From assembly GCA_022786605.1 (NCBI GenBank), contig JALFWW010000017.1:39547-103546 (forward strand): 64,000 nucleotides of DNA. Direction: 5' to 3'. The stretch is from Clostridia bacterium (lineage in GTDB: Bacteria; Bacillota; Clostridia; Lachnospirales; Anaerotignaceae). The translations under genes were made by a program, and so were the position numbers. The notes beneath the pieces were generated by a model, which was not told the origin of the DNA, ran no database searches, and was given only the letters and a program-made list of their open reading frames with translations. Shown piece after piece: positions 1-64,000 of the stretch (its first letter is position 1; each line of letters starts with the position of its first letter).

Positions 1-57
1 TTATTCTTCCTCACGCTGAAAAAAGTACATGCGCTGAAAGGCACAAGAGAGGGTTAA
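1..57 (+). CDS. C-terminal end of an upstream CDS (partial; possibly MbhD/DUF4040-like subunit)
   Basis: Frame 1 reads LFFLTLKKVHALKGTREG* and stops 2 nt before the next ATG; the LFFLTLKK ending resembles the C-terminus of MbhD/DUF4040 subunits. Truncated by the window edge. Confidence 0.45.
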   Translation, partial: LFFLTLKKVHALKGTREG

Positions 58-59
58 AA

Positions 60-965
60 ATGAAAGAAGAAAAATCGTTCTGGCGGAAATTGAATGCGTG
101 GATCAATGGAGAGGAAGCCCTGATTCATGCTGACGAATATATCGCCAGAAGGGAACAGCCCAAAAAACGGCAGTGGCTGAAACGCCCCAATGTGCAGCAG
201 CTGAAAGCCAATAAGGGACTGTATGGATTTCTGTGTGTGCTCATTTCTGTGGTGTTTATCACCATTATGCTGCTTGTGGTTTCCAATCTGCCAACATTTG
301 GCGATCCTATGGACCCTGCAAACAATGAGGTCATGGAACGCTATCTGGAAAAAGGCATTGAAGAAACGGGTGCCATCAACTTTGTGGCAGGCATGATTCT
401 GGATTATCGTGCTTTTGATACGTTCGGGGAATCCAATGTGCTGTTCTTGGCTGTTATCTGTGTACTGATGCTGCTGAAACGAGATAAGAAAAACATCAGT
501 GAGGCAGAAGATAAGGAAATCACAGAAGACGAGATGTTGGATGCGGCGGACCATAAATCTATTTTGAAGGTCGGCGCCAAATACCTTTCTCCATTGATCA
601 TCCTGTATGGTATCTATGTCATCCTCAACGGGCACCTTTCTCCCGGTGGTGGTTTCTCCGGTGGTTCTATCATCGGTGCGGGGCTGATTCTGTACGCGGC
701 AGCCAATGGACATAAAAAAATGCAGACATTCTTTACGTTTAAAACATTTACGGGCATCAGCGTTGCCTGTCTGCTGACATACTGCGGCTGCAAAAGTTAT
801 TCTTTCTTTACGGGAGCCAACCATGTAGGTTACGCTATCCCAAAAGGGACACCAGGGGATATTCTCAGTGCGGGATTTATCCTGCCTCTGAATATTTGTG
901 TCGGATTGATTGTTGCCGCTACCATGTACGGATTTTACGCACTGTTTACAAAAGGGGATATTTGA
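60..965 (+). CDS. Mrp/Mbh-type antiporter subunit, MbhE-like N-terminal region fused to MnhB domain
   Basis: N-terminal 'PTFGDPMDPANNEV...GVEETGAINFVAGMILDYRAFDTFGE'-type MbhE/MrpA-C-terminal motif, followed by MnhB 'YLSPLIILYGIYVILNGHLSPGGGFSGGSIIGAGLIL'. Confidence 0.85.
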   Translation: MKEEKSFWRKLNAWINGEEALIHADEYIARREQPKKRQWLKRPNVQQLKANKGLYGFLCVLISVVFITIMLLVVSNLPTFGDPMDPANNEVMERYLEKGIEETGAINFVAGMILDYRAFDTFGESNVLFLAVICVLMLLKRDKKNISEAEDKEITEDEMLDAADHKSILKVGAKYLSPLIILYGIYVILNGHLSPGGGFSGGSIIGAGLILYAAANGHKKMQTFFTFKTFTGISVACLLTYCGCKSYSFFTGANHVGYAIPKGTPGDILSAGFILPLNICVGLIVAATMYGFYALFTKGDI

Positions 966-966
966 T

Positions 967-1341
967 ATGAGTCATTTGCTGATTAACTATTATGAAGCAG
1001 CTTCGGTAATCCTGTTTGGCATCGGGTTTATGAATCTGCTTCTGCAAAACAATTTGATTAAAAAATTCATTGGTTTGAACATCATGGATACGGCAGTATA
1101 TCTGTTTTTGGCAGCAAAAGGCTATATCACAGGCAGAGCCGCTCCCATTTTGTCAAACGGCATCATTGATGCGGATTATTATATCAATCCAGTACCAGCG
1201 GGTCTGGTGCTGACAGGGATCGTCGTTTCTGTCAGCATTACGGCTTTTTCTCTGGCGCTGGTACAACGGCTGTATAAACACTATGGTACATTGAATATGG
1301 ACGAGATCATGCGGTTGTCCAGAGAAAGGGAGGGAGAATGA
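967..1341 (+). CDS. mnhC: MnhC/MrpC (NuoK-like) antiporter subunit
   Basis: Small 3-TM protein with 'GIGFMNLLLQNNLIKKFIGLNIMDTAVYLFLAAKGYITG' and 'INPVPAGLVLTGIVVSVSITAFSLALVQRLY'; start ATG at 967 rather than the ORF-track start. Confidence 0.85.
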   Translation: MSHLLINYYEAASVILFGIGFMNLLLQNNLIKKFIGLNIMDTAVYLFLAAKGYITGRAAPILSNGIIDADYYINPVPAGLVLTGIVVSVSITAFSLALVQRLYKHYGTLNMDEIMRLSREREGE

Positions 1342-2846
1342 TGGAGCATGTGAATTGGATACATAACATTCCCTTCTTCAGCATTTTTCTGGCAATGTTC
1401 TGCGGGATCATTACGCCGCTGATCAAAAACGGGCGCACAGCCCATAAAGTACATGCGCTGATGGTGCTGATCGTGGCGATCATGTCTGTGATTCTGCTGG
1501 TGAATGTAACGACCACGGGGGAATCTTTCACATTCATGATGGGGCATTTCCCTGCGCCTTGGGGGAACGAACTGCGGGCAGGTCCGTTGGAAGCCATGAT
1601 GGCAGTGATTTTCAGTGTGGTCATGCTGCTGACTACCACAGGTGGTCAGGAATTTATTTTCCATGACGTTGTGCCTGAAAAACAAAGTTTTTACTTCATC
1701 ATGCTCAATGCCCTCTTTGGTTCCATGCTGGCATTGGCATATACCAATGATATTTTTACAGCTTACGTATTCATTGAAATTCTGACCATCGCGTCCTGTG
1801 CACTTATCATGGCAAAAGGTACAGCACAGTCTATGGTTGGCACGACGCATTATCTGGTTATCAGTCTGTTGGGTTCCGGTACGATACTGCTGGGTATCAG
1901 TATTCTGTATAGTATTACAGGACACCTGCTGTTCCCACAGATGAAAGAAGCCATTGTGGAGCTGGTGGCAACAGGACAGTATACATTCCCCCTGCTGGTG
2001 GTAACGGGGTTTGTGTTCATTGGTCTTGCCATCAAAAGTGCGCTTTTCCCTTTCCATTCCATGTTGCCCGGTGCTTATCAGGCGGCAGTTCCCACATCCA
2101 GTGGGGTGTTGTCCGGTCTGGTGCTGAAAAGCTACATTTTCCTTGCCATTAAGCTGATCTACAGCGTTTTTTCCGTAGATGTTATGCTGCAGCTGAAGAT
2201 CATTGACATTCTGTTTGTGTTTGGTCTGGCTGGTATGGTCATGGGGTCTGTGTATGCCATGCGGGAAACCCGTATGAAACGTATGCTCGCTTATTCTTCT
2301 GTGGCACAGATCGGGTATATCTATATGGGGATCGGTATGGCTACCAGAATCGCTATGGTTGCGGCATGTTTCCATATCCTTGCCCATGCGGTGACAAAAT
2401 CCATGTTGTTCCTTTGCTGCGGACAGATGGTAGAGGACAGCGGCGGCAAAGAACAGATTTATTATCTGCGGGGTGCAGGAAGAAGAAATCCTCTGGCAGG
2501 CATCGGCTTTACGGTCGGGGCATTGTCCATGGTCGGTGTGCCGCTGTTTGTAGGCTTTATCTCCAAGCTGTATTTCGCAACAGCATCTGTATACGCGCCA
2601 GGAAAAATGGCAGCGGTTTTGATCGTTCTTGGGATCAGTATGATACTGAACGCAATGTATTTCCTGCCTTCCGTTATTGCAATCTGGACACCTGTAAAAG
2701 CAGAGGGAGAGGAACAGGCATCTGTTTCTGTTTCGCCGGCTTTTGGCGTTTGTATTATATTGTTTGTACTCATCAATATCGCATTGGGCATATATTATCG
2801 TCCTTTTATCGAAATCATCGAACGGGGCATTATTTTGCTGCAGTAA
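1338..2846 (+). CDS. NuoN/MrpD-like proton-translocating subunit (antiporter paralogue 1)
   Basis: ~14-TM protein with proton_antipo_M motifs (ALFPFHSMLPGAYQAAVPTSSGVLSGLVLKS; AYSSVAQIGYIYMGIG); overlaps mnhC by 4 nt (ATGA). Confidence 0.9.
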   Translation: MMEHVNWIHNIPFFSIFLAMFCGIITPLIKNGRTAHKVHALMVLIVAIMSVILLVNVTTTGESFTFMMGHFPAPWGNELRAGPLEAMMAVIFSVVMLLTTTGGQEFIFHDVVPEKQSFYFIMLNALFGSMLALAYTNDIFTAYVFIEILTIASCALIMAKGTAQSMVGTTHYLVISLLGSGTILLGISILYSITGHLLFPQMKEAIVELVATGQYTFPLLVVTGFVFIGLAIKSALFPFHSMLPGAYQAAVPTSSGVLSGLVLKSYIFLAIKLIYSVFSVDVMLQLKIIDILFVFGLAGMVMGSVYAMRETRMKRMLAYSSVAQIGYIYMGIGMATRIAMVAACFHILAHAVTKSMLFLCCGQMVEDSGGKEQIYYLRGAGRRNPLAGIGFTVGALSMVGVPLFVGFISKLYFATASVYAPGKMAAVLIVLGISMILNAMYFLPSVIAIWTPVKAEGEEQASVSVSPAFGVCIILFVLINIALGIYYRPFIEIIERGIILLQ

Positions 2847-2879
2847 TAACGGGAAACAAGAGGGGATAGGTGATAAAAA

Positions 2880-4346
2880 ATGAATGGAAATGAAATCCTG
2901 CTGTTTCCTTTGCTGTTTCCCGTAATCGCTGGTATTATCATCGGCTTTCAGAAACAGGAAAAACAGCGGAATCTACTGGTGTTTGCAACACTGGTTATAG
3001 AACTTGCGGCGGTGCTTTATTTGTCCATAGGGGAATATACCTTCACTCTGTGGCAGATGACCGACCGCCTTGCATTGGCATACCATACGGATGGTCTTGC
3101 CAAACTCTTTGCCTGCATGATCTGTATCATCTGGTTGTTGGCAGGGATTTATGCCTTTGAGTATATGAAGCATGAACAGAAACCGGCACGGTTTTTCATG
3201 TTTTACACGATGTCGTTGGGAGCACTCATGAGTCTTTGCTTCTCCGCGAACATGATGACATTATATTTATCTTATGAATATATGACACTTCTTACATTGC
3301 CTCTGGTGATCCATACAGGAACACCGGAAGCGGTGCGGGCTGGTATGAAATATCTGGGGTATTCCGTATTTGGCGCAGGTTTGGGGCTGATGGGCTTCTT
3401 CTTCCTGAACAGCTACTGTGATACCACTACATTCATGCCCAGCGGTACATTGAATCTGGAGCTGTTGGCAGGCAATGAAAACGTATTGCTGGCAGTATAC
3501 TTCCTGATGATGATTGGTTTTGGCTGTAAAGCAGGTATGTTCCCGCTGCACGCGTGGCTGCCTACAGCCCATCCTGTGGCACCTTCACCGGCATCCGCAG
3601 TCCTTTCCGGTATCATCACAAAAGGCGGCGTCATTGCCATCATTCGCGTGACTTATTATCTGGTAGGACCGGATTTTATCCGTGGTACTTGGGCGCAGAA
3701 CACATTGCTGACCCTTGCCATCATCACCGTATTTATGGGCTCCATGCTGGCATATAAAGAAAAACTGCTGAAACGCCGTCTGGCGTACTCTACAGTGAGT
3801 CAGGTTTCTTATGTGCTCTTTGGGCTGTTCCTGCTGCATCCACTGGGATTCTTGGGTGCACTCATGCAGGTGGTATTCCATGCGGTGGCAAAGAATATCC
3901 TGTTCCTTGGGGCAGGCGCTATCATTTATAAAACAGGCAAAACATTCGTATATGAATTGAGAGGATTGGGAAAGGAAATGCCCATCGTTATGTGGACATT
4001 TGCCATTGCTTCTCTGTCCCTCATCGGGATTCCGCCTACAGCCGGCTTTGTCAGCAAATGGTATCTGGCACAGGGCGGTCTGCAGCCGGACTTCGGTACT
4101 TTAGGACTGGTTGGTGTTGCGGTGCTCATGGTCAGCGCATTGTTGACAGCTGGGTATCTGCTGCCCATCGTATCGGCGGCGTTCTTCCCGGGAAAAGAGT
4201 ATGATTACGGCAGTCTGAAAAAGAAAGAGCCCAATTACCTGATGACGGTTCCGCTGATTCTTTTGGCATTGGCAGCGGTGGCATTTGGGGCATTTCCTCA
4301 GTGCCTTACAGACTGGATTACAAACATTAGCGGCGTCATTTTCTAA
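2880..4346 (+). CDS. NuoM/MrpD-like proton-translocating subunit (antiporter paralogue 2)
   Basis: GMFPLHAWLPTAHPVAPSPASAVLSGIITKGG; AYSTVSQVSYVLFGLFL; FHAVAKNILFLGAGAI. Confidence 0.9.
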   Translation: MNGNEILLFPLLFPVIAGIIIGFQKQEKQRNLLVFATLVIELAAVLYLSIGEYTFTLWQMTDRLALAYHTDGLAKLFACMICIIWLLAGIYAFEYMKHEQKPARFFMFYTMSLGALMSLCFSANMMTLYLSYEYMTLLTLPLVIHTGTPEAVRAGMKYLGYSVFGAGLGLMGFFFLNSYCDTTTFMPSGTLNLELLAGNENVLLAVYFLMMIGFGCKAGMFPLHAWLPTAHPVAPSPASAVLSGIITKGGVIAIIRVTYYLVGPDFIRGTWAQNTLLTLAIITVFMGSMLAYKEKLLKRRLAYSTVSQVSYVLFGLFLLHPLGFLGALMQVVFHAVAKNILFLGAGAIIYKTGKTFVYELRGLGKEMPIVMWTFAIASLSLIGIPPTAGFVSKWYLAQGGLQPDFGTLGLVGVAVLMVSALLTAGYLLPIVSAAFFPGKEYDYGSLKKKEPNYLMTVPLILLALAAVAFGAFPQCLTDWITNISGVIF

Positions 4347-4364
4347 AGAAAAGGTGGGAACAAT

Positions 4365-5843
4365 ATGGGCGCATTGATTACGGTTTTACCGGTATTCTTT
4401 CCGATTCTTGCGGGAATTTGTCTGCTGCCGGTAAGATTTAAAGAAAGAAAACAACGAGAACAATGGGTTTTGACCATTGTGGTTTTGAACGCCATTTTTG
4501 CCCTGTTCGCCATCTGGAGCGGAAAGGCAGAAGCGTTTACACTGTTCCATTTCAGCGATAAGCTGTCTTTGGAACTGCATATGGATGGTTTGTCCAAAGT
4601 CTTTGGTACCATGGTATCTGTGCTTTGGATTCTGACCACTATTTACGGGTTTGAATATATGACCCATGAAGGACACGAAGACCGGTTTTTTGCATTCTTC
4701 ACCATGACTTTTGGTGTGGTACTGGGGATTGCCTTTTCCGGCAACTTCCTGACCATGTATTTATTCTATGAATTCTTGACACTGGTTACATTGCCTCTGG
4801 TTATGCACGCCATGGATAACAAGGCAAGACACGCCGGAAAGATGTATATCCTTTATATGATGTTCGGTGCGGCACTGGCGTTCATTGGTTTTGTATTTGT
4901 GTACTGCTATGGTACATCCATCGACTTTGTGCCGGGTGGGGTGCTCAATCCTATTCTGGTGGCAGGACATGAAACCACATTGCAGTTGGTATTTATTGCG
5001 GCATTCTTCGGCTTTGGCGTCAAAGCGGCAGTTTTCCCGCTGTATCGTTGGCTGCCAAAAGCCTCGGTGGCACCGACACCTGTTACAGCGTTGCTCCATG
5101 CGGTAGCTGTCGTAAAATCAGGTATCTTTGCCATCATCCGTCTGACTTATTACAGCTTTGGCACTGATTTTCTGGTGGGTACCGTTGCACAGAATGTGAT
5201 GCTGGTGGCAGCAGCCATCACCATTGTATTCGGTTCCACAGTTGCTCTGAGGACACCCCATATCAAGAGAAGATTCGCTTATTCCACAGTATCTAATCTG
5301 TCTTATATCATTTTCGGTATCGCTTTGATGACACCTCTTGGACTAGCGGCGGCATTGATGCACATGATTTACCATGCGGTACTGAAAATCACATTGTTCT
5401 TTACAGCCGGTGCGGTACTATATAAAACCCATAGGGAATACCTGTACGAAGTGGAAGGTTTTGGCAGATTGATGCCTGTTACATTTGCAGCCATGACCAT
5501 TACGGGTATCGGGCTGGTAGGTATTCCGCCTTTTGCTGGATTTCATAGTAAATGGGCATTGGCAACGGCGGCAGTGCAGGGTGGAAACCCAGTATCTTAT
5601 CTGGGAATTCTGGCATTGATCATTTCCGCATTGCTGACAGCTTTGTATGTATTTTATATTGTGGTGCGGGCGTACTTCCCCAGAAATAAGGAGTACCCGG
5701 AAGGATATTATGACCATGTCCAAGACCCGAACTGGTATATGAAGGGTCCCTTGATCATACTGACCATCGCTTCTCTGGTGTTGGCATTTACACCGGGACC
5801 TTTGATGGAAGCGTTGCAGCGTGTTGTTATGTACTTGAATTAA
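4365..5843 (+). CDS. NuoM/MrpD-like proton-translocating subunit (antiporter paralogue 3)
   Basis: AVFPLYRWLPKASVAPTPVTALLHAVAVVKSG; AYSTVSNLSYIIFGIAL; closely resembles the preceding ORF. Confidence 0.9.
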   Translation: MGALITVLPVFFPILAGICLLPVRFKERKQREQWVLTIVVLNAIFALFAIWSGKAEAFTLFHFSDKLSLELHMDGLSKVFGTMVSVLWILTTIYGFEYMTHEGHEDRFFAFFTMTFGVVLGIAFSGNFLTMYLFYEFLTLVTLPLVMHAMDNKARHAGKMYILYMMFGAALAFIGFVFVYCYGTSIDFVPGGVLNPILVAGHETTLQLVFIAAFFGFGVKAAVFPLYRWLPKASVAPTPVTALLHAVAVVKSGIFAIIRLTYYSFGTDFLVGTVAQNVMLVAAAITIVFGSTVALRTPHIKRRFAYSTVSNLSYIIFGIALMTPLGLAAALMHMIYHAVLKITLFFTAGAVLYKTHREYLYEVEGFGRLMPVTFAAMTITGIGLVGIPPFAGFHSKWALATAAVQGGNPVSYLGILALIISALLTALYVFYIVVRAYFPRNKEYPEGYYDHVQDPNWYMKGPLIILTIASLVLAFTPGPLMEALQRVVMYLN

Positions 5844-5858
5844 AGGAGGGGGAGAAAA

Positions 5859-7817
5859 ATGGGTATCAACAATTCAATCATATTGCCTTTTCTGGTTTTC
5901 TTCCCTATGCTGGGCGGTGTTGTTGGGTATATCATTGGCAGAAAAAATAAAAATGCCAGAGATTACTGGGCAATGCTGGTAACTCTTCTGACGTTTGGTG
6001 CATCTCTGCTGCTCATTGGCAAAGAAGAAGTTTTTCAAGAAGCGGGCATCTGTGGTCTGGGGCTGCTCTTTGCCGGCGGCGGGCTGCAAGTGATTCTGGC
6101 GGTGCTGACTGGAGCTATTTGGTTCATCACTGCCATTTATTCCAAAGAATATTTCCAGCAGGACAGAAACCGCAATCGGTATTATCTGTTCATGCTGCTG
6201 ACAGAAGGAGCAACCATGGGGATTTTCCTCTCAGCCGACTTTTTTACCACATTTATTTTCTTCGAAATCATGTCCTTCACTTCTTTTGTGATGGTTATGC
6301 ATGACGAAACACAAGAAGCTATCCGGGCTGCACACACCTATCTGGCAGTAGCAGTGCTGGGGGGCTTGGTGACACTCATGGGGCTGTTCATGCTCTATCA
6401 GAAAACAGGTACATTGCAGATGGATCTGCTCCAGCAATTTATGGCACAGCAGACAGATAAATCTGCGTTCTATGGCATCGGTGTTCTGGTGTTCTTCGGC
6501 TTTGCGGCAAAAGCAGGGTTATTCCCTCTGCATATCTGGCTGCCCAATGCCTATACATTGGCGCCTGCCCCTGCCAGCGCACTGCTGTCCTGTCTGCTGA
6601 CAAAGACCGGTGTGTTCGGCATTATGATGATCACCGCGAAAATCTTTTTCCATGATGCCCCTTGGGGAAATTTCATGCTGGTTCTTGGTATGATCACCAT
6701 GCTCATGGGCGCAATTCTGGCGCTGTTCTCCATCAATCTGAAACGGACACTGGCATGTTCTTCCATGTCCCAGATCGGTTTTATGATGGTGGGTATTGCC
6801 ATGCAGGGGATTTTGGGCGAACATAACGCCCTTGCGGCTTCCGGTACACTGCTCCACTTCATCAACCATTCTATGCTGAAATTGGTGCTGTTCCTGTCCG
6901 CAGGCGTGGTATTTATGAACCTCCATGAACTGGATTTGAATAAAATCAAAGGTTTTGGACGGGATAAACTGCTGCTGAAAGTGGTATTCCTTATGGCGCT
7001 TTTGGGTATCGGCGGTATTCCTTTCTGGAATGGCTATGTCAGCAAAACACTGCTTCACGAAAGCATCGTGGAATATATTCACATTCTGGAAGAAGCGGGA
7101 CAGTCTGTGCTTTACATGAAAACAGTGGAATATCTGTTCCTTTTTGCCGGCGGTTTGACACTGGCGTACATGACAAAGATTTTCGTTGCTGTTTTTGTGG
7201 AGAAAAACAGCCATCCCTTACCCGTACAGAAACAGGGGGCTTATTTGAACCCTGTGAATAAAGTGATTTTGGCACTGTGCGCATTGGCACTGCCTGTATG
7301 CGGTATGCTGCCTCATCTGACACAGGATCGTATTTCCGCACTGGGTGTTACATTCTTGGGTGCTCATGCACCGGATCACGCAGTGGAATATTTCGCTTGG
7401 GTGAACTTAAAAGGCGCAGTTATTTCCCTCATTGTAGGCGCGGCTGTATATTTCCTCTTTGTTCGTACGGTTCTGGTACGGGAAAACGAACAGGGTGAAA
7501 CCATTTATCTGGATCGTTGGCCTGCATGGCTGAATCTGGAAGATAAGGTATATCGTCCGATTCTGCTGGGAATACTGCCTTTTATCGGCGGCTTCTTCGC
7601 AAGACTGGCAGGCACTTTGACAGATGGATTCATTTCCCTGCTGCGTATGGCGATCTTTAACAGTGACAACGCAAGAGTCGTTCCTCCAGAAGATAAGTAT
7701 TTCTCTGCTTATACCGATGGGGAAACAGACAAAACCGTTTACCGTGAAGGCTTTGCGCGAAGCCTGCTGATGATCGGTATCGGACTTGCCATTGCAATGC
7801 TTTATATTTTGATCTAA
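5859..7817 (+). CDS. NuoL/MrpA-N-like proton-translocating subunit with C-terminal extension (antiporter paralogue 4)
   Basis: 652 aa; GLFPLHIWLPNAYTLAPAPASALLSCLLTKTGVFG; SSMSQIGFMMVGIAMQGILG; extended C-terminus. Confidence 0.9.
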   Translation: MGINNSIILPFLVFFPMLGGVVGYIIGRKNKNARDYWAMLVTLLTFGASLLLIGKEEVFQEAGICGLGLLFAGGGLQVILAVLTGAIWFITAIYSKEYFQQDRNRNRYYLFMLLTEGATMGIFLSADFFTTFIFFEIMSFTSFVMVMHDETQEAIRAAHTYLAVAVLGGLVTLMGLFMLYQKTGTLQMDLLQQFMAQQTDKSAFYGIGVLVFFGFAAKAGLFPLHIWLPNAYTLAPAPASALLSCLLTKTGVFGIMMITAKIFFHDAPWGNFMLVLGMITMLMGAILALFSINLKRTLACSSMSQIGFMMVGIAMQGILGEHNALAASGTLLHFINHSMLKLVLFLSAGVVFMNLHELDLNKIKGFGRDKLLLKVVFLMALLGIGGIPFWNGYVSKTLLHESIVEYIHILEEAGQSVLYMKTVEYLFLFAGGLTLAYMTKIFVAVFVEKNSHPLPVQKQGAYLNPVNKVILALCALALPVCGMLPHLTQDRISALGVTFLGAHAPDHAVEYFAWVNLKGAVISLIVGAAVYFLFVRTVLVRENEQGETIYLDRWPAWLNLEDKVYRPILLGILPFIGGFFARLAGTLTDGFISLLRMAIFNSDNARVVPPEDKYFSAYTDGETDKTVYREGFARSLLMIGIGLAIAMLYILI

Positions 7818-7819
7818 AA

Positions 7820-7873
7820 TAAAAAGATAGATGAAACGGGGATTTTCCGGGGCATCTATCTTTTTTTTGTGTT
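7820..7873 (+). terminator. Rho-independent terminator of the antiporter cluster
   Basis: AAAAGATAGATG...CATCTATCTTTTTTTT inverted repeat directly after the stop codon. Confidence 0.85.
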
Positions 7874-7943
7874 ATTTGACAGGAAGCCCTTTGCTATGTA
7901 AAATAAAATCAGAACAAGTCATACAAAAGGAGAAGAAACATAC

Positions 7944-9017
7944 ATGAAGTGGAAAAAAACAGCAGCCCTTGTGCTGGCATCTGTGTTTATACTGAGTGGC
8001 TGTACCGAAAAAAGAGAACAGGCACAGCAAATGCTTGCCCAGGCGAAAGAGGAAAATCGCCATGAAGCTACAACATTTGCCATGGATACAGTCATGACCT
8101 TTACGGTGTATCATGAAAACGGCGAACAGATTATGACCGACGCGGAACAGGAAATCCGCAGATTGGAACGTCTGCTTTCTGTGACCATGGAGGACAGCGA
8201 GATTGCGCAGCTCAATGCCAATGGGGGGAAAGAAGCAGTGCCGGTTTCTGAGGATACCATGTCTTTACTGAAAACAGCTCAGGAAATGGACACCCTGACA
8301 GGAGGATGTTATGATATGACCATTTCCCCTGTGGTGAAGGCGTGGGGATTTACAGAGGAAGAACATCATGTGCCTACACAGACGGAACTGGATGCACTGA
8401 TGCCATTGGTAGATAACGACAGCGTGATACTTTCGGAAGAAGACCAGACAGCATATCTGGCAAAAGAAGGTATGGCGGTGGATCTGGGAGGTATTGCAAA
8501 AGGCTATACTTCCGACGCAGTCACAAAACTTATGAAAGAAGAAGGCGTGGAATCCGCCTTGATCTGGCTGGGGGGCAATATTTCAGCCATTGGCAATAAA
8601 CCTGACGGAAATCCATGGAAGATTGCCGTGGAAAATCCCCTGAATGCCAATGATTATGTGGGTTTGGTAGAAGTATCGGACTGCTCTGTCATTACTTCCG
8701 GTGGATATCAGCGGTACTTCGATCAGGACGGCAAACGGTATCACCATATTATCGACCCTGCTACAGGCTATCCTTCTGACAGCGGTTTGCTTTCTGTAAC
8801 CATCATTTCAGAAAACGGAACTAAAGCCGATGCCCTTTCTACAGCCCTCTTTGTTATGGGTTATGACCGGGCGGTGGAATTATGGCGGCAGAGTGATGAT
8901 TTTGAAGTGATTTTTGTAACGGAGGATGGAAAAGTCATTGCCACAGAAGGGATTGCGGATCAGTTCACTTTTGAAGGGAAAGACAATGATTTTACATATG
9001 AAACGGTGACAAGATAA
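7944..9017 (+). CDS. apbE: FAD:protein FMN transferase (ApbE family lipoprotein)
   Basis: Lipobox FILSGC; AMDTVMTFTVY; DLGGIAKGYTSDAV; YHHIIDPATGYPSDSGLLSVTI; TKADALSTALFVMG. Confidence 0.92.
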   Translation: MKWKKTAALVLASVFILSGCTEKREQAQQMLAQAKEENRHEATTFAMDTVMTFTVYHENGEQIMTDAEQEIRRLERLLSVTMEDSEIAQLNANGGKEAVPVSEDTMSLLKTAQEMDTLTGGCYDMTISPVVKAWGFTEEEHHVPTQTELDALMPLVDNDSVILSEEDQTAYLAKEGMAVDLGGIAKGYTSDAVTKLMKEEGVESALIWLGGNISAIGNKPDGNPWKIAVENPLNANDYVGLVEVSDCSVITSGGYQRYFDQDGKRYHHIIDPATGYPSDSGLLSVTIISENGTKADALSTALFVMGYDRAVELWRQSDDFEVIFVTEDGKVIATEGIADQFTFEGKDNDFTYETVTR

Positions 9018-9034
9018 AGAAAGGTGGGTATGTT

Positions 9035-9319
9035 ATGAAAAAGTTAGCAGCATTTTTGAATGATTATGTGCTGGAATGTGACTGGAAAGACATGGCACTG
9101 ATCAAAACCTGTGTTTGCGCCTTTGGTGTGATGCTGGGGCTGACGGTGAAAAAAGAACGGAAAAAACCTGTGATGATTCTCAGCTCTTTGATCTTTCTGG
9201 TGACAGCGTGTCTGACAGCGGTAAGATTTGTACTGGAACTGTCTGAGGATGATTTTGAAGAAGATCATGAAGACGATGAAGAAGGCTTTGTGATGCGGAT
9301 CGTAGCAGAGGACGAATAA
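9035..9319 (+). CDS. Small membrane protein of unknown function
   Basis: 94 aa with TM segments and an acidic C-terminus; good RBS (GAAAGGTGG); directly follows apbE. Confidence 0.6.
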   Translation: MKKLAAFLNDYVLECDWKDMALIKTCVCAFGVMLGLTVKKERKKPVMILSSLIFLVTACLTAVRFVLELSEDDFEEDHEDDEEGFVMRIVAEDE

Positions 9320-9340
9320 GAATAAAAAGACCGAATCTTT

Positions 9341-9518
9341 AGGGACATCTTCAAAAGAAAACAAAGCAAGCTGAAATCCTTATGATATAGAGGATTTCAG
9401 CTTGCTTATTTTTATAAGATTTTATTTGTTATGTTTTCTTATGAAGACAGCCATCGCAATTCACCTTAAGAAATCAAGGAAAAGGGAAACCAATGTTTTC
9501 TTAAGGTGAAGTTGCTTT
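9341..9518 (+). repeat. Doubly palindromic dispersed repeat, copy 1 (A->B orientation)
   Basis: AGGGACATCTTC...AGCTGAAATCC/GGATTTCAGCT...TGTTTTCTTATGAAGACAGCC + GCAATTCACCTTAAG/CTTAAGGTGAAGTTGCTTT; flanked by host arms AAAAAGACCGAATC (9324-9337) and GGTTCGGACTTTTTT (9522-9536). Confidence 0.85.
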
Positions 9519-9537
9519 ACGGGTTCGGACTTTTTTG

Positions 9538-10362
9538 TCAAAGGCGTTTTTTCAGTATACGTTTTTCCAGCAGGTTGATGGCTTCGTAAAGAAGTGCCGC
9601 TAGAATAGACAGAATGACAACACTCATGAGAACCCATGAAAGTTTGAAAACCTGGCTTCCATAGATAATGAGGAACCCCAGACCTGCCTGTGCCACCAGA
9701 AATTCCCCTACGATAACGCCTACAAAGGAAAGTCCAACGTTGATCTTCAAAGCGTTGACCATACAGGGGATATTGGCAGGGAATACAACTTTTTTCAGAA
9801 TCTGCCATTTCCCGCCGCCAAAAATACGGATGAGTTTGATCTTTTCTTCGTCAGTCTGTAGAAAACCGTTTAGGACAGTCATAATGGTGACAATGACTGA
9901 TGTGAGCAGTGCCACAACGATGATGGAAGTTTTGCCATTGCCCAGCCAGACAATAATGATGGGGGCGAGAGCAGTTTTGGGCAGGGCATTGAGAACTACC
10001 AGATAAGGTTCTGCCACATCGGAAATCATCCGGTTCCACCAGAGCAGTATAGCAGTCAGTGTGCCAAGTATGGTGCCCAGCACGAAGCCGGCAACAGTTT
10101 CCGCTAACGTAATACCGATATGTTTCCAAAGCATGCCGTTTTCTGCCATTTCCACAGCGGTAGCCCAGATTTCCGTGGGCTGGCTGAACAAAAAGGCATC
10201 CACCCAGCCTTTGCGGGCAGCCACTTCCCATAAAAGGAAAAAGCCAACTAACAGCAAAATCTGTATGGTGTAGATGGTATAGCGCCGCAGCTTCAGACGA
10301 CGCAGAAAGGCAGCCTGCTGGGCAGAAACGGGAGGTCGTTTGATTTCACGCCACATGGACAT
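9538..10362 (-). CDS. ABC transporter permease (SsuC/TauC/ThiX-like)
   Basis: 6-TM permease with the EAA-loop-like segment 'LPKTALAPIIIVWLGNGKTSIIVVALLTSVIVTIMTVLNGF'. Confidence 0.85.
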   Translation of the reverse strand: MSMWREIKRPPVSAQQAAFLRRLKLRRYTIYTIQILLLVGFFLLWEVAARKGWVDAFLFSQPTEIWATAVEMAENGMLWKHIGITLAETVAGFVLGTILGTLTAILLWWNRMISDVAEPYLVVLNALPKTALAPIIIVWLGNGKTSIIVVALLTSVIVTIMTVLNGFLQTDEEKIKLIRIFGGGKWQILKKVVFPANIPCMVNALKINVGLSFVGVIVGEFLVAQAGLGFLIIYGSQVFKLSWVLMSVVILSILAALLYEAINLLEKRILKKRL

Positions 10363-11092
10363 CCAGCTCCTTCCAGATTTGATTGAAATATTCTCGAAAT
10401 TCCGGCGCTTCCCGGGCTTTCATGGGGGTGCGGTTTTCCACGGAAAGGGAGATTGTGTGAATTTTTTTCAGTCGTGCGGGACGACCGGATAATACGATGA
10501 CACGGTCGGAAAGGCTGATGGCTTCGGAAATGTCGTGGCTTACCAGAAGGGCTGTTTTTCCCTCCTTGCGGATGATGGTGCCGATTTCGTCTGCCACAGA
10601 CAGTCTGGTCTGATAATCCAGTGCGGAAAAAGGTTCATCCAGCAGCAGAATATCCGGGCGGACGGCAAGGGTACGAATCAGGGCAGCCCGCTGGCGCATG
10701 CCGCCGGAAAGTTCCGAGGGGAAACGGTCTTTGAAATCGCCTAAGCCATATTGATCCAGCATGTGATCCACAAAAGCGATATTTTCCGGAGTCAGTTTGC
10801 CTTGCAGCTCCAATCCTAACTGGGCATTGCGGCGGATGGTGCGCCATTCCAGCAGATGGTCTTTTTGCAGCATGTAGCCAATGTTGCCGTTGACGGAAAG
10901 ACTGCCGGAGGAAGGGGGGATCAATCCTGCCAGCATGGATAATATGGAGGATTTACCGCAGCCGCTGGGACCAACGATGGTGACAAATTCCCCTTCCTCC
11001 ACGGAAAAAGACAGATGGGAAACGGCCTTCGTTTCGCCGCTGAGACTGTGATAACTGAGGGTGACGTCATGCAGAGAAAGCATGGGGCGCAA
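10346..11092 (-). CDS. ABC transporter ATP-binding protein (SsuB/TauB-like)
   Basis: Walker A GPSGCGKSS, signature LSGGMRQRAALIR, Walker B DILLLDEPFSALD. Confidence 0.92.
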   Translation of the reverse strand: MRPMLSLHDVTLSYHSLSGETKAVSHLSFSVEEGEFVTIVGPSGCGKSSILSMLAGLIPPSSGSLSVNGNIGYMLQKDHLLEWRTIRRNAQLGLELQGKLTPENIAFVDHMLDQYGLGDFKDRFPSELSGGMRQRAALIRTLAVRPDILLLDEPFSALDYQTRLSVADEIGTIIRKEGKTALLVSHDISEAISLSDRVIVLSGRPARLKKIHTISLSVENRTPMKAREAPEFREYFNQIWKELDVHVA

Positions 11093-11207
11093 TGGGAAGA
11101 CCTCCTTTGCAAATTATATGTTTATACTATGGATGCAGGGACAAAAGGTGCCTTTCCTACTGGAAAAAACTGTGGTATACTTTTGAAAAAATGAAAGAAG
11201 GGATTTT

Positions 11208-11858
11208 ATGTCACAGGAAATCAAACCAGCGTTGGTTGTCATTGATATGGAAGAGGGATTTCTGAACGAAAACTCTCCTTTGTACATCAAACAGGCGGCA
11301 GATACAGTGCCTGCACTGGCGAAGGTCATCGCGGAAGCAAGAAACAGAAAAATTCCCGTTTTCTTCGTCAACCGCATTTACCGAAAAGATGGCAGCGATG
11401 TAGAAGCGTGCCGTTATGACAATTGGCTGGCAGGGGGACGCTGTCTGGCACCAAACAGCACAGGGGACTGTTCCATTCAGGTGCCGGAAGCCTTTACACC
11501 ACAGGTAGGAGATTATACCATTATCAAACCCAGATTTTCCGCATTTTTCCAGACAGAATTGGATTTGATTCTGCGCAGACTGCGGGTGGATACGGTGATT
11601 CTGACAGGTACTACCACGCCAAACTGTATCCGCGCAACTTGCTATGATGGGTTATCTCTGGACTATAATGTGGCAATCATTGAGGATTGCTGTTCTTCCA
11701 GAAGCGAAGCGGTGCAGAAAGCCAATATGGAAGATATGGCGTTTATCGGCGCAACGGTATTGGATGCGGAAACTTTCCTGAAAGAAGGTGTTGTTATGAA
11801 AAACGTGGTGCAGGAAGTAAGAGATCGGGTAGAAGCTGACGAAACAGCACCAGAATAA
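11208..11858 (+). CDS. Cysteine hydrolase, isochorismatase/nicotinamidase family
   Basis: ALVVIDMEEGFL; KPRFSAFFQTELD; VDTVILTGTTTPNCIRATCYDGLSLDYNVAIIEDCC. Confidence 0.88.
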   Translation: MSQEIKPALVVIDMEEGFLNENSPLYIKQAADTVPALAKVIAEARNRKIPVFFVNRIYRKDGSDVEACRYDNWLAGGRCLAPNSTGDCSIQVPEAFTPQVGDYTIIKPRFSAFFQTELDLILRRLRVDTVILTGTTTPNCIRATCYDGLSLDYNVAIIEDCCSSRSEAVQKANMEDMAFIGATVLDAETFLKEGVVMKNVVQEVRDRVEADETAPE

Positions 11859-11897
11859 AAAACAAAAGTAAAATGGGGGCGGTGAAAGGAGTTTTGT

Positions 11898-12719
11898 ATG
11901 AAAAAGAAAGGGATTTTTCTGCTGGCAGGTGTCCTTACCGTTGGCATACTGGTCTCCACATTGCAGACCCATTTGAAAGTACAGACATATCAGCTGGCAT
12001 CTCCGAAAATCACTTCTCCAGTCCGTTTGGCAGTGATTACAGACCTGCACAGTACCATTTACGGTGAGAATCAGCAGGAATTGGTGGAGGTACTAGAAGA
12101 ACAGAGCCCAGATATGGTATTGCTGTCAGGAGATATTGCCGACGATGAAGTGCCCCATGATGGTACGAAGCAACTGCTGGATGCCATTGGAAATACATGT
12201 CCTTGTTTCTATGTTTCCGGCAATCATGAACATTGGTCAGGAGAATATGAGGAAATTGCGGAAATGATTGCTTCTTATGGCGTTAACGTATTGGAAGGGG
12301 AAACAACGGAACTGGATGTGAACGGCAACGCTATCCAGATTGCAGGAGTGGATGATCCAGACAAATTTTCTGATTTTTCAGAATGGGAAAGTCAATTAGA
12401 ACAGGTAAAAGAAGAAAGAAACGACGATGCTTTTACCATTCTTCTTTCCCATCGCCCGGAACTGGTACAGCGGTATGAAGAAAGCGGCTTTGATCTGGTG
12501 GCGGCAGGACATGCCCATGGGGGGCAGATACGGATACCCTTCATTTTGAATGGATTGTTTGCGCCCAATCAGGGATGGTTTCCCGATTACGCCGGCGGTA
12601 TGTATCAGCTGGAAGAAACCACCATGGTAGTAAGCCGGGGACTTTGCAAAAATAGTCTGCCTCGTATCTGGAATCCTCCAGAAATGGTCATGGTGGAATT
12701 GGTGCCGGATGAAGCATGA
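11898..12719 (+). CDS. Metallophosphoesterase, YkuE-like
   Basis: Signal anchor; ITDLHST, LLSGDIADD, YVSGNHEHW, AAGHAHGGQIRIPF. Confidence 0.88.
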   Translation: MKKKGIFLLAGVLTVGILVSTLQTHLKVQTYQLASPKITSPVRLAVITDLHSTIYGENQQELVEVLEEQSPDMVLLSGDIADDEVPHDGTKQLLDAIGNTCPCFYVSGNHEHWSGEYEEIAEMIASYGVNVLEGETTELDVNGNAIQIAGVDDPDKFSDFSEWESQLEQVKEERNDDAFTILLSHRPELVQRYEESGFDLVAAGHAHGGQIRIPFILNGLFAPNQGWFPDYAGGMYQLEETTMVVSRGLCKNSLPRIWNPPEMVMVELVPDEA

Positions 12720-12722
12720 AAA

Positions 12723-12897
12723 AGGGGAATCTTCATAAGAAAACAAAAAAGCTGAAATCCTTATCATAACAGAGGATTTCAGCTTTCTTATTATAGAGAT
12801 TTTATTCGGCATGTTTTCTTCTAAAGACAGCCATTGTAATTTCCCTTAAGAAATCAAGAATAAGGAAATGCAATGTTTTCTTAAGGGAAATCAGCTT
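12723..12897 (+). repeat. Doubly palindromic dispersed repeat, copy 2 (A->B orientation)
   Basis: GGGGAATCTTCATAAGAAAACAAAAAAGCTGAAATCC...GGATTTCAGC...ATGTTTTCTTCTAAAGACAGCC + AATTTCCCTTAAGAAA...TTTTCTTAAGGGAAATC. A separate intact hairpin (AGCTGGAA...TTCCAGCT) follows at ~12897-12935. Confidence 0.8.
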
Positions 12898-12958
12898 AGC
12901 TGGAATTCTGATGTTTCAGGGGTTCCAGCTATTTTGCGTTCGGATGAATGATGGAAAA

Positions 12959-13309
12959 TTATTTTGCCCAGTCATTGACTACAAGAGCGATCAGTTCCAC
13001 ATCTTCGTCTGTATTGTTTTCCATGGCGTGCCACTGACCTACTTCGATCAAACAAACATCACCGGGGCGTACAGTTGTTTTGGAGCCGTCATTGTCTACG
13101 AATGTGCCTTCCCCTTTGATGATGGCATAAGGTTCTGTGTTGCCTACATGCTGATGCCAGCCGATGGAGCTGTGGGGTTTCATAACCAGTCTTGCATACA
13201 TTTTGCCATGACCCATCAGTTCTTCTTCTGTGAGAAAATGGTGGATTTCGATGATGCCTTTGCCATCTCTGAGTCCTTCTTTGATTACAACATTCTCTTT
13301 TCTTACCAT
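12959..13309 (-). CDS. Cupin-domain protein
   Basis: MKPHSSIGWHQHVGNTEPYAIIKGEGTFVDNDG...VRPGDVCLIEVGQWHAMENN cupin motifs. Confidence 0.88.
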   Translation of the reverse strand: MVRKENVVIKEGLRDGKGIIEIHHFLTEEELMGHGKMYARLVMKPHSSIGWHQHVGNTEPYAIIKGEGTFVDNDGSKTTVRPGDVCLIEVGQWHAMENNTDEDVELIALVVNDWAK

Positions 13310-13312
13310 GGT

Positions 13313-14260
13313 TCAATTCTCCTTTCTTATTTGAAACGTTGCGGCACTTTTGACACCTGAAAGGTCAAAAAGCGGTGTGTATTCCGATGTGGCCGCAGAG
13401 CGTTTTTGCACAAATCCGTTGGTCAAGCCGATTTCCAGAAAATATTCCGTGACTTTTTCATATTCAAACGTAGTCAGTCTGCGGGAAAGATTCCGAAATT
13501 CTGTGGCGTGATACATGGGGGTGTACTGATTCAGCAGGGACACATAAGCGTCCTTTCCCAGATTTTCCCGTATCCAGTCCAAAACCCGAAAACTGTCTTT
13601 ATAATGTCCGGGAAGGACAAGGTGCCGCAGGATCAGCCCTTTTTCCATGATGCCATTTTCATCAAAAATATCGGCTTTTGTCTGTCTGCGCATTTCCAAA
13701 ATGGCTGCCGCTGTGGTTTCGGCGTAGTGAGGCGCCTTGGAATACTGCACAGCAAGAGTGTCATCCCAGTATTTGAAGTCCGGCAGATACACATCCACAA
13801 GCCCATCCAGCATCCGTAAGCCATCCAGACTTTCATAGCCATTGGAATTATAGACCACAGGAATGGAAAGCCCTTGCGCCTTTGCTTTTTCCAGTGCCTC
13901 CGCAATCTGGGGGATAAAGTGGGAGGCGGATACTAGATTGATGTTATGCAGTCCTCGGCTTTGCTGTTCCAGAAAGATTTCCGTCAGTCGTTCAATAGAA
14001 ATTTCCGCGCCGAAATTCTCCTGACTGATGTCGTGGTTTTGACAAAAAACACAGCGCAGATTGCAGTGAGAGAAAAAGACAGTGCCGGAACCCCTTGTGC
14101 CGCTGATGGGCGGTTCTTCCCATTGATGGGCAGAAACCAACGCTACTTTTGGCAGCGTGCCTGCGCCGCAAAAGCCCACTTTGCCGGACAGACGGTCCGT
14201 GCCGCAGTTTCTGGGACAGAACGTGCAGTGCTGCAATGCCTGTTGCGTGCTCAGATTCAT
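13313..14260 (-). CDS. Radical SAM protein, PflA/PflX-like
   Basis: CTFCPRNCGTDRLSGKVGFC N-terminus and CNLRCVFCQNHDIS radical SAM CxxxCxxC; RBS precedes ATG at 14260. Confidence 0.88.
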   Translation of the reverse strand: MNLSTQQALQHCTFCPRNCGTDRLSGKVGFCGAGTLPKVALVSAHQWEEPPISGTRGSGTVFFSHCNLRCVFCQNHDISQENFGAEISIERLTEIFLEQQSRGLHNINLVSASHFIPQIAEALEKAKAQGLSIPVVYNSNGYESLDGLRMLDGLVDVYLPDFKYWDDTLAVQYSKAPHYAETTAAAILEMRRQTKADIFDENGIMEKGLILRHLVLPGHYKDSFRVLDWIRENLGKDAYVSLLNQYTPMYHATEFRNLSRRLTTFEYEKVTEYFLEIGLTNGFVQKRSAATSEYTPLFDLSGVKSAATFQIRKEN

Positions 14261-14433
14261 GTGTTTTGGCTCCTTTCTGGTGGTTTTGTCATGTGAAACC
14301 GCCAGAGGGAGGCTGCACAAACCGACAGGCTTATTTTACCATGAATCACAGCAGTTTCCTATAGAAAAATGTCAATTGCCATGTTAAAATGCAGAAGAAA
14401 AGAGAAAGCAGTCAAAACAAAGGGGGAAGCGGC

Positions 14434-14649
14434 ATGGAAACATACAAAACCATTTTGAAGGAAGTACAGGTCAGAGATGAAGTATATTGCGATTGCTGCG
14501 GCAAAAAGATTGACACAGAAGGGGAAGATTATCTCCATCTGGAAAAACAATGGGGTTATTTTTCTCAAAAAGACGGGGAAAATCATGTACTGGATATTTG
14601 CGAAGGATGTTATGATAAATGGCGCGGCAGTTTTGCAGGCGGAAAATGA
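14434..14649 (+). CDS. Small zinc-ribbon-like protein of unknown function
   Basis: 71 aa with CDCCGKKI and DICEGCYDKW paired CxxC motifs; RBS AGGGGGAAG before ATG at 14434; terminator GCAGGGGATTCCCCCTGCTTTTT follows. Confidence 0.65.
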   Translation: METYKTILKEVQVRDEVYCDCCGKKIDTEGEDYLHLEKQWGYFSQKDGENHVLDICEGCYDKWRGSFAGGK

Positions 14650-14886
14650 AAGTTCGGCAGGGGATTCCCCCTGCTTTTTCTTTGGAAAAAATATGTGTAC
14701 AGAGTCGTTTTTTGTGGAAAAATAGAAGTTTTCGCGAAAATGTTCTTTCTGTAAAGAACTTTGTTTTTCTTTGAGATTTGGGCGTTTTTTCTTTTCATTC
14801 CATGGAAAAAATGGTATAATTCCTATGAAAAAGGTTTGGTTCCATCTGAAACTTTTTTCGATCAAATAAAAAGAAAGGGAGTCATC

Positions 14887-15603
14887 ATGAAATATCTGAT
14901 TGATACTCATACCCATACCATTGCCAGCGGACATGCTTACAGCACACTGGACGAAAATGTCCTCTGCGCGGCACGGAAAGGGCTGGAGGCTATAGCCATT
15001 ACAGACCATGCGCCTATGATGGCGCATACCACATGTCATGCCTACTTTGCCAATCTCCATGTGGTGCCAAAAGAACTTCATGGCGTGCGTGTACTGCGGG
15101 GCATTGAGCTGAATATCATGGACTTTGACGGTTCGGTGGATATGGACGAGAAAGTCCTTTCCCGTCTGGATATTGCCATTGCCAGCCTGCATACACCTTG
15201 TTTGGCACCGGGCACCAAAGAGGAAAACACCAGAGCCTGCCTGAAGGTCATGGAAAATCCTTTGGTAGATATTCTGGGGCATCCGGGAGACCCTCGTTAT
15301 CCGCTGGATTACGAACTTCTGGTGGAAAAAGCCAAAGAAACAGGCACAATTTTGGAAATCAACAACACATCTCTCATTCCCGGCGGTTTTCGGGACGGAA
15401 GCGCGGAAAACATTGCATACATGCTGCGCCTTTGCAAAGAAGCAAAGCTGCCTGTGGTGGTTGGCAGTGATGCCCATTTTTATACCAGTATCGGTGAATT
15501 TGACCATGCGGAAGCATTGATGAAGAAAGTGGATTTTCCCAAAAGTCTGGTGCTGAACGCCAGTGTAGATGGGCTCATCAGCGCGTTAAAGCGCAACAAA
15601 TAA
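14887..15603 (+). CDS. PHP-domain phosphatase/hydrolase (YcdX-like)
   Basis: DTHTHTIASGHAYSTLDENV; ITDHAPMM; LGHPGDPRYP; VVGSDAHFYTSIGEFD. Confidence 0.88.
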   Translation: MKYLIDTHTHTIASGHAYSTLDENVLCAARKGLEAIAITDHAPMMAHTTCHAYFANLHVVPKELHGVRVLRGIELNIMDFDGSVDMDEKVLSRLDIAIASLHTPCLAPGTKEENTRACLKVMENPLVDILGHPGDPRYPLDYELLVEKAKETGTILEINNTSLIPGGFRDGSAENIAYMLRLCKEAKLPVVVGSDAHFYTSIGEFDHAEALMKKVDFPKSLVLNASVDGLISALKRNK

Positions 15604-15692
15604 TTTGACAGGAACGCCCAAAAAAATCTTTACTTTAACACTTTAGTATGCTAATATGTAAAGAGAATTGAAAGCAAAGGTGGCGTTCGGTT

Positions 15693-16019
15693 ATGAACAA
15701 AAAAATCAAAAGTGAATTAGTGGACAGGCTTTTTCAGTGTATCCTCAGCATGGAAACCGTGGAAGAATGTTATCAGCTTTTTGAGGATTTATGCACCGTC
15801 AATGAAATACAGGCAATTGCCCAGCGTATGGAAGTAGCGGTAATGCTGAACGCAAAAAAAACTTATGTGGAAATTGCGGAAAAAACAGGGGCTTCTACGG
15901 CCACCATCAGCCGCGTGAATCGCTGTCTGCATTATGGCACAGATGGCTATAAACTTGCCATTGGCAGAGTTTATGGAGATGGTGCCCAGACGGAAAAGAC
16001 GGAAGAAGCAGAACAGTAA
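15693..16019 (+). CDS. TrpR-like protein, YerC/YecD family
   Basis: VEECYQLFEDLCTVNEIQAIAQRMEVAVML...TYVEIAEKTGASTATISRVNRCLHYG. Confidence 0.9.
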   Translation: MNKKIKSELVDRLFQCILSMETVEECYQLFEDLCTVNEIQAIAQRMEVAVMLNAKKTYVEIAEKTGASTATISRVNRCLHYGTDGYKLAIGRVYGDGAQTEKTEEAEQ

Positions 16020-16107
16020 CCCATAGATGAGCTTAGGAAGGGAGTTGGCACTTTCTCAGGTGTCCGCTTCCTTTTCTTTGCCAAAAAGACAGAACAGGAG
16101 TAAAAAC

Positions 16108-18345
16108 ATGATTGGATTTGAACAGTTGAACAATATGCAGCAAAAGGCGGTTATGCAGACAGAAGGTCCCGTTTTGGTGCTGGCAGGCGCTGGCAGCGGT
16201 AAGACAGGGGCTTTGACTGTCCGTATCGCCCATTTGCTGGAAACAGGCGTAAAACCTTGGAACATTCTGGCGATTACTTTCACCAACAAAGCAGCTAAGG
16301 AAATGCGGGAACGTGTGGACAAACTGGTTGGACAGGGCGCGGAAGATATCTGGATCAGCACCTTCCATTCCACCTGTGTGCGTATCCTGCGCAGAGAAAT
16401 CAGCCATCTGGATTATGACGGTCAGTTCTCTATTTATGACGCTGACGATCAGGAAAAAGTCATGAAGGAAGTATTCAAACGCCTGAATATGAGCCCCATC
16501 GACAAGAGTTTTTCCGTTCGTGCGGCTATTTCTCAGATCAGCAAACAGAAAGAAGAAATGGTCAGCTGGGAAGACTACGCAAAGACTGTAGACCCTTTTG
16601 ACATCAAAGGCAAACGTCTGGCAAAGGTATACCAGCTTTATCAGCAGCTGTTGAAAGAAAGCAACGCTCTGGACTTTGACGATCTGATCTATAAGACGGT
16701 TCTGCTGTTCCGTACCCATCCGGAAGTGCTGGATAAATATCAGGAACGTTTCCGTTATATCATGGTAGACGAATATCAGGACACCAACACATCCCAGTAT
16801 GAGCTGGTACACATGCTGGCGGCAAAATACCAGAATCTGTGCGTGGTAGGGGACGACGACCAGAGTATTTATGGCTGGAGAGGCGCTAACATCCGCAATA
16901 TTCTGGATTTTGAAAAAGACTTCCCTAACACAACGGTCATCAAACTGGAACAGAACTATCGTTCCACCAAAAAAATTCTGGATGCGGCAAACGCGGTCAT
17001 CCATAATAATGTGACCAGAAAAGAAAAATCTCTGTGGACAGAAAATGACAGCGGCAGCATCATCCATATTTATAAAGCAGACAACGAATACGATGAAGCA
17101 CGCTATGTGGCAGAACAGATCGAACAGCTTCAGAAAGAAGGCAAGAGCCTGAATAACTTTGCGGTACTGTATCGTGCCAACGCACAGTCCCGTACCGTGG
17201 AAGACCAGCTGGTGAAAAAAGGCATCCCTTATCGTCTGTTTGGCGGCGTGCGTTTCTATGAAAGAAAAGAAATCAGAGACATTCTTTCTTATCTGAAAGT
17301 GCTGGCAAACCCTGCCGATACCATTGCCCTGCGGAGAATCATCAATGTGCCTAAACGTGGTATCGGGGATACTTCTTTGGAAAAAGTGGTAACCTATGCC
17401 CAGAACCATGGCATGGGGCTTTATGAAGCATTGGCGCATCTGGATGATATGCCGGAATTGAAAACAAGAGTGAAGAAGTTCAAGGAATTCTATGAACTCT
17501 TTGAAAGCCTGCGTCGTGATTATGAAGGCATGACAGCGGCAGAACTCATTGACGCCGTTGTAAAACGCAGCGGCTACCTGCAGCAGCTTTTGACAGAAGG
17601 CACTGACGAAGCACTGGCAAGAATTGAAAACATCGACGAATTTGTCAATAAAGCAACAGAATATGATAAACAGAATCCCGAAGCAGGTCTGGAAGGATTT
17701 TTGGAAGAAGTGGCTCTGGTGGCTGACATTGACGGATACAACGAAGGGGACGAAAGTGTGGTGCTGATGACACTCCACAGCGCAAAAGGTCTGGAATTCC
17801 CTTATGTATTCATCATCGGTATGGAAGAAGGCATTTTCCCCGGCTATCGTGCGGTGATGTTCGGCGGCGAAAAAGAAATTGAGGAAGAACGCCGTCTGTG
17901 CTATGTAGGTATCACCCGCGCAAAAGAAGTGCTTTACATGACCCACGCAAAAAGCCGTATGCAGCATGGTCTGACACAGTACAATCCACCTTCCCGTTTC
18001 CTGAAGGAAATCCCTCAGGATTTGGTGGATATGCCTACTCGTCAGATGTCTGATATGGCGAAGAAATACGCAATGCGGGAAAGCATGAAAGTAAGCCCTG
18101 TGACACCTGCACGCAGCAAGGTGAATCCTTATGCTCAGCCCATCAAACGGGAAATGCCTGCGCCTAAGGACTTTAAGCTGGATTATGAAGTAGGGGATAA
18201 AGTCCGTGCGCCCAAGTACGGCATTGGCGTTGTCAAATCCATTCAGGGCGGCGGCGCAGATTTTGAAGTAGAGGTATCCTTCGGCGAAAAAGGAACCAAG
18301 AAATTTATGGCAAAACTTTCCAAGCTGATCAAAGTCAGCGAATAA
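16108..18345 (+). CDS. pcrA: ATP-dependent DNA helicase PcrA/UvrD
   Basis: GAGSGKTGALTVRI, DEYQDTN, DDDQSIYGWRGA, LMTLHSAKGLEFPYVFIIGMEEG; start ATG at 16108 after an AGGAG RBS. Confidence 0.95.
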   Translation: MIGFEQLNNMQQKAVMQTEGPVLVLAGAGSGKTGALTVRIAHLLETGVKPWNILAITFTNKAAKEMRERVDKLVGQGAEDIWISTFHSTCVRILRREISHLDYDGQFSIYDADDQEKVMKEVFKRLNMSPIDKSFSVRAAISQISKQKEEMVSWEDYAKTVDPFDIKGKRLAKVYQLYQQLLKESNALDFDDLIYKTVLLFRTHPEVLDKYQERFRYIMVDEYQDTNTSQYELVHMLAAKYQNLCVVGDDDQSIYGWRGANIRNILDFEKDFPNTTVIKLEQNYRSTKKILDAANAVIHNNVTRKEKSLWTENDSGSIIHIYKADNEYDEARYVAEQIEQLQKEGKSLNNFAVLYRANAQSRTVEDQLVKKGIPYRLFGGVRFYERKEIRDILSYLKVLANPADTIALRRIINVPKRGIGDTSLEKVVTYAQNHGMGLYEALAHLDDMPELKTRVKKFKEFYELFESLRRDYEGMTAAELIDAVVKRSGYLQQLLTEGTDEALARIENIDEFVNKATEYDKQNPEAGLEGFLEEVALVADIDGYNEGDESVVLMTLHSAKGLEFPYVFIIGMEEGIFPGYRAVMFGGEKEIEEERRLCYVGITRAKEVLYMTHAKSRMQHGLTQYNPPSRFLKEIPQDLVDMPTRQMSDMAKKYAMRESMKVSPVTPARSKVNPYAQPIKREMPAPKDFKLDYEVGDKVRAPKYGIGVVKSIQGGGADFEVEVSFGEKGTKKFMAKLSKLIKVSE

Positions 18346-18357
18346 TTTTTGGGAGCG

Positions 18358-20322
18358 ATGCGGAATATGGAGAGAATGAAGGAACTGGTTGCCCTCCTCA
18401 ATGAGGCAGCGGAAGCCTATTATCAGAAAGATACAGAAATCATGTCCAACCAGCAGTATGACGCACTCTATGATGAATTGGTGCGGCTGGAAGCGGAAAC
18501 AGGCATGGTGCTGGCAAATAGCCCTACACAGAACGTGGGCTATACGGTTTTGAGCAATCTGCAAAAAATCCGTCACGAAAGCCCCATTTTGTCGCTGGAT
18601 AAAACAAAAGACCCCTTGAAGCTTCAAAGCTTCTTGGGGGATAAGAAAGGCATTTTGTCATGGAAACTGGATGGCTTGACCATTGTGCTGAAATATAGTG
18701 GCGGCGAACTGGTGCAGGCAATCACCAGAGGCAATGGGGAAATCGGCGAAGATGTGACCCATAATGCCCGTGTGTTTGCCAATCTGCCTTTGAAGATTGC
18801 TTTTGACGGAGAATTGGTGCTCAGAGGCGAAGGGGTTATTTCTTATTCAGAGTTCCAGAGAATCAATGAGGAATTGGGCGAAGGGGAAACATACAAAAAT
18901 CCCAGAAATCTTTGCAGCGGTACCGTAAGACAGCTGAACAGCGAAATTGCCGCAAAGAGAAATGTGCAGTTTTTTGCTTTTACATTGGTAAGTGCGGAAG
19001 GAAAAGAACTTTCCGACAGCAAAGCAGAAAATATGCAGTGGCTGGCTTCTTTGGGCTTTACAGTGGTGGAATCCAAAGTGGTCACAGGCGATACCATACT
19101 GAATGCGGTGGAATATTTCCGGGAACATATCGAAGGCAATGACATTGCATCTGACGGTTTGGTGCTGACATTTGACAGCATCTCTTACAGCCATAGTCTG
19201 GGACGAACTGCCAAATTCCCGAAGGACTCCATTGCTTTCAAATGGGCAGATGAAATGGCGGAAACGACTCTGCGGGAAATTGAATGGAACACTTCCCGTA
19301 CAGGACTTATGAATCCCATTGCGGTTTTTGACCCTGTGGAACTGGAAGGCTCTACGGTAAGCCGTGCCAGTGTACACAACGTGAGTATTCTGGAAGAATT
19401 GGCACTGGGCATTGGGGATACCATCAAGGTCTATAAGGCAAATATGATCATTCCCCAGATTGCGGAAAATCTTACTCGTTCCGCTTCAGCGGAAATCCCT
19501 GCCCATTGCTTCGTATGCGGCGGTGAAACGGAAGTGCGTAGCCTTAGGGATGGGAAAGCATTGTACTGCACCAATCCCAGCTGTCAGGCACAGCGTGTCC
19601 AGACATTGAGCCACTTTGTTTCCAGAGATGCCATGAACATGGAAGGGCTTTCTGAAGAAACTCTGAAAAAATTCTTGGAAAAAGGTTTTATCAATCAGTA
19701 TCCCGATCTGTTCCGTTTGGAAGAACACAAAGACGCCATTTTGGAAATGGATGGGTTTGGTGAAAAATCTTATAACAATCTCATTGCTTCCGTGGAAAAA
19801 GCAAAAGATGTCTATCTGGCAAACTTCATTTATGCCCTTGGTATCAACCATGTAGGTCTGCGGAACGCGAAACTGCTCTGCAAGTCTTTTGACAACGATT
19901 TGGAAAAGATCAAGGCGGCAGAAACGGAAGAATTGGCAGCTATCGAAGGCTTTGGGGAAATCATTGCCCATAGTATCCATCAGTATTTCCATGATGAACA
20001 GCATCTTGCTTTGCTGGCAGATGCTTTGCCATACATGCGTTTCCGTGTGGAAGAAGTGCAGGATACTTCTCAGTCACCCCTCAACGGCTTGACATTTGTA
20101 GTAACAGGTGATCTGGAGCAATTTGCAAATCGAAAGGAATTGGCTGCCTATATTGAAGCCAATGGCGGTAAAGTGACAGGCAGTGTAACAAAGAAAACCA
20201 ATTTCCTCATCAACAATGATGTCCATTCCACATCCTCAAAAAATAAGAAAGCGCAGGAACTGGGGATTCCTATTTTGGATGAAAATGCTTTTGTGGAACG
20301 GTTTGGTAAAAAAGAAGAATAA
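18358..20322 (+). CDS. ligA: NAD-dependent DNA ligase LigA
   Basis: SWKLDGLTIVLKYSGGELVQAITRGNG KxDG active site, 4-Cys zinc finger, HhH repeats, C-terminal BRCT. Exact start uncertain (TTG 18349, ATG 18358 or ATG 18367). Confidence 0.94.
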   Translation: MRNMERMKELVALLNEAAEAYYQKDTEIMSNQQYDALYDELVRLEAETGMVLANSPTQNVGYTVLSNLQKIRHESPILSLDKTKDPLKLQSFLGDKKGILSWKLDGLTIVLKYSGGELVQAITRGNGEIGEDVTHNARVFANLPLKIAFDGELVLRGEGVISYSEFQRINEELGEGETYKNPRNLCSGTVRQLNSEIAAKRNVQFFAFTLVSAEGKELSDSKAENMQWLASLGFTVVESKVVTGDTILNAVEYFREHIEGNDIASDGLVLTFDSISYSHSLGRTAKFPKDSIAFKWADEMAETTLREIEWNTSRTGLMNPIAVFDPVELEGSTVSRASVHNVSILEELALGIGDTIKVYKANMIIPQIAENLTRSASAEIPAHCFVCGGETEVRSLRDGKALYCTNPSCQAQRVQTLSHFVSRDAMNMEGLSEETLKKFLEKGFINQYPDLFRLEEHKDAILEMDGFGEKSYNNLIASVEKAKDVYLANFIYALGINHVGLRNAKLLCKSFDNDLEKIKAAETEELAAIEGFGEIIAHSIHQYFHDEQHLALLADALPYMRFRVEEVQDTSQSPLNGLTFVVTGDLEQFANRKELAAYIEANGGKVTGSVTKKTNFLINNDVHSTSSKNKKAQELGIPILDENAFVERFGKKEE

Positions 20323-20328
20323 ATATAC

Positions 20329-20376
20329 AAAGCGACTCATTTTTGACGATAAAAATGAGTCGCTTTTTTATAAAAT
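20329..20376 (+). terminator. Rho-independent terminator
   Basis: AAAGCGACTCATTTTT...AAAAATGAGTCGCTTTTTT. Confidence 0.85.
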
Positions 20377-20548
20377 GATACAAGATATTTGCTGCAAAAC
20401 TACTTCGTCCATGATGCACGAAAGATGATGTTTTTTGAGGAATCTCTTTTCTGGAAATATAAAAAAATAGCATGTTTTCAACTTTTTTATCTGTATTTTT
20501 TCTGATATTTTGTTATAATAAAAATATAGAAAGGCGGGAGAGGTTACT

Positions 20549-21436
20549 ATGAACTTAAACCAGCTGTATTATTTCAAGACTTTGGCAGAGTTAGAACATT
20601 ATACAAAAGCTGCCGAGAAACTGAATATTTCACAGCCGACCCTAAGTCATTCCATCGCGGCGATGGAAAAGGAGTTGGGTGCCTTCCTTTTCGAAAAACA
20701 GGGACGAAATGTGGTACTGACAAAATACGGCAGAATTTACATGTTTTATGTGGAAAATGCTCTGACTCAGCTGGAACTGGGGAAAAACCAGATCGAGCGG
20801 TTGGTGGCGGAAGGCGGCGGTCATGTAGGTCTGGCCTATATGACATCCGTAGGAACCAATTTTGTGCCGGAAATTATTGCAGGCTTTCTGGATGATCCCC
20901 AGAACAAAAACATTTCTTTCTCTTGTTACGAAGGCAATACCAAAACATTACTTTACAACCTGAAGCGGGAAAAATATGATTTGATTTTCTGCTCCATGGT
21001 GGAAAATGAGAGTGATGTGGAATTTATTCCTGTTTATGAACAAGGTCTGGTGGTCATTGTGCCGGAAAATCATCCTCTGGCAGAAAAAGAAAAAGTGACC
21101 ATTCAGGATATTTGTCCATATCCCCTCATCTGCTATACAAAAGAAAGTGGGATGCGCCGTATCATTGATGATTTGTTTGTCAAAGCGCAGATCATGCCAA
21201 ACATCCTTTGTCAGTTCGAAGATGTCAACTCTATGGCAGGGCTGGTGGCGGCTAATCAGGGCATCGCGATCATCACAGATAATCCATCCATACAGAATTA
21301 TAAAGTTACAAAACTGGAATTTGACACGCCTTATTCCAAACGAATGGTATATATGGCTTATGTGCTCAATCGGTATCTGCCTCCGGCAGTGGAAAAGTTC
21401 AAAGAGTACATCATTCAGCGTACAAAAGAAAAGTAA
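20549..21436 (+). CDS. LysR-family transcriptional regulator
   Basis: N-terminal HTH 'MNLNQLYYFKTLAELEHYTKAAEKLNISQPTLSHSIAAMEKELGAFLFEKQGRNVVLTKYG'. Confidence 0.93.
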   Translation: MNLNQLYYFKTLAELEHYTKAAEKLNISQPTLSHSIAAMEKELGAFLFEKQGRNVVLTKYGRIYMFYVENALTQLELGKNQIERLVAEGGGHVGLAYMTSVGTNFVPEIIAGFLDDPQNKNISFSCYEGNTKTLLYNLKREKYDLIFCSMVENESDVEFIPVYEQGLVVIVPENHPLAEKEKVTIQDICPYPLICYTKESGMRRIIDDLFVKAQIMPNILCQFEDVNSMAGLVAANQGIAIITDNPSIQNYKVTKLEFDTPYSKRMVYMAYVLNRYLPPAVEKFKEYIIQRTKEK

Positions 21437-21445
21437 ATATGAAGA

Positions 21446-21482
21446 AACGGCTGAGGTAAATTGCCTCAGCCGTTTTTATATT
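21446..21482 (+). terminator. Rho-independent (bidirectional) terminator
   Basis: AAACGGCTGAGG...CCTCAGCCGTTTTT between convergent genes. Confidence 0.8.
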
Positions 21483-22188
21483 ATTGATGACAAGCTTTCA
21501 GAAAAATAAAGTTCATATGTTTTCCAGCACCATGTTCCATGGCTGGTCTGTCGCCTATGGCATATGGATTGTCTGTTGCCAGCCAGTCAGCCCAGGCATC
21601 GTCAGCACAGGGAAGTTCTGTGATGGATAGCAGATGGGTATGTTCTTCCTGTTCAAACAGTGTTTTCCACCACTGGATGGGCTGGAATGTTGTCAGATCT
21701 TCTTCCGTCCAGCTTAGCAAAAGTTCTGGTGGTGTAGGTGAAGGCAGAGGAGCCTTCCAGCCGGGGAAGATCAGTGCGGCAAAACCATCTGGTTTTAGCA
21801 AAGGCAGGATTTTTTCAGCGAAAAAACCTGCTTCTGCCCCAAAATAATGATAGGCATCCACGCTGATAATGGCGTCAAAAAATCCTTCCGCAAAAGGCAG
21901 TGCGTTGGCATCAGCATAGATAGGAAAAATCTGCTGATCCATTCCAAGGCTGCGGAAAAATTCATGATTTTCCGTAGGAGAAATCCAAAGATCGGCAGCG
22001 AAAACAGTCACATCATATTCCTTAGCCAAATAAAGAGAGGACAACCCTTTGCCGCAGCCAAGGTCTAAAACGCGCATGCCTTTTTTCAGTGGCAGATCGG
22101 CTCCTTCCAAAAGACGAATGACATTGGGACCCATGAGGTATGTGCCATTACAATAAGGTGTGTAATCAAATTTTTTTTCTTTTTTCAT
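21481..22188 (-). CDS. SAM-dependent methyltransferase
   Basis: MRVLDLGCGKGLSSLYLAKEYDVTVFAADLW motif I; ADANALPFAEGFFDAIISVDAYHYF. Confidence 0.88.
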   Translation of the reverse strand: MKKEKKFDYTPYCNGTYLMGPNVIRLLEGADLPLKKGMRVLDLGCGKGLSSLYLAKEYDVTVFAADLWISPTENHEFFRSLGMDQQIFPIYADANALPFAEGFFDAIISVDAYHYFGAEAGFFAEKILPLLKPDGFAALIFPGWKAPLPSPTPPELLLSWTEEDLTTFQPIQWWKTLFEQEEHTHLLSITELPCADDAWADWLATDNPYAIGDRPAMEHGAGKHMNFIFLKACHQ

Positions 22189-22430
22189 CGTAAAACATCC
22201 TTTTCTTTAATTTCGTTTGTTTTTTTAGAAATGGAAAAGGGAATCTTTGTAATCTGTTGAAAAAGTTCATGAAAGACATCTTGTCTGCAAATTTCAGAAC
22301 TGTGAATCACAGGCAGGAAAATAAAACTGCCTTTTCGTAAATCACAAAGATTCTTACATAACAATGGTCAAATAGACATCTCCTTTTTATTTTTTTTATT
22401 AAAAAAGAATGGTATTCTTTTTTGTTGAAT

Positions 22431-23363
22431 TTATAAATTTATATTTGCCATTTTCACAGCTCGCAATACAGCCTGTTCTGTGACTTTTGCAGCCAAAATC
22501 CCCACAACATCAACGGGAGCGGTGGGCAGTTCCAGTTCTTCTGTGGACATACAGAACAGGGTATCTCCATCCAGGGTGGTATGAATGGGTCGGATGCACC
22601 GCGCCAGACCATCATGCGCCATACCGGCAACTTTTGCAGCCTGGGCTTTTGTCAGTTTCACATTGGTGGCGATGATGCCAATGGTGGTGTTTTTGCCGCC
22701 AAAGGAAAGGGAAGATGCGGCTTTGATGACGCCTTCTTCCGTATTGGCGAAGGTACCATCAGGATTTTTGGTGCCGGCAATGATCTTGCCGTTTTCCCAG
22801 ACATCCCCAAAAGCGTTCACTGCAATGAGAGCGGCAACGGTGATGCCGTTTTCTGTGGTTTCAGCCCAAGAACCAATGCCGCTGTTGCAGCAGTGTTCCA
22901 CGCCATTCAGTTTCCCTACCGTTGCGCCGCAGCCTGCACCGTAATCCCCTTCCATGAGGATTTCATCGGAAGCAGCTTCACAGGCAGCTCTGCCCATGGC
23001 TTTGTCAGGACGCACAAAAGCATCCCCATAACCCAGATCAAAAAGAACGGCAGAGGGAACGATGGGAACTTTTGTGACACCTACATCAAAGCCGATGCCT
23101 TTTTCTTCCAGATAATCCATAACGCCGCTGGCAGCTTCCAGACCAAAAGCGGAACCGCCGGACAGAACAACAGCCTGAACTTTTTCCATGGCATTGATGG
23201 GGTTCAGCAGGTCTGTTTCTCTGGTGCCGGGAGCGGCACCGCGGACATCTACGCCGCAGACAGCGCCTTTTTCCGCAATGACAACCGTGACCCCTGTTTT
23301 GGCTTCTGTATTTTGTGCCTGACCGACTTTCAGGCCTTTGATATCTAAAATATTATGTTTCAT
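22431..23363 (-). CDS. P1 family peptidase (DmpA/PepS-like)
   Basis: GVTVVIAEKGAVCGVDVRGAAPGTRETDLL; VVLSGGSAFGLEAASGVM; GDYGAGCGATVGK. Confidence 0.88.
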   Translation of the reverse strand: MKHNILDIKGLKVGQAQNTEAKTGVTVVIAEKGAVCGVDVRGAAPGTRETDLLNPINAMEKVQAVVLSGGSAFGLEAASGVMDYLEEKGIGFDVGVTKVPIVPSAVLFDLGYGDAFVRPDKAMGRAACEAASDEILMEGDYGAGCGATVGKLNGVEHCCNSGIGSWAETTENGITVAALIAVNAFGDVWENGKIIAGTKNPDGTFANTEEGVIKAASSLSFGGKNTTIGIIATNVKLTKAQAAKVAGMAHDGLARCIRPIHTTLDGDTLFCMSTEELELPTAPVDVVGILAAKVTEQAVLRAVKMANINL

Positions 23364-23492
23364 ATTTGCCTCCTGAAGGTACGTTTTCTTTTATATTAAC
23401 TGTATTGAAATGCCTTGTAAATATGGAAAAGCACCAAAGAATCTTGACCGCCATAGAATGAAATTATCTTGGTATGTGCGGGAGGAGAAACA

Positions 23493-24746
23493 ATGGGATA
23501 TTATCGGGTGACGGGCGGCGGAACCATTGGTGGGGAATACACAGTCAGAGGCAGTAAAAACGCGGTGCTGCCCATACTTGCGGCAACCATACTTGCGGCG
23601 GATGAAGTGGTGCTGGAAAATGTGCCCCATATAACGGATGTGTTTGTTTCTCTGGAGATTTTGGAGGAACTGGGCTGCAAGACGAAATTGGAGGACAGGA
23701 CACTGACCATTGACAGCCGGAACATTGAAAACACGGAGATCAGCGAGGAAATGGTGGGGAAAATGCGTTCTTCCATACTGTATCTGGGGGCGCTGCTTGG
23801 ACGGATGAAAAAAGCCTCTCTGGGACATCCCGGCGGATGTGTCATCGGACGGCGTCCCATTGACCTGCATCTGCGGGCATTTGAGAAAATGGGTGTACGG
23901 ATTCGGGAGGAAAATGAAATTTTCCATTGTGAGGCACCTTTGCTTTTGGGGTATCATATTTATCTGGAATATCCCAGTGTGGGGGCTACGGAAAATATCC
24001 TGCTTCTTTCCGTGAAAGCCGAGGGTACAACGGTTATCCATAATGCGGCAAGAGAACCGGAAATCGTGGCTCTGGCTCGATTCCTCCGGGCATGCGGTGC
24101 GGAAATCTACGGAGAAGGAACACCTACCATCATGGTGGAAGGGGTGCGGAAACTCCATGGAGCGGTGTTCGAGGTGCCTTTTGACCGCATCGAAGCGGGG
24201 ACATTTCTTTGTGCTGCTGCCATGACGGGTGGAAAGCTGTATCTGCATGGAGCGGAAAAACAATACATGGAACAGACGCTGGAAGTGCTGGAAAAGGCTG
24301 GCTGTGGACTGCGGTATGAGGAAGATGCCGTCTATTTGCAGGCACCAACCCGACTTTTGTCGGATTTTACACTGGCAACGGGACCATATCCCGCATTCCC
24401 TACGGATATGCAGCCAATGGTCATGAGTCTATTGACATTGGCAAAAGGAACCTGTATGATGAGTGAAACAGTGTTTGAAGCACGGTTTCGTCATGTGGCG
24501 GAATTATGCCGCATGGGAGCGAATATACAGGTGCACGGTCGAAATGCGGCAGTTTTTGGCGTGGAAAAACTCCATGGCGCAAAGGTCAAAGCAACGGATT
24601 TGCGCAGCGGCGCGGCGCTTTTGCTGGCGGCTTTGGCAGCGGAAGGAGAAACCATCGTCGAAGGCAGTGCCTTTGTGGAACGGGGTTATGAAAAACTGGA
24701 GGATGCGCTGACATTTCTGGGCGGACGGGTGCAGCTGGTATCATAA
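23493..24746 (+). CDS. murA: UDP-N-acetylglucosamine 1-carboxyvinyltransferase
   Basis: RGSKNAVLPILAATILA; HPGGCVIGRRPIDLHLRAFEKMG; FPTDMQPMVMSLLTLAKG. Confidence 0.94.
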   Translation: MGYYRVTGGGTIGGEYTVRGSKNAVLPILAATILAADEVVLENVPHITDVFVSLEILEELGCKTKLEDRTLTIDSRNIENTEISEEMVGKMRSSILYLGALLGRMKKASLGHPGGCVIGRRPIDLHLRAFEKMGVRIREENEIFHCEAPLLLGYHIYLEYPSVGATENILLLSVKAEGTTVIHNAAREPEIVALARFLRACGAEIYGEGTPTIMVEGVRKLHGAVFEVPFDRIEAGTFLCAAAMTGGKLYLHGAEKQYMEQTLEVLEKAGCGLRYEEDAVYLQAPTRLLSDFTLATGPYPAFPTDMQPMVMSLLTLAKGTCMMSETVFEARFRHVAELCRMGANIQVHGRNAAVFGVEKLHGAKVKATDLRSGAALLLAALAAEGETIVEGSAFVERGYEKLEDALTFLGGRVQLVS

Positions 24747-24757
24747 AAGGTGATTAC

Positions 24758-25549
24758 ATGAGAAAAAAAAGAAAAAAACAGATCGAAGACATTGATTTGA
24801 TGGAGGAACTGGAATATTACCAGCCACATAAAAAACGGCTGGAAATTCCGCAGAAATATGTCATCGCGGCGGTGTTAATACTGCTGGCAGGGGCAGCGTT
24901 TCTGTTTTCTCCTTTTTTTGCTGTCAAAAATATCCGGGTGGAAAATTCTGAGCGGTTTGCGACGTCAGATCTTTGTGAGAGAATTGGGCTGAATCAGGGG
25001 GATAACGCCATATTCTTTAACCGCTCCAAAGCGGAAGATATTTTGCGGCAGGACCCTTATATCAAAGATGCCAGACTGGTTTGGGAATTTCCTGATACTA
25101 TGGTCATTTCTCTGACAGAACGAAAGGTAAGAGCCTATGTGCCTTATATGGGTTCTTATCTGTACATAGATGAAGAAGGGCGGGTGCTGGATGTCCAGAA
25201 TGTTTATACGGAAGGTCTGCCACTGGTCAAAGGGCTTGTATTTTCCGGTTTCCAGATAGGAGAAGTTCTGCAGGTAGAAAATCAGGAATCTTTGCAGGTG
25301 ATGCTTCAGATTTCCCAGATGATACAGAAATACAACCTGACAGAGTTTGCGGTGGAAGTGGATGTATCTAACACATCGGATATTTATGCAACGGTCAATC
25401 AAGTACAGGTACACTTGGGCACCATGGATAATATGGATCAGAAAATACGTACTATGGCGGCAGTTGTGGTGACCATTCCCAAAGAGGACAGGGGCACTTT
25501 GGATCTGAGTGACTTATCAAAGCCCATTGTGTTCCAGTATTTGTTGTAA
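24758..25549 (+). CDS. ftsQ: Cell division protein FtsQ/DivIB
   Basis: Single TM, POTRA 'FFAVKNIRVENSERFATSDLCERIGLNQGDNAIFFN...DPYIKDARLVWEFPDTMVISLTERKVRAYVP'; location between murA and ftsZ. Confidence 0.85.
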   Translation: MRKKRKKQIEDIDLMEELEYYQPHKKRLEIPQKYVIAAVLILLAGAAFLFSPFFAVKNIRVENSERFATSDLCERIGLNQGDNAIFFNRSKAEDILRQDPYIKDARLVWEFPDTMVISLTERKVRAYVPYMGSYLYIDEEGRVLDVQNVYTEGLPLVKGLVFSGFQIGEVLQVENQESLQVMLQISQMIQKYNLTEFAVEVDVSNTSDIYATVNQVQVHLGTMDNMDQKIRTMAAVVVTIPKEDRGTLDLSDLSKPIVFQYLL

Positions 25550-25564
25550 GAAGGTGACGGATAG

Positions 25565-26287
25565 ATGAAACCAAGGGAGATCATACCCAGCATCACAGTG
25601 CTGTGCGCAATTTTGGGCGTGTTGATGGGGATACAGTATAATACTGTGCAGTCTCAGGCTGCATCGGCGGCAGGAACAGATAACGTGCGTTTGACAGAAC
25701 TTTCCGCGGAACTGCGAAAGGAGCGGGAAGAAAGAGAAGCTCTGGAAAAACAGCTGGACAAGCAGGCGGAACTGCTGGCAACCTATGAAGCTGGAGAGAC
25801 AGATGATGCCGCATTGAAATCGCTGCAGAAAGAAAATGAAAAGCTGCGGGCTTTTGCAGGTTTGTCAGAACAGACGGGACCTGGCATCATTGTGACCATG
25901 GATGACAGCAAAAAGGATATGGGCGGTGATAAGAATGCCTATCTTGTTCATGCGGAAGATGTGCTGAAAGTGGTCAATGAACTTTTTGTGGCAGGAGCGG
26001 AAGCTGTTTCTGTCAATGGACAGCGGATTGTAGCCCAGAGCGGCATCACCTGTGCCGGCAGTATCATCACCGTAAACGGTGTACGTGTAGCAGCACCTTT
26101 TGAGATCAAAGCCATTGGAGATGCCAGTGTGCTGCAGGCGGCTTTGCGTTTCCCCGGCGGTGTTGTGGATACCCTTTCTCCTTGGGGCATTGTCATTGAC
26201 ATACGGGAGGAAGCTTCTGTAACGGTTCCCGCCTATACCCAATCTGCTTTGTGGAAAACAACAGAGGAAGGAGAAGATGCGGCATGA
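25565..26287 (+). CDS. DUF881 protein
   Basis: Single TM, coiled coil, 'GPGIIVTMDDSKKD...LVHAEDVLKVVNELFVAGAEAVSVNGQRIVAQSGITCAGSIITVNGVRVAAPFEIKAIGD'. Confidence 0.88.
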   Translation: MKPREIIPSITVLCAILGVLMGIQYNTVQSQAASAAGTDNVRLTELSAELRKEREEREALEKQLDKQAELLATYEAGETDDAALKSLQKENEKLRAFAGLSEQTGPGIIVTMDDSKKDMGGDKNAYLVHAEDVLKVVNELFVAGAEAVSVNGQRIVAQSGITCAGSIITVNGVRVAAPFEIKAIGDASVLQAALRFPGGVVDTLSPWGIVIDIREEASVTVPAYTQSALWKTTEEGEDAA

Positions 26288-26649
26288 AAATCATCGTTCC
26301 TGTCATTGGATTATGCGCGGGGATTCTTTTGGGGATCAAAAGCGGCATCGTGCTGCCATACACTATGATGGCTTATGGCGGCGTTGGGATTCTGGCGTGT
26401 CTGGACACGGTACTTGGCGGCGTACGGGCGGATATGGAGCATCAGTTTCAGATGCGGATATTCGTTAGCGGCTTTTTTCTCAACGGAATCGTTGCCATTG
26501 GTCTGGTCTGGCTGGGGAAACAGCTGAATATGGATTTGTCCATTGCGGCGATTGTTGTCTTTGGATCACGGATTTTTTATAATTTTAGCAAAATTAGAAG
26601 ATTTTTATTGAATAAACGGCAAAAAGAGGCTATGATAGGAGAGGAGTAA
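26284..26649 (+). CDS. sbp: Small basic protein Sbp (DUF1290)
   Basis: 4-nt overlap with DUF881 gene; 'LCAGILLGIKSGIVLPYTMMAYGGVGILACLDTVLGGVRADMEHQFQMRIFVSGFFLNGIVAIGLVWLGKQLNMDL'. Confidence 0.85.
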   Translation: MKIIVPVIGLCAGILLGIKSGIVLPYTMMAYGGVGILACLDTVLGGVRADMEHQFQMRIFVSGFFLNGIVAIGLVWLGKQLNMDLSIAAIVVFGSRIFYNFSKIRRFLLNKRQKEAMIGEE

Positions 26650-26777
26650 AAAAAGACAGAAAAGAAAGTTAAAAATATCGAAAAAAATTATGAATTATTC
26701 TGTTTTTGTATGGTAATTCGTCTTTTTTTCATGTATAATTAAAGGTATGATTATGGAATTGGTAGGAGGGGATTTTT

Positions 26778-27917
26778 TTGCTCGAATTTGACATCCCAAT
26801 GAGCAATATGGCACAAATAAAAGTAATCGGTGTAGGCGGCGGTGGCAACAACGCTGTTGACCGTATGATTGAAGATGGATTGGACGGCGTGGAATTCATT
26901 TCCATTAACACAGATGGACAGGCTTTGGCGAAATCCAAATCCAGCACAAAAATTCAGATTGGTGAAAAACTGACCAAAGGTCTTGGCGCCGGCGGTAACC
27001 CTGAAATCGGTGAAAAATCCGTAGATGAAACACAGGATGAAATCGCGCAGGCTCTGCGTGGTTCCGATATGGTATTTATCACAGCAGGTATGGGCGGTGG
27101 CACAGGTACCGGCGCGGCACCCAGAATCGCGGCAATCTCCAAAGAACTGGGTATCCTGACTGTAGGTGTTGTTACAAAACCCTTTAACTTCGAAGGCAAA
27201 AAGAGAATGAGCAATGCGGAAAAAGGTATCGCGGAACTGAAAAAGAACGTGGATACACTGGTTATCATTCCCAACCAGAGACTGCTGAGCATCATCGACA
27301 AAAAGACAACACTGACAGAAGCATTCCGCAAAGCTGACGAAATCCTCAGACAGGGCGTACAGGGTATTGCAGACCTGATCTCCAAACCCGGCGTTATCAA
27401 TCTGGACTTTGCAGACGTTCGCACCGTTATGGCAGACAAAGGCGTTGCCCACATGGGTATCGGTCGTGCTGCTGGTGAAAACAAAGCGGAAATCGCAGCG
27501 AAAATGGCTATCCAGAGCCCTCTGCTGGAAACAACCATCGAAGGCGCAAAGAGCGTCCTGATCAACTTCAGCGGCGACATGAATCTGGGTCTGATGGAAA
27601 CAGAAGAAGCTGCGGACCTGATCAGAGAATCTATCGATCCCGAAGCAGAAATCATCTTCGGTACAACCATCAACGAAGACCTGCAGGATGAAGTTGTTGT
27701 TACAGTTATCGCAACAGGTCTGGAAGATGATATTCCCGCTCCCGAACCCAGAAGAGTGGCGCAGCCTGTGGAAAAAGCGCCTGAAGCGGCAGAAGAAGCT
27801 GTGGAAGAAAGCGCTGAGGAAACAGCAGAACAGCGTCCCGCAAGAAGATTCGCGGATCTGGATGATTTCGAATCTGAGATCAAGATTCCTGATTTCCTGA
27901 CAAGAAAGAAATTCTGA
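26778..27917 (+). CDS. ftsZ: Cell division protein FtsZ (TTG start)
   Basis: [32 protein letters not shown]; conserved C-terminal peptide [19 protein letters not shown]. First codon TTG with upstream AGGAGGGG. Confidence 0.96.
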
Positions 27918-27932
27918 TCTTCATACATAAGG

Positions 27933-27982
27933 AAAAACAAAAACGGATGAATCCCCAAAAGGATTGATCCGTTTTTTTGTTG
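27933..27982 (+). terminator. Rho-independent terminator of ftsZ
   Basis: AAAAACGGATGAATCC...GGATTGATCCGTTTTTTT. Confidence 0.85.
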
Positions 27983-28200
27983 TGTAAAGTGGATATTTGA
28001 TAAAAAGCCAACTTCCCAATTAGCAAGAATTACTTGGTTTCTGGTGCTATGTTGGTATAACTGCTATAGTTCTCCACTCTTGTTTTGTATGACATACTGA
28101 AAAATCATATCCTGTTATATTTTGTAATAATTTTCATGTAGAATGGTTATATGGAGTTTTTGGGGAAAGTTTATGAAAGGAGAAACAGGAGGGAAAAAGT

Positions 28201-29040
28201 ATGACAGAAACATTTTGTGGAAAAGATTGTGATTTATGTCAGGAGAAACAATCAGAAACATGCAGAGGCTGCAAAGAAGGACCGGGCAGGCGTTTTGGCG
28301 GGAACTGTCCCATTGCGGATTGCTGTCGGGAAAAATACCACGCAAACTGTGATACCTGTCAGGAAGCTATGAGCTGTACAAAACGACAGCAGAAAGATCA
28401 GATGCCGCAGATACGCATTGCGGAAGCGGAGGCAAAAGAAGAAAAAGAGGTTGAGAAACGAGAAAAAGCAAAAGTACTGGGAAAATGGCTGTGGATTCTG
28501 TTCTGGCTTCTCATTCCCAATATCATTGCGGGCATTATGTCTAACGAAAGCTTGAAGCCTATCAGTCCAACGATGTACTATATTGGTACTGTTTTGGGGA
28601 TAGTCGTAGAGATTATTTATTGTATCGTACTGTTCATGCTGCGGCATGTAGAAAAAAAATATGGATATGCTGTGATCTGTACCATTGCTGGTGTGGTGTT
28701 GTCTGTTGTGGGCTTGCTCTTGGTAGACGGGGCATTGTATTTCGCGGTACTGTTTATGTTTGCGACATTGGCAGTGAGCCTAGCAGGCAGCTACTTCCTG
28801 TACTACGGTCATGCAGCTGTATTGGAGGATTTTGATGTGGAATTTTCCGAGAAATGGAAAAAACTGTGGAAATGGCAGATTATCTGCCTCTGTGGTGCAG
28901 TAGCTGGTGTGTGCCTGCTGTTCCTGTGGATTGTTGGGGTTTTACTGGTGCTGGCAAGTGCCATTGGCATTGTGGTAATCAGTATTGTACAGCTGGTTTA
29001 TTTGTATCGCATGGCAGTGCTGTTTAGGGAATATACATAA
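28201..29040 (+). CDS. Membrane protein with N-terminal Cys-rich (DUF3795-like) segment
   Basis: CGKDCDLCQEKQSETCRGCKEGPGRRFGGNCPIADCCREKYHANCDTCQEAMSC then TM helices; own RBS and terminator. Confidence 0.7.
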   Translation: MTETFCGKDCDLCQEKQSETCRGCKEGPGRRFGGNCPIADCCREKYHANCDTCQEAMSCTKRQQKDQMPQIRIAEAEAKEEKEVEKREKAKVLGKWLWILFWLLIPNIIAGIMSNESLKPISPTMYYIGTVLGIVVEIIYCIVLFMLRHVEKKYGYAVICTIAGVVLSVVGLLLVDGALYFAVLFMFATLAVSLAGSYFLYYGHAAVLEDFDVEFSEKWKKLWKWQIICLCGAVAGVCLLFLWIVGVLLVLASAIGIVVISIVQLVYLYRMAVLFREYT

Positions 29041-29087
29041 TTTGAAAATAAAAAAGGATACGCTGTAATAGCGTATCCTTTTTACTT

Positions 29088-29309
29088 TTATCGGATCATA
29101 CTATCGATCATGGCACTGATCTTGTCCCGACTGATTTTTTCCAAAATGGCTTTTTTTACAAATTCGTCTTTGCTGTAGCCGAACTGTGCCAGATATTCAT
29201 TCAGCTGTGCCATGGTGTCTGAATCTATGGTGACGGACAGGCGTTTGCCTGTGGATTTCGGTTTTGTGCTGCTTTTTTTCGCAGTGGTTTTTGCATTTTT
29301 TTCTGCCAT
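29088..29309 (-). CDS. Short ribbon-helix-helix-like protein
   Basis: 73 aa 'KRLSVTIDSDTMAQLNEYLAQFGYSKDEFVKKAILEKI' resembles an RHH/CopG fold. Confidence 0.6.
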   Translation of the reverse strand: MAEKNAKTTAKKSSTKPKSTGKRLSVTIDSDTMAQLNEYLAQFGYSKDEFVKKAILEKISRDKISAMIDSMIR

Positions 29310-29423
29310 AGGGGTTCTCTCCTTCCTCTGTATTCAGTATATCAAAAAAAGAAAAAAATAGCAGTATGTTTTTTCAAAGGTCGGGCAAAATAAGTGCGTA
29401 CCAAACAAAAGGAGGCGCACACA

Positions 29424-29585
29424 ATGGAAAAATGTAATGAATGTATCAGATGTACCGTAGACAACTGCAGACACCACCACAACACAAAAAACTACTGCAC
29501 ACTGGAAACCATTCAGGTGGGCACACATGAAGCAAACCCCACCATGGATCAGTGCACAGACTGTCTGTCCTACACAAAAAGATAA
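29424..29585 (+). CDS. DUF1540-like Cys/His-rich small protein
   Basis: CIRCTVDNCRHHHNTKNYCTLETIQVGTHEANPTMDQCTDC; RBS GGAGG before ATG at 29424. Confidence 0.75.
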   Translation: MEKCNECIRCTVDNCRHHHNTKNYCTLETIQVGTHEANPTMDQCTDCLSYTKR

Positions 29586-29626
29586 GACTGTCTGAATCAG
29601 GGAGAAACGGGCATTTCATAAAGTTC

Positions 29627-29712
29627 GGGGCTTCTTTATGGTGAAATAAAGAAAGCTGAAATCTTTTGTTGCAAAAGATTTCAGCTTTCTTCTTTTTACG
29701 GGATTTTTCTTT
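29627..29712 (+). repeat. Degenerate/truncated copy of the dispersed repeat (module A only)
   Basis: GGGGCTTCTTTATGGTGAAATAAAGAAAGCTGAAATCTTTTGTTGCAAAAGATTTCAGCTTTCTTCTTTTTACGGGATTTTTCTTT aligns with the left half of the consensus; right half not recognisable. Confidence 0.55.
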
Positions 29713-29791
29713 GGAAGGACGCTTTGAGATATCCGTTTTTCTATTGCGGTAAGGTTGTGCCACCGCTATAATGAAAATGGAGGTGTTTGCC

Positions 29792-30400
29792 ATGAAATTA
29801 TATTTGGTCCGCCATGGACAAACGGATATGAACAAGAGAAATATGTTTTATGGCTGGACAGATGCGGATATCAATGAAACAGGCATAGAGCAGGCAGAAC
29901 AGCTGCGGCAGTATTTCCGGCAGATTCCTATTGACGCCATCTACAGCAGTGATTTGAAAAGGGCGGCTCATACGGCGGAAATCATTGCCGCAGGAAAAGA
30001 TATGTCTGTGCGTTATGACAGAGCATTTCGAGAACTCTATTATGGCGATTGGGAAAATCAAACGACAGATTACATAGAAAAAAATTATAAAGAAGAACTG
30101 CGGGGGTGGGTCACAGACTGGAAAGACCTTGCTATGCCCAATGGGGAAAAGTTCTCGGATTTCTATCATAGGGTTTCTGCAGGTGTGGACAGACTGGTGG
30201 AAGAAAACCGAGGTAAAAACGTCCTTTTGGTTGCCCATAATGGTGCTCTCAGTGCATTGCTCTGTCATTTGACAGGGGCTGGCATGGATGGTTTCTGGCG
30301 GTTCGATTCCAAACAGGGGCATTACAGTTCTGTGCTGATTTCCAAAAAATGGACCACCATTGAAAGCATCAATCATCCTTTGTGTCTGAAGGAGGAGTGA
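29792..30400 (+). CDS. Histidine phosphatase family protein
   Basis: KLYLVRHGQTDMNKRNMFYG; AIYSSDLKRAAHTAEI; LLVAHNGALSALL. Confidence 0.9.
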   Translation: MKLYLVRHGQTDMNKRNMFYGWTDADINETGIEQAEQLRQYFRQIPIDAIYSSDLKRAAHTAEIIAAGKDMSVRYDRAFRELYYGDWENQTTDYIEKNYKEELRGWVTDWKDLAMPNGEKFSDFYHRVSAGVDRLVEENRGKNVLLVAHNGALSALLCHLTGAGMDGFWRFDSKQGHYSSVLISKKWTTIESINHPLCLKEE

Positions 30401-30401
30401 T

Positions 30402-30944
30402 ATGAAAGTGAAATGTCATAACATGGAAAAGAAGGAGGCTGTTTTTTCCAAAGAGCATCTCTGCGGCGGAAAAATCATAGAATCCTTTATCCCCACCTGT
30501 GAGGAAGATGGATTTACCCTTTTACACCGGAAACGTGGGATACGGTTGATTTTTGCGGGATTGGAGCCGAAGCTGAACTGGTTTCCTGTGCCTTGCCTTT
30601 GGGTATTTGCCACTGATGAAAAGGGTGGTGCTTTTGCTCACGGAGAAGGAAATCTGGAAAACAGCCCGATCTACTATGTATCAGCAGAAAACAAGTGCTG
30701 GTATCTGGCGAAAAATTTTCGTGAATTTGTCCGGCTAGTGATATTTGCACCGGAATGGATGGAAAAGGTGACAGGAAAGAAATGTGATTTTTCGGAGGAA
30801 ACAAAAGAAGAAAGAGCAAAAATGGGCATGGTTTTCGGTCTGGAACCTCCGAAAACGAATTTGCAGGCAGAGGTAAAAGAAGTGGAAGCAATCCGTATTT
30901 TTGCCAGTCAGGCAGAAGCGGAGGAAGAATATGAACTTTTATAA
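30402..30944 (+). CDS. Hypothetical protein
   Basis: 180 aa ORF closely following the phosphatase gene on the same strand; no recognised domain. Confidence 0.6.
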   Translation: MKVKCHNMEKKEAVFSKEHLCGGKIIESFIPTCEEDGFTLLHRKRGIRLIFAGLEPKLNWFPVPCLWVFATDEKGGAFAHGEGNLENSPIYYVSAENKCWYLAKNFREFVRLVIFAPEWMEKVTGKKCDFSEETKEERAKMGMVFGLEPPKTNLQAEVKEVEAIRIFASQAEAEEEYELL

Positions 30945-30956
30945 GGAGGCGAAGTT

Positions 30957-31427
30957 ATGAAAAAGTATGGAGTATTGGCGGCATTGGTCATGGCTTTTGC
31001 TTTGACAGGCTGCGGCGGAGAAAAACAGACGGAAGTGGCCGCCCAGGAAGCCATGGCTGATACTATGATCAACTCTGGACGGGAAACCAGCGACGGTGGG
31101 TTTGAGAGAACATATCCTTTAGATAACACACAAGGGGAAGCCCTGCATTTTTATGTGACAAACGAGCGGGAACCAAGCGATGTGTATACCGAACTGGTGG
31201 TGACCATTTCCTGTGGGAAGAAGGAAGTGGCAAGAGAAGTGATTCTGCCGGGAGAATCCACAGTGGTGACAACCATGCTGACAGAAAAGGAAAAAGAATA
31301 TACCTGTAAGGCGGAGCCGGGGAAAAATGGCGGAGATATGGCTTTGTGCTATGCCATCGTCCAAGGGGAAGCTGAAACAGAAGAACCAGCAGCGTTTTTG
31401 GACGAAATAGTTGGGGAACCAGAATAA
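30957..31427 (+). CDS. Putative lipoprotein
   Basis: Signal peptide with lipobox ALTGCGGEK; RBS AAGGAGGCG. Confidence 0.7.
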   Translation: MKKYGVLAALVMAFALTGCGGEKQTEVAAQEAMADTMINSGRETSDGGFERTYPLDNTQGEALHFYVTNEREPSDVYTELVVTISCGKKEVAREVILPGESTVVTTMLTEKEKEYTCKAEPGKNGGDMALCYAIVQGEAETEEPAAFLDEIVGEPE

Positions 31428-31503
31428 AAAATCGGGAAAAATCGTTGATTTTTCAGGCAGTCTGACGGTTTTGAAAAAAATACGCTCTGTAAAGGAAAAA
31501 TAC

Positions 31504-31532
31504 TTGACAGCCGCTCCCTTTTCGGATACAAT
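31504..31532 (+). promoter_or_regulatory. Sigma-A-type promoter upstream of ylxM-ffh
   Basis: TTGACA (31504-31509), 17-nt spacer, TACAAT (31527-31532). Confidence 0.7.
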
Positions 31533-31579
31533 AACACAGGTGGTTGTAAAGTGATTTTACTTTACAGGAGGAAAAGACC

Positions 31580-31930
31580 ATGGATGAAATCTTACATCTG
31601 ACACTGCTCTACGATTTCTACGGCGAGCTTTTGACAGAGAAACAAAAACAGGTATTCGATCTGCACTATCAGGACGATCTTTCCCTTTCGGAAATCGGAG
31701 AGGAATTGTCCATCAGCCGTCAGGCGGTGCGGGATCAGCTGAAGCGGACAGAAAAAATCCTTATGGATTATGAACAGAAGCTGGGGCTGGTAGCCAGATT
31801 TCAGGCACAGAAAAAATCTGTCAGGGAAATGCTGGATATTTTACAGGAAATGGAAACCGAGGGTCTTTCAGAAAAAAGAATCCGCCAACTGGAAAAAATG
31901 AAACAGATTGCCGAAGCAATATTATCCTGA
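31580..31930 (+). CDS. ylxM: YlxM/SRP-associated HTH protein
   Basis: LYDFYGELLTEKQKQVFDLHYQDDLSLSEIGEELSISRQAVRDQLKRTEKIL; adjacent to ffh. Confidence 0.9.
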   Translation: MDEILHLTLLYDFYGELLTEKQKQVFDLHYQDDLSLSEIGEELSISRQAVRDQLKRTEKILMDYEQKLGLVARFQAQKKSVREMLDILQEMETEGLSEKRIRQLEKMKQIAEAILS

Positions 31931-31944
31931 GAGGAGGGCGGTCT

Positions 31945-33285
31945 ATGGCATTTGAAAACCTTTCCAATAAGCTGCAGGATGTGTTCAAGCAGCTGCGGGG
32001 CAAAGGCAAGCTGACAGAAGCAGATGTAAAAACCGCCATGCGGGAAGTAAAGATTGCGCTTCTGGAGGCAGACGTAAACTTTAAAATCGTTAAAAACTTC
32101 ATCAAGACTGTCACCGAACGGGCTGTTGGCACAGAGGTGCTGGAAGGTCTGAATCCGGGACAGCAGGTGATTAAGATTGTAAATGAGGAGCTTATCGCTC
32201 TCATGGGCACTACACAAAGTCAGCTGACTTTTGCAAAACGTCCTCCCACCGTTTACATGATGGTAGGTCTGCAGGGTGCCGGTAAAACCACCAGCAGCGG
32301 GAAGCTGGCGGGACAGCTGAGAAAGCAGGGCAGAAATCCTCTGCTGGTAGCCTGTGACGTGTATCGTCCGGCGGCTATCAAACAGTTGCAGGTAGTTGGG
32401 AAAAACTACAACATTCCCGTATTTGAAATGGGGGACAAATTGAGTCCCGTGGAAATTTCTCAAAAAGCGTTGGAATACGCAGCGGAAAACCGCAATGATG
32501 TCATCCTCATCGATACGGCAGGTCGACTGCATATCAATGAAGAACTGATGCAGGAATTGCAGGACATCAAGGAAGTGGTAAAACCTCAGGAAATCCTTCT
32601 GGTGGTTGACGCCATGACCGGTCAGGATGCGGTAACTGTAGCAGAAAGCTTTGACAGCCAGCTGGGCATTGATGGTATCATCATGACGAAGCTGGACGGC
32701 GACGCCAGAGGCGGTGCGGCACTTTCTGTCAGAAGCGTAACCAACAAGCCCATCAAGTATATCGGTATGGGGGAAAAAATGGAGGACTTGGAGCCCTTCT
32801 ATCCCGACCGTATGGCTTCCAGAATCCTGGGCATGGGCGATGTGCTGACACTCATTGATAAGGTGCAGCAGAACATCGACGAGCAGGAAGCCAAGGAAAT
32901 GCAGAAAAAAATGCTTTCCAATGAATTCACACTGGAGGATTTCCTTTCTCAGATGCAGCAGATCAAGAAAATGGGTCCGCTGAAAGATCTGATGGGCATG
33001 ATTCCGGGTATGAATAAATTTAATCTGGACGAAGCCTTAAACGGCGTTGACCCGTCCAAAGAAATGGCGAAAACAGAAGCCATCATCCAGTCCATGACAA
33101 GAGAGGAACGGCTGAACCCTTCCATCCTCAATGGACCACGGAAAAAGCGTATCGCCAACGGCTCCGGCAGAAGCATCGCCGAAGTCAATCGTCTGCTGAA
33201 ACAGTTTGAAGAAATGAAGAAAATGATGAAGCAGATGAACAACATGCAAAAAGGCAAAAAGGGCAAGCTTCCTTTTTTCCGATAA
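31945..33285 (+). CDS. ffh: Signal recognition particle GTPase Ffh
   Basis: GLQGAGKTTSSGKLA, DTAGRLHINEELM, TKLDGDARGGAALS, Met-rich C-terminal M domain. Confidence 0.95.
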   Translation: MAFENLSNKLQDVFKQLRGKGKLTEADVKTAMREVKIALLEADVNFKIVKNFIKTVTERAVGTEVLEGLNPGQQVIKIVNEELIALMGTTQSQLTFAKRPPTVYMMVGLQGAGKTTSSGKLAGQLRKQGRNPLLVACDVYRPAAIKQLQVVGKNYNIPVFEMGDKLSPVEISQKALEYAAENRNDVILIDTAGRLHINEELMQELQDIKEVVKPQEILLVVDAMTGQDAVTVAESFDSQLGIDGIIMTKLDGDARGGAALSVRSVTNKPIKYIGMGEKMEDLEPFYPDRMASRILGMGDVLTLIDKVQQNIDEQEAKEMQKKMLSNEFTLEDFLSQMQQIKKMGPLKDLMGMIPGMNKFNLDEALNGVDPSKEMAKTEAIIQSMTREERLNPSILNGPRKKRIANGSGRSIAEVNRLLKQFEEMKKMMKQMNNMQKGKKGKLPFFR

Positions 33286-33319
33286 ACTTTTTATGAACAC
33301 TTGCAGGAGGTGAAATGAA

Positions 33320-33568
33320 ATGGCAGTAAGAATCAGACTGAAAAGACTGGGTGCAAAGAAAGCTCCTTTCTATAGAATCGTTGTAGCAGATTCCAGAACA
33401 TCCAGAAACGGTAAATCCATCGATGAAATTGGTTACTACGATCCTACAAAGGAACCCGTTGTTCTGAAAGTTGACGCAGAAGCAGCGAACAAATGGCTGG
33501 CAACAGGCGCACAGCCTTCCGAAACAGCAAAAGCTCTGCTGAAAAAAGCTGGCGTTATCGGCGAATAA
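33320..33568 (+). CDS. rpsP: 30S ribosomal protein S16
   Basis: [42 protein letters not shown]. Confidence 0.96.
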
Positions 33569-33589
33569 TTCGTAACGGGGGCCAATGCA

Positions 33590-33820
33590 ATGAAAGAATT
33601 ACTGGAAGTAATCGCAAAAAATCTGGTGGAACATCCCGAACAGGTGCAGGTTTCTGAAAAAGAAGGCGAACGCGCTTGGATTTTGGAACTGAAAGTTGCT
33701 CCTGAAGATATGGGTAAGGTCATCGGCAAACAGGGCAGAATTGCAAAAGCAATCCGTACTGTGGTAAAAGCGGCGGCCATCCACGAGGATAAAAAGATTA
33801 TCGTAGAAATCGTACAGTAA
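33590..33820 (+). CDS. KH-domain RNA-binding protein (YlqC/KhpA)
   Basis: APEDMGKVIGKQGRIAKAIRTVVKAAA KH motif; located between rpsP and rimM. Confidence 0.92.
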   Translation: MKELLEVIAKNLVEHPEQVQVSEKEGERAWILELKVAPEDMGKVIGKQGRIAKAIRTVVKAAAIHEDKKIIVEIVQ

Positions 33821-33898
33821 GGGAAACCGCTGTATACGGCAGGGTGCAGGCGCATCCTGCTGATTTTGTTTATACGGAAAAAATGAGGTGCAAAAACC

Positions 33899-34408
33899 AT
33901 GGAACAATATTTTGAAATCGGAAAAATTACAGGGACCCACGGCATCCGGGGAACCATGCGGGTATTTCCCACCACAGAGGACCCTTCCCGTTTTGAACGG
34001 CTGAAAGAAATCATTGTGGAAATCCGGGGTAAACAGGAGACCTTCCATATCCAGAAGGTGGCATTCCATAAACAGTTTGTGCTGCTGACTGTAAAAGAAA
34101 TCACTGACATTAACGTGGCGGAACTGTATAAAAACGGTCGGATTCTCATTCCCGATGCCATGGCAATTCCTTTGGGCGAAGATGAATACTACAACCGTGA
34201 CCTCTATGGTCTGAAAGTGGTAACAGAAGAAGGGGAAGAACTGGGTGAGATTACAGAAATTTTCCCTACTGGCTCCAATGACGTGTATGTGGTGAAAAAA
34301 GACGGCAAAGGCAAAGAACTGCTGCTGCCTGCCATCAAAGACTGCATCAAAAATGTGGATTTGGAAAACGGCGTTATGACCGTAAAACTGCTGGAAGGAC
34401 TGAGATAA
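33899..34408 (+). CDS. rimM: 16S rRNA processing protein RimM
   Basis: EIGKITGTHGIRGTMRVFPTTEDPSRF; EEYYNRDLYGLKV-like linker; adjacent to trmD. Confidence 0.94.
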   Translation: MEQYFEIGKITGTHGIRGTMRVFPTTEDPSRFERLKEIIVEIRGKQETFHIQKVAFHKQFVLLTVKEITDINVAELYKNGRILIPDAMAIPLGEDEYYNRDLYGLKVVTEEGEELGEITEIFPTGSNDVYVVKKDGKGKELLLPAIKDCIKNVDLENGVMTVKLLEGLR

Positions 34409-35155
34409 ATGAAACAGTTTTTTGTACTGACACTGTTTCCTGAAATGATTCAGCAGACCCTTTCCCACAGCATTATGGGGCGTGCCCAGAAAGAAGGGCA
34501 TATCTCTGTGGAAGCCATCAACATTCGGGATTATACACTGAACAAACAGAAACATGTGGACGATTATCCCTATGGCGGCGGCGCTGGTATGGTTATGCAG
34601 GCACAGCCCATTTATGACGCTTATCAGAGTATCGCCGAAAAGGCAAAGGGCGCAAGGGTGGTATATATGACGCCCCAAGGCAGACCTTTTACCCAGCGTA
34701 TTGCGGAAGAACTGTCCAAGGAAGAAAATCTGGTGTTCCTCTGCGGACATTATGAAGGTATTGACGAAAGAATCATTGAAGAAATTGTCACAGACGAAAT
34801 TTCTCTGGGGGATTTCGTGCTGACAGGGGGAGAACTGGCAGCAATCACCATCATTGATGCCGTATCCCGTCTGGTGCCCGGTGTGTTGGGAAAAGAGGAT
34901 TCTTTCGCTGATGAAAGCTTTTCCGATGGACTGCTGGAATATCCCCAGTATACCCGTCCTCCTGTATTTCATGGGAAGGAAGTACCGGAAATCCTCTTGA
35001 GCGGACATCATGCCAATATTGCCAAATGGCGAAGGGAACAGTCCCTCATTCGTACGGTGCAGAAACGCCCCGATCTGCTGGAAACAGCGGAACTGACGGC
35101 AAAGGAACGGCAGTTTGTGGAAAGACTGCGGGAAGAAGCGCAGGAAACAGAATAA
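34409..35155 (+). CDS. trmD: tRNA (guanine-N1)-methyltransferase TrmD
   Basis: [50 protein letters not shown]. Confidence 0.96.
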
Positions 35156-35322
35156 AGTGATTTGCAAAGCATTGGGTTTTTCTTTGGATGAAGAATTCCC
35201 AGTGCTTTTTTGTTGCGGAAAAACGTTGGACAAGGTGGCGAAAAGATTACTTTGTATGCGCTTTTCAGGTATGATGAAATTAAGAGAAACAGGAAGTTTG
35301 ATTTTGCGGAAGGGGGATGTTT

Positions 35323-35592
35323 ATGAACTGGTGGAATTTATCTGTATTTTGTATCATTCCCATTGCATCTGTGGTATTCTTTTTCTTTTGGAAAAGAAAA
35401 TATCTTTGGATGGCGCCTTTGGTTTCCGTAGTCATATCTGTTGCAATCAGCCTTTTTGCAATGCCGTCTATCCTCAGTGACACGGAACATCGTAATATGT
35501 TTTTTGGCATTAGTGTCATGATTCATATCCTAATAGCCGTTGTATGGACTGCTCTTGCTTATGTGGTGGCACATTTTTTGGATAAAAAATAG
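35323..35592 (+). CDS. Small membrane protein, unknown
   Basis: ~89 aa with multiple hydrophobic helices; plausible RBS. Confidence 0.5.
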   Translation: MNWWNLSVFCIIPIASVVFFFFWKRKYLWMAPLVSVVISVAISLFAMPSILSDTEHRNMFFGISVMIHILIAVVWTALAYVVAHFLDKK

Positions 35593-35631
35593 AAATGATG
35601 AATTTCTTTGAAATGAAAAAGCATCTATACC

Positions 35632-35808
35632 AAAGCAACTTCCACTTAAAAACATTGTTTTTCTGTTTTATTGATTTTTCAGTGGAATTGCGGCGGCTAT
35701 CTTCAGAAGAAAACATACCTGATAAAATCCCAGTAAAAATAAGAAAGCTAAAATCCTGTGTATGAATAAGGATTTCAGCTTTCTTTGTTTTCTTATGAAG
35801 AAGCCCCT
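35632..35808 (-). repeat. Doubly palindromic dispersed repeat, copy 3 (inverted orientation)
   Basis: Reverse complement of consensus with stem changes CCAC/GTGG; flanked by host arms AAAAAGCATCTATACC (35616-35631) and GGATAGATGCTTTT (35815-35828). Confidence 0.85.
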
Positions 35809-35826
35809 GATTTTGGATAGATGCTT

Positions 35827-37443
35827 TTATCTCTTTTTGCCTTTTTCTTTCTTGGCAATTTCAATGTGTACTCGTTTGTTTTTGATCTTACAGTTTTTCA
35901 TACCGTACAGGACGTCTTTCACATATTCCTTGGGTACATCTACGAAGGTGTAGTCATCGAACAGGTCGATGGCACCTAGAGCTTTACCGGGAACGCCAGC
36001 TTCGTTAGCAATGGCGCCTACGATGTCTTTGGCACGGATTTTGTTTTTCTTACCAGCGCTGATGAACAGGCGTACCATTTTTTCTCCTTCGCCGCCGTAC
36101 ATTTCTGTACCGTTGAAGTTGATATCATCCATGATATCCATATCGTCCGTGCGCACATCTGCCAGATTGTGCTTCAGCAGCGCAGCGGCAATGTCCATAG
36201 CTGCATAGTCCTCTTCCATGAGGCGTTCCACCAGATTGATATATTTTACCAGATGACCTTCCTGAATGGTGTCTTTGATTTTTTCCAGGAAGATGTTTGT
36301 TTTCATTTCTTCCACATCACTGAGGGTAGGCAGTTTCTGCTGAATGATCTTTGTTTTGGTATAACGCATGATGTCACGCAGTTTGTAGATTTCCTTGCCT
36401 ACGCAGAATGTGAAGGCTTTGCCGCTTCTGCCGGCACGACCGGTTCTGCCGATACGGTGCACATAGTATTCTTCGTCCTGAGGAACGTCGTAGTTGAATA
36501 CGATGTCGATGTCGTCTACGTCGATACCTCTTGCCGCTACGTCTGTAGCAACGAGGATTTCGATGGTGCCGTTACGGAATTTCTGCATAACTTTGTCACG
36601 CTGTGCCTGTTTCAGGTCACCATGAAGACCTTCCGCAAAGTAGCCGCGACCTTGCAACAGCTCCACCAGATCATCTACACGTTTTTTGGTGTTGCAGAAT
36701 ACCATAGCCAGATTGGGCATGTATACGTCGATGATACGAGTCAGCGCTTCCAGTTTTGTTTTTTCTTTTACGTCAAAGTAATACTGTTCGATGTTGGGAA
36801 CAGTCAGTTCTTTCCGAACGATTTTTACATATTCGGGATTTCTCTGGAAACGTCTGGTGATGTCCAGAATTTCAGGGGAAAGGGTGGCGGAGAACAACAG
36901 TGTCTGATGGTCCTCAGGGATTTTCACCAGAATGGTTTCAATGTCCTCCCGGAAGCCCATGTCCAGCATTTCGTCCGCTTCGTCCAGAATCATCATCTGT
37001 ACGGTTTCCATTTTCAGTGTGCGGCGGCGCATGTGGTCCATAACACGGCCAGGTGTACCAATGACAACCTGAGCGCCTTTTTTCAGTGCTAAGATCTGAC
37101 GGTCAATGGGTTGTCCGCCATAAATGGGCACAACACGGATGTTGTCTTTGTATTTCAGCAGTTTTCGGAATTCTTCGCTGACCTGGATTGCCAGTTCTCT
37201 GGTAGGGCAGAGAATCAGTGCCTGCAAACGGCGGTCATCGGGGTCGATGCGTTCCAGACAGGGAATGCCGAATGCGGCTGTTTTGCCCGTACCTGTTTGG
37301 GACTGACCGATGATGTCTTTGCCTGCTTTTACCAGAGGGATTGCCTGGGACTGGATGGGGGTTGCTTCTTCAAAACCCATGTCCAGTACAGCCTGGTAAA
37401 TTTCTTTGGATAACTGCATGTCTTCAAATCTTAAATGTTCCAT
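35827..37443 (-). CDS. DEAD-box RNA helicase (CshA/DeaD-like)
   Basis: AxTGxGKT-type QTGTGKTAAFGIP, DEADEML, SAT, HRIGRTGRAGRSGKA, C-terminal DbpA-type RNA-binding domain. Confidence 0.94.
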   Translation of the reverse strand: MEHLRFEDMQLSKEIYQAVLDMGFEEATPIQSQAIPLVKAGKDIIGQSQTGTGKTAAFGIPCLERIDPDDRRLQALILCPTRELAIQVSEEFRKLLKYKDNIRVVPIYGGQPIDRQILALKKGAQVVIGTPGRVMDHMRRRTLKMETVQMMILDEADEMLDMGFREDIETILVKIPEDHQTLLFSATLSPEILDITRRFQRNPEYVKIVRKELTVPNIEQYYFDVKEKTKLEALTRIIDVYMPNLAMVFCNTKKRVDDLVELLQGRGYFAEGLHGDLKQAQRDKVMQKFRNGTIEILVATDVAARGIDVDDIDIVFNYDVPQDEEYYVHRIGRTGRAGRSGKAFTFCVGKEIYKLRDIMRYTKTKIIQQKLPTLSDVEEMKTNIFLEKIKDTIQEGHLVKYINLVERLMEEDYAAMDIAAALLKHNLADVRTDDMDIMDDINFNGTEMYGGEGEKMVRLFISAGKKNKIRAKDIVGAIANEAGVPGKALGAIDLFDDYTFVDVPKEYVKDVLYGMKNCKIKNKRVHIEIAKKEKGKKR

Positions 37444-37733
37444 GTGATTTTCCTTTCTTTCTTTTTCTTTACAAAGCCGAAGAAAACCACAGAACCCGTT
37501 GAAAGATGTTTTCTTTCGACTCAAAACCTAATATTTCAGCGCTTTGGCAATGATAAAACTTCCCGATTAAAGCGCATGGCGGAAAAAACCGCAGACAATA
37601 ACTATACCAGTTTTGTATGCAAAAAGCAAGGCGAAATCAGGGGGACAAAGACGAATTGTGATAAAGTCATAAAAATAGAAAGGAAAGGGGAATATTTTTG
37701 CATGACAGACCAAAATTCTCCGTGGATTCCCCC

Positions 37734-37761
37734 TTGACTTTCTGTTACAGTGTGCTATAAT
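37734..37761 (+). promoter_or_regulatory. Promoter of pheST T-box leader
   Basis: TTGACT, 16-nt spacer, TATAAT. Confidence 0.7.
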
Positions 37762-37774
37762 GTGGTCATTATGA

Positions 37775-38026
37775 ATAGTCGAAAGGCTATGAAGGTGAAA
37801 AGTACGCAAATGCGCCGCCTCAGAGAGAAAACGTCATCGGCTGAAAGCGTTTTTGGTTTGGAGAGTTTGCGGAAGTTCCCACCGGAGCCGATTTCCTGAA
37901 GTGTCTATGGGCAAGCGTAGGGAAATCCGTTTCATGCACGTTACGCATTAGAGTGCCTGTGTTAGCAGGAATTTGGGTGGTACCACGGAAGTCTTCGTCC
38001 CTATTGGGATTGAAGGCTATTTTTTT
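37775..38026 (+). promoter_or_regulatory. T-box leader (presumably tRNA-Phe responsive)
   Basis: T-box sequence GGGTGGTACCACGG and adjacent terminator GTCTTCGTCCCTATTGGGATTGAAGGCTATTTTTTTT directly upstream of pheS. Confidence 0.9.
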
Positions 38027-38075
38027 TGCAGTGAAACCTATGAACATCAGATAGAAAAAAGGAGAGAAAAGGACA

Positions 38076-39095
38076 ATGAAGGAAAAATTAAAAGCCATTC
38101 AGGAAAAAGCCATGGCAGCTTTCCAGGAAGCAAAAGAAATGAAAGACATTGATGAGCTGAAAGTAAAATACCTGGGCAAAAAAGGCGAACTGACAGCCAT
38201 TTTGAAAGAAATGGGCAAACTCAGTGCAGAAGAACGCCCCATCATCGGTCAGATGGCAAACGATGTACGTCAGAATCTGGAAAAAATGCTGGATGAAGCA
38301 AAGAATCGTCTGGCAGCTGCGGAAATGGCACATCGTCTGGAAAAAGAAAAAATCGACGTTACCATGCCCGGCAGAGCAAGAGCAGAAGGTCACAGACATC
38401 CTATGAGCATCGTTACAGATGAAATCTGCAGCATCTTCATGGGTATGGGTTACGAAGTGGCAGAAGGTCCTGAAGTAGAAAAAGACTACTATAACTTTGA
38501 AGCACTGAACATCCCTAAAAACCATCCCGCAAGAGATGAACAGGATACTTTCTATATCGGCGGCGACATCCTGCTGCGTACCCAGACCTCTCCCATGCAG
38601 GTTCGTACCATGGAAAAAGGCAAACTGCCCATCCGTATGGTATGCCCCGGTGCTGTTTACCGTTCCGATGAAGTAGACGCTACCCATTCTCCTGTATTCC
38701 ACCAGCTGGAAGGTCTGGTTGTAGACAAGAACATCACCATGGGTGACCTGAAAGGTGCGCTGGTTGTATTCGCGAAAGAATTGTTCGGGGAAGATACAAA
38801 AGTTCGTTTCCGTCCTCACCATTTCCCTTTCACAGAACCCAGTGCGGAAATGGACGTAACTTGCTTCGCATGTGGCGGTGAAGGCTGCCGTGTATGTAAA
38901 GGTGAAGGTTATATCGAACTGTTGGGCTGCGGTATGGTACATCCCAAAGTTCTGAAAATGAGCGGTATCGATCCTGACGAATACAGCGGTTTCGCATTTG
39001 GTATGGGTCTGGAACGTGTTGCTATGCAGCGTTATGGTATCACAGACCTGCGTCTGCTGTTCGAAAACGATATGAAATTCCTGAAACAGTTCTAA
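38076..39095 (+). CDS. pheS: Phenylalanyl-tRNA synthetase alpha subunit
   Basis: [68 protein letters not shown]. Confidence 0.96.
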
Positions 39096-39135
39096 TAGAT
39101 TTTGAGTATTTGCATTTGAAAGGAGAATCAGTAAC

Positions 39136-41535
39136 ATGGATGTACCTATGTCATGGTTAAAAGAATATGCAGCGGTGACAGCACCGGTGAAAGAATATAT
39201 GGAAGATATCACAATGAGCGGTTCCAAGGTAGAAGGCGTAACTTCTATGGCAGGGGAACTGAAAAATATTGTGACAGGTCATATCAGAGCCATTGAAAAA
39301 CACCCCCACGCAGATAAACTGGTGATTTGCCAGATTGATGTGGGCACAGGCAAAGATTTGACTATCGTAACTGGCGCACCTAATGTAAATGTTGGTGACT
39401 ATGTTCCCGTTGCGCTGGATGATTCCGTGATCGCAGGCGGCAAAGAAATTCACACAGGTGAACTGAGAGGCGTGACTTCCGAAGGTATGCTTTGCTCTAT
39501 TGAAGAACTGGGCTTCGACAGACACGATTTCCCCGAAGCGCCTGAATATGGCATTTATATTTTCCCTGAACCTGTAGAACTGGGCAAAGATGTTGCGGAT
39601 GTACTGGATCTGAAAGATGATGTGGTAGAATACGAAATCACATCCAACCGTCCTGACTGTTTCAGCATTCTGGGCATTGCCAGAGAAGCGGCTGCAACAT
39701 ACAGAATTCCTTTCTGCCCTCCTGAAATCACAGTAAAAGAAGAGGCGGAAGGCAGAACAGAAGACCTGATTTCTGTAGAAATCAAAAATCCTACACTGTG
39801 CCCTCGTTACGTAGCAAGAGCAATCAAAAATGTAAAAATTGGTCCTTCTCCTCGTTGGATGCGTAAAAGACTGCGTGCTGCAGGGGTTCGTCCTATCAAC
39901 AATATCGTAGATATTACCAACTATGTTATGCTGGAAATGGGTCAGCCTATGCACGCTTTCGACGTTGACACCATCAAAGACAGACATATCATCGTAAGAA
40001 ACGCAAATGAAGGTGAAAAGATTACAACATTGGACGGCGTAGAACGTCAGCTGGATCCTTCCATGCTGGTGATTTCTGACCCTGAAAAAGCAGTTGCGAT
40101 CGCAGGTGTTATGGGTGGCGAAAACTCTATGATCAGCGAAAGCGCGGAAGCGGTACTGTTCGAATCCGCAAACTTCGATGGTCCCAATGTTCGTATCACA
40201 GCGAAAAAAGTTGGTCTGCGTACAGATGCTTCCAGCAAATTTGAAAAAGGTCTGGACCCCAATCTGGCACTGGACGCTGTCAACAGAGCTGCACAGCTGG
40301 TTGAAATGCTGGGCTGCGGTGAAGTGGTTCCCGGTATTGTAGACTGCTATCCTAATAAGAGAGAAACATGGGAACTGTCCTATTCTCCCGAATGGATCAA
40401 TAAATTCTTGGGCACAGACATTTCTGAAGAAGAAATGCAGAAAATCTTTGAACGTATCGAACTGAAAGTAGACCCTGTAAACCATAAAGTAACAGTTCCT
40501 ACATTCCGTCCTGACCTGGAAGCACAGGCTGATCTGGCAGAAGAAATCGCGCGTTTCTATGGCTATGACAAGATCGAACCTACACTGGCGTCCGGTACTC
40601 CTACAGTAGGTAAAAAGACTTATGCACAGAATATCACTACACTGGTAAAAGATACCATGATCGCGGAAGGTCTGTGTGAAGCAATGACATACAGCTTCGA
40701 AAGCCCTAAGGTATTTGATAAACTGCTGATCCCCGCAGACAGTAAACTGCGTCAGACAGTTACCATCTCTAACCCTCTGGGCGAAGACTTTAGCGTCATG
40801 CGTACTGTTTCCATCAATGGTATCCTGAATTCTCTGGCTACTAACTACAACAGAAGAAACGAAAGCGCAGGTATCTTCGAAGTAGCAAGAGTATACTTGC
40901 CCAAAGCTGTTCCTGTAACAGAACTGCCCGACGAAATCCCTACACTGACAGTTGGTATGTACGGCAAAATGGATTTCTATGACATCAAAGGTGTTGTGGA
41001 ACACCTGATGGTTGTACTGGGTATCGGTGACAGAGCTGAATATACTGTGGAAACAGAATTGTCCTGGATGCATCCCGGCAGAACTGCTTCTGTAGTGATT
41101 GATGGTGTGAATGTTGGTTATCTGGGTGAACTGCATCCTACTGTTGCAAAGAACTACAACATCGGTACAAAAGTATATCTGGTAGTACTGAACATGGAAG
41201 AACTGATCAAAGCATCCAATATGGTAAATGTTTATAAACCTCTGCCCAAATTCCCTGCTATCACCAGAGATATCGCAATGCTGGTGAAAGAAGATGTAAC
41301 AGTAAAACAGATTGCAGATGAAATTCGCAAAAACGGCGGTGAATATCTGGAAGAAGTGAAACTGTTCGACGTATATCAGGGTGAACAGATCGAAAAAGGT
41401 TATAAATCTGTAGCTTACTCCATTTCTTTCCGCAGCGCAGAACGTACATTGGCTGATGCTGACGTTGCAGACAGCATGCAGGCAATTCTGGATGGTCTGG
41501 CAAAAGAACTGGACGCTCAGCTGAGAGATAAATAA
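39136..41535 (+). CDS. pheT: Phenylalanyl-tRNA synthetase beta subunit
   Basis: EMAP/tRNA-binding domain HPHADKLVICQIDVG, B3/B4 domain, C-terminal anticodon-binding domain. Confidence 0.96.
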   Translation: MDVPMSWLKEYAAVTAPVKEYMEDITMSGSKVEGVTSMAGELKNIVTGHIRAIEKHPHADKLVICQIDVGTGKDLTIVTGAPNVNVGDYVPVALDDSVIAGGKEIHTGELRGVTSEGMLCSIEELGFDRHDFPEAPEYGIYIFPEPVELGKDVADVLDLKDDVVEYEITSNRPDCFSILGIAREAAATYRIPFCPPEITVKEEAEGRTEDLISVEIKNPTLCPRYVARAIKNVKIGPSPRWMRKRLRAAGVRPINNIVDITNYVMLEMGQPMHAFDVDTIKDRHIIVRNANEGEKITTLDGVERQLDPSMLVISDPEKAVAIAGVMGGENSMISESAEAVLFESANFDGPNVRITAKKVGLRTDASSKFEKGLDPNLALDAVNRAAQLVEMLGCGEVVPGIVDCYPNKRETWELSYSPEWINKFLGTDISEEEMQKIFERIELKVDPVNHKVTVPTFRPDLEAQADLAEEIARFYGYDKIEPTLASGTPTVGKKTYAQNITTLVKDTMIAEGLCEAMTYSFESPKVFDKLLIPADSKLRQTVTISNPLGEDFSVMRTVSINGILNSLATNYNRRNESAGIFEVARVYLPKAVPVTELPDEIPTLTVGMYGKMDFYDIKGVVEHLMVVLGIGDRAEYTVETELSWMHPGRTASVVIDGVNVGYLGELHPTVAKNYNIGTKVYLVVLNMEELIKASNMVNVYKPLPKFPAITRDIAMLVKEDVTVKQIADEIRKNGGEYLEEVKLFDVYQGEQIEKGYKSVAYSISFRSAERTLADADVADSMQAILDGLAKELDAQLRDK

Positions 41536-41569
41536 GAAAAAATAAAACGGAATAAAACAGGCGGTTTGA

Positions 41570-41748
41570 AAAGCAACTTCCCCTTAAGAAAACATCGATT
41601 TTCTGTTTCCTTGATTTCTTAAGGGGAATTGCGACGGCTGTCTTCATAAGAAAACATAACAAATGAAATCTTCAAAAAATAGGAAAGCCAAAATCCTTTG
41701 TAATCATAAGGGTTTTGGCTTTCTTTGTGTTCTTATGAAGCTGCCCCT
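41570..41748 (-). repeat. Doubly palindromic dispersed repeat, copy 4 (inverted orientation)
   Basis: AAAGCAACTTCCCCTTAAGAAAACA...GGAATTGCGACGGCTGTCTTCATAAGAAAACA...GCCCCT; flanked by host arms AAAACAGGCGGTTT (41554-41567) and AAAAGCCGCCTGTTTTT (41749-41765). Confidence 0.88.
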
Positions 41749-41942
41749 AAAAGCCGCCTGTTTTTATGCTTATTTGCCTGTCATATTGCATAGGAAGAGT
41801 TTTCTTATTTTGGGGATGTTGCCAAAGGTTCTGGTAAAATTGCCGTAAATTCTAATTGTGAGGATATTTTGCTGAAAAAGGGAACTTTTGGAACGGTATT
41901 TTCATCTAAATAAGTGAATCGATCAGAATGGAGGGATGGTTT

Positions 41943-42518
41943 ATGAAAAGAATCATAGTGTTTGGAATGGTACTTATGATGGTATTGACTGCATGCGGCA
42001 AAAGTAAGGAGGATATCACTTCTGATTTATCTCATGAGGAAACTGATGTTGCTGAAAGCCAGAAAGATGCAGATACAGAAGATGGAAAGTGGGCAAGAAC
42101 GCCTATGGTGATGGTAGATGACAAACTTTATTTTGATACGGGAAAAGAAAATACCGGAAACAGGAGATGCGGAACACCGGATGGAGCAATTACCACGACA
42201 GTAGATGTGACAGAAATTCCAACAGAAAATAATCAGTCAAATTTTGGAACGGGCTTTGATTATCAATATGGAGCTGAAGATACCATAGAAATTTGTATGG
42301 ATGGGAAATGGATGATATTTGAACATAGAACAGGGGATGGCAGTCAAGTCAGATTTGGTGAAGAAATGATTGACACTTCTGGTCTTTCGCAGGAAACGCT
42401 GGAATGGTTGGCATGGTACAATCAGTTGTCGGAAGCAGAGCAGTTGGCAGTCAGTGCCATTCCGGCGGAACTATGTCCAGAAAATGAATTGGTTGAAACG
42501 GAAGATGCACAGGAATGA
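41943..42518 (+). CDS. Putative lipoprotein, unknown function
   Basis: Signal peptide with lipobox MVLTACGKS; RBS GGAGGG. Confidence 0.65.
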   Translation: MKRIIVFGMVLMMVLTACGKSKEDITSDLSHEETDVAESQKDADTEDGKWARTPMVMVDDKLYFDTGKENTGNRRCGTPDGAITTTVDVTEIPTENNQSNFGTGFDYQYGAEDTIEICMDGKWMIFEHRTGDGSQVRFGEEMIDTSGLSQETLEWLAWYNQLSEAEQLAVSAIPAELCPENELVETEDAQE

Positions 42519-42683
42519 CGCGCTGAGAAAAGCAGAGAGCTGCTTTTCGTCGGTATGAACGATGGCGGCTGGGATTATTTCTGGGATAATCTTTTACAAG
42601 ATTTTGAAAAACTGTTATTTTAGCCATAAAAAACACCATGGATTCTTTTGGGGAATCTATGGTGCTTTTTGTTTTCAATCAAA

Positions 42684-43565
42684 TTATAGTTTTTCATACT
42701 GCTTGATATAACAAATCCCTACAGCTGTGGGACCGCAATGGGTACCGATGGTGATACCAACGGGCCAGGGAGTATCCATAACATAGAAGCCTTCCGCTTT
42801 CAGCTGAACAATCAAATCTTCAGCCACTGCCTGACGTTCTTTTTCGGCACGGATAACACAAAGTGTATAGGCATTTTTCTGGTCACCGATTTCTTTCAAT
42901 GTCATATCAAAGATGGTTTTCAGTGCTTTTTTATGTCCGCGGACTTTGCTTTCTGGGAACAGTTCGCCTTCTTTCATGACGATGATGGGCTTGATGTTCA
43001 AAATGGCACCGGCAAAAGCCGCGGCTTTGCCCACACGTCCGCCATGCTGTAAGAAGTCCAGAGAATCTACAGTGAAGTTGATTTTTGTGGTCTGTTTCTG
43101 CACTTCCAGTGTTTCTAGCAGCTTGTCCAGATCATATCCGGCATCCCGCATGCGGCAGGCTTCGTATACCAGCATACCCTGTGTGCCGGTGACACTGATG
43201 GTGTCCACCATTTCAATGCGGCTGTCAGGATAGGTTTCCAGCAGAATCTGTTTCGCATTGTTTGCACTCTGGAAAGAACCGCTGAATTTTGATGTCAGGC
43301 ACATGCAGACAATGTCTTTGCCTTCTTTCAGATAGGGTTCGAAGATATCAATATAATCCTGAATGGGAGGCAGTGAGGTTTTTGGGAAAACCTTTGCTTC
43401 TTTTACTTTGTCATAAAATTCTTCGGGTGTCAGATCAACCAGTTCTTTGTGATAGTTTACAGTGTCAAAAGAGGCATAGTAAGGCACGATGCCGATATTT
43501 AATTTTGGCAGCAGGTCTGCGGGAATATCGCAGGAGCTGTCTGATATAATCTGATATGGTCTCAT
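42684..43565 (-). CDS. DegV family fatty-acid-binding protein
   Basis: ISDSSCDIPADLL; FPKTSLPPIQDYIDIF; CLTSKFSGSFQSANNA; FLQHGGRVGKAAAFAGAILNIKPIIVM. Confidence 0.92.
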   Translation of the reverse strand: MRPYQIISDSSCDIPADLLPKLNIGIVPYYASFDTVNYHKELVDLTPEEFYDKVKEAKVFPKTSLPPIQDYIDIFEPYLKEGKDIVCMCLTSKFSGSFQSANNAKQILLETYPDSRIEMVDTISVTGTQGMLVYEACRMRDAGYDLDKLLETLEVQKQTTKINFTVDSLDFLQHGGRVGKAAAFAGAILNIKPIIVMKEGELFPESKVRGHKKALKTIFDMTLKEIGDQKNAYTLCVIRAEKERQAVAEDLIVQLKAEGFYVMDTPWPVGITIGTHCGPTAVGICYIKQYEKL

Positions 43566-43730
43566 AACAATCCTCCATACTTGTTTTCTTAGTGTTTCTC
43601 CATTGTAAGGCAAAGGCGCCTTGTTTGTCAACGACATAAGTCCTGAAAAAAGGGGAAATCTGTGGATTTTGTTTGATTTTTCGTATACAGAATGCTATAC
43701 TGAAATAATGTGGCAGAAAGGAGGAAGAAC

Positions 43731-45884
43731 ATGGGAAAAACACTGGTCATTGCCGAAAAGCCTTCTGTGGCAAGGGATATCGCCAAAACCCTTGGGGTAT
43801 CCGGCAAAAATGAAGGATATCTTACCGGGGAAAACTATGTGGTTTCCTGGGCAATTGGGCATCTGGTGACTTTGGCGGAACCGGAAGCCTATGACGTGAA
43901 GTATAAAAAGTGGAATTTTGAAACACTTCCCATTCTTCCTGATTCCATGAAACTGGAAGCCATTAAAAAAACACGCAGTCAGTTGAAGGTGCTGCATAAA
44001 CTCATGCATAGCCGAGAGATTGACGAAATTATCTGCGCCACCGATAGTGGGCGGGAAGGAGAGTTGATATTTCGGTATATATATGAAATCACCCAATGCC
44101 GGAAACCTTTTCGGAGGCTATGGATTTCCAGTATGACGGAAACCGCCATTCGGGAGGGATTTGCTCATTTGCAGGACGGCAGTCATTATGATCTGCTGTA
44201 TCATTCTGCCAGATGCCGCGCGGAAGCGGACTGGCTGGTGGGAATGAATGCTTCCCGCGCCTACACCATTCGATATGGAGCATTGCTCAGTATCGGCAGG
44301 GTACAGACACCAACACTGGCGCTGATTGTAGAAAAACAAAAAGAAATTGACGCCTTTGTGCCTCAGGATTATTTTGAGGTGCAGGCGGATTTTGAACAGT
44401 ATACCGGTTTTTGGATCGACGAAAAAGAAAATACCCGTCTGGATCTGCGGGAAAAAGCGGAACAGATCGCGGAAAGAGTGAAGGGACAGCAAGGAATTGT
44501 TTCTCAAATCGTCAAAGAGGAAAAACGCCAATTGCCGCCGCTGCTGTATGATCTGACAGAGCTGCAGCGGGAATGTAACCGGAAATTTGGATTTTCCGCA
44601 AAAAAGACGCTGGATATTGCACAGTCTTTATATGAAAAGCGGAAAATGATCACCTATCCCCGTACGGACAGCCGCTATCTCAGCGATGATATGGTGGGAA
44701 AAATCAAACAGACCTTAGGTCGTCTGAAAGAGGTACCGGAATTTTCTCCTTATGCGGTGGAAGTTCTGGCAAAAGAAAAATTGCCCTTGTCAAAACGTAT
44801 CATTGACAACAGTAAAGTGACAGATCACCATGCCATCATTCCTACAGATACCCGTTTACGGACGGACCATCTGACACCGGAGGAAAATAAGGTATTTTCT
44901 CTGGTAGCTGCCAGATTTCTGGCTGTATTTTATCCAGCCTATGTATATGAAGCCACAAAGGTTTATACCAAAGTAGGGCTGGACACCTTCTTGTCAAAGG
45001 GAAAGACTGTTTTGCAGGAAGGATGGCAGGCGGTGGAAAGGGCTTTGCTGCCGGAAGTTCGCAAAAATAAACCAGATAAAGAAGAAGAACAGCAGTTGCC
45101 AACTTTGGTGGAACAGCAGACTGTTTTTGTAAAAGGAGCCAAGGTGCTGGATAAGAAAACCAAGGCACCGCCGCCCTATACAGAAAGCACATTGTTATCC
45201 GCCATGGAAAACGCTGGGCGTTTTGTTGAGGATGAGGAACTGAAAGAACAGATGAAAGACAGCGGTTTGGGCACACCTGCTACAAGAGCTGCCATCATTG
45301 AACGGCTCCTTTCTGTGGGATATATCATGCGAAAAGGAAAAACATTGGTTTCTACGGAAAAAGGACAGAAGCTCATTGCCGTTGTGCCAGAAGAACTCCG
45401 CTCACCGCAGACCACAGGAAAATGGGAAAAAGGGCTTTCCTCCATCGCGAAAGGAAAGATGACAGAAGAACGCTTTCTGGAAAGCATTCGGCGGTATGTA
45501 CGATTTTTGGTAGACGATGCGGCGCAGCATAAGAAAGATGTTGTTTTTGAAGCGGAACGCCCCAGAGGCAAAAAAAGCCGTGTGCAGGAACTGGGAAAAT
45601 GTCCTCTTTGCGGCAAAGGCAAGATATTGGAAAACAGCCGTTCTTATTACTGCACCGAATGGAAAAACGGCTGTAAGTTTTCTTTGTGGAAAAACAGTAC
45701 GGAGCCTTATGGTATTTTGCTGGATACACCCAAAGTGAAACGGTTGCTAAAGGGCGAAAAATTGGAACAGATTCCCGTTGTACTGCCCCAGACAGGAGAA
45801 AGGGGCACAGCAGATTTGATATTATCTCCCGACCATAGCGGGCGGGTGGAATTGATGAATGTAACAAGAAGTATAAAGGAGTAA
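43731..45884 (+). CDS. topB: DNA topoisomerase III
   Basis: MGKTLVIAEKPSVARDIAKTLG TOPRIM start; TDSGREGELIFRYIY; MITYPRTDSRYLSDDM; C-terminal zinc-ribbon-like CPLCGKGKI. Confidence 0.93.
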   Translation: MGKTLVIAEKPSVARDIAKTLGVSGKNEGYLTGENYVVSWAIGHLVTLAEPEAYDVKYKKWNFETLPILPDSMKLEAIKKTRSQLKVLHKLMHSREIDEIICATDSGREGELIFRYIYEITQCRKPFRRLWISSMTETAIREGFAHLQDGSHYDLLYHSARCRAEADWLVGMNASRAYTIRYGALLSIGRVQTPTLALIVEKQKEIDAFVPQDYFEVQADFEQYTGFWIDEKENTRLDLREKAEQIAERVKGQQGIVSQIVKEEKRQLPPLLYDLTELQRECNRKFGFSAKKTLDIAQSLYEKRKMITYPRTDSRYLSDDMVGKIKQTLGRLKEVPEFSPYAVEVLAKEKLPLSKRIIDNSKVTDHHAIIPTDTRLRTDHLTPEENKVFSLVAARFLAVFYPAYVYEATKVYTKVGLDTFLSKGKTVLQEGWQAVERALLPEVRKNKPDKEEEQQLPTLVEQQTVFVKGAKVLDKKTKAPPPYTESTLLSAMENAGRFVEDEELKEQMKDSGLGTPATRAAIIERLLSVGYIMRKGKTLVSTEKGQKLIAVVPEELRSPQTTGKWEKGLSSIAKGKMTEERFLESIRRYVRFLVDDAAQHKKDVVFEAERPRGKKSRVQELGKCPLCGKGKILENSRSYYCTEWKNGCKFSLWKNSTEPYGILLDTPKVKRLLKGEKLEQIPVVLPQTGERGTADLILSPDHSGRVELMNVTRSIKE

Positions 45885-45890
45885 ATAAAA

Positions 45891-47174
45891 ATGGAACAGA
45901 TTTATGGTATGCTGGGGATTTCCCCGGAAGTAGAAGCCTTTGGTGAAAAGGTTTTGAAAGACTTGAAAGAACGCTTTGAGGCCATTGATGTAGTAGCGGA
46001 ATATAATCAGGCAAAGGTACTGGCAGCCATGCAGAAACATCGTGTCAGCGCGGAATGTTTTGCTGGTTCCACTGGCTATGGCTATAACGATCAGGGTCGT
46101 GAAGTGCTGGAAGAAGTGTATGCTGCCGCATTCCATACAGAAGCAGCATTGGTTCGTCCCCAGATCACATGTGGTACCCATGCCCTGGCAATTGCCCTTT
46201 CCGCAAACCTGCTGCCCGGAGATGAACTGCTTTCTCCCGTTGGCAGACCCTACGACACTTTGGAAGAAGTGATCGGTCTGCGGGAATCTCCTTGTTCTCT
46301 GGCAGAATTTGGCGTTTCTTACAGAGAAGTAGACCTGCTGGAAGATGGCTCTTTTGACTATGAAAATATCCGCAAAGCCATCAACGAAAAAACAAAACTG
46401 GTAACCATCCAGCGCTCCAAAGGTTATAAAATGCGTCCAACACTTTCCATTGAACGAATCGGCGAATTGATTGCTTTTGTAAAAAGTGTAAAACCTGATG
46501 TCATCTGTATGGTAGACAATTGCTATGGTGAATTTGTGGAAACAAAAGAACCTTCTGATGTAGGCGCGGATATGGTCGTTGGTTCTTTGATCAAAAATGC
46601 CGGCGGCGGTCTGGCTCCCATCGGCGGATATATCTGCGGTAAAAAAGCATGTATTGATCGTTGCGCTTATCGTCTGACTGCTCCAGGGTTGGGTCAGGAA
46701 GTAGGCGCAAGTTTGGATGTTATGCGTTCCTTCTATCAGGGATTTTTCCTGGCGCCTACTGTTGCGGCTGGTGCGCTGAAAGGTGCCATCTTTGCGGCAA
46801 ATATTTATGAAAAACTGGGATTTAAAGTAATTCCCAACAGCACAGAAAGCCGTCATGACATCATTCAGGCAGTGGAACTGGGTACACCGGAAAGACTCAT
46901 TGCTTTCTGTGAAGGCATTCAGGCGGCTGCGCCTGTAGATAGCTATGTACGCCCTGAACCTTACGCAATGCCTGGTTATAACTGCGATGTTATCATGGCA
47001 GCAGGCGCTTTTGTACAGGGGTCTTCCATCGAACTGAGTGCCGATGGTCCTCTGCGTGCGCCTTACTCTGTATATTTCCAAGGTGGCTTGACTTGGTATC
47101 ATGCAAAAGTGGGGATTTTGAAATCCCTCCAGCGAATGTATGAACAGGGTCTGGTTGAATTGAAAGAAGTGTAA
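45891..47174 (+). CDS. Methionine gamma-lyase-like PLP enzyme (YnbB/aluminium-resistance family)
   Basis: FAGSTGYGYNDQGREVLEEVYA; TCGTHALAIALSANLLPGDELLSPVGRPYDTLEEVIG; VDNCYGEFVE; GSLIKNAGGGLAPIGGYI. Confidence 0.9.
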   Translation: MEQIYGMLGISPEVEAFGEKVLKDLKERFEAIDVVAEYNQAKVLAAMQKHRVSAECFAGSTGYGYNDQGREVLEEVYAAAFHTEAALVRPQITCGTHALAIALSANLLPGDELLSPVGRPYDTLEEVIGLRESPCSLAEFGVSYREVDLLEDGSFDYENIRKAINEKTKLVTIQRSKGYKMRPTLSIERIGELIAFVKSVKPDVICMVDNCYGEFVETKEPSDVGADMVVGSLIKNAGGGLAPIGGYICGKKACIDRCAYRLTAPGLGQEVGASLDVMRSFYQGFFLAPTVAAGALKGAIFAANIYEKLGFKVIPNSTESRHDIIQAVELGTPERLIAFCEGIQAAAPVDSYVRPEPYAMPGYNCDVIMAAGAFVQGSSIELSADGPLRAPYSVYFQGGLTWYHAKVGILKSLQRMYEQGLVELKEV

Positions 47175-47195
47175 AAAAGAAACAGCATCGGATTT

Positions 47196-47313
47196 AGAGG
47201 CATCTTCATAAGAAAACAAAGAAAGCCAAAATTCTTATCATTACAAAGGATTTTGGCTTTCTTATTTTTTATTAAGATTTTATTTGTTATGTTTTCTTAA
47301 GGGGAAGTTGTTT
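47196..47313 (+). repeat. Doubly palindromic dispersed repeat, copy 5 (A->B, internal deletion)
   Basis: 118 bp; module A left arm and inner hairpin intact, then TGTTTTCTTA joins directly to module B right arm AGGGGAAGTTG, consistent with deletion between TGTTTTCTTA direct repeats. Flanked by AACAGCATCGGA (47181-47192) and TCCGATGCTGTTTTT (47315-47329). Confidence 0.88.
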
Positions 47314-47336
47314 TTCCGATGCTGTTTTTGCATATT

Positions 47337-48641
47337 TTACAGAATATCAATATATTCCCCATTCAGTGCTTTATTCATGCTTCTGACAGCGCAGAATTTC
47401 CCACACATAGAACAGGAGTCCTCGTGTTCGGGTGCCCGGTCATTACGGATTTGTTTCGCTGTTTCTGGATCAATGGAGCATTCCCACTGTTTTTCCCAGT
47501 CGAAAGTTCTTCTGGCGTCACCCATGGCATCATCCAAATCTCTGGCATGAGGAACCTTTTTTGCAATATCCGCGGCATGGGCGGCAATGCGAGAGGCAAT
47601 GATACCTTGTTTTACATCGTCTACATTTGGCAGTGCGAGATGTTCCGCGGGTGTTACATAGCACAGGAATGCTGCGCCGGAAGCGGCTGCGATTGCACCG
47701 CCGATGGCTGCGGTAATATGGTCATAGCCGGGAGCAATGTCTGTGACAATGGGACCAAGCACATAGAAAGGCGCGCCCATGCAGATGGTCTGCTGGATTT
47801 TCATGTTGGCAGCGATTTGGTCCATAGGCATATGCCCGGGACCTTCTACCATAACCTGAACATCTTTTTCCCAAGCCCGTTTGGTCAATTCACCCAGACG
47901 TACCAGTTCTTCAATCTGACATACATCGCTGCCATCTGCCAGACAGCCGGGGCGGCAGGCATCCCCAAGGGAGATGGTAACATCATATTCCCGACAGATT
48001 TCCAAAATTTCATCAAAGTATTCATAGAAGGGGTTTTCTTCGCCGGTCATGCTCATCCAAGCGAAAACAAGAGAACCGCCACGGGAAACGATATTCATTT
48101 TTCTTTTATGTTTTTTGATTTGTTCAATGGTTTTCCGTGTGATACCGCAGTGGAGGGTAACGAAGTCCACGCCATCTTCCGCATGGAGACGAATCACATC
48201 AATAAAATCTTTTGCGGTAAGAGTAGCCAGATCTCTCTGATAGTGGATCACACTGTCATACACAGGAACGGTACCGATCATGGCAGGGCATTCGCTGGTG
48301 AGTTTTCTGCGGAAGGGCTGTGTATTGCCATGGGAGGATAAATCCATAATGGCTTCAGCGCCCATGTTGACAGCTGCCATGACTTTCTGCATTTCAATAT
48401 CGTAGTCTTTGCAATCTCTGGATACACCCAGATTGACATTGATTTTTGTCCGCAGCATGGAGCCAACGCCGTTGGGGTCAATGCATGTATGGAGTTTATT
48501 GGCACAGATAACAACCTGACCTTTTGCTACTAGCTCTCTGATTTCTTCTTCGGTGCGGTATTCCTTTGCGGCAACAGCCTTCATTTCCGGTGTGATGATG
48601 CCTTTTCTTGCGGCATCCATTTGTGTTGTATAGTTTCTCAT
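47337..48641 (-). CDS. thiC: Phosphomethylpyrimidine synthase ThiC
   Basis: [48 protein letters not shown]-terminal Fe-S motif. Confidence 0.95.
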
Positions 48642-48690
48642 ATGATTTTCTTCCTTTCAGCAGATAATTGATTTTGTGATAAACGATTGT

Positions 48691-48882
48691 TTAAAAAATA
48701 TAACTTGGTGGATGACCATAAAAATCATAGGTTTCTGCTGATTTGGGATGGCGGCTGTGCCGGCGGCATACTGTGTGTGCTGCGGAAAGTCTGTCCATAA
48801 AGGACAAATTCCGTGACAAATAGGTATGGGTTCCGGCGCCTCCATTGCAAAGAATTTTTGCAGTGGTCAATGCTGTGTTCAT
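48691..48882 (-). CDS. 63-aa sORF between TPP riboswitch and thiC
   Basis: ATG preceded by AAAGGAGAAATGAAAC; MNTALTTAKILCNGGAGTHTYLSRNLSFMDRLSAAHTVCRRHSRHPKSAETYDFYGHPPSYIF*. Confidence 0.5.
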   Translation of the reverse strand: MNTALTTAKILCNGGAGTHTYLSRNLSFMDRLSAAHTVCRRHSRHPKSAETYDFYGHPPSYIF

Positions 48883-49012
48883 GTTTCATTTCTCCTTTCG
48901 TTACAGCGTTGTTTTGTATAGCGGTATAAGGTGGTGCCCCCAATATACCGCTTGAAGGTTTCGAGCATAGACCCGAAACGGACTTCCGTGATAAATATTG
49001 ATTTTTTACAAA

Positions 49013-49046
49013 TAAAAAAGGAAATACCTCATTCGGTATCTCCAAA
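49013..49046 (-). terminator. Terminator hairpin of the TPP riboswitch expression platform
   Basis: Minus strand GGAGATACCGAATGAGGTATTTCCTTTTTTA. Confidence 0.75.
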
Positions 49047-49050
49047 AAGT

Positions 49051-49145
49051 ATCTTGTCTTTCCTACGTTGGCATTATCCAAATCAGGTTCAAGGGTCGAA
49101 GGCAACACCTTCCTCTCAGCCTGTTTTCAAGCTCCCCTGTATACA
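49051..49145 (-). promoter_or_regulatory. TPP riboswitch (THI element)
   Basis: Minus strand ACAGGGGAGCTTG..CAGGCTGAGAGGAAGGTG...CGACCCTTGAACCTGATTTGGATAATGCCAACGTAGG; canonical CUGAGA and ACCUGA segments. Confidence 0.95.
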
Positions 49146-49463
49146 TATTCAGTTTCAATGAAAGTATAGAATGATTTGGTTTTTCTGTCAATGTGAATGT
49201 TCTCTAAATATTTTTTCCAAAAAATGTATATTTGTCTAAAGGAATTTGTTTTTCTATGTAGAACGCAGAAAAATTTAGAAATCATTTTTGCAGATAATGT
49301 TGTCTAAAAAAGTCGCTGTCATAAAAAGTTATGGTATAATACTTTTTGTATGGATAAAAATACAATGTGTTTGGCATGGGAAAATATTCTCTAAAGGAAT
49401 CTTGACTCTACAACTATTATAGAGTTTATGATGGAATTGCTATACCAAAAGGGGGGTGACATC

Positions 49464-50303
49464 ATGGACAGACCAGAACTGTTTTCCATTGGAACCATGG
49501 GGAAAATGTTTCATTTGAGTGTCAGTAGTCTGCGCCATTATGAAGTCATGGGACTTTTGACACCAGAATATATCGATCCCCAAAGCGGCTATCGTTATTG
49601 CAGCACAAAACAGTTTGAAGTGCTCAATACCATTCGTTATCTGCGGGCATTGGACATGCCGTTGCAGGAAATTGCGGATTTTATGGAAAATCGGGATGTG
49701 GAGCGCATGGAGGAAAAACTGCTCCAACAAAAGCAGGCAGTCATGGAAAAACAGAAACGGCTGAAACGGATTGAGCAAAAAATAGATAACCGTTTGTGCC
49801 AGATTGCGGATGCTAAAGAATCTGTATTTGATGTTGTGAAGTTGGTGCAGAAAAAATCCTGCCGCATTGTGTGGATAAAAGATTCCTTGAAGATTCAGGG
49901 GGCATTGGATATTGAAGCACCGCTTAAAAAACTGGAACAAAAGCAGGCGGAAGCACTGATTTTTCTGGGGAAAGTGGGAGTTGGCATTTCCAAAGAACAT
50001 CTTTCCAACAGAAATTTTGCACAATATGACCGGATTTTTTTGATGTTGGATGAAGAAGATACATTCAGCGGTGAGACGGATGTGCTGCCGGAAACATTGT
50101 GTGTTTCCATGCGTTTTCGAGGCGGTCATACGGAAGCAGTGGAGCAGTATGAGAAGCTTATGGATTATGTAGAGGCGCATAAGCTGACAATCAGTGGATT
50201 TTCCAGAGAGATCACTATGATTGATTATGGACTGACCAACGATACGAAAAAGTTTGTGACGGAAATCAGTATTCCTGTCATTGAATATACAAAGGAGGAA
50301 TGA
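49464..50303 (+). CDS. MerR-family transcriptional regulator
   Basis: FSIGTMGKMFHLSVSSLRHYEVMGLLTPEYIDPQSGYRYCSTKQFEVLNTIRYLRALDMPLQEI; C-terminal effector-binding-like region; ATG at 49464 has RBS GGGGGG. Confidence 0.9.
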   Translation: MDRPELFSIGTMGKMFHLSVSSLRHYEVMGLLTPEYIDPQSGYRYCSTKQFEVLNTIRYLRALDMPLQEIADFMENRDVERMEEKLLQQKQAVMEKQKRLKRIEQKIDNRLCQIADAKESVFDVVKLVQKKSCRIVWIKDSLKIQGALDIEAPLKKLEQKQAEALIFLGKVGVGISKEHLSNRNFAQYDRIFLMLDEEDTFSGETDVLPETLCVSMRFRGGHTEAVEQYEKLMDYVEAHKLTISGFSREITMIDYGLTNDTKKFVTEISIPVIEYTKEE

Positions 50304-50306
50304 AAT

Positions 50307-51011
50307 ATGTATTTTAAAGTAGAAAAGGAAATATTTGAAAAACTGCCAAATGCTTGCTTTGGCGTTGTGGTTGCGAAAGGAATTGACAATGCAAAAGATT
50401 ATCCCCGAATCTACGACTGGCTGGAAGAAAGCATCCAAACAGCAGCCCAGCGTTTTGAAGGCAAAAAAGTAAAAGAAGAATCATCCATTCTGCCATATCG
50501 GGAAGCATTCCGTGCCCTTGGCATCAATCCCAATAAATATATGTGTTCTATCGAAGCATTATTTACCCGCATTGCCAAGGGAAAAGGTATGCCTCATATC
50601 AATCCTGTGGTGGATTTGGGCAACGCTGTTTCTCTGAAATATACACTGCCCATGGGTGCCCATGACCTGAAAGATGTAACCGATGGCATCTGCGTGCGGA
50701 TGTCTCATACGGGAGACACTTTCCTGCCTTTTGGCGGCACGGAAGAAGAAATACTGGAGGAGGGGGAAGTGGTATACGCCGCAGGCAGCCAGATTCGTAC
50801 CCGTCGCTGGACATGGCGCCAGAGCCAACATGGGGAAATTGAACCGGAAACTTCTTATGTATTTTTCCCCATTGATGGTTTTACAGACTACAACAAAGCA
50901 GAAGTTTTGGCAGCGAGGGATGAACTGGAACAGAAGCTGAAAGAAGTATTTGGTTGTGAAACATTGGTGGGATTTTTGGATGCGGAACATCCGGAAATGT
51001 CTTGGGAATAA
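50307..51011 (+). CDS. B3/B4 tRNA-binding-domain protein
   Basis: PYREAFRALGINPNKYMCSIEALFTRIAKGKGMPHINPVVDLGNAVSLKYTLPMGAHDL typical of PheT-like B3/B4 stand-alone proteins. Confidence 0.88.
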   Translation: MYFKVEKEIFEKLPNACFGVVVAKGIDNAKDYPRIYDWLEESIQTAAQRFEGKKVKEESSILPYREAFRALGINPNKYMCSIEALFTRIAKGKGMPHINPVVDLGNAVSLKYTLPMGAHDLKDVTDGICVRMSHTGDTFLPFGGTEEEILEEGEVVYAAGSQIRTRRWTWRQSQHGEIEPETSYVFFPIDGFTDYNKAEVLAARDELEQKLKEVFGCETLVGFLDAEHPEMSWE

Positions 51012-51025
51012 ATAGTAGGAAGTGC

Positions 51026-51064
51026 ATGAAAAAAGCATCAGGTGATCCTGATGCTTTTTTATTA
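51026..51064 (+). terminator. Rho-independent terminator
   Basis: AAAAAAGCATCAGGTGATCCTGATGCTTTTTTA. Confidence 0.85.
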
Positions 51065-51095
51065 TGACAAAGATATAAATGACGAAATATCGGGA

Positions 51096-51965
51096 TTAAA
51101 TAGATAAGAACCATGCCTCGTCAATGATATAATCATTGACTGGAGCAACCCCCAATTGTAATTCTTTCAATTTTTCTACTAGTTCGTCTCCGTCAATTAA
51201 ATCAATTGGTGCTGCACCTGCTCTATTAGCTTCTTCGATAGCAGGTGCGGAAAATTTGCCAGTTGTAATAAATAGACCTTTATCTGCTCTTCCTTGCATT
51301 GCACCTCTAAAATCCCGAATTTCTCCTGCAGAAACAGATCCAGTATATCGTTTACACTGAAATAGCATATGAAAACTGATTATGCCATTAAGTTTGACAA
51401 TTCCCATGCCGTCTATTCCACCATCTCCGGTCTTTCCTGTTACTTTAACTTGTGTGAAACCAGATTCTCTTAATAATCTTTGAGTTAGTCGTTCAAAAGC
51501 ATCTGGTTTTAGATTTAATAAGATATTTTTTAATTTTTCACGCCATGATTGTATTTCATCAGGTGTGTCTACACCATCATTTTCTAAATCATTGTCTTCA
51601 AAATTGATGCTTTGGATATCTTTGGTCTTTAAAAAGGTCATTTCTCGAACTTTTTTCACAATTTCATCAGGGTTGATTTTTTGTAATTCTCGCCCATTTG
51701 TAGTTAAAGACCATACTCCACGAGAAGAGTTTTCTAAGATACCAACTTTTTTCATATATGTTCTTGTCCATGCTAAGCGATATTCAACTTCTGTTTTGCT
51801 ACTATTACTATGCATTATTTCTTGAACTTCTGGAGTTAGTTTTAAAATTTCTATTGTTTTATCATCGATTTCTCTAATGGTACCAGATCCTCCTAATTCT
51901 TTCATTGCTTTAAATAATTCACACATCATATCGTTAAAAGCGGGTACTTCTAAAGAGCTTTTCAT
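51096..51965 (-). CDS. Mrr-family (type IV) restriction endonuclease
   Basis: N-terminal winged-helix-like region; C-terminal 'FERLTQRLLRESGFTQVKVTGKTGDGGIDGMGIVKLNGIISFHMLFQCKRYTGSVSAGEIRDFRGAMQGRADKGLFITTGKFS' with Mrr D...QxK catalytic motif. Confidence 0.92.
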   Translation of the reverse strand: MKSSLEVPAFNDMMCELFKAMKELGGSGTIREIDDKTIEILKLTPEVQEIMHSNSSKTEVEYRLAWTRTYMKKVGILENSSRGVWSLTTNGRELQKINPDEIVKKVREMTFLKTKDIQSINFEDNDLENDGVDTPDEIQSWREKLKNILLNLKPDAFERLTQRLLRESGFTQVKVTGKTGDGGIDGMGIVKLNGIISFHMLFQCKRYTGSVSAGEIRDFRGAMQGRADKGLFITTGKFSAPAIEEANRAGAAPIDLIDGDELVEKLKELQLGVAPVNDYIIDEAWFLSI

Positions 51966-52019
51966 TTTTATTCACCTGTTATTATAATTATCAATGAACA
52001 ATATTTTTTAGCTAGGCTT

Positions 52020-53396
52020 TCAATTGTTTATTTTGTTATGAGACAGCAAAACTACTGTTTCTACATGTACGGTATGGGGGAACATATCCACCACCTGCAC
52101 TCTTTCGATGGTATAGCCTTTGGGGCAAAGATATGCCAAATCTCGTGCCAATGTGGCAGAATCGCAAGATACATAAACCACTTTTTTTGGAGAAATGGCA
52201 GCAATGGTATCCAGCAGGACGCTGTCACAGCCTTTTCGAGGAGGGTCAACCACGACCACATCGGCAGTGATGCCTTTTTCTTCATAAAGTCTAGGAATCA
52301 CATCTTCTGCGGCACCAACGGCAAAATCTGCGTTGTTCATGCTGTTGAGAACAGCATTTCTCTTAGCGTCAGCAATGGCTTCTGGTACGATTTCCACACC
52401 GAAAACATGTTTTGCTTTCTGGGCAAAGAACAGGGAAATGGTGCCGATACCGCAGTACAAATCCAGCACCGTTTCGTTTCCTTCCAGTTCTGCAAAATCC
52501 AATGCTGTCTGGTAAAGTACCTGTGTCTGCAAAGGATTTACCTGATAGAAGGAAAGGGGAGAAATTTCAAACTGTACATCTCCGATGTAATCCCGAATGG
52601 TTTCTTTTCCCCAAAGGACATGAACTTCTGTTCCTAAAATTACATTGGTCTGGGCTGTGTTTACATTTAATACGATGGATGTCATGCCTTCGATTTCCCG
52701 CAGGCGTTCCACCAATACATCACTGTGAGGCAGTTTTCTGCCGTTTACCACCAGACAAACCATGATTTCGCCTGTGCGTCTGCCCATACGAGTCAGGATA
52801 TGACGTACCAGACCGCGATGGATGGTTTCATCATAAAGGGGAATTTCGTATTCTGCCAGAAATGCCCGAACGATTTTTACAATCTGGTCATTGATTTTAT
52901 TTTGCAGCATACATACAGGTGTGTCAATGATGCGGTGGCTGCGTTTGGCATAAAAGCCGATTTCCGGTTGACCAGTTTTACCACCCACAGGGAACTGGGC
53001 TTTGTTGCGGTAACGCCAGGGTTCTTCCATACCTTTGGCGTAGCCAACAGAAATATCGGAAAAACCGCCGATTCGTTCCAGATGGTCTTTGACTTTTTTG
53101 GTTTTGAAAGCAAGTTGTCCTTCATAAGAAAGATGCTGCAGCTGACAACCGCCGCATTTTGCTGCAACAGGACAGGCGGGGGGCACCCGATGGGGGGAAG
53201 GCTCCAGAATTTCCAACAATTTCCCATAACCGAAATGTTTTTTTGTTTTGACGATGAGGACTTTAATGGTTTCTTCCGGCAAAGCGCCTTCCACAAAGAC
53301 GGTATAGCCGTCAATGCGTCCGATGCCCTCACCATTGGTGCCAATGTCCGTAATAGACATAGTATAGGTTTGATTTTTTTCAACAGGAAGTTTCAT
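52020..53396 (-). CDS. rlmD: 23S rRNA (uracil-5-)-methyltransferase RlmD/RumA-like
   Basis: TRAM domain; CPVAAKCGGCQLQHLSYEGQLAFK; YQVNPLQTQVLYQTALDFAELEGNETVLDLYCGIGTISL; VVVDPPRKGCD. Confidence 0.94.
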   Translation of the reverse strand: MKLPVEKNQTYTMSITDIGTNGEGIGRIDGYTVFVEGALPEETIKVLIVKTKKHFGYGKLLEILEPSPHRVPPACPVAAKCGGCQLQHLSYEGQLAFKTKKVKDHLERIGGFSDISVGYAKGMEEPWRYRNKAQFPVGGKTGQPEIGFYAKRSHRIIDTPVCMLQNKINDQIVKIVRAFLAEYEIPLYDETIHRGLVRHILTRMGRRTGEIMVCLVVNGRKLPHSDVLVERLREIEGMTSIVLNVNTAQTNVILGTEVHVLWGKETIRDYIGDVQFEISPLSFYQVNPLQTQVLYQTALDFAELEGNETVLDLYCGIGTISLFFAQKAKHVFGVEIVPEAIADAKRNAVLNSMNNADFAVGAAEDVIPRLYEEKGITADVVVVDPPRKGCDSVLLDTIAAISPKKVVYVSCDSATLARDLAYLCPKGYTIERVQVVDMFPHTVHVETVVLLSHNKINN

Positions 53397-54001
53397 ACTT
53401 CCCCTCCGTTTCTATGATATTGCCCATAGGGACATACGGTGCCGTTGCAGATGCAGTGACGGCAGGTGACAAAGCTGGCGTTAGGCGAGCCTTCGCCGTC
53501 CTCCAGCATTTTTCGCATGTCTGCCATGGTTTGTTTCACTTCTTTTCTGAGTTTTCTGGTATTTCGCACATAAAACATATAATCGCTGTATTTCAGCCAT
53601 CCATAGGGAGGGCGTTTGCCGTAAATATCCTCCAAAAGTAGGAAGTAGGCGGCAAGCTGCAACAAATCTCCCGGATGGGGCAGAGGTTCGTCTTTGATGG
53701 AGCCGCTTTTCAGTTCCACGGGAACGATTTTCCCGCCCAATCTTTTTTTGAAAATATAGTCGGGTTTTCCTCGCAGGTCATATTTCGCAGAATAAAGCAG
53801 TTTTCCAAAACCCTCGCTTTTTTTGCCAGATTGTTTCTGGTCGGCGTAAATCAAAGTAAATCCTGGCATAGTGTCTTTTCTGGGCTTTTTTTGCAGATGT
53901 GGTCGGCGTGTCCGCCAAAGCAGAAGAAGAACCAAAAGAATTATCAAAAACAGAATGCCAAAGGATTGCCAGTTTGCGGTGATTTTTTCAAACATGGACA
54001 T
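53393..54001 (-). CDS. C-terminal half of a Cas4-like PD-(D/E)XK nuclease with N-terminal TM helix
   Basis: TM helix FGILFLIILLVLLLLW; RGKPDYIFKKRLGGKIVPVELKSGSIKDEPLPHPGDLLQLAAYFLLLED (D...ExK and QLAAY motif IV); C-terminal CRHCICNGTVCPYG cysteines. Confidence 0.85.
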   Translation of the reverse strand: MSMFEKITANWQSFGILFLIILLVLLLLWRTRRPHLQKKPRKDTMPGFTLIYADQKQSGKKSEGFGKLLYSAKYDLRGKPDYIFKKRLGGKIVPVELKSGSIKDEPLPHPGDLLQLAAYFLLLEDIYGKRPPYGWLKYSDYMFYVRNTRKLRKEVKQTMADMRKMLEDGEGSPNASFVTCRHCICNGTVCPYGQYHRNGGEV

Positions 54002-54278
54002 ACTGCATCACCCAAAAGACAAGTATCAGCACCAGCAGGGCAAGAAGGGCGATTTTCCACAGAAGCCGCCGGAGACGATACTGACGATAAAGATTTTTGT
54101 GGAAGTTTTCCCCGCGGATAAAGTTGGCAGTGGTGGAATCTTCCAATCCCAATTCCTCCAGATATTCTTTGCGCATACGGCGCAATTCTGCTCTGCCATA
54201 GGTTTTTTCATAGTACCACTGATAAGGGCAGTAGGTATATTTGTTCAGTTCATGTGCGGAAAGGGTTTCCTTTGCCAT
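53988..54278 (-). CDS. N-terminal half of a Cas4-like nuclease with C-terminal TM helix
   Basis: LSAHELNKYTYCPYQWYYEKTYG (first Fe-S Cys region), FIRGENFHKNLYRQ (RecB GxxxH-type motif), then TM LLWKIALLALLVLILVFWVMQYV; overlaps the next ORF by 14 nt. Confidence 0.8.
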   Translation of the reverse strand: MAKETLSAHELNKYTYCPYQWYYEKTYGRAELRRMRKEYLEELGLEDSTTANFIRGENFHKNLYRQYRLRRLLWKIALLALLVLILVFWVMQYVHV

Positions 54279-54290
54279 GGTTCCACCTGC

Positions 54291-55235
54291 TTATTCAAAG
54301 TCGGAACGGCTCAGGTTGCGCTGCAGCATACGGTTGTAGCCAGCCCAATGACCCTGAGTGCTGTCTGCATCCAAAGCTTCTTCAATCATTTTTGTTTTGG
54401 CATCCAGATTGTCCGCACAGTGGAGCAGGAAAGCTTCTGGTGTGGAAGGCAGTTTGGGAGAGCCGTACTCATATTCTCCGTGATGGGACAGCATGCAGTG
54501 CTTCATAAGAGATTCCAGACGTTTGGGGAATCCGTCGATTTTGGCAGCGGCGTCCCGAATAAGTTCAGAGCCAAGGATCAAATGCCCCAGAAGCTGACCG
54601 TCATCGGTGTAGTCGTTGGTGGGAAAGTCGGAAAGTTCCAACACTTTGCCCACATCGTGGAGCATAGCAGATGCCACAAGAATATCACGGTTTACATAGT
54701 TGTAACGAGGTGCCAGAAAATCACAAAGCTGTGTGACAGACAATGTGTGTTCTACCAGACCACCACGGAAGCTGTGGTGCATGGCTTTTGCGGCGGAATG
54801 ATATTTGAATTCTTTGCTGATGACAGGATGGCGCAGGAAGATTTCTTCCAGCAGTTTTTTCAGATATGGGTTTTTCATGGTTTTGATATATCCCATGAGC
54901 TGATCATACATTTCGTCGATGTTTTTGTCAGTGCTGGGTACAAAATCCGCAGGATCGTATTCGCCTTCCCGACTGCGGCGGATGCGTTTGACATTGAGCT
55001 GCAGTTCGTTGTTGAATGTGGTGACAAAAGCATCCACTTTGATAAAGTCATTTTCCTGAAAACTCTGGATATCGTTGTTCAGATCCCAGACTTTGGCGTC
55101 CACCATACCGGTTTTATCCTGCAATTTCAAAGACAGATAATTTTTTCCGTTGCGGCTTTTCATGGTCTGTCTGCTTTTGCACAGATAATGTTCCATGATG
55201 TTTTCGCCTTCACGCAATTCGTTGATATATTTCAT
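54291..55235 (-). CDS. yhaM: 3'-5' exoribonuclease YhaM family (OB fold + HD domain)
   Basis: OB fold 'LCKSRQTMKSRNGKNYLSLKLQDKTGMVDAKVWD' and HD domain 'HHSFRGGLVEHTLSVTQLCDFL...ASAMLHDVGKVLEL'. Confidence 0.92.
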   Translation of the reverse strand: MKYINELREGENIMEHYLCKSRQTMKSRNGKNYLSLKLQDKTGMVDAKVWDLNNDIQSFQENDFIKVDAFVTTFNNELQLNVKRIRRSREGEYDPADFVPSTDKNIDEMYDQLMGYIKTMKNPYLKKLLEEIFLRHPVISKEFKYHSAAKAMHHSFRGGLVEHTLSVTQLCDFLAPRYNYVNRDILVASAMLHDVGKVLELSDFPTNDYTDDGQLLGHLILGSELIRDAAAKIDGFPKRLESLMKHCMLSHHGEYEYGSPKLPSTPEAFLLHCADNLDAKTKMIEEALDADSTQGHWAGYNRMLQRNLSRSDFE

Positions 55236-55429
55236 AAATGTCCTCTCTTTCTATCTCATTCCTAATCTCTTATTATAAAAGAAAAAAGGGAAAATTACCA
55301 GCTTTCCGAAAGTTTTTTCAAAGCGGGAACGAAAGGGCTTTTTTCTGCGTCAAATGTCATAAAAACGTAACGGCAATACACAGCAAATTATGGTATGATG
55401 AAAAAAAGAGATGTGAAGGAGGAATGGAA

Positions 55430-56593
55430 ATGAAACAGAAAAAGGTGCTTTGTGCGGGGATTGCGGCGGCAATGCTCATGGGGCTGGCTCCCCAGATGGT
55501 TCTTGCGGCGGATACAGCAGATATTTTGGATTATGATTTCCGCACATATGATCAGGACGTCAGCGGAGATGGCTGGGAGTGGGATGCGGACGGAAGGATT
55601 CTTTCTTTAGATGGTTTGCAGCTGACAGTAGATGACAGCAACGCACCAAATCGAAAGGGGGCTATTTGCCTGCCGAAGGACAGTATATTGTATCTGGATG
55701 GTGACAGTGAGATCAATGTGGATGGATATGGTCTGCACGCCATTTACGCTGAAGGTGATTTGACAGTGAGAGGCGGCAATGATTTGGTGGTACGTACTGG
55801 CAGTGCTTCTTCCAGTGTAATTTATGTATATAAAGGAGACATCAATCTGGAAGATGGTGTATTTTTGGAGGTTTATCCCGAAGGTCATGTGCTGTATGTG
55901 GATGAAGCCAAAGGAAAAGACGGCGTTGTGAATATCTATGACAAGGCAAAAGTAGAAATCCACGACCCGGATGGGGATAATTTTGAGTATATTGATAAAG
56001 ACAGACTGGTTATGGTGACATACCGTTCTCCCGCGAAACCAACAGATGAATGGCTGAATTTCAGTGAAAAATATGATAAGGATTATGAAACCATTACACT
56101 TTCCAAAAAGACAGTAACAGAAAAACCGGAAGAGCCAGAAGAAAAACCTGAGGAACCAGAAGACAAGCCAGAAGAAACACCAACAGAAACCCATGTGTTC
56201 CAGATCAAGATCGGGGAAACTTATCTGGTGAAAGATGAAGGTGAACGGATCGCTCTGGATGTACCGGCATATCTTTCTGAAGATGGTTATACCATGCTGC
56301 CTCTGCGGGCACTGCTGAATGTTTCCAAAGAAGGTGTGAAAATTGACTGGAATCAGAAAGACAAAATCGCTACCATTACTTATGATGATACCACTGTTGT
56401 GATTCCTGTAGAAGGAACAAATAAAACTGTCACCATCAATGGAAAAGAAACAACACTGGTAACAGCACCCCAGACAGTAAACAATCGTGCGTTCTTGTCT
56501 CTGCGTGACTGGTGTACCGTAACAGGTATGTCCACCGATGCACTTCAGTGGGATGGCGCAACAAAAACAGTGACCATGACAGTGGAAAAATGA
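55430..56593 (+). CDS. Secreted protein with C-terminal copper-amine-oxidase-N/stalk domain
   Basis: Signal peptide; E/P-rich linker EKPEEPEEKPEEPEDKPEETP; 'YTMLPLRALLNVSKEGVKIDWNQKDKIATITYDDTTVVIPVEGTNKTVTINGKE...RAFLSLRDWC'. Confidence 0.85.
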   Translation: MKQKKVLCAGIAAAMLMGLAPQMVLAADTADILDYDFRTYDQDVSGDGWEWDADGRILSLDGLQLTVDDSNAPNRKGAICLPKDSILYLDGDSEINVDGYGLHAIYAEGDLTVRGGNDLVVRTGSASSSVIYVYKGDINLEDGVFLEVYPEGHVLYVDEAKGKDGVVNIYDKAKVEIHDPDGDNFEYIDKDRLVMVTYRSPAKPTDEWLNFSEKYDKDYETITLSKKTVTEKPEEPEEKPEEPEDKPEETPTETHVFQIKIGETYLVKDEGERIALDVPAYLSEDGYTMLPLRALLNVSKEGVKIDWNQKDKIATITYDDTTVVIPVEGTNKTVTINGKETTLVTAPQTVNNRAFLSLRDWCTVTGMSTDALQWDGATKTVTMTVEK

Positions 56594-56624
56594 TTTCCAC
56601 TCATATAAAAAAGGAATGTTTTTT

Positions 56625-56803
56625 AGGGGCATCTTCATAAGAAAACAAAGAAAGCGAAAATCCTTATTATGACAAAGGATTTTCGCTTTCTTATTTTATT
56701 AAAATTTTATTTGATATGTTTTCTTATGAAGACAGCCGTCGCAATTCCCCTTAAGAAATAAAGGAAAAGAAAAATCAATGTTTTCTTAAGGGGAAGTTGC
56801 TTT
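56625..56803 (+). repeat. Doubly palindromic dispersed repeat, copy 6 (A->B orientation)
   Basis: AGGGGCATCTTCATAAGAAAACAAAGAAAGCGAAAATCC/GGATTTTCGC...GCAATTCCCCTTAAGAAA/TTTTCTTAAGGGGAAGTTGCTTT; flanked by AAAAAAGGAATGTTT (56607-56621) and AAACATTCCTTTTTT (56806-56820). Confidence 0.9.
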
Positions 56804-56836
56804 AGAAACATTCCTTTTTTACTATGTATGAAAAGA

Positions 56837-58222
56837 TTAGAATTCATTTCCGGGGAAGCGGGGGATGCCGTTAAATCCCTGTTTCAGGTCCTCGTCTGTG
56901 GGGATATAGTCTGTCATGGTGCCATTGTTGAATTTTTCATAAGCAAACATGTCGAAATATCCAGTACCTGTCAGACCAAAGACGATGGTTTTCTCCTGGC
57001 CAGTTTCTTTGCATTTTTTCGCTTCTTCCATAGCTACATAAATGGCATGGGCGCTTTCGGGAGCAGGCAGGATGCCTTCTACCCGTGCAAATTCCGTAGC
57101 GGCGGCAAAAACGGCTGTCTGTTCCACAGAACGTGCTTCCATAAGTCCATCATGGTAAAGCTGAGAAAGGATGGAACTCATACCATGATACCGCAGGCCG
57201 CCGGAATGGCTGGCAGAAGGGATAAAGTTACTGCCAAGGGTATACATTTTCTGGAGCGGTGTTACCATGCCTGTATCGCAGTAGTCATAAGCGAATTTCC
57301 CTCTGGTGAGGCTGGGGCAGGAAGCGGGTTCCACAGCGATGATCTGATAATCACGTTCGCCGCGGAGTTTTTCGCCCATGAAAGGAGAAATGAGACCGCC
57401 CAGATTAGAGCCGCCGCCGGCACAGCCGATGATCATATCTGCCTTCACGCCGTATTTATCCAAAGCGGCTTTGGTTTCCAGACCGATGATTGTCTGATGG
57501 AGCAATACTTGATTGAGGACGCTGCCCAGCACATAACGATAGCCATCCTGTTTGGCAGCCATTTCTACGGCTTCAGAAATGGCACAGCCTAAACTGCCGG
57601 AAGTACCCGGATGCTCCGCAAGGATTTTTCTGCCGACTTCTGTTTCCATAGAAGGGGAAGGCGTTACTGCCGCGCCATAGGTACGCATGACTTCCCGGCG
57701 GAAAGGCTTCTGCTCATAGGAGCATTTCACCATATAAACCTGGCAGTCCAAACCGAAGTAAGCACATGCCATGGACAGGGCTGTTCCCCATTGTCCAGCA
57801 CCTGTTTCTGTGGTGACGCCTTTCAGTCCTTGTTCCTTTGCGTAATAAGCCTGCGCAATGGCGGAATTGAGTTTATGGCTGCCGCTGGTGTTGTTGCCTT
57901 CAAATTTATAATAGATTTTTGCGGGAGTCTGCAATTTTTCTTCCAGACAATAGGCACGCACCAGAGGCGCAGGACGGTACATTTTATAAAAATTCAAAAC
58001 AGGTTCGGGAATATCAATGTAAGGGGTGTCGTTGTCCAGTTCCTGTTTCACCAGTTCTTCACAGAATACCTGACGGAGTTCTTCCGCTGTCATGGGTTTC
58101 AGTGTACTGGGATTGAGCAGGGGAGCGGGTTTATTTTTCATGTCTGCCCGCAGATTGTACCACTGTTTCGGCATTTCCTGTTCGTCTAAATAAATTTTGT
58201 AAGGGATTTCTTTTGTGCTCAT
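56837..58222 (-). CDS. TrpB-like PLP enzyme (TrpB2 type)
   Basis: RPAPLVRAYCLEEKLQTPAKIYYKFEGNNTSGSHKLNSAIAQAYYAKEQGLKGVTTETGAGQWG; GCAGGGSNLGG; long N-terminal extension typical of TrpB2. Confidence 0.9.
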   Translation of the reverse strand: MSTKEIPYKIYLDEQEMPKQWYNLRADMKNKPAPLLNPSTLKPMTAEELRQVFCEELVKQELDNDTPYIDIPEPVLNFYKMYRPAPLVRAYCLEEKLQTPAKIYYKFEGNNTSGSHKLNSAIAQAYYAKEQGLKGVTTETGAGQWGTALSMACAYFGLDCQVYMVKCSYEQKPFRREVMRTYGAAVTPSPSMETEVGRKILAEHPGTSGSLGCAISEAVEMAAKQDGYRYVLGSVLNQVLLHQTIIGLETKAALDKYGVKADMIIGCAGGGSNLGGLISPFMGEKLRGERDYQIIAVEPASCPSLTRGKFAYDYCDTGMVTPLQKMYTLGSNFIPSASHSGGLRYHGMSSILSQLYHDGLMEARSVEQTAVFAAATEFARVEGILPAPESAHAIYVAMEEAKKCKETGQEKTIVFGLTGTGYFDMFAYEKFNNGTMTDYIPTDEDLKQGFNGIPRFPGNEF

Positions 58223-58261
58223 GGTGCATGCTCCTTTCTTTGGTTGATTCTAAAATTGGAA

Positions 58262-58540
58262 TAAAAAAACGCCTGTCCCTGACGAAATCGTCAAAGGGAC
58301 AGGCGTAAAATCCTGCGGTGCCACCCTTGTTGGCAGAAAATCTGCCCACTTATGCATACGATCATATGCGTCCTTTGTTAACGAAGGGGATTCTCCGGCG
58401 CACCTACTGTTTTCGGTTTGCCCTCAAGAGCCCATTCCCTCATCCCACTGCTGCTGTGATTTCACCATCCACAGCTCTCTGGAAACAGTTTTTGGAAAAG
58501 GTACTTACACTCTTTCATCGGTTTCTGCTTTTTAGAAGTT
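58262..58540 (-). promoter_or_regulatory. T-box leader (presumably tRNA-Trp responsive)
   Basis: Minus strand AGGGTGGCACCGCAGGA T-box followed by terminator ACGCCTGTCCCTTTGACGATTTCGTCAGGGACAGGCGTTTTTTT; candidate UGG specifier in GAATGGGCTCTTGAG. Confidence 0.9.
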
Positions 58541-58602
58541 ATACCACGTCAGAAGGACATTTGTCAATATAAAATTTGAAAAATGTTCCTTTTTTCTATA
58601 TA

Positions 58603-61320
58603 TTACAGCAGTTCGCCGTATTTACGGATATACAGTTTTTTCATGATGGTTGCCAGTGTCACATAAGCAAGGATGATGCCTGCCAGCCATGTGAAGTATA
58701 CGGGAGGCAGTGCTGCCAGACCAATATGTGCGCCGAAGGGCAGGAAAGGAATGGCTGTCAGTACGGCAATGCCAGTGAATGTCAGCAGTACAACGGGAAC
58801 GGAAGCACGGCTGCGCAGGAAGGGCAGTTTGGGTGTGCGGATCATGTGAATGACCAGAGTCTGGCTCCACATGGATTCTACAAACCAGCCTGCCTGGAAC
58901 AGTGCGATGAACAGTGTCTGGGATGCGGGGTCCAGGCTATGGAAGGAACCGCCGCATACGGCAGGACAGATCACGAAGTACATTACCAGATAAGTTACGA
59001 TGTCAAATACGGAGCTGGTGGGTCCGATCCACAGCATGAATTTGCTGACAGAAGAAGCATCCCATTTCCGAGGTTCTTTCAAAAATTCTGCGTCTACATT
59101 GTCCCAAGGAATTGCGGTGCAGGAGATATCGTAGATCAGGTTCAGCAGAATCAGATGGATAGAAGCCATAGGCAGGAAAGGCAGGAATGCGGATGCTGCC
59201 AATACGGAGAACATGTTCCCGAAGTTGGAGGAAGCTGTCATTTTGATGTATTTGATCATGTTGGCATAAGTTTTTCTGCCTTCGATGATGCCCTGTTCCA
59301 GTACCATCAGGTCTTTTTCCAGCAGGATAACATTTGCGGATTCTTTGGCGATATCCACAGCTGTATCTACGGAAATGCCTACGTCAGAGGCTTTCATGGC
59401 TGCGGCGTCGTTGATACCATCCCCCATGTAGCCAACGCTGTGACCGTTTTCACGGAGCAGAGTTACCACTCTTGCTTTCTGCAGAGGAGAAAGTTTTGCG
59501 AAAATGGTGGTGTTTTCCGCTGCTTTTGCCAGTTCTGTGTCTGTCATATCATCCAGCTGGTCACCTGTGAGGATACGGTCTACGGACAGACCTACCTGTT
59601 TGCAGATATATTTTGTTACTTTTTCATTGTCACCTGTGAGGATTTTTACGGCTACACCGTATTCCTGCAACGCTTTGACTGCGGCAGCGGTGGTTTCTTT
59701 GGGAGGATCAAGGAATGCCAGATACCCAATGAGAACCATGTTGTTTTCATCCGCTACAGAGAAGGCGCCAACAGGGGAGGGATTTGTTTTCTGGGAAATA
59801 CCCAGTACACGCATACCGTTGTTGTTCAGGTCATTTACTTTTGCCAGAACCATTTTTTTCATTTCGTCTGTCAGTTCTACCACTTCGCCATGGTATTCCA
59901 CAAAGGAGGAAATGGACAGCATTTCTTCGATGGCGCCTTTTGTGATCATCTGTGTTTTGCCTTTTTTGTCCGCAACGACGATGCTCATGCGGCGGCGTTC
60001 AAAATCGAAGGGGATTTCATCTACTTTTGTATAGTTGTTTTCCAGTACGGCAAAGGCAGGTACTTTTTCGATGAGTGCGTGAGTCCGTTCGATGATGGCT
60101 TTATCCATAAGGTTTTTCAGCCCTGTCTGGTAGTAGCTGTTCAGGAACGCGTGACGCAGGATGCGGTCATCTTCTTCGCCCATAACATTCAGGTGATATT
60201 CCAAAGCTACTTTGTCTTTTGTCAGTGTGCCGGTTTTGTCAGTGCACAGAACGTCAATGGAACCCAGGTTCTGGATGGCGTTCAAGTCTTTGATGATGAC
60301 TTTCTGGCGGCTCATGGCAACGGCGCCTTTTGCCAGACAGGTAGTTACGATCATAGGGAGCATTTCCGGTGTCAGACCAACAGCAATGGAAATGGCAAAG
60401 AGGGCTGCGTTGAGCCAGTCCCCTTTGGCAAAGCCATTCAGGAACAGTACGATGGGTACCATGATGAGCATGAAGCGAATCAGCACCCAGGAAACAGAGT
60501 TTACGCCTTTTTCAAAAGAAGTTTTCGCGGGTTTTTCAGACAGGTGTTTTGCCATATCGCCCAGCATGGTGTCGTTGCCCGTTGCGATCACAACGCCTGT
60601 TGCGCTGCCGCTGATAACGTTGCTGCCCATGAAAGCCAGATTGGATGCTTCTGTGATGGCACCTGTGATTTTCTGTTTCTGAGGCAGTTTTTCTACGGGT
60701 TCGCTTTCGCCTGTCAGAGCAGACTGGCTGATAAACAGGTCTTTTGCTGTTACGATACGCAGGTCCGCAGGAATCATATCGCCGGCAGACAGAGTAACGA
60801 TGTCGCCTACAACGATTTCATCCATGGGGATTTCCTGTGTGCCGTGATGTTTTCTGGTAACGGCTGCTGTTGTGTGAATCATGGCAGACAGTTTCGCTGC
60901 CGCGTTGCCGCTGCGTGTTTCCTGTACAAAACGCAGGATACCGGATACCAGTACCATAACAGTGATGATGATAACAGTTGTGGCATCTTTTTCGCCGGGA
61001 GCTGCCCAGATGATTTCTGTGCAGGCGGAAACCAGTGCCAGAACAAATAAGATTGCGGTAAAAGGATTGATGAATGCGTTGCAAAGTCTTTTGAAAAGAG
61101 ATTCTTTTTTGCCATGGGTTACGTTGTTGTCACCATGAAGTTCCCGCAGTTGTTCCACCTGTTCGTCTGTGAGACCTTCCAGAGAAGTGTTCAACGCAGC
61201 AAATACATTTTTTCTGGAATTTTCTGCGGCAAATTTCAGTCTGTCATTGATCTGATCGCGGCGAACCATGTCTGCTGCGATTTTTGTTTTGAGGATTCTT
61301 TCTTTCAATGTTTTTTTCAT
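58603..61320 (-). CDS. mgtA: Mg2+-translocating P-type ATPase MgtA/MgtB
   Basis: [11 protein letters not shown] phosphorylation motif; [39 protein letters not shown]3B-type C-terminal TM region. Confidence 0.95.
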
Positions 61321-61390
61321 AGGTCCGTACCTCCATATTCTTAGATTTTTGTGGTTTTGGATTGTACAGACAAAAACAGAGAACGATGAT

Positions 61391-61477
61391 TCAAAGCGGA
61401 AGCATGTCCGCGGGAGGACGTTCATCCCCTTGCCTTCGTTCTGTTGTTTTTGTACTGCTACTGCCTTCTGCGTCCAT
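61391..61477 (-). CDS. Putative leader peptide ORF 2 upstream of mgtA (28 aa)
   Basis: [51 protein letters not shown]. Confidence 0.5.
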
Positions 61478-61556
61478 GCTTCTCACCTCGCTTTTTTGAT
61501 TGGAATGATCTGTGAAAATCCTGAAATCAGAGGGATTTTTCTGAAAAAAGGGCGCA

Positions 61557-61631
61557 AAAAAAACACCGCATGAAAACTATGTTTTCAAAATTTTGAAACA
61601 GCCCAATAAAAGGGCAGTGGAAAAGCGGTGC
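61557..61631 (-). terminator. Terminator-like hairpin between the two mgtA leader ORFs
   Basis: Minus strand GCACCGC...GCGGTGTTTTTTTT with a long loop that itself contains GCCC/GGGC and AAAAC/GTTTT pairings. Confidence 0.6.
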
Positions 61632-61668
61632 AATGCCAATTTTTCGATCTTAGATTTTCAGAAAGAAA

Positions 61669-61770
61669 CTAGAGTACGGATACAGATGTCATGCCCATCT
61701 GTTCCATAAAACAGTTTGAATGGTTTGCCCGCTGGATGGAGTTGTAATTGTCTGGATGACCTGCGTCCAT
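61669..61770 (-). CDS. Putative leader peptide ORF 1 downstream of M-box (33 aa)
   Basis: AAAAAAGAGGTGAGATC-ATG; MDAGHPDNYNSIQRANHSNCFMEQMGMTSVSVL*. Confidence 0.5.
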   Translation of the reverse strand: MDAGHPDNYNSIQRANHSNCFMEQMGMTSVSVL

Positions 61771-61792
61771 GATCTCACCTCTTTTTTACATA

Positions 61793-61828
61793 AAAAAAAT
61801 CCGTACAAACTCGAACGGTTGTACGGAA
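61793..61828 (-). terminator. M-box terminator
   Basis: Minus strand TCCGTACAACCGTTCGAGTTTGTACGGATTTTTTTT. Confidence 0.85.
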
Positions 61829-62012
61829 AAATAAATGCCATTTCATAAAAAATGCAACCGTTTCGAGCTTTAGCTCTGCAGGGCGGTGAAACTGCATTAT
61901 GCTACACCTTGGTTTCGATGTAACCTGTTCAAACCATCGCATGATGTCTCCATCATTTTGCGGCAGCAGTCCATATCCCTGTAGTAGCCTTACCTACCGG
62001 AACTATTCTTTT
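61797..62012 (-). promoter_or_regulatory. M-box (ykoK) magnesium riboswitch
   Basis: Minus strand CCGGTAGGTAAGGCTACTACAGGGATATGGACTGCTGCCGCAAAATGATGGAGACATC...ATGCAGTTTCACC..GCAGAGCTAAAGCTC; upstream of mgtA. Confidence 0.92.
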
Positions 62013-62293
62013 CGAGTTCATCATACGCCCATAGGAAGGATTTGTCAACGGTTTTTCGAAAAAATTAAGATTTTCCACAGGAAAAGTAGGAAATGAAATT
62101 CTTTTTTTACATTATAATATTTTGTATATCAAAAATCTATTGGAATATTGACTACAAAAATGGTTTTGATGTTCAAATGCGTTTTGAATGATATGGGATA
62201 TGTAAAAAAAGGAAATGAGATAAAGAAAGCGAAATAAATGAGTAAGGGAAATTTTTATGATAATTCAAATAGCTGAGAAAAGGAGTGTGGGCT

Positions 62294-63355
62294 ATGAAAA
62301 TAAAAAATATCGTTGCCGTAACAATGATAGCAGCAATGGCATTGACTGGTACAACGGCTTTCGGGGCAGATGGTTTAAAGACCGCGGTGCTCAATGATGC
62401 ACAGATCAGTTTCAATGGCGGTACCCCACAAATCATTCAGTGTTATATGATTGACGGGTATAATTATATTAGAGCCCGGGATGTTACCAACAATTTGAAT
62501 ATGTATGTGACGCAGGTGCAGGATGGAAATACGGGTATTGTGGTACAGCCTAACATGGCTGCGTCTTCTGTCAAACCCACAGAAAAACTGACAAAACAGT
62601 CTACTGCTGTACATGTACAGAAGGGATTATTGGTTTATGATGCGATACCTTTCGAAGCGGAATGTTTTTTGCTGGACAACCGTTTCTATTTCAAATTGAG
62701 TGATTTCCAGAAAGCCAGTGATATCAGTCGCGATGTTTCTTTGGCATGGGTGGCTGCAGAAGCGGCAGATCAGGGAATTCAAGAACCCTATCCCAATATC
62801 TATTACGGTATGGAAGTTTCCTGGGATGCGGAAAACCGGGTTGTCCATGTGGATCGGGTGAATACGGATCTGAAAAAAGTATTTGATGATATTCGTGGAA
62901 ATCAAGGGCAGGAAAATGAAGAAATGCAAAAGCCTGAAGAACCGAAGCAGGAAAATCAGAATCCCCAAAATCCAGAATCTCAGGAAACAGTAAAAGAAGA
63001 TTCTGTGGAAGTTGTATTCCGGTTGGTTAATCAGGAAAGAAAGGCAAATGGCAGAAGTGAACTTGTACTTGACCCTGCGCTGTGCGAAGCCGCGCAGGTA
63101 AGAGCATCCGAATTGGATACACTCTTTTCTCATACCAGACCTAACGGGGAAAGCTGTTTTACCATTTTGGATGAATATGGACTGCGGTATTCCAGTGCGG
63201 GGGAAAATATTGCAAAAGGACAAAGGGATGCAGAAGAAGTTATGGATTCATGGATGAATTCAGAAGGTCATAGAAATAATATCTTGTCTTCCGATTTCAC
63301 AAAAATCGGCATTGGACATACAGGGGATAACTGGGTACAGTTGTTTATGAAATGA
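62294..63355 (+). CDS. Secreted CAP/SCP-domain protein with N-terminal stalk-like domain
   Basis: Signal peptide; C-terminal CAP domain 'VFRLVNQERKANGRSELVLDPALCEAAQVRASELDTLFSHTRPNGESCFTILDEYGLRYSSAGENIAKGQRDAEEVMDSWMNSEGHRNNILSSDFTKIGIG'. Confidence 0.9.
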   Translation: MKIKNIVAVTMIAAMALTGTTAFGADGLKTAVLNDAQISFNGGTPQIIQCYMIDGYNYIRARDVTNNLNMYVTQVQDGNTGIVVQPNMAASSVKPTEKLTKQSTAVHVQKGLLVYDAIPFEAECFLLDNRFYFKLSDFQKASDISRDVSLAWVAAEAADQGIQEPYPNIYYGMEVSWDAENRVVHVDRVNTDLKKVFDDIRGNQGQENEEMQKPEEPKQENQNPQNPESQETVKEDSVEVVFRLVNQERKANGRSELVLDPALCEAAQVRASELDTLFSHTRPNGESCFTILDEYGLRYSSAGENIAKGQRDAEEVMDSWMNSEGHRNNILSSDFTKIGIGHTGDNWVQLFMK

Positions 63356-63545
63356 TGTTTTGAAATAAAAATGTGTTTTCTGTCTTGGATGACAGACAGG
63401 AGTTGTGGCATTCGCAGGGCATGTATGGGAAGTTTAAAACCGTTTGATCTGTTTGGCTTCCCATTTTCTGTTTGAAGAAAAGAAGTTAGGAATTTGAGAG
63501 AAAACGGGGATGTTTTTTTTAAATAAAAAAATATGGAAAAAAGTG

Positions 63546-63833
63546 TTGACAGAAGTGGAAGTCGATGGTAATATATATTTCGCTGTCGGAACACAGCGAA
63601 AAAGTTCCCAAAAAGTTGAAAATAGTTGTTGACAGATCAGGTTTGATGTGGTAAAATACTATTCGCTGCTGAAACACAGAGAAGCGGCAAATAAAAAATC
63701 AAAAAAAGTTCTTGACAAGCGAAAAGCTTTCTGATAATATGTTCTTCGCTGTCGAAACTTGACAGACAAGTTCTTCTCTCTGAAAAATGTTTAGAAAAAA
63801 GAACTTGACAGAAAAACGAAAGAGTGATAAAAT
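63546..63833 (+). promoter_or_regulatory. Four tandem sigma-A-type promoters, probably driving an rRNA operon just beyond the window
   Basis: TTGACA-N17-TAATAT (63546-63574), TTGACA-N17-TAAAAT (63629-63657), TTGACA-N17-TAATAT (63712-63740), TTGACA-N17-TAAAAT (63805-63833), followed by pre-16S-like leader 'CCTTGAAAACTAAACAG'. Confidence 0.88.
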
Positions 63834-64000
63834 ATCACTCGCCGCTGAAAAAGCGGAACAGACTGATCCTTGAAAACTAAACAGCAGAAATAAACTTACA
63901 ACCCATAGTCAATTCAACAGCGACAAAGTCGCTGATAAAATGACAAGAGTTTGCCGGTTTCGAAAAAACCGGAGGATAGCCAGAACTTCTGGCAGGAACA

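Follow-up and report, generated by a model that had tools for sequence, protein, structure and literature searches.

The mgtA leader in the window (the whole 64,000-nucleotide stretch of Clostridia bacterium DNA that was analysed) probably carries two translation-operated switches downstream of its M-box riboswitch, such that low Mg2+ would abort the translation of two short upstream open reading frames (uORFs) and turn mgtA on at both levels. We put the probability of this reading at about 0.6. Comparative sequence analysis provides the evidence for the uORFs, for coding selection on them, for the predicted complementarity between three RNA segments (A:B and B:C) and between an antiterminator and its terminator, and for the specificity of the arrangement for Mg2+ transporter genes. 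Under the proposed mechanism, the cell would take faltering protein synthesis to indicate a shortage of Mg2+.

Anatomy of the mgtA leader

The leader lies on the minus strand and contains, in order, a promoter, the M-box, terminator 1, uORF1, terminator 2, uORF2 and mgtA. Its features are as follows (SD, Shine-Dalgarno; MFE, the MFE fold):

62020..62048, minus strand: sigma-70 type promoter of the leader, TTGACA-17-TATGAT, read from the sequence
61846..62008, minus strand: M-box (ykoK) Mg2+ riboswitch aptamer, Rfam RF00380, 92.4 bits, E 5.5e-20
61792..61826, minus strand: terminator 1, the M-box expression platform, CCGTACAAcc..TTTGTACGG-T8, hairpin of -11.2 kcal/mol
61669..61770, minus strand: uORF1, MDAGHPDNYNSIQRANHSNCFMEQMGMTSVSVL, with D2; SD GAGGTGA at 61781-61775
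61725..61733, minus strand: antiterminator AGCGGGCAA within uORF1 (codons 13-16), pairing with TTGC(A)CCGCT at 61633-61624
61556..61631, minus strand: terminator 2, GCACCGC...GCGGTGTTTTTTTT, 5' arm 61631-61625, 3' arm 61569-61563, T8
61391..61477, minus strand: uORF2, with D2 and E4; SD GAGGTGA at 61489-61483; match to model R1 (below) of 36.6 bits
61437..61455, minus strand: segment A, GTACAAAAACAACAGAACG, inside uORF2, complementary to B
61364..61385, minus strand: segment B, CGTTCTCTGTTTTTGTCTGTAC, 3' of the uORF2 stop, pairing with A or C in a mutually exclusive manner
61322..61334, minus strand: segment C, GGAGGTACGGACC, the mgtA SD; the MFE of the full leader pairs B GTCTGTAC with C GTACGGAC
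58603..61320, minus strand: mgtA, Mg2+-importing P-type ATPase, TIGR01524 1157.9 bits, NF011702

The M-box score is well above the gathering score of 44 bits for the RF00380 covariance model, and both sequence and folding place an intrinsic terminator (61826-61792) directly 3' of the aptamer. The terminator 2 hairpin stretch folds at -25.0 kcal/mol in the window and recurs at the same position in relatives. The sequence-only reading had located the M-box, its terminator, both short ORFs, the second U-tailed hairpin and mgtA from the letters alone, and all of them are present at coordinates that are exact or a few bases off. Its claim of layered control of mgtA also holds, as a predicted arrangement of an M-box plus two leader-ORF tiers. 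The nearest named homologue of the window's MgtA is from A. lactatifermentans (98%), and the genome is Anaerotignum-like. Contig C5 of this genome (G000) carries two more tandem MgtA-like genes, at loci L015 and L010. Directly downstream of the window's mgtA is a T-box leader (RF00230, 103 bits; 58527-58292, minus strand), which lies upstream of a TrpB-like gene (58222-56837). Elsewhere in the leader set, a gene for an OmpR-like winged-helix protein, whose receiver domain is apparently missing when judged by eye, stands beside or between mgtA paralogues (L004, L005/L012).

The near-identical starts of the two uORFs had been taken to imply duplication of a regulatory unit. The identity itself is real, in that a repeat search of uORF1 against uORF2 returns a 15-nt SD region followed by ATGGACGCAG, but this is the sole shared stretch and the likeness is confined to the SD and the first codons. 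Duplication of one unit is not supported because the two uORFs belong to different predicted switches: uORF1 to an antiterminator/terminator switch and uORF2 to an SD-masking switch.

Two predicted switches operated by translation

In the proposed mechanism, ribosomes translating uORF1 would cover the antiterminator (codons 13-16), so that terminator 2 forms and mgtA is off; if ribosomes are lost early in uORF1, the 5' arm of the terminator would be paired with the antiterminator instead and mgtA would be on. At the second stage, ribosomes translating uORF2 would cover A, leaving B to pair with the mgtA SD (off), and when A is free A:B would form and release the SD (on). At low Mg2+, ribosomes would drop off at the acidic N-terminus (D2 and E4 in uORF2), freeing both A and the antiterminator. 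We infer that the uORFs are translated and that ribosomes drop off at low Mg2+, and likewise the sign of the regulation: switching-on at both stages by low Mg2+ is suggested by the acidic-start precedents of MgtL and MgtQ, discussed below, and by D2 and E4 in uORF2.

Evidence for the first switch comes from 20 two-terminator leaders, in which the stretch separating the terminators holds a segment that can pair with the terminator 2 5' arm (often AACGATGG with CCATCGTT). Pairing is stronger within a locus than across loci (-18.6 versus -16.0, permutation p 1e-4), with a mean z of -1.7 against shuffles over the 20 loci. Depending on the uORF1, the antiterminator RNA reads as Asn-Asp-Gly, Lys-Arg-Trp or Arg-Arg-Trp; since one RNA yields differing peptides, its conservation is that of an RNA and not of a peptide. 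Folding of the window's free leader gives the antiterminated form, and terminator 2 forms when a ribosome is placed over the antiterminator. Across 16 loci the same placement raises the equilibrium terminator probability from 0.78 to 0.93 (11/16, p 0.04), an effect that is only modest because many of the terminators form anyway. Other M-box mgtA leaders also carry, at the position of uORF1, uORFs with Asp or Glu at codon 2. In one leader (L017) uORF1's own SD, AAGGTGGTGA, is complementary to the terminator 2 5' arm, CCACCGCCT.

In the second switch, segment A consists of early uORF2 codons (for example GGAAGTAGCAGCGGCATAAACC) and is complementary to segment B, 3' of the uORF stop (for example GGTTTATGTTGTACTTCC). 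Segment B is also complementary to C, the transporter SD, and the GGAGGTACAGACC context is conserved across genera. In one leader (L144), B (GTTTTATGTC) matches both a uORF stretch (GACATAAAAC) and an SD-side stretch (GGCATAAAA). In the mgtA leaders, pairing within a locus is stronger than pairing across loci both for A:B (-38.9 versus -30.2, n=42, permutation p 2e-4) and for B:C (-15.4 versus -14.0, p 4e-4). The same difference is found in mgtE leaders (A:B p 1e-4, B:C p 0.013), which lie outside the set in which the A/B/C pairing was first worked out. Base composition as the cause of this difference is countered by dinucleotide shuffles and by a control segment. Scored in restricted windows against dinucleotide-shuffled B, A:B has a mean z of -2.55 in mgtA leaders (Stouffer -16.9, n=44) and of -1.58 in mgtE leaders (Stouffer -5.9, n=14), as against 0.01 and -0.03, respectively, for the segment upstream of the uORF. 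At some loci (L045, L078 and L131, for instance) A:B is no better than shuffles.

Blocking A lowers the predicted accessibility of the SD from a mean of 0.284 to 0.157, with a decrease in 36 of 44 mgtA leaders (p 3e-7), although many of the 36 decreases are small and at several loci the prediction hardly changes; when a stretch of the same length between A and B is blocked instead, the mean stays at 0.287. When the window leader is cut before the SD, A:B is the MFE fold. In the full-length leader of the window and of the near-identical L016, B:C persists at equilibrium with A blocked and with A free alike, which means that for the window the switch has to be taken as kinetic and co-transcriptional. 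Mutually exclusive pairings, one of which masks a ribosome binding site, are supported comparatively, with the window's own equilibrium fold favoring B:C.

The uORF peptides and their association with Mg2+ transporter genes

Short ORFs with a strong Shine-Dalgarno sequence are in large excess before mgtA. In 76 MgtA leaders of 500 nt each, from which near-identical loci had been removed, 42 ATG short ORFs preceded by an SD with at least 7 matching bases were found, versus a mean of 0.6 in dinucleotide shuffles and 2 on the reverse strand; 38 of the 42, at 36 loci, have Asp or Glu at codon 2, against shuffle means of 0.075 such ORFs and 0.05 such loci, and 0 on the reverse strand. The carriers belong to Clostridia, to Negativicutes (Megasphaera, L059; Phascolarctobacterium, L018) and to Lactococcus (L072, L081, L091). 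Conservation of the uORF starts and their SDs in relatives, on which the sequence-only reading had staked its claim, is borne out by this comparison.

A consensus start, M-[DE]-[ATSP]-[GDE]-S..., emerges from 52 uORF2s. Codon 2 is Asp or Glu in 50 of them (GAC 19, GAA 19, GAT 11, GAG 1), a count that is biased since most were picked for Asp or Glu at residue 2, so that the unbiased test of this residue is the shuffle and reverse-strand count in the 76 leaders. Codon 3 is NCN in 49/52, with first and third positions free (Ala, Thr, Ser, Pro), and residue 5 is Ser or Gly, again in 49/52. Differences between similar uORF2 pairs are distributed 27/25/48% over codon positions 1/2/3. Such codon-periodic variation is what a reading frame under selection leaves behind, and by this comparative measure uORF2 is under coding selection. 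The C-terminal halves of the peptides show no conservation among the 52. The conserved features are the N-terminal acidic residues and the RNA complementarity within the ORFs, and not a proline-rich C-terminus.

A first pattern search of 391 genomes returned 7 matches, 2 before mgtA and 5 before mgtE, and the reversed pattern returned 0; in relatives of the window's genome the majority of matches lie before mgtA, and the four exceptions fall within genes or in unrelated sequence. Model R1, a sequence-only model of 59 positions, was then built from 48 uORF2 starts. Applied to 393 genomes of the class, it placed 29 of its best 30 matches directly before mgtA (6) or mgtE (23); 7 of the 29 correspond, by genome, to training loci of the model, which leaves about 22 as new. 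Among the matches in 300 genomes of the phylum, all 8 besides the window's own likewise precede mgtA or mgtE. Overall (about 690 genomes), 37 of the 38 matches examined stand immediately 5' of mgtA or of mgtE, which is unrelated to mgtA, and the single exception (L143) is weak, at 22.9 bits. Among the matches examined, the predicted uORF2-type switch is specific for Mg2+ transporter genes. A different second uORF, MgtL-like and of the form [MV]D(P/F/S)..PLP, occurs just before mgtE at L129, L130, L135 and L137; examples are MDFDPLPSNF and VDPVPLPVNF, and these uORFs overlap the hairpin GTAGTTATGG/CCATAACTAC.

The main rival to peptide-specific drop-off is a general loss-of-translation sensor, in which the uORF switches respond to initiation defects, antibiotics or subunit dissociation, Asp or Glu at codon 2 merely tunes initiation, and Mg2+ specificity comes from the ribosome's own need for Mg2+. 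In its favor, any absence of ribosomes would turn both switches on, GAN at codon 2 might in part serve initiation, and the acidic motif is weak in many uORF2s, which have a single acidic residue near the start (MDAGSS...) and are in this respect weaker than MgtL. However, the NCN codon 3 with its free first and third positions, together with the use of all four Asp and Glu codons, points to the peptide, and R1 matches are confined to Mg2+ transporters; we consider a general sensor unlikely.

Less probable still is a classical leader-peptide attenuation, in which ribosome stalling at prolines or through the nascent chain, and not drop-off, sets the switch. Proline occupies residue 11 in 33 of 52 uORF2s, the window's uORF2 contains PP, and tandem leader ORFs control the Salmonella mgtCBR operon (PMC3641672), where mgtP is stated to respond to charged tRNA-Pro (PMC8092293). 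But a ribosome stalled at residues 4-14 would have the wrong sign for induction by low Mg2+, since A would be covered and the SD kept masked. The proline-containing, 10-residue tail of uORF2, to which attention had been drawn at the outset, is present as described; it fails as a conserved feature or sensor, being restricted to near relatives, as is PP, which recurs in L003.

That the M-box is the sole regulator, with terminator 2 and the uORFs incidental or the uORFs encoding small functional proteins, is hardly credible: the M-box is high-scoring and has its own terminator, but in 18 of 20 uORF-bearing mgtE leaders no M-box reaches the gathering score, a uORF occurs without a detected M-box at least at L010, L038, L050, L052 and L056, the peptides lack conservation in their C-terminal halves, and the A/B/C pairing would be unaccounted for. 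One of these loci, L010, is in the window's own genome, where a second mgtA follows a uORF beginning MDADGSPRRQ.... Among mgtA leaders, 15 of 20 have an M-box at gathering score. Rfam has no family over the region from uORF2 to mgtA or mgtE at gathering score (in the window, up to E 1), and the only families that reach their gathering scores are M-box, T-box and tRNA.

Relation to known leader peptides and implications

Control of Mg2+ transporters by uORFs is already known in enterobacteria, and the proposed analogy to the Salmonella and E. coli leader peptides is upheld. In MgtL, which precedes enterobacterial mgtA, acidic Glu2 and Asp4 cause ribosome drop-off and permit mgtA expression, as proposed for low Mg2+ (PMC11282234). 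The predicted uORFs before the window's mgtA share with MgtL a short ORF and acidic N-terminal residues (D2 and E4 in uORF2, D2 in uORF1). MgtL differs in its Rho-dependent termination and EPDP motif, whereas the window leader has an intrinsic terminator, an antiterminator inside uORF1 and an additional SD-masking switch, with no overall sequence similarity. In Salmonella MgtQ, between mgtC and mgtB, Asp2 and Glu5 favor translation of mgtB through altered stem-loops at the mgtB ribosome binding site (PMC8092293). The predicted uORF2 switch has in common with mgtQ an acidic uORF and alternative stem-loops that unmask a Mg2+ transporter's ribosome binding site when translation of the uORF is cut short. 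However, mgtQ has 8 codons, a four-segment design (1:2/2:3/3:4) and a position in the operon interior, whereas the uORFs described here have 25-46 codons, a three-segment A/B/C design and a place in the 5' leader, in Bacillota, before both mgtA and mgtE; given these differences in length, sequence and operon position, uORF2 does not qualify as a homologue of mgtQ. The Salmonella mgtCBR leader, with its mgtM and mgtP attenuators, likewise has a pair of short ORFs ahead of a Mg2+-transport operon (PMC3641672), but both attenuators operate at the level of transcription, with ATP and charged tRNA-Pro as their signals. The M-box of M. tuberculosis pe20 is also followed by conserved uORFs (PMC12810186); its expression platform, in contrast, is translational with Rho, and its known likeness to the window's leader is one of layout.

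The literature searched yielded no description of the uORF2 peptide family or of the three-segment RNA design, no instance of either before mgtE or in Bacillota, and no Gram-positive report of a uORF-controlled Mg2+ transporter; the search covered open-licence papers and is a weak indication of absence. On balance we lean towards the view that these leaders encode a widespread and hitherto undescribed class of leader peptides in Bacillota, with the ribosome itself acting as the Mg2+ sensor. Abortive translation of acidic-start uORFs at low Mg2+ would open the ribosome binding site of genes from two unrelated families of Mg2+ transporter and, in tandem arrangements, also block a terminator, with the mgtE leaders mostly lacking an M-box.

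If true, nascent-peptide sensing of Mg2+ would extend from enterobacteria to a large part of Bacillota, with a distinct and clearly readable RNA design common to mgtA and the unrelated mgtE. The design would offer a possible route of control for mgtE genes in which no riboswitch is detected. The natural variants in A, B, C and the acidic codons would provide material on how peptide sequence destabilizes ribosomes, and with a riboswitch, one attenuator of transcription and one of translation combined on a single mRNA, their relative thresholds could be measured.
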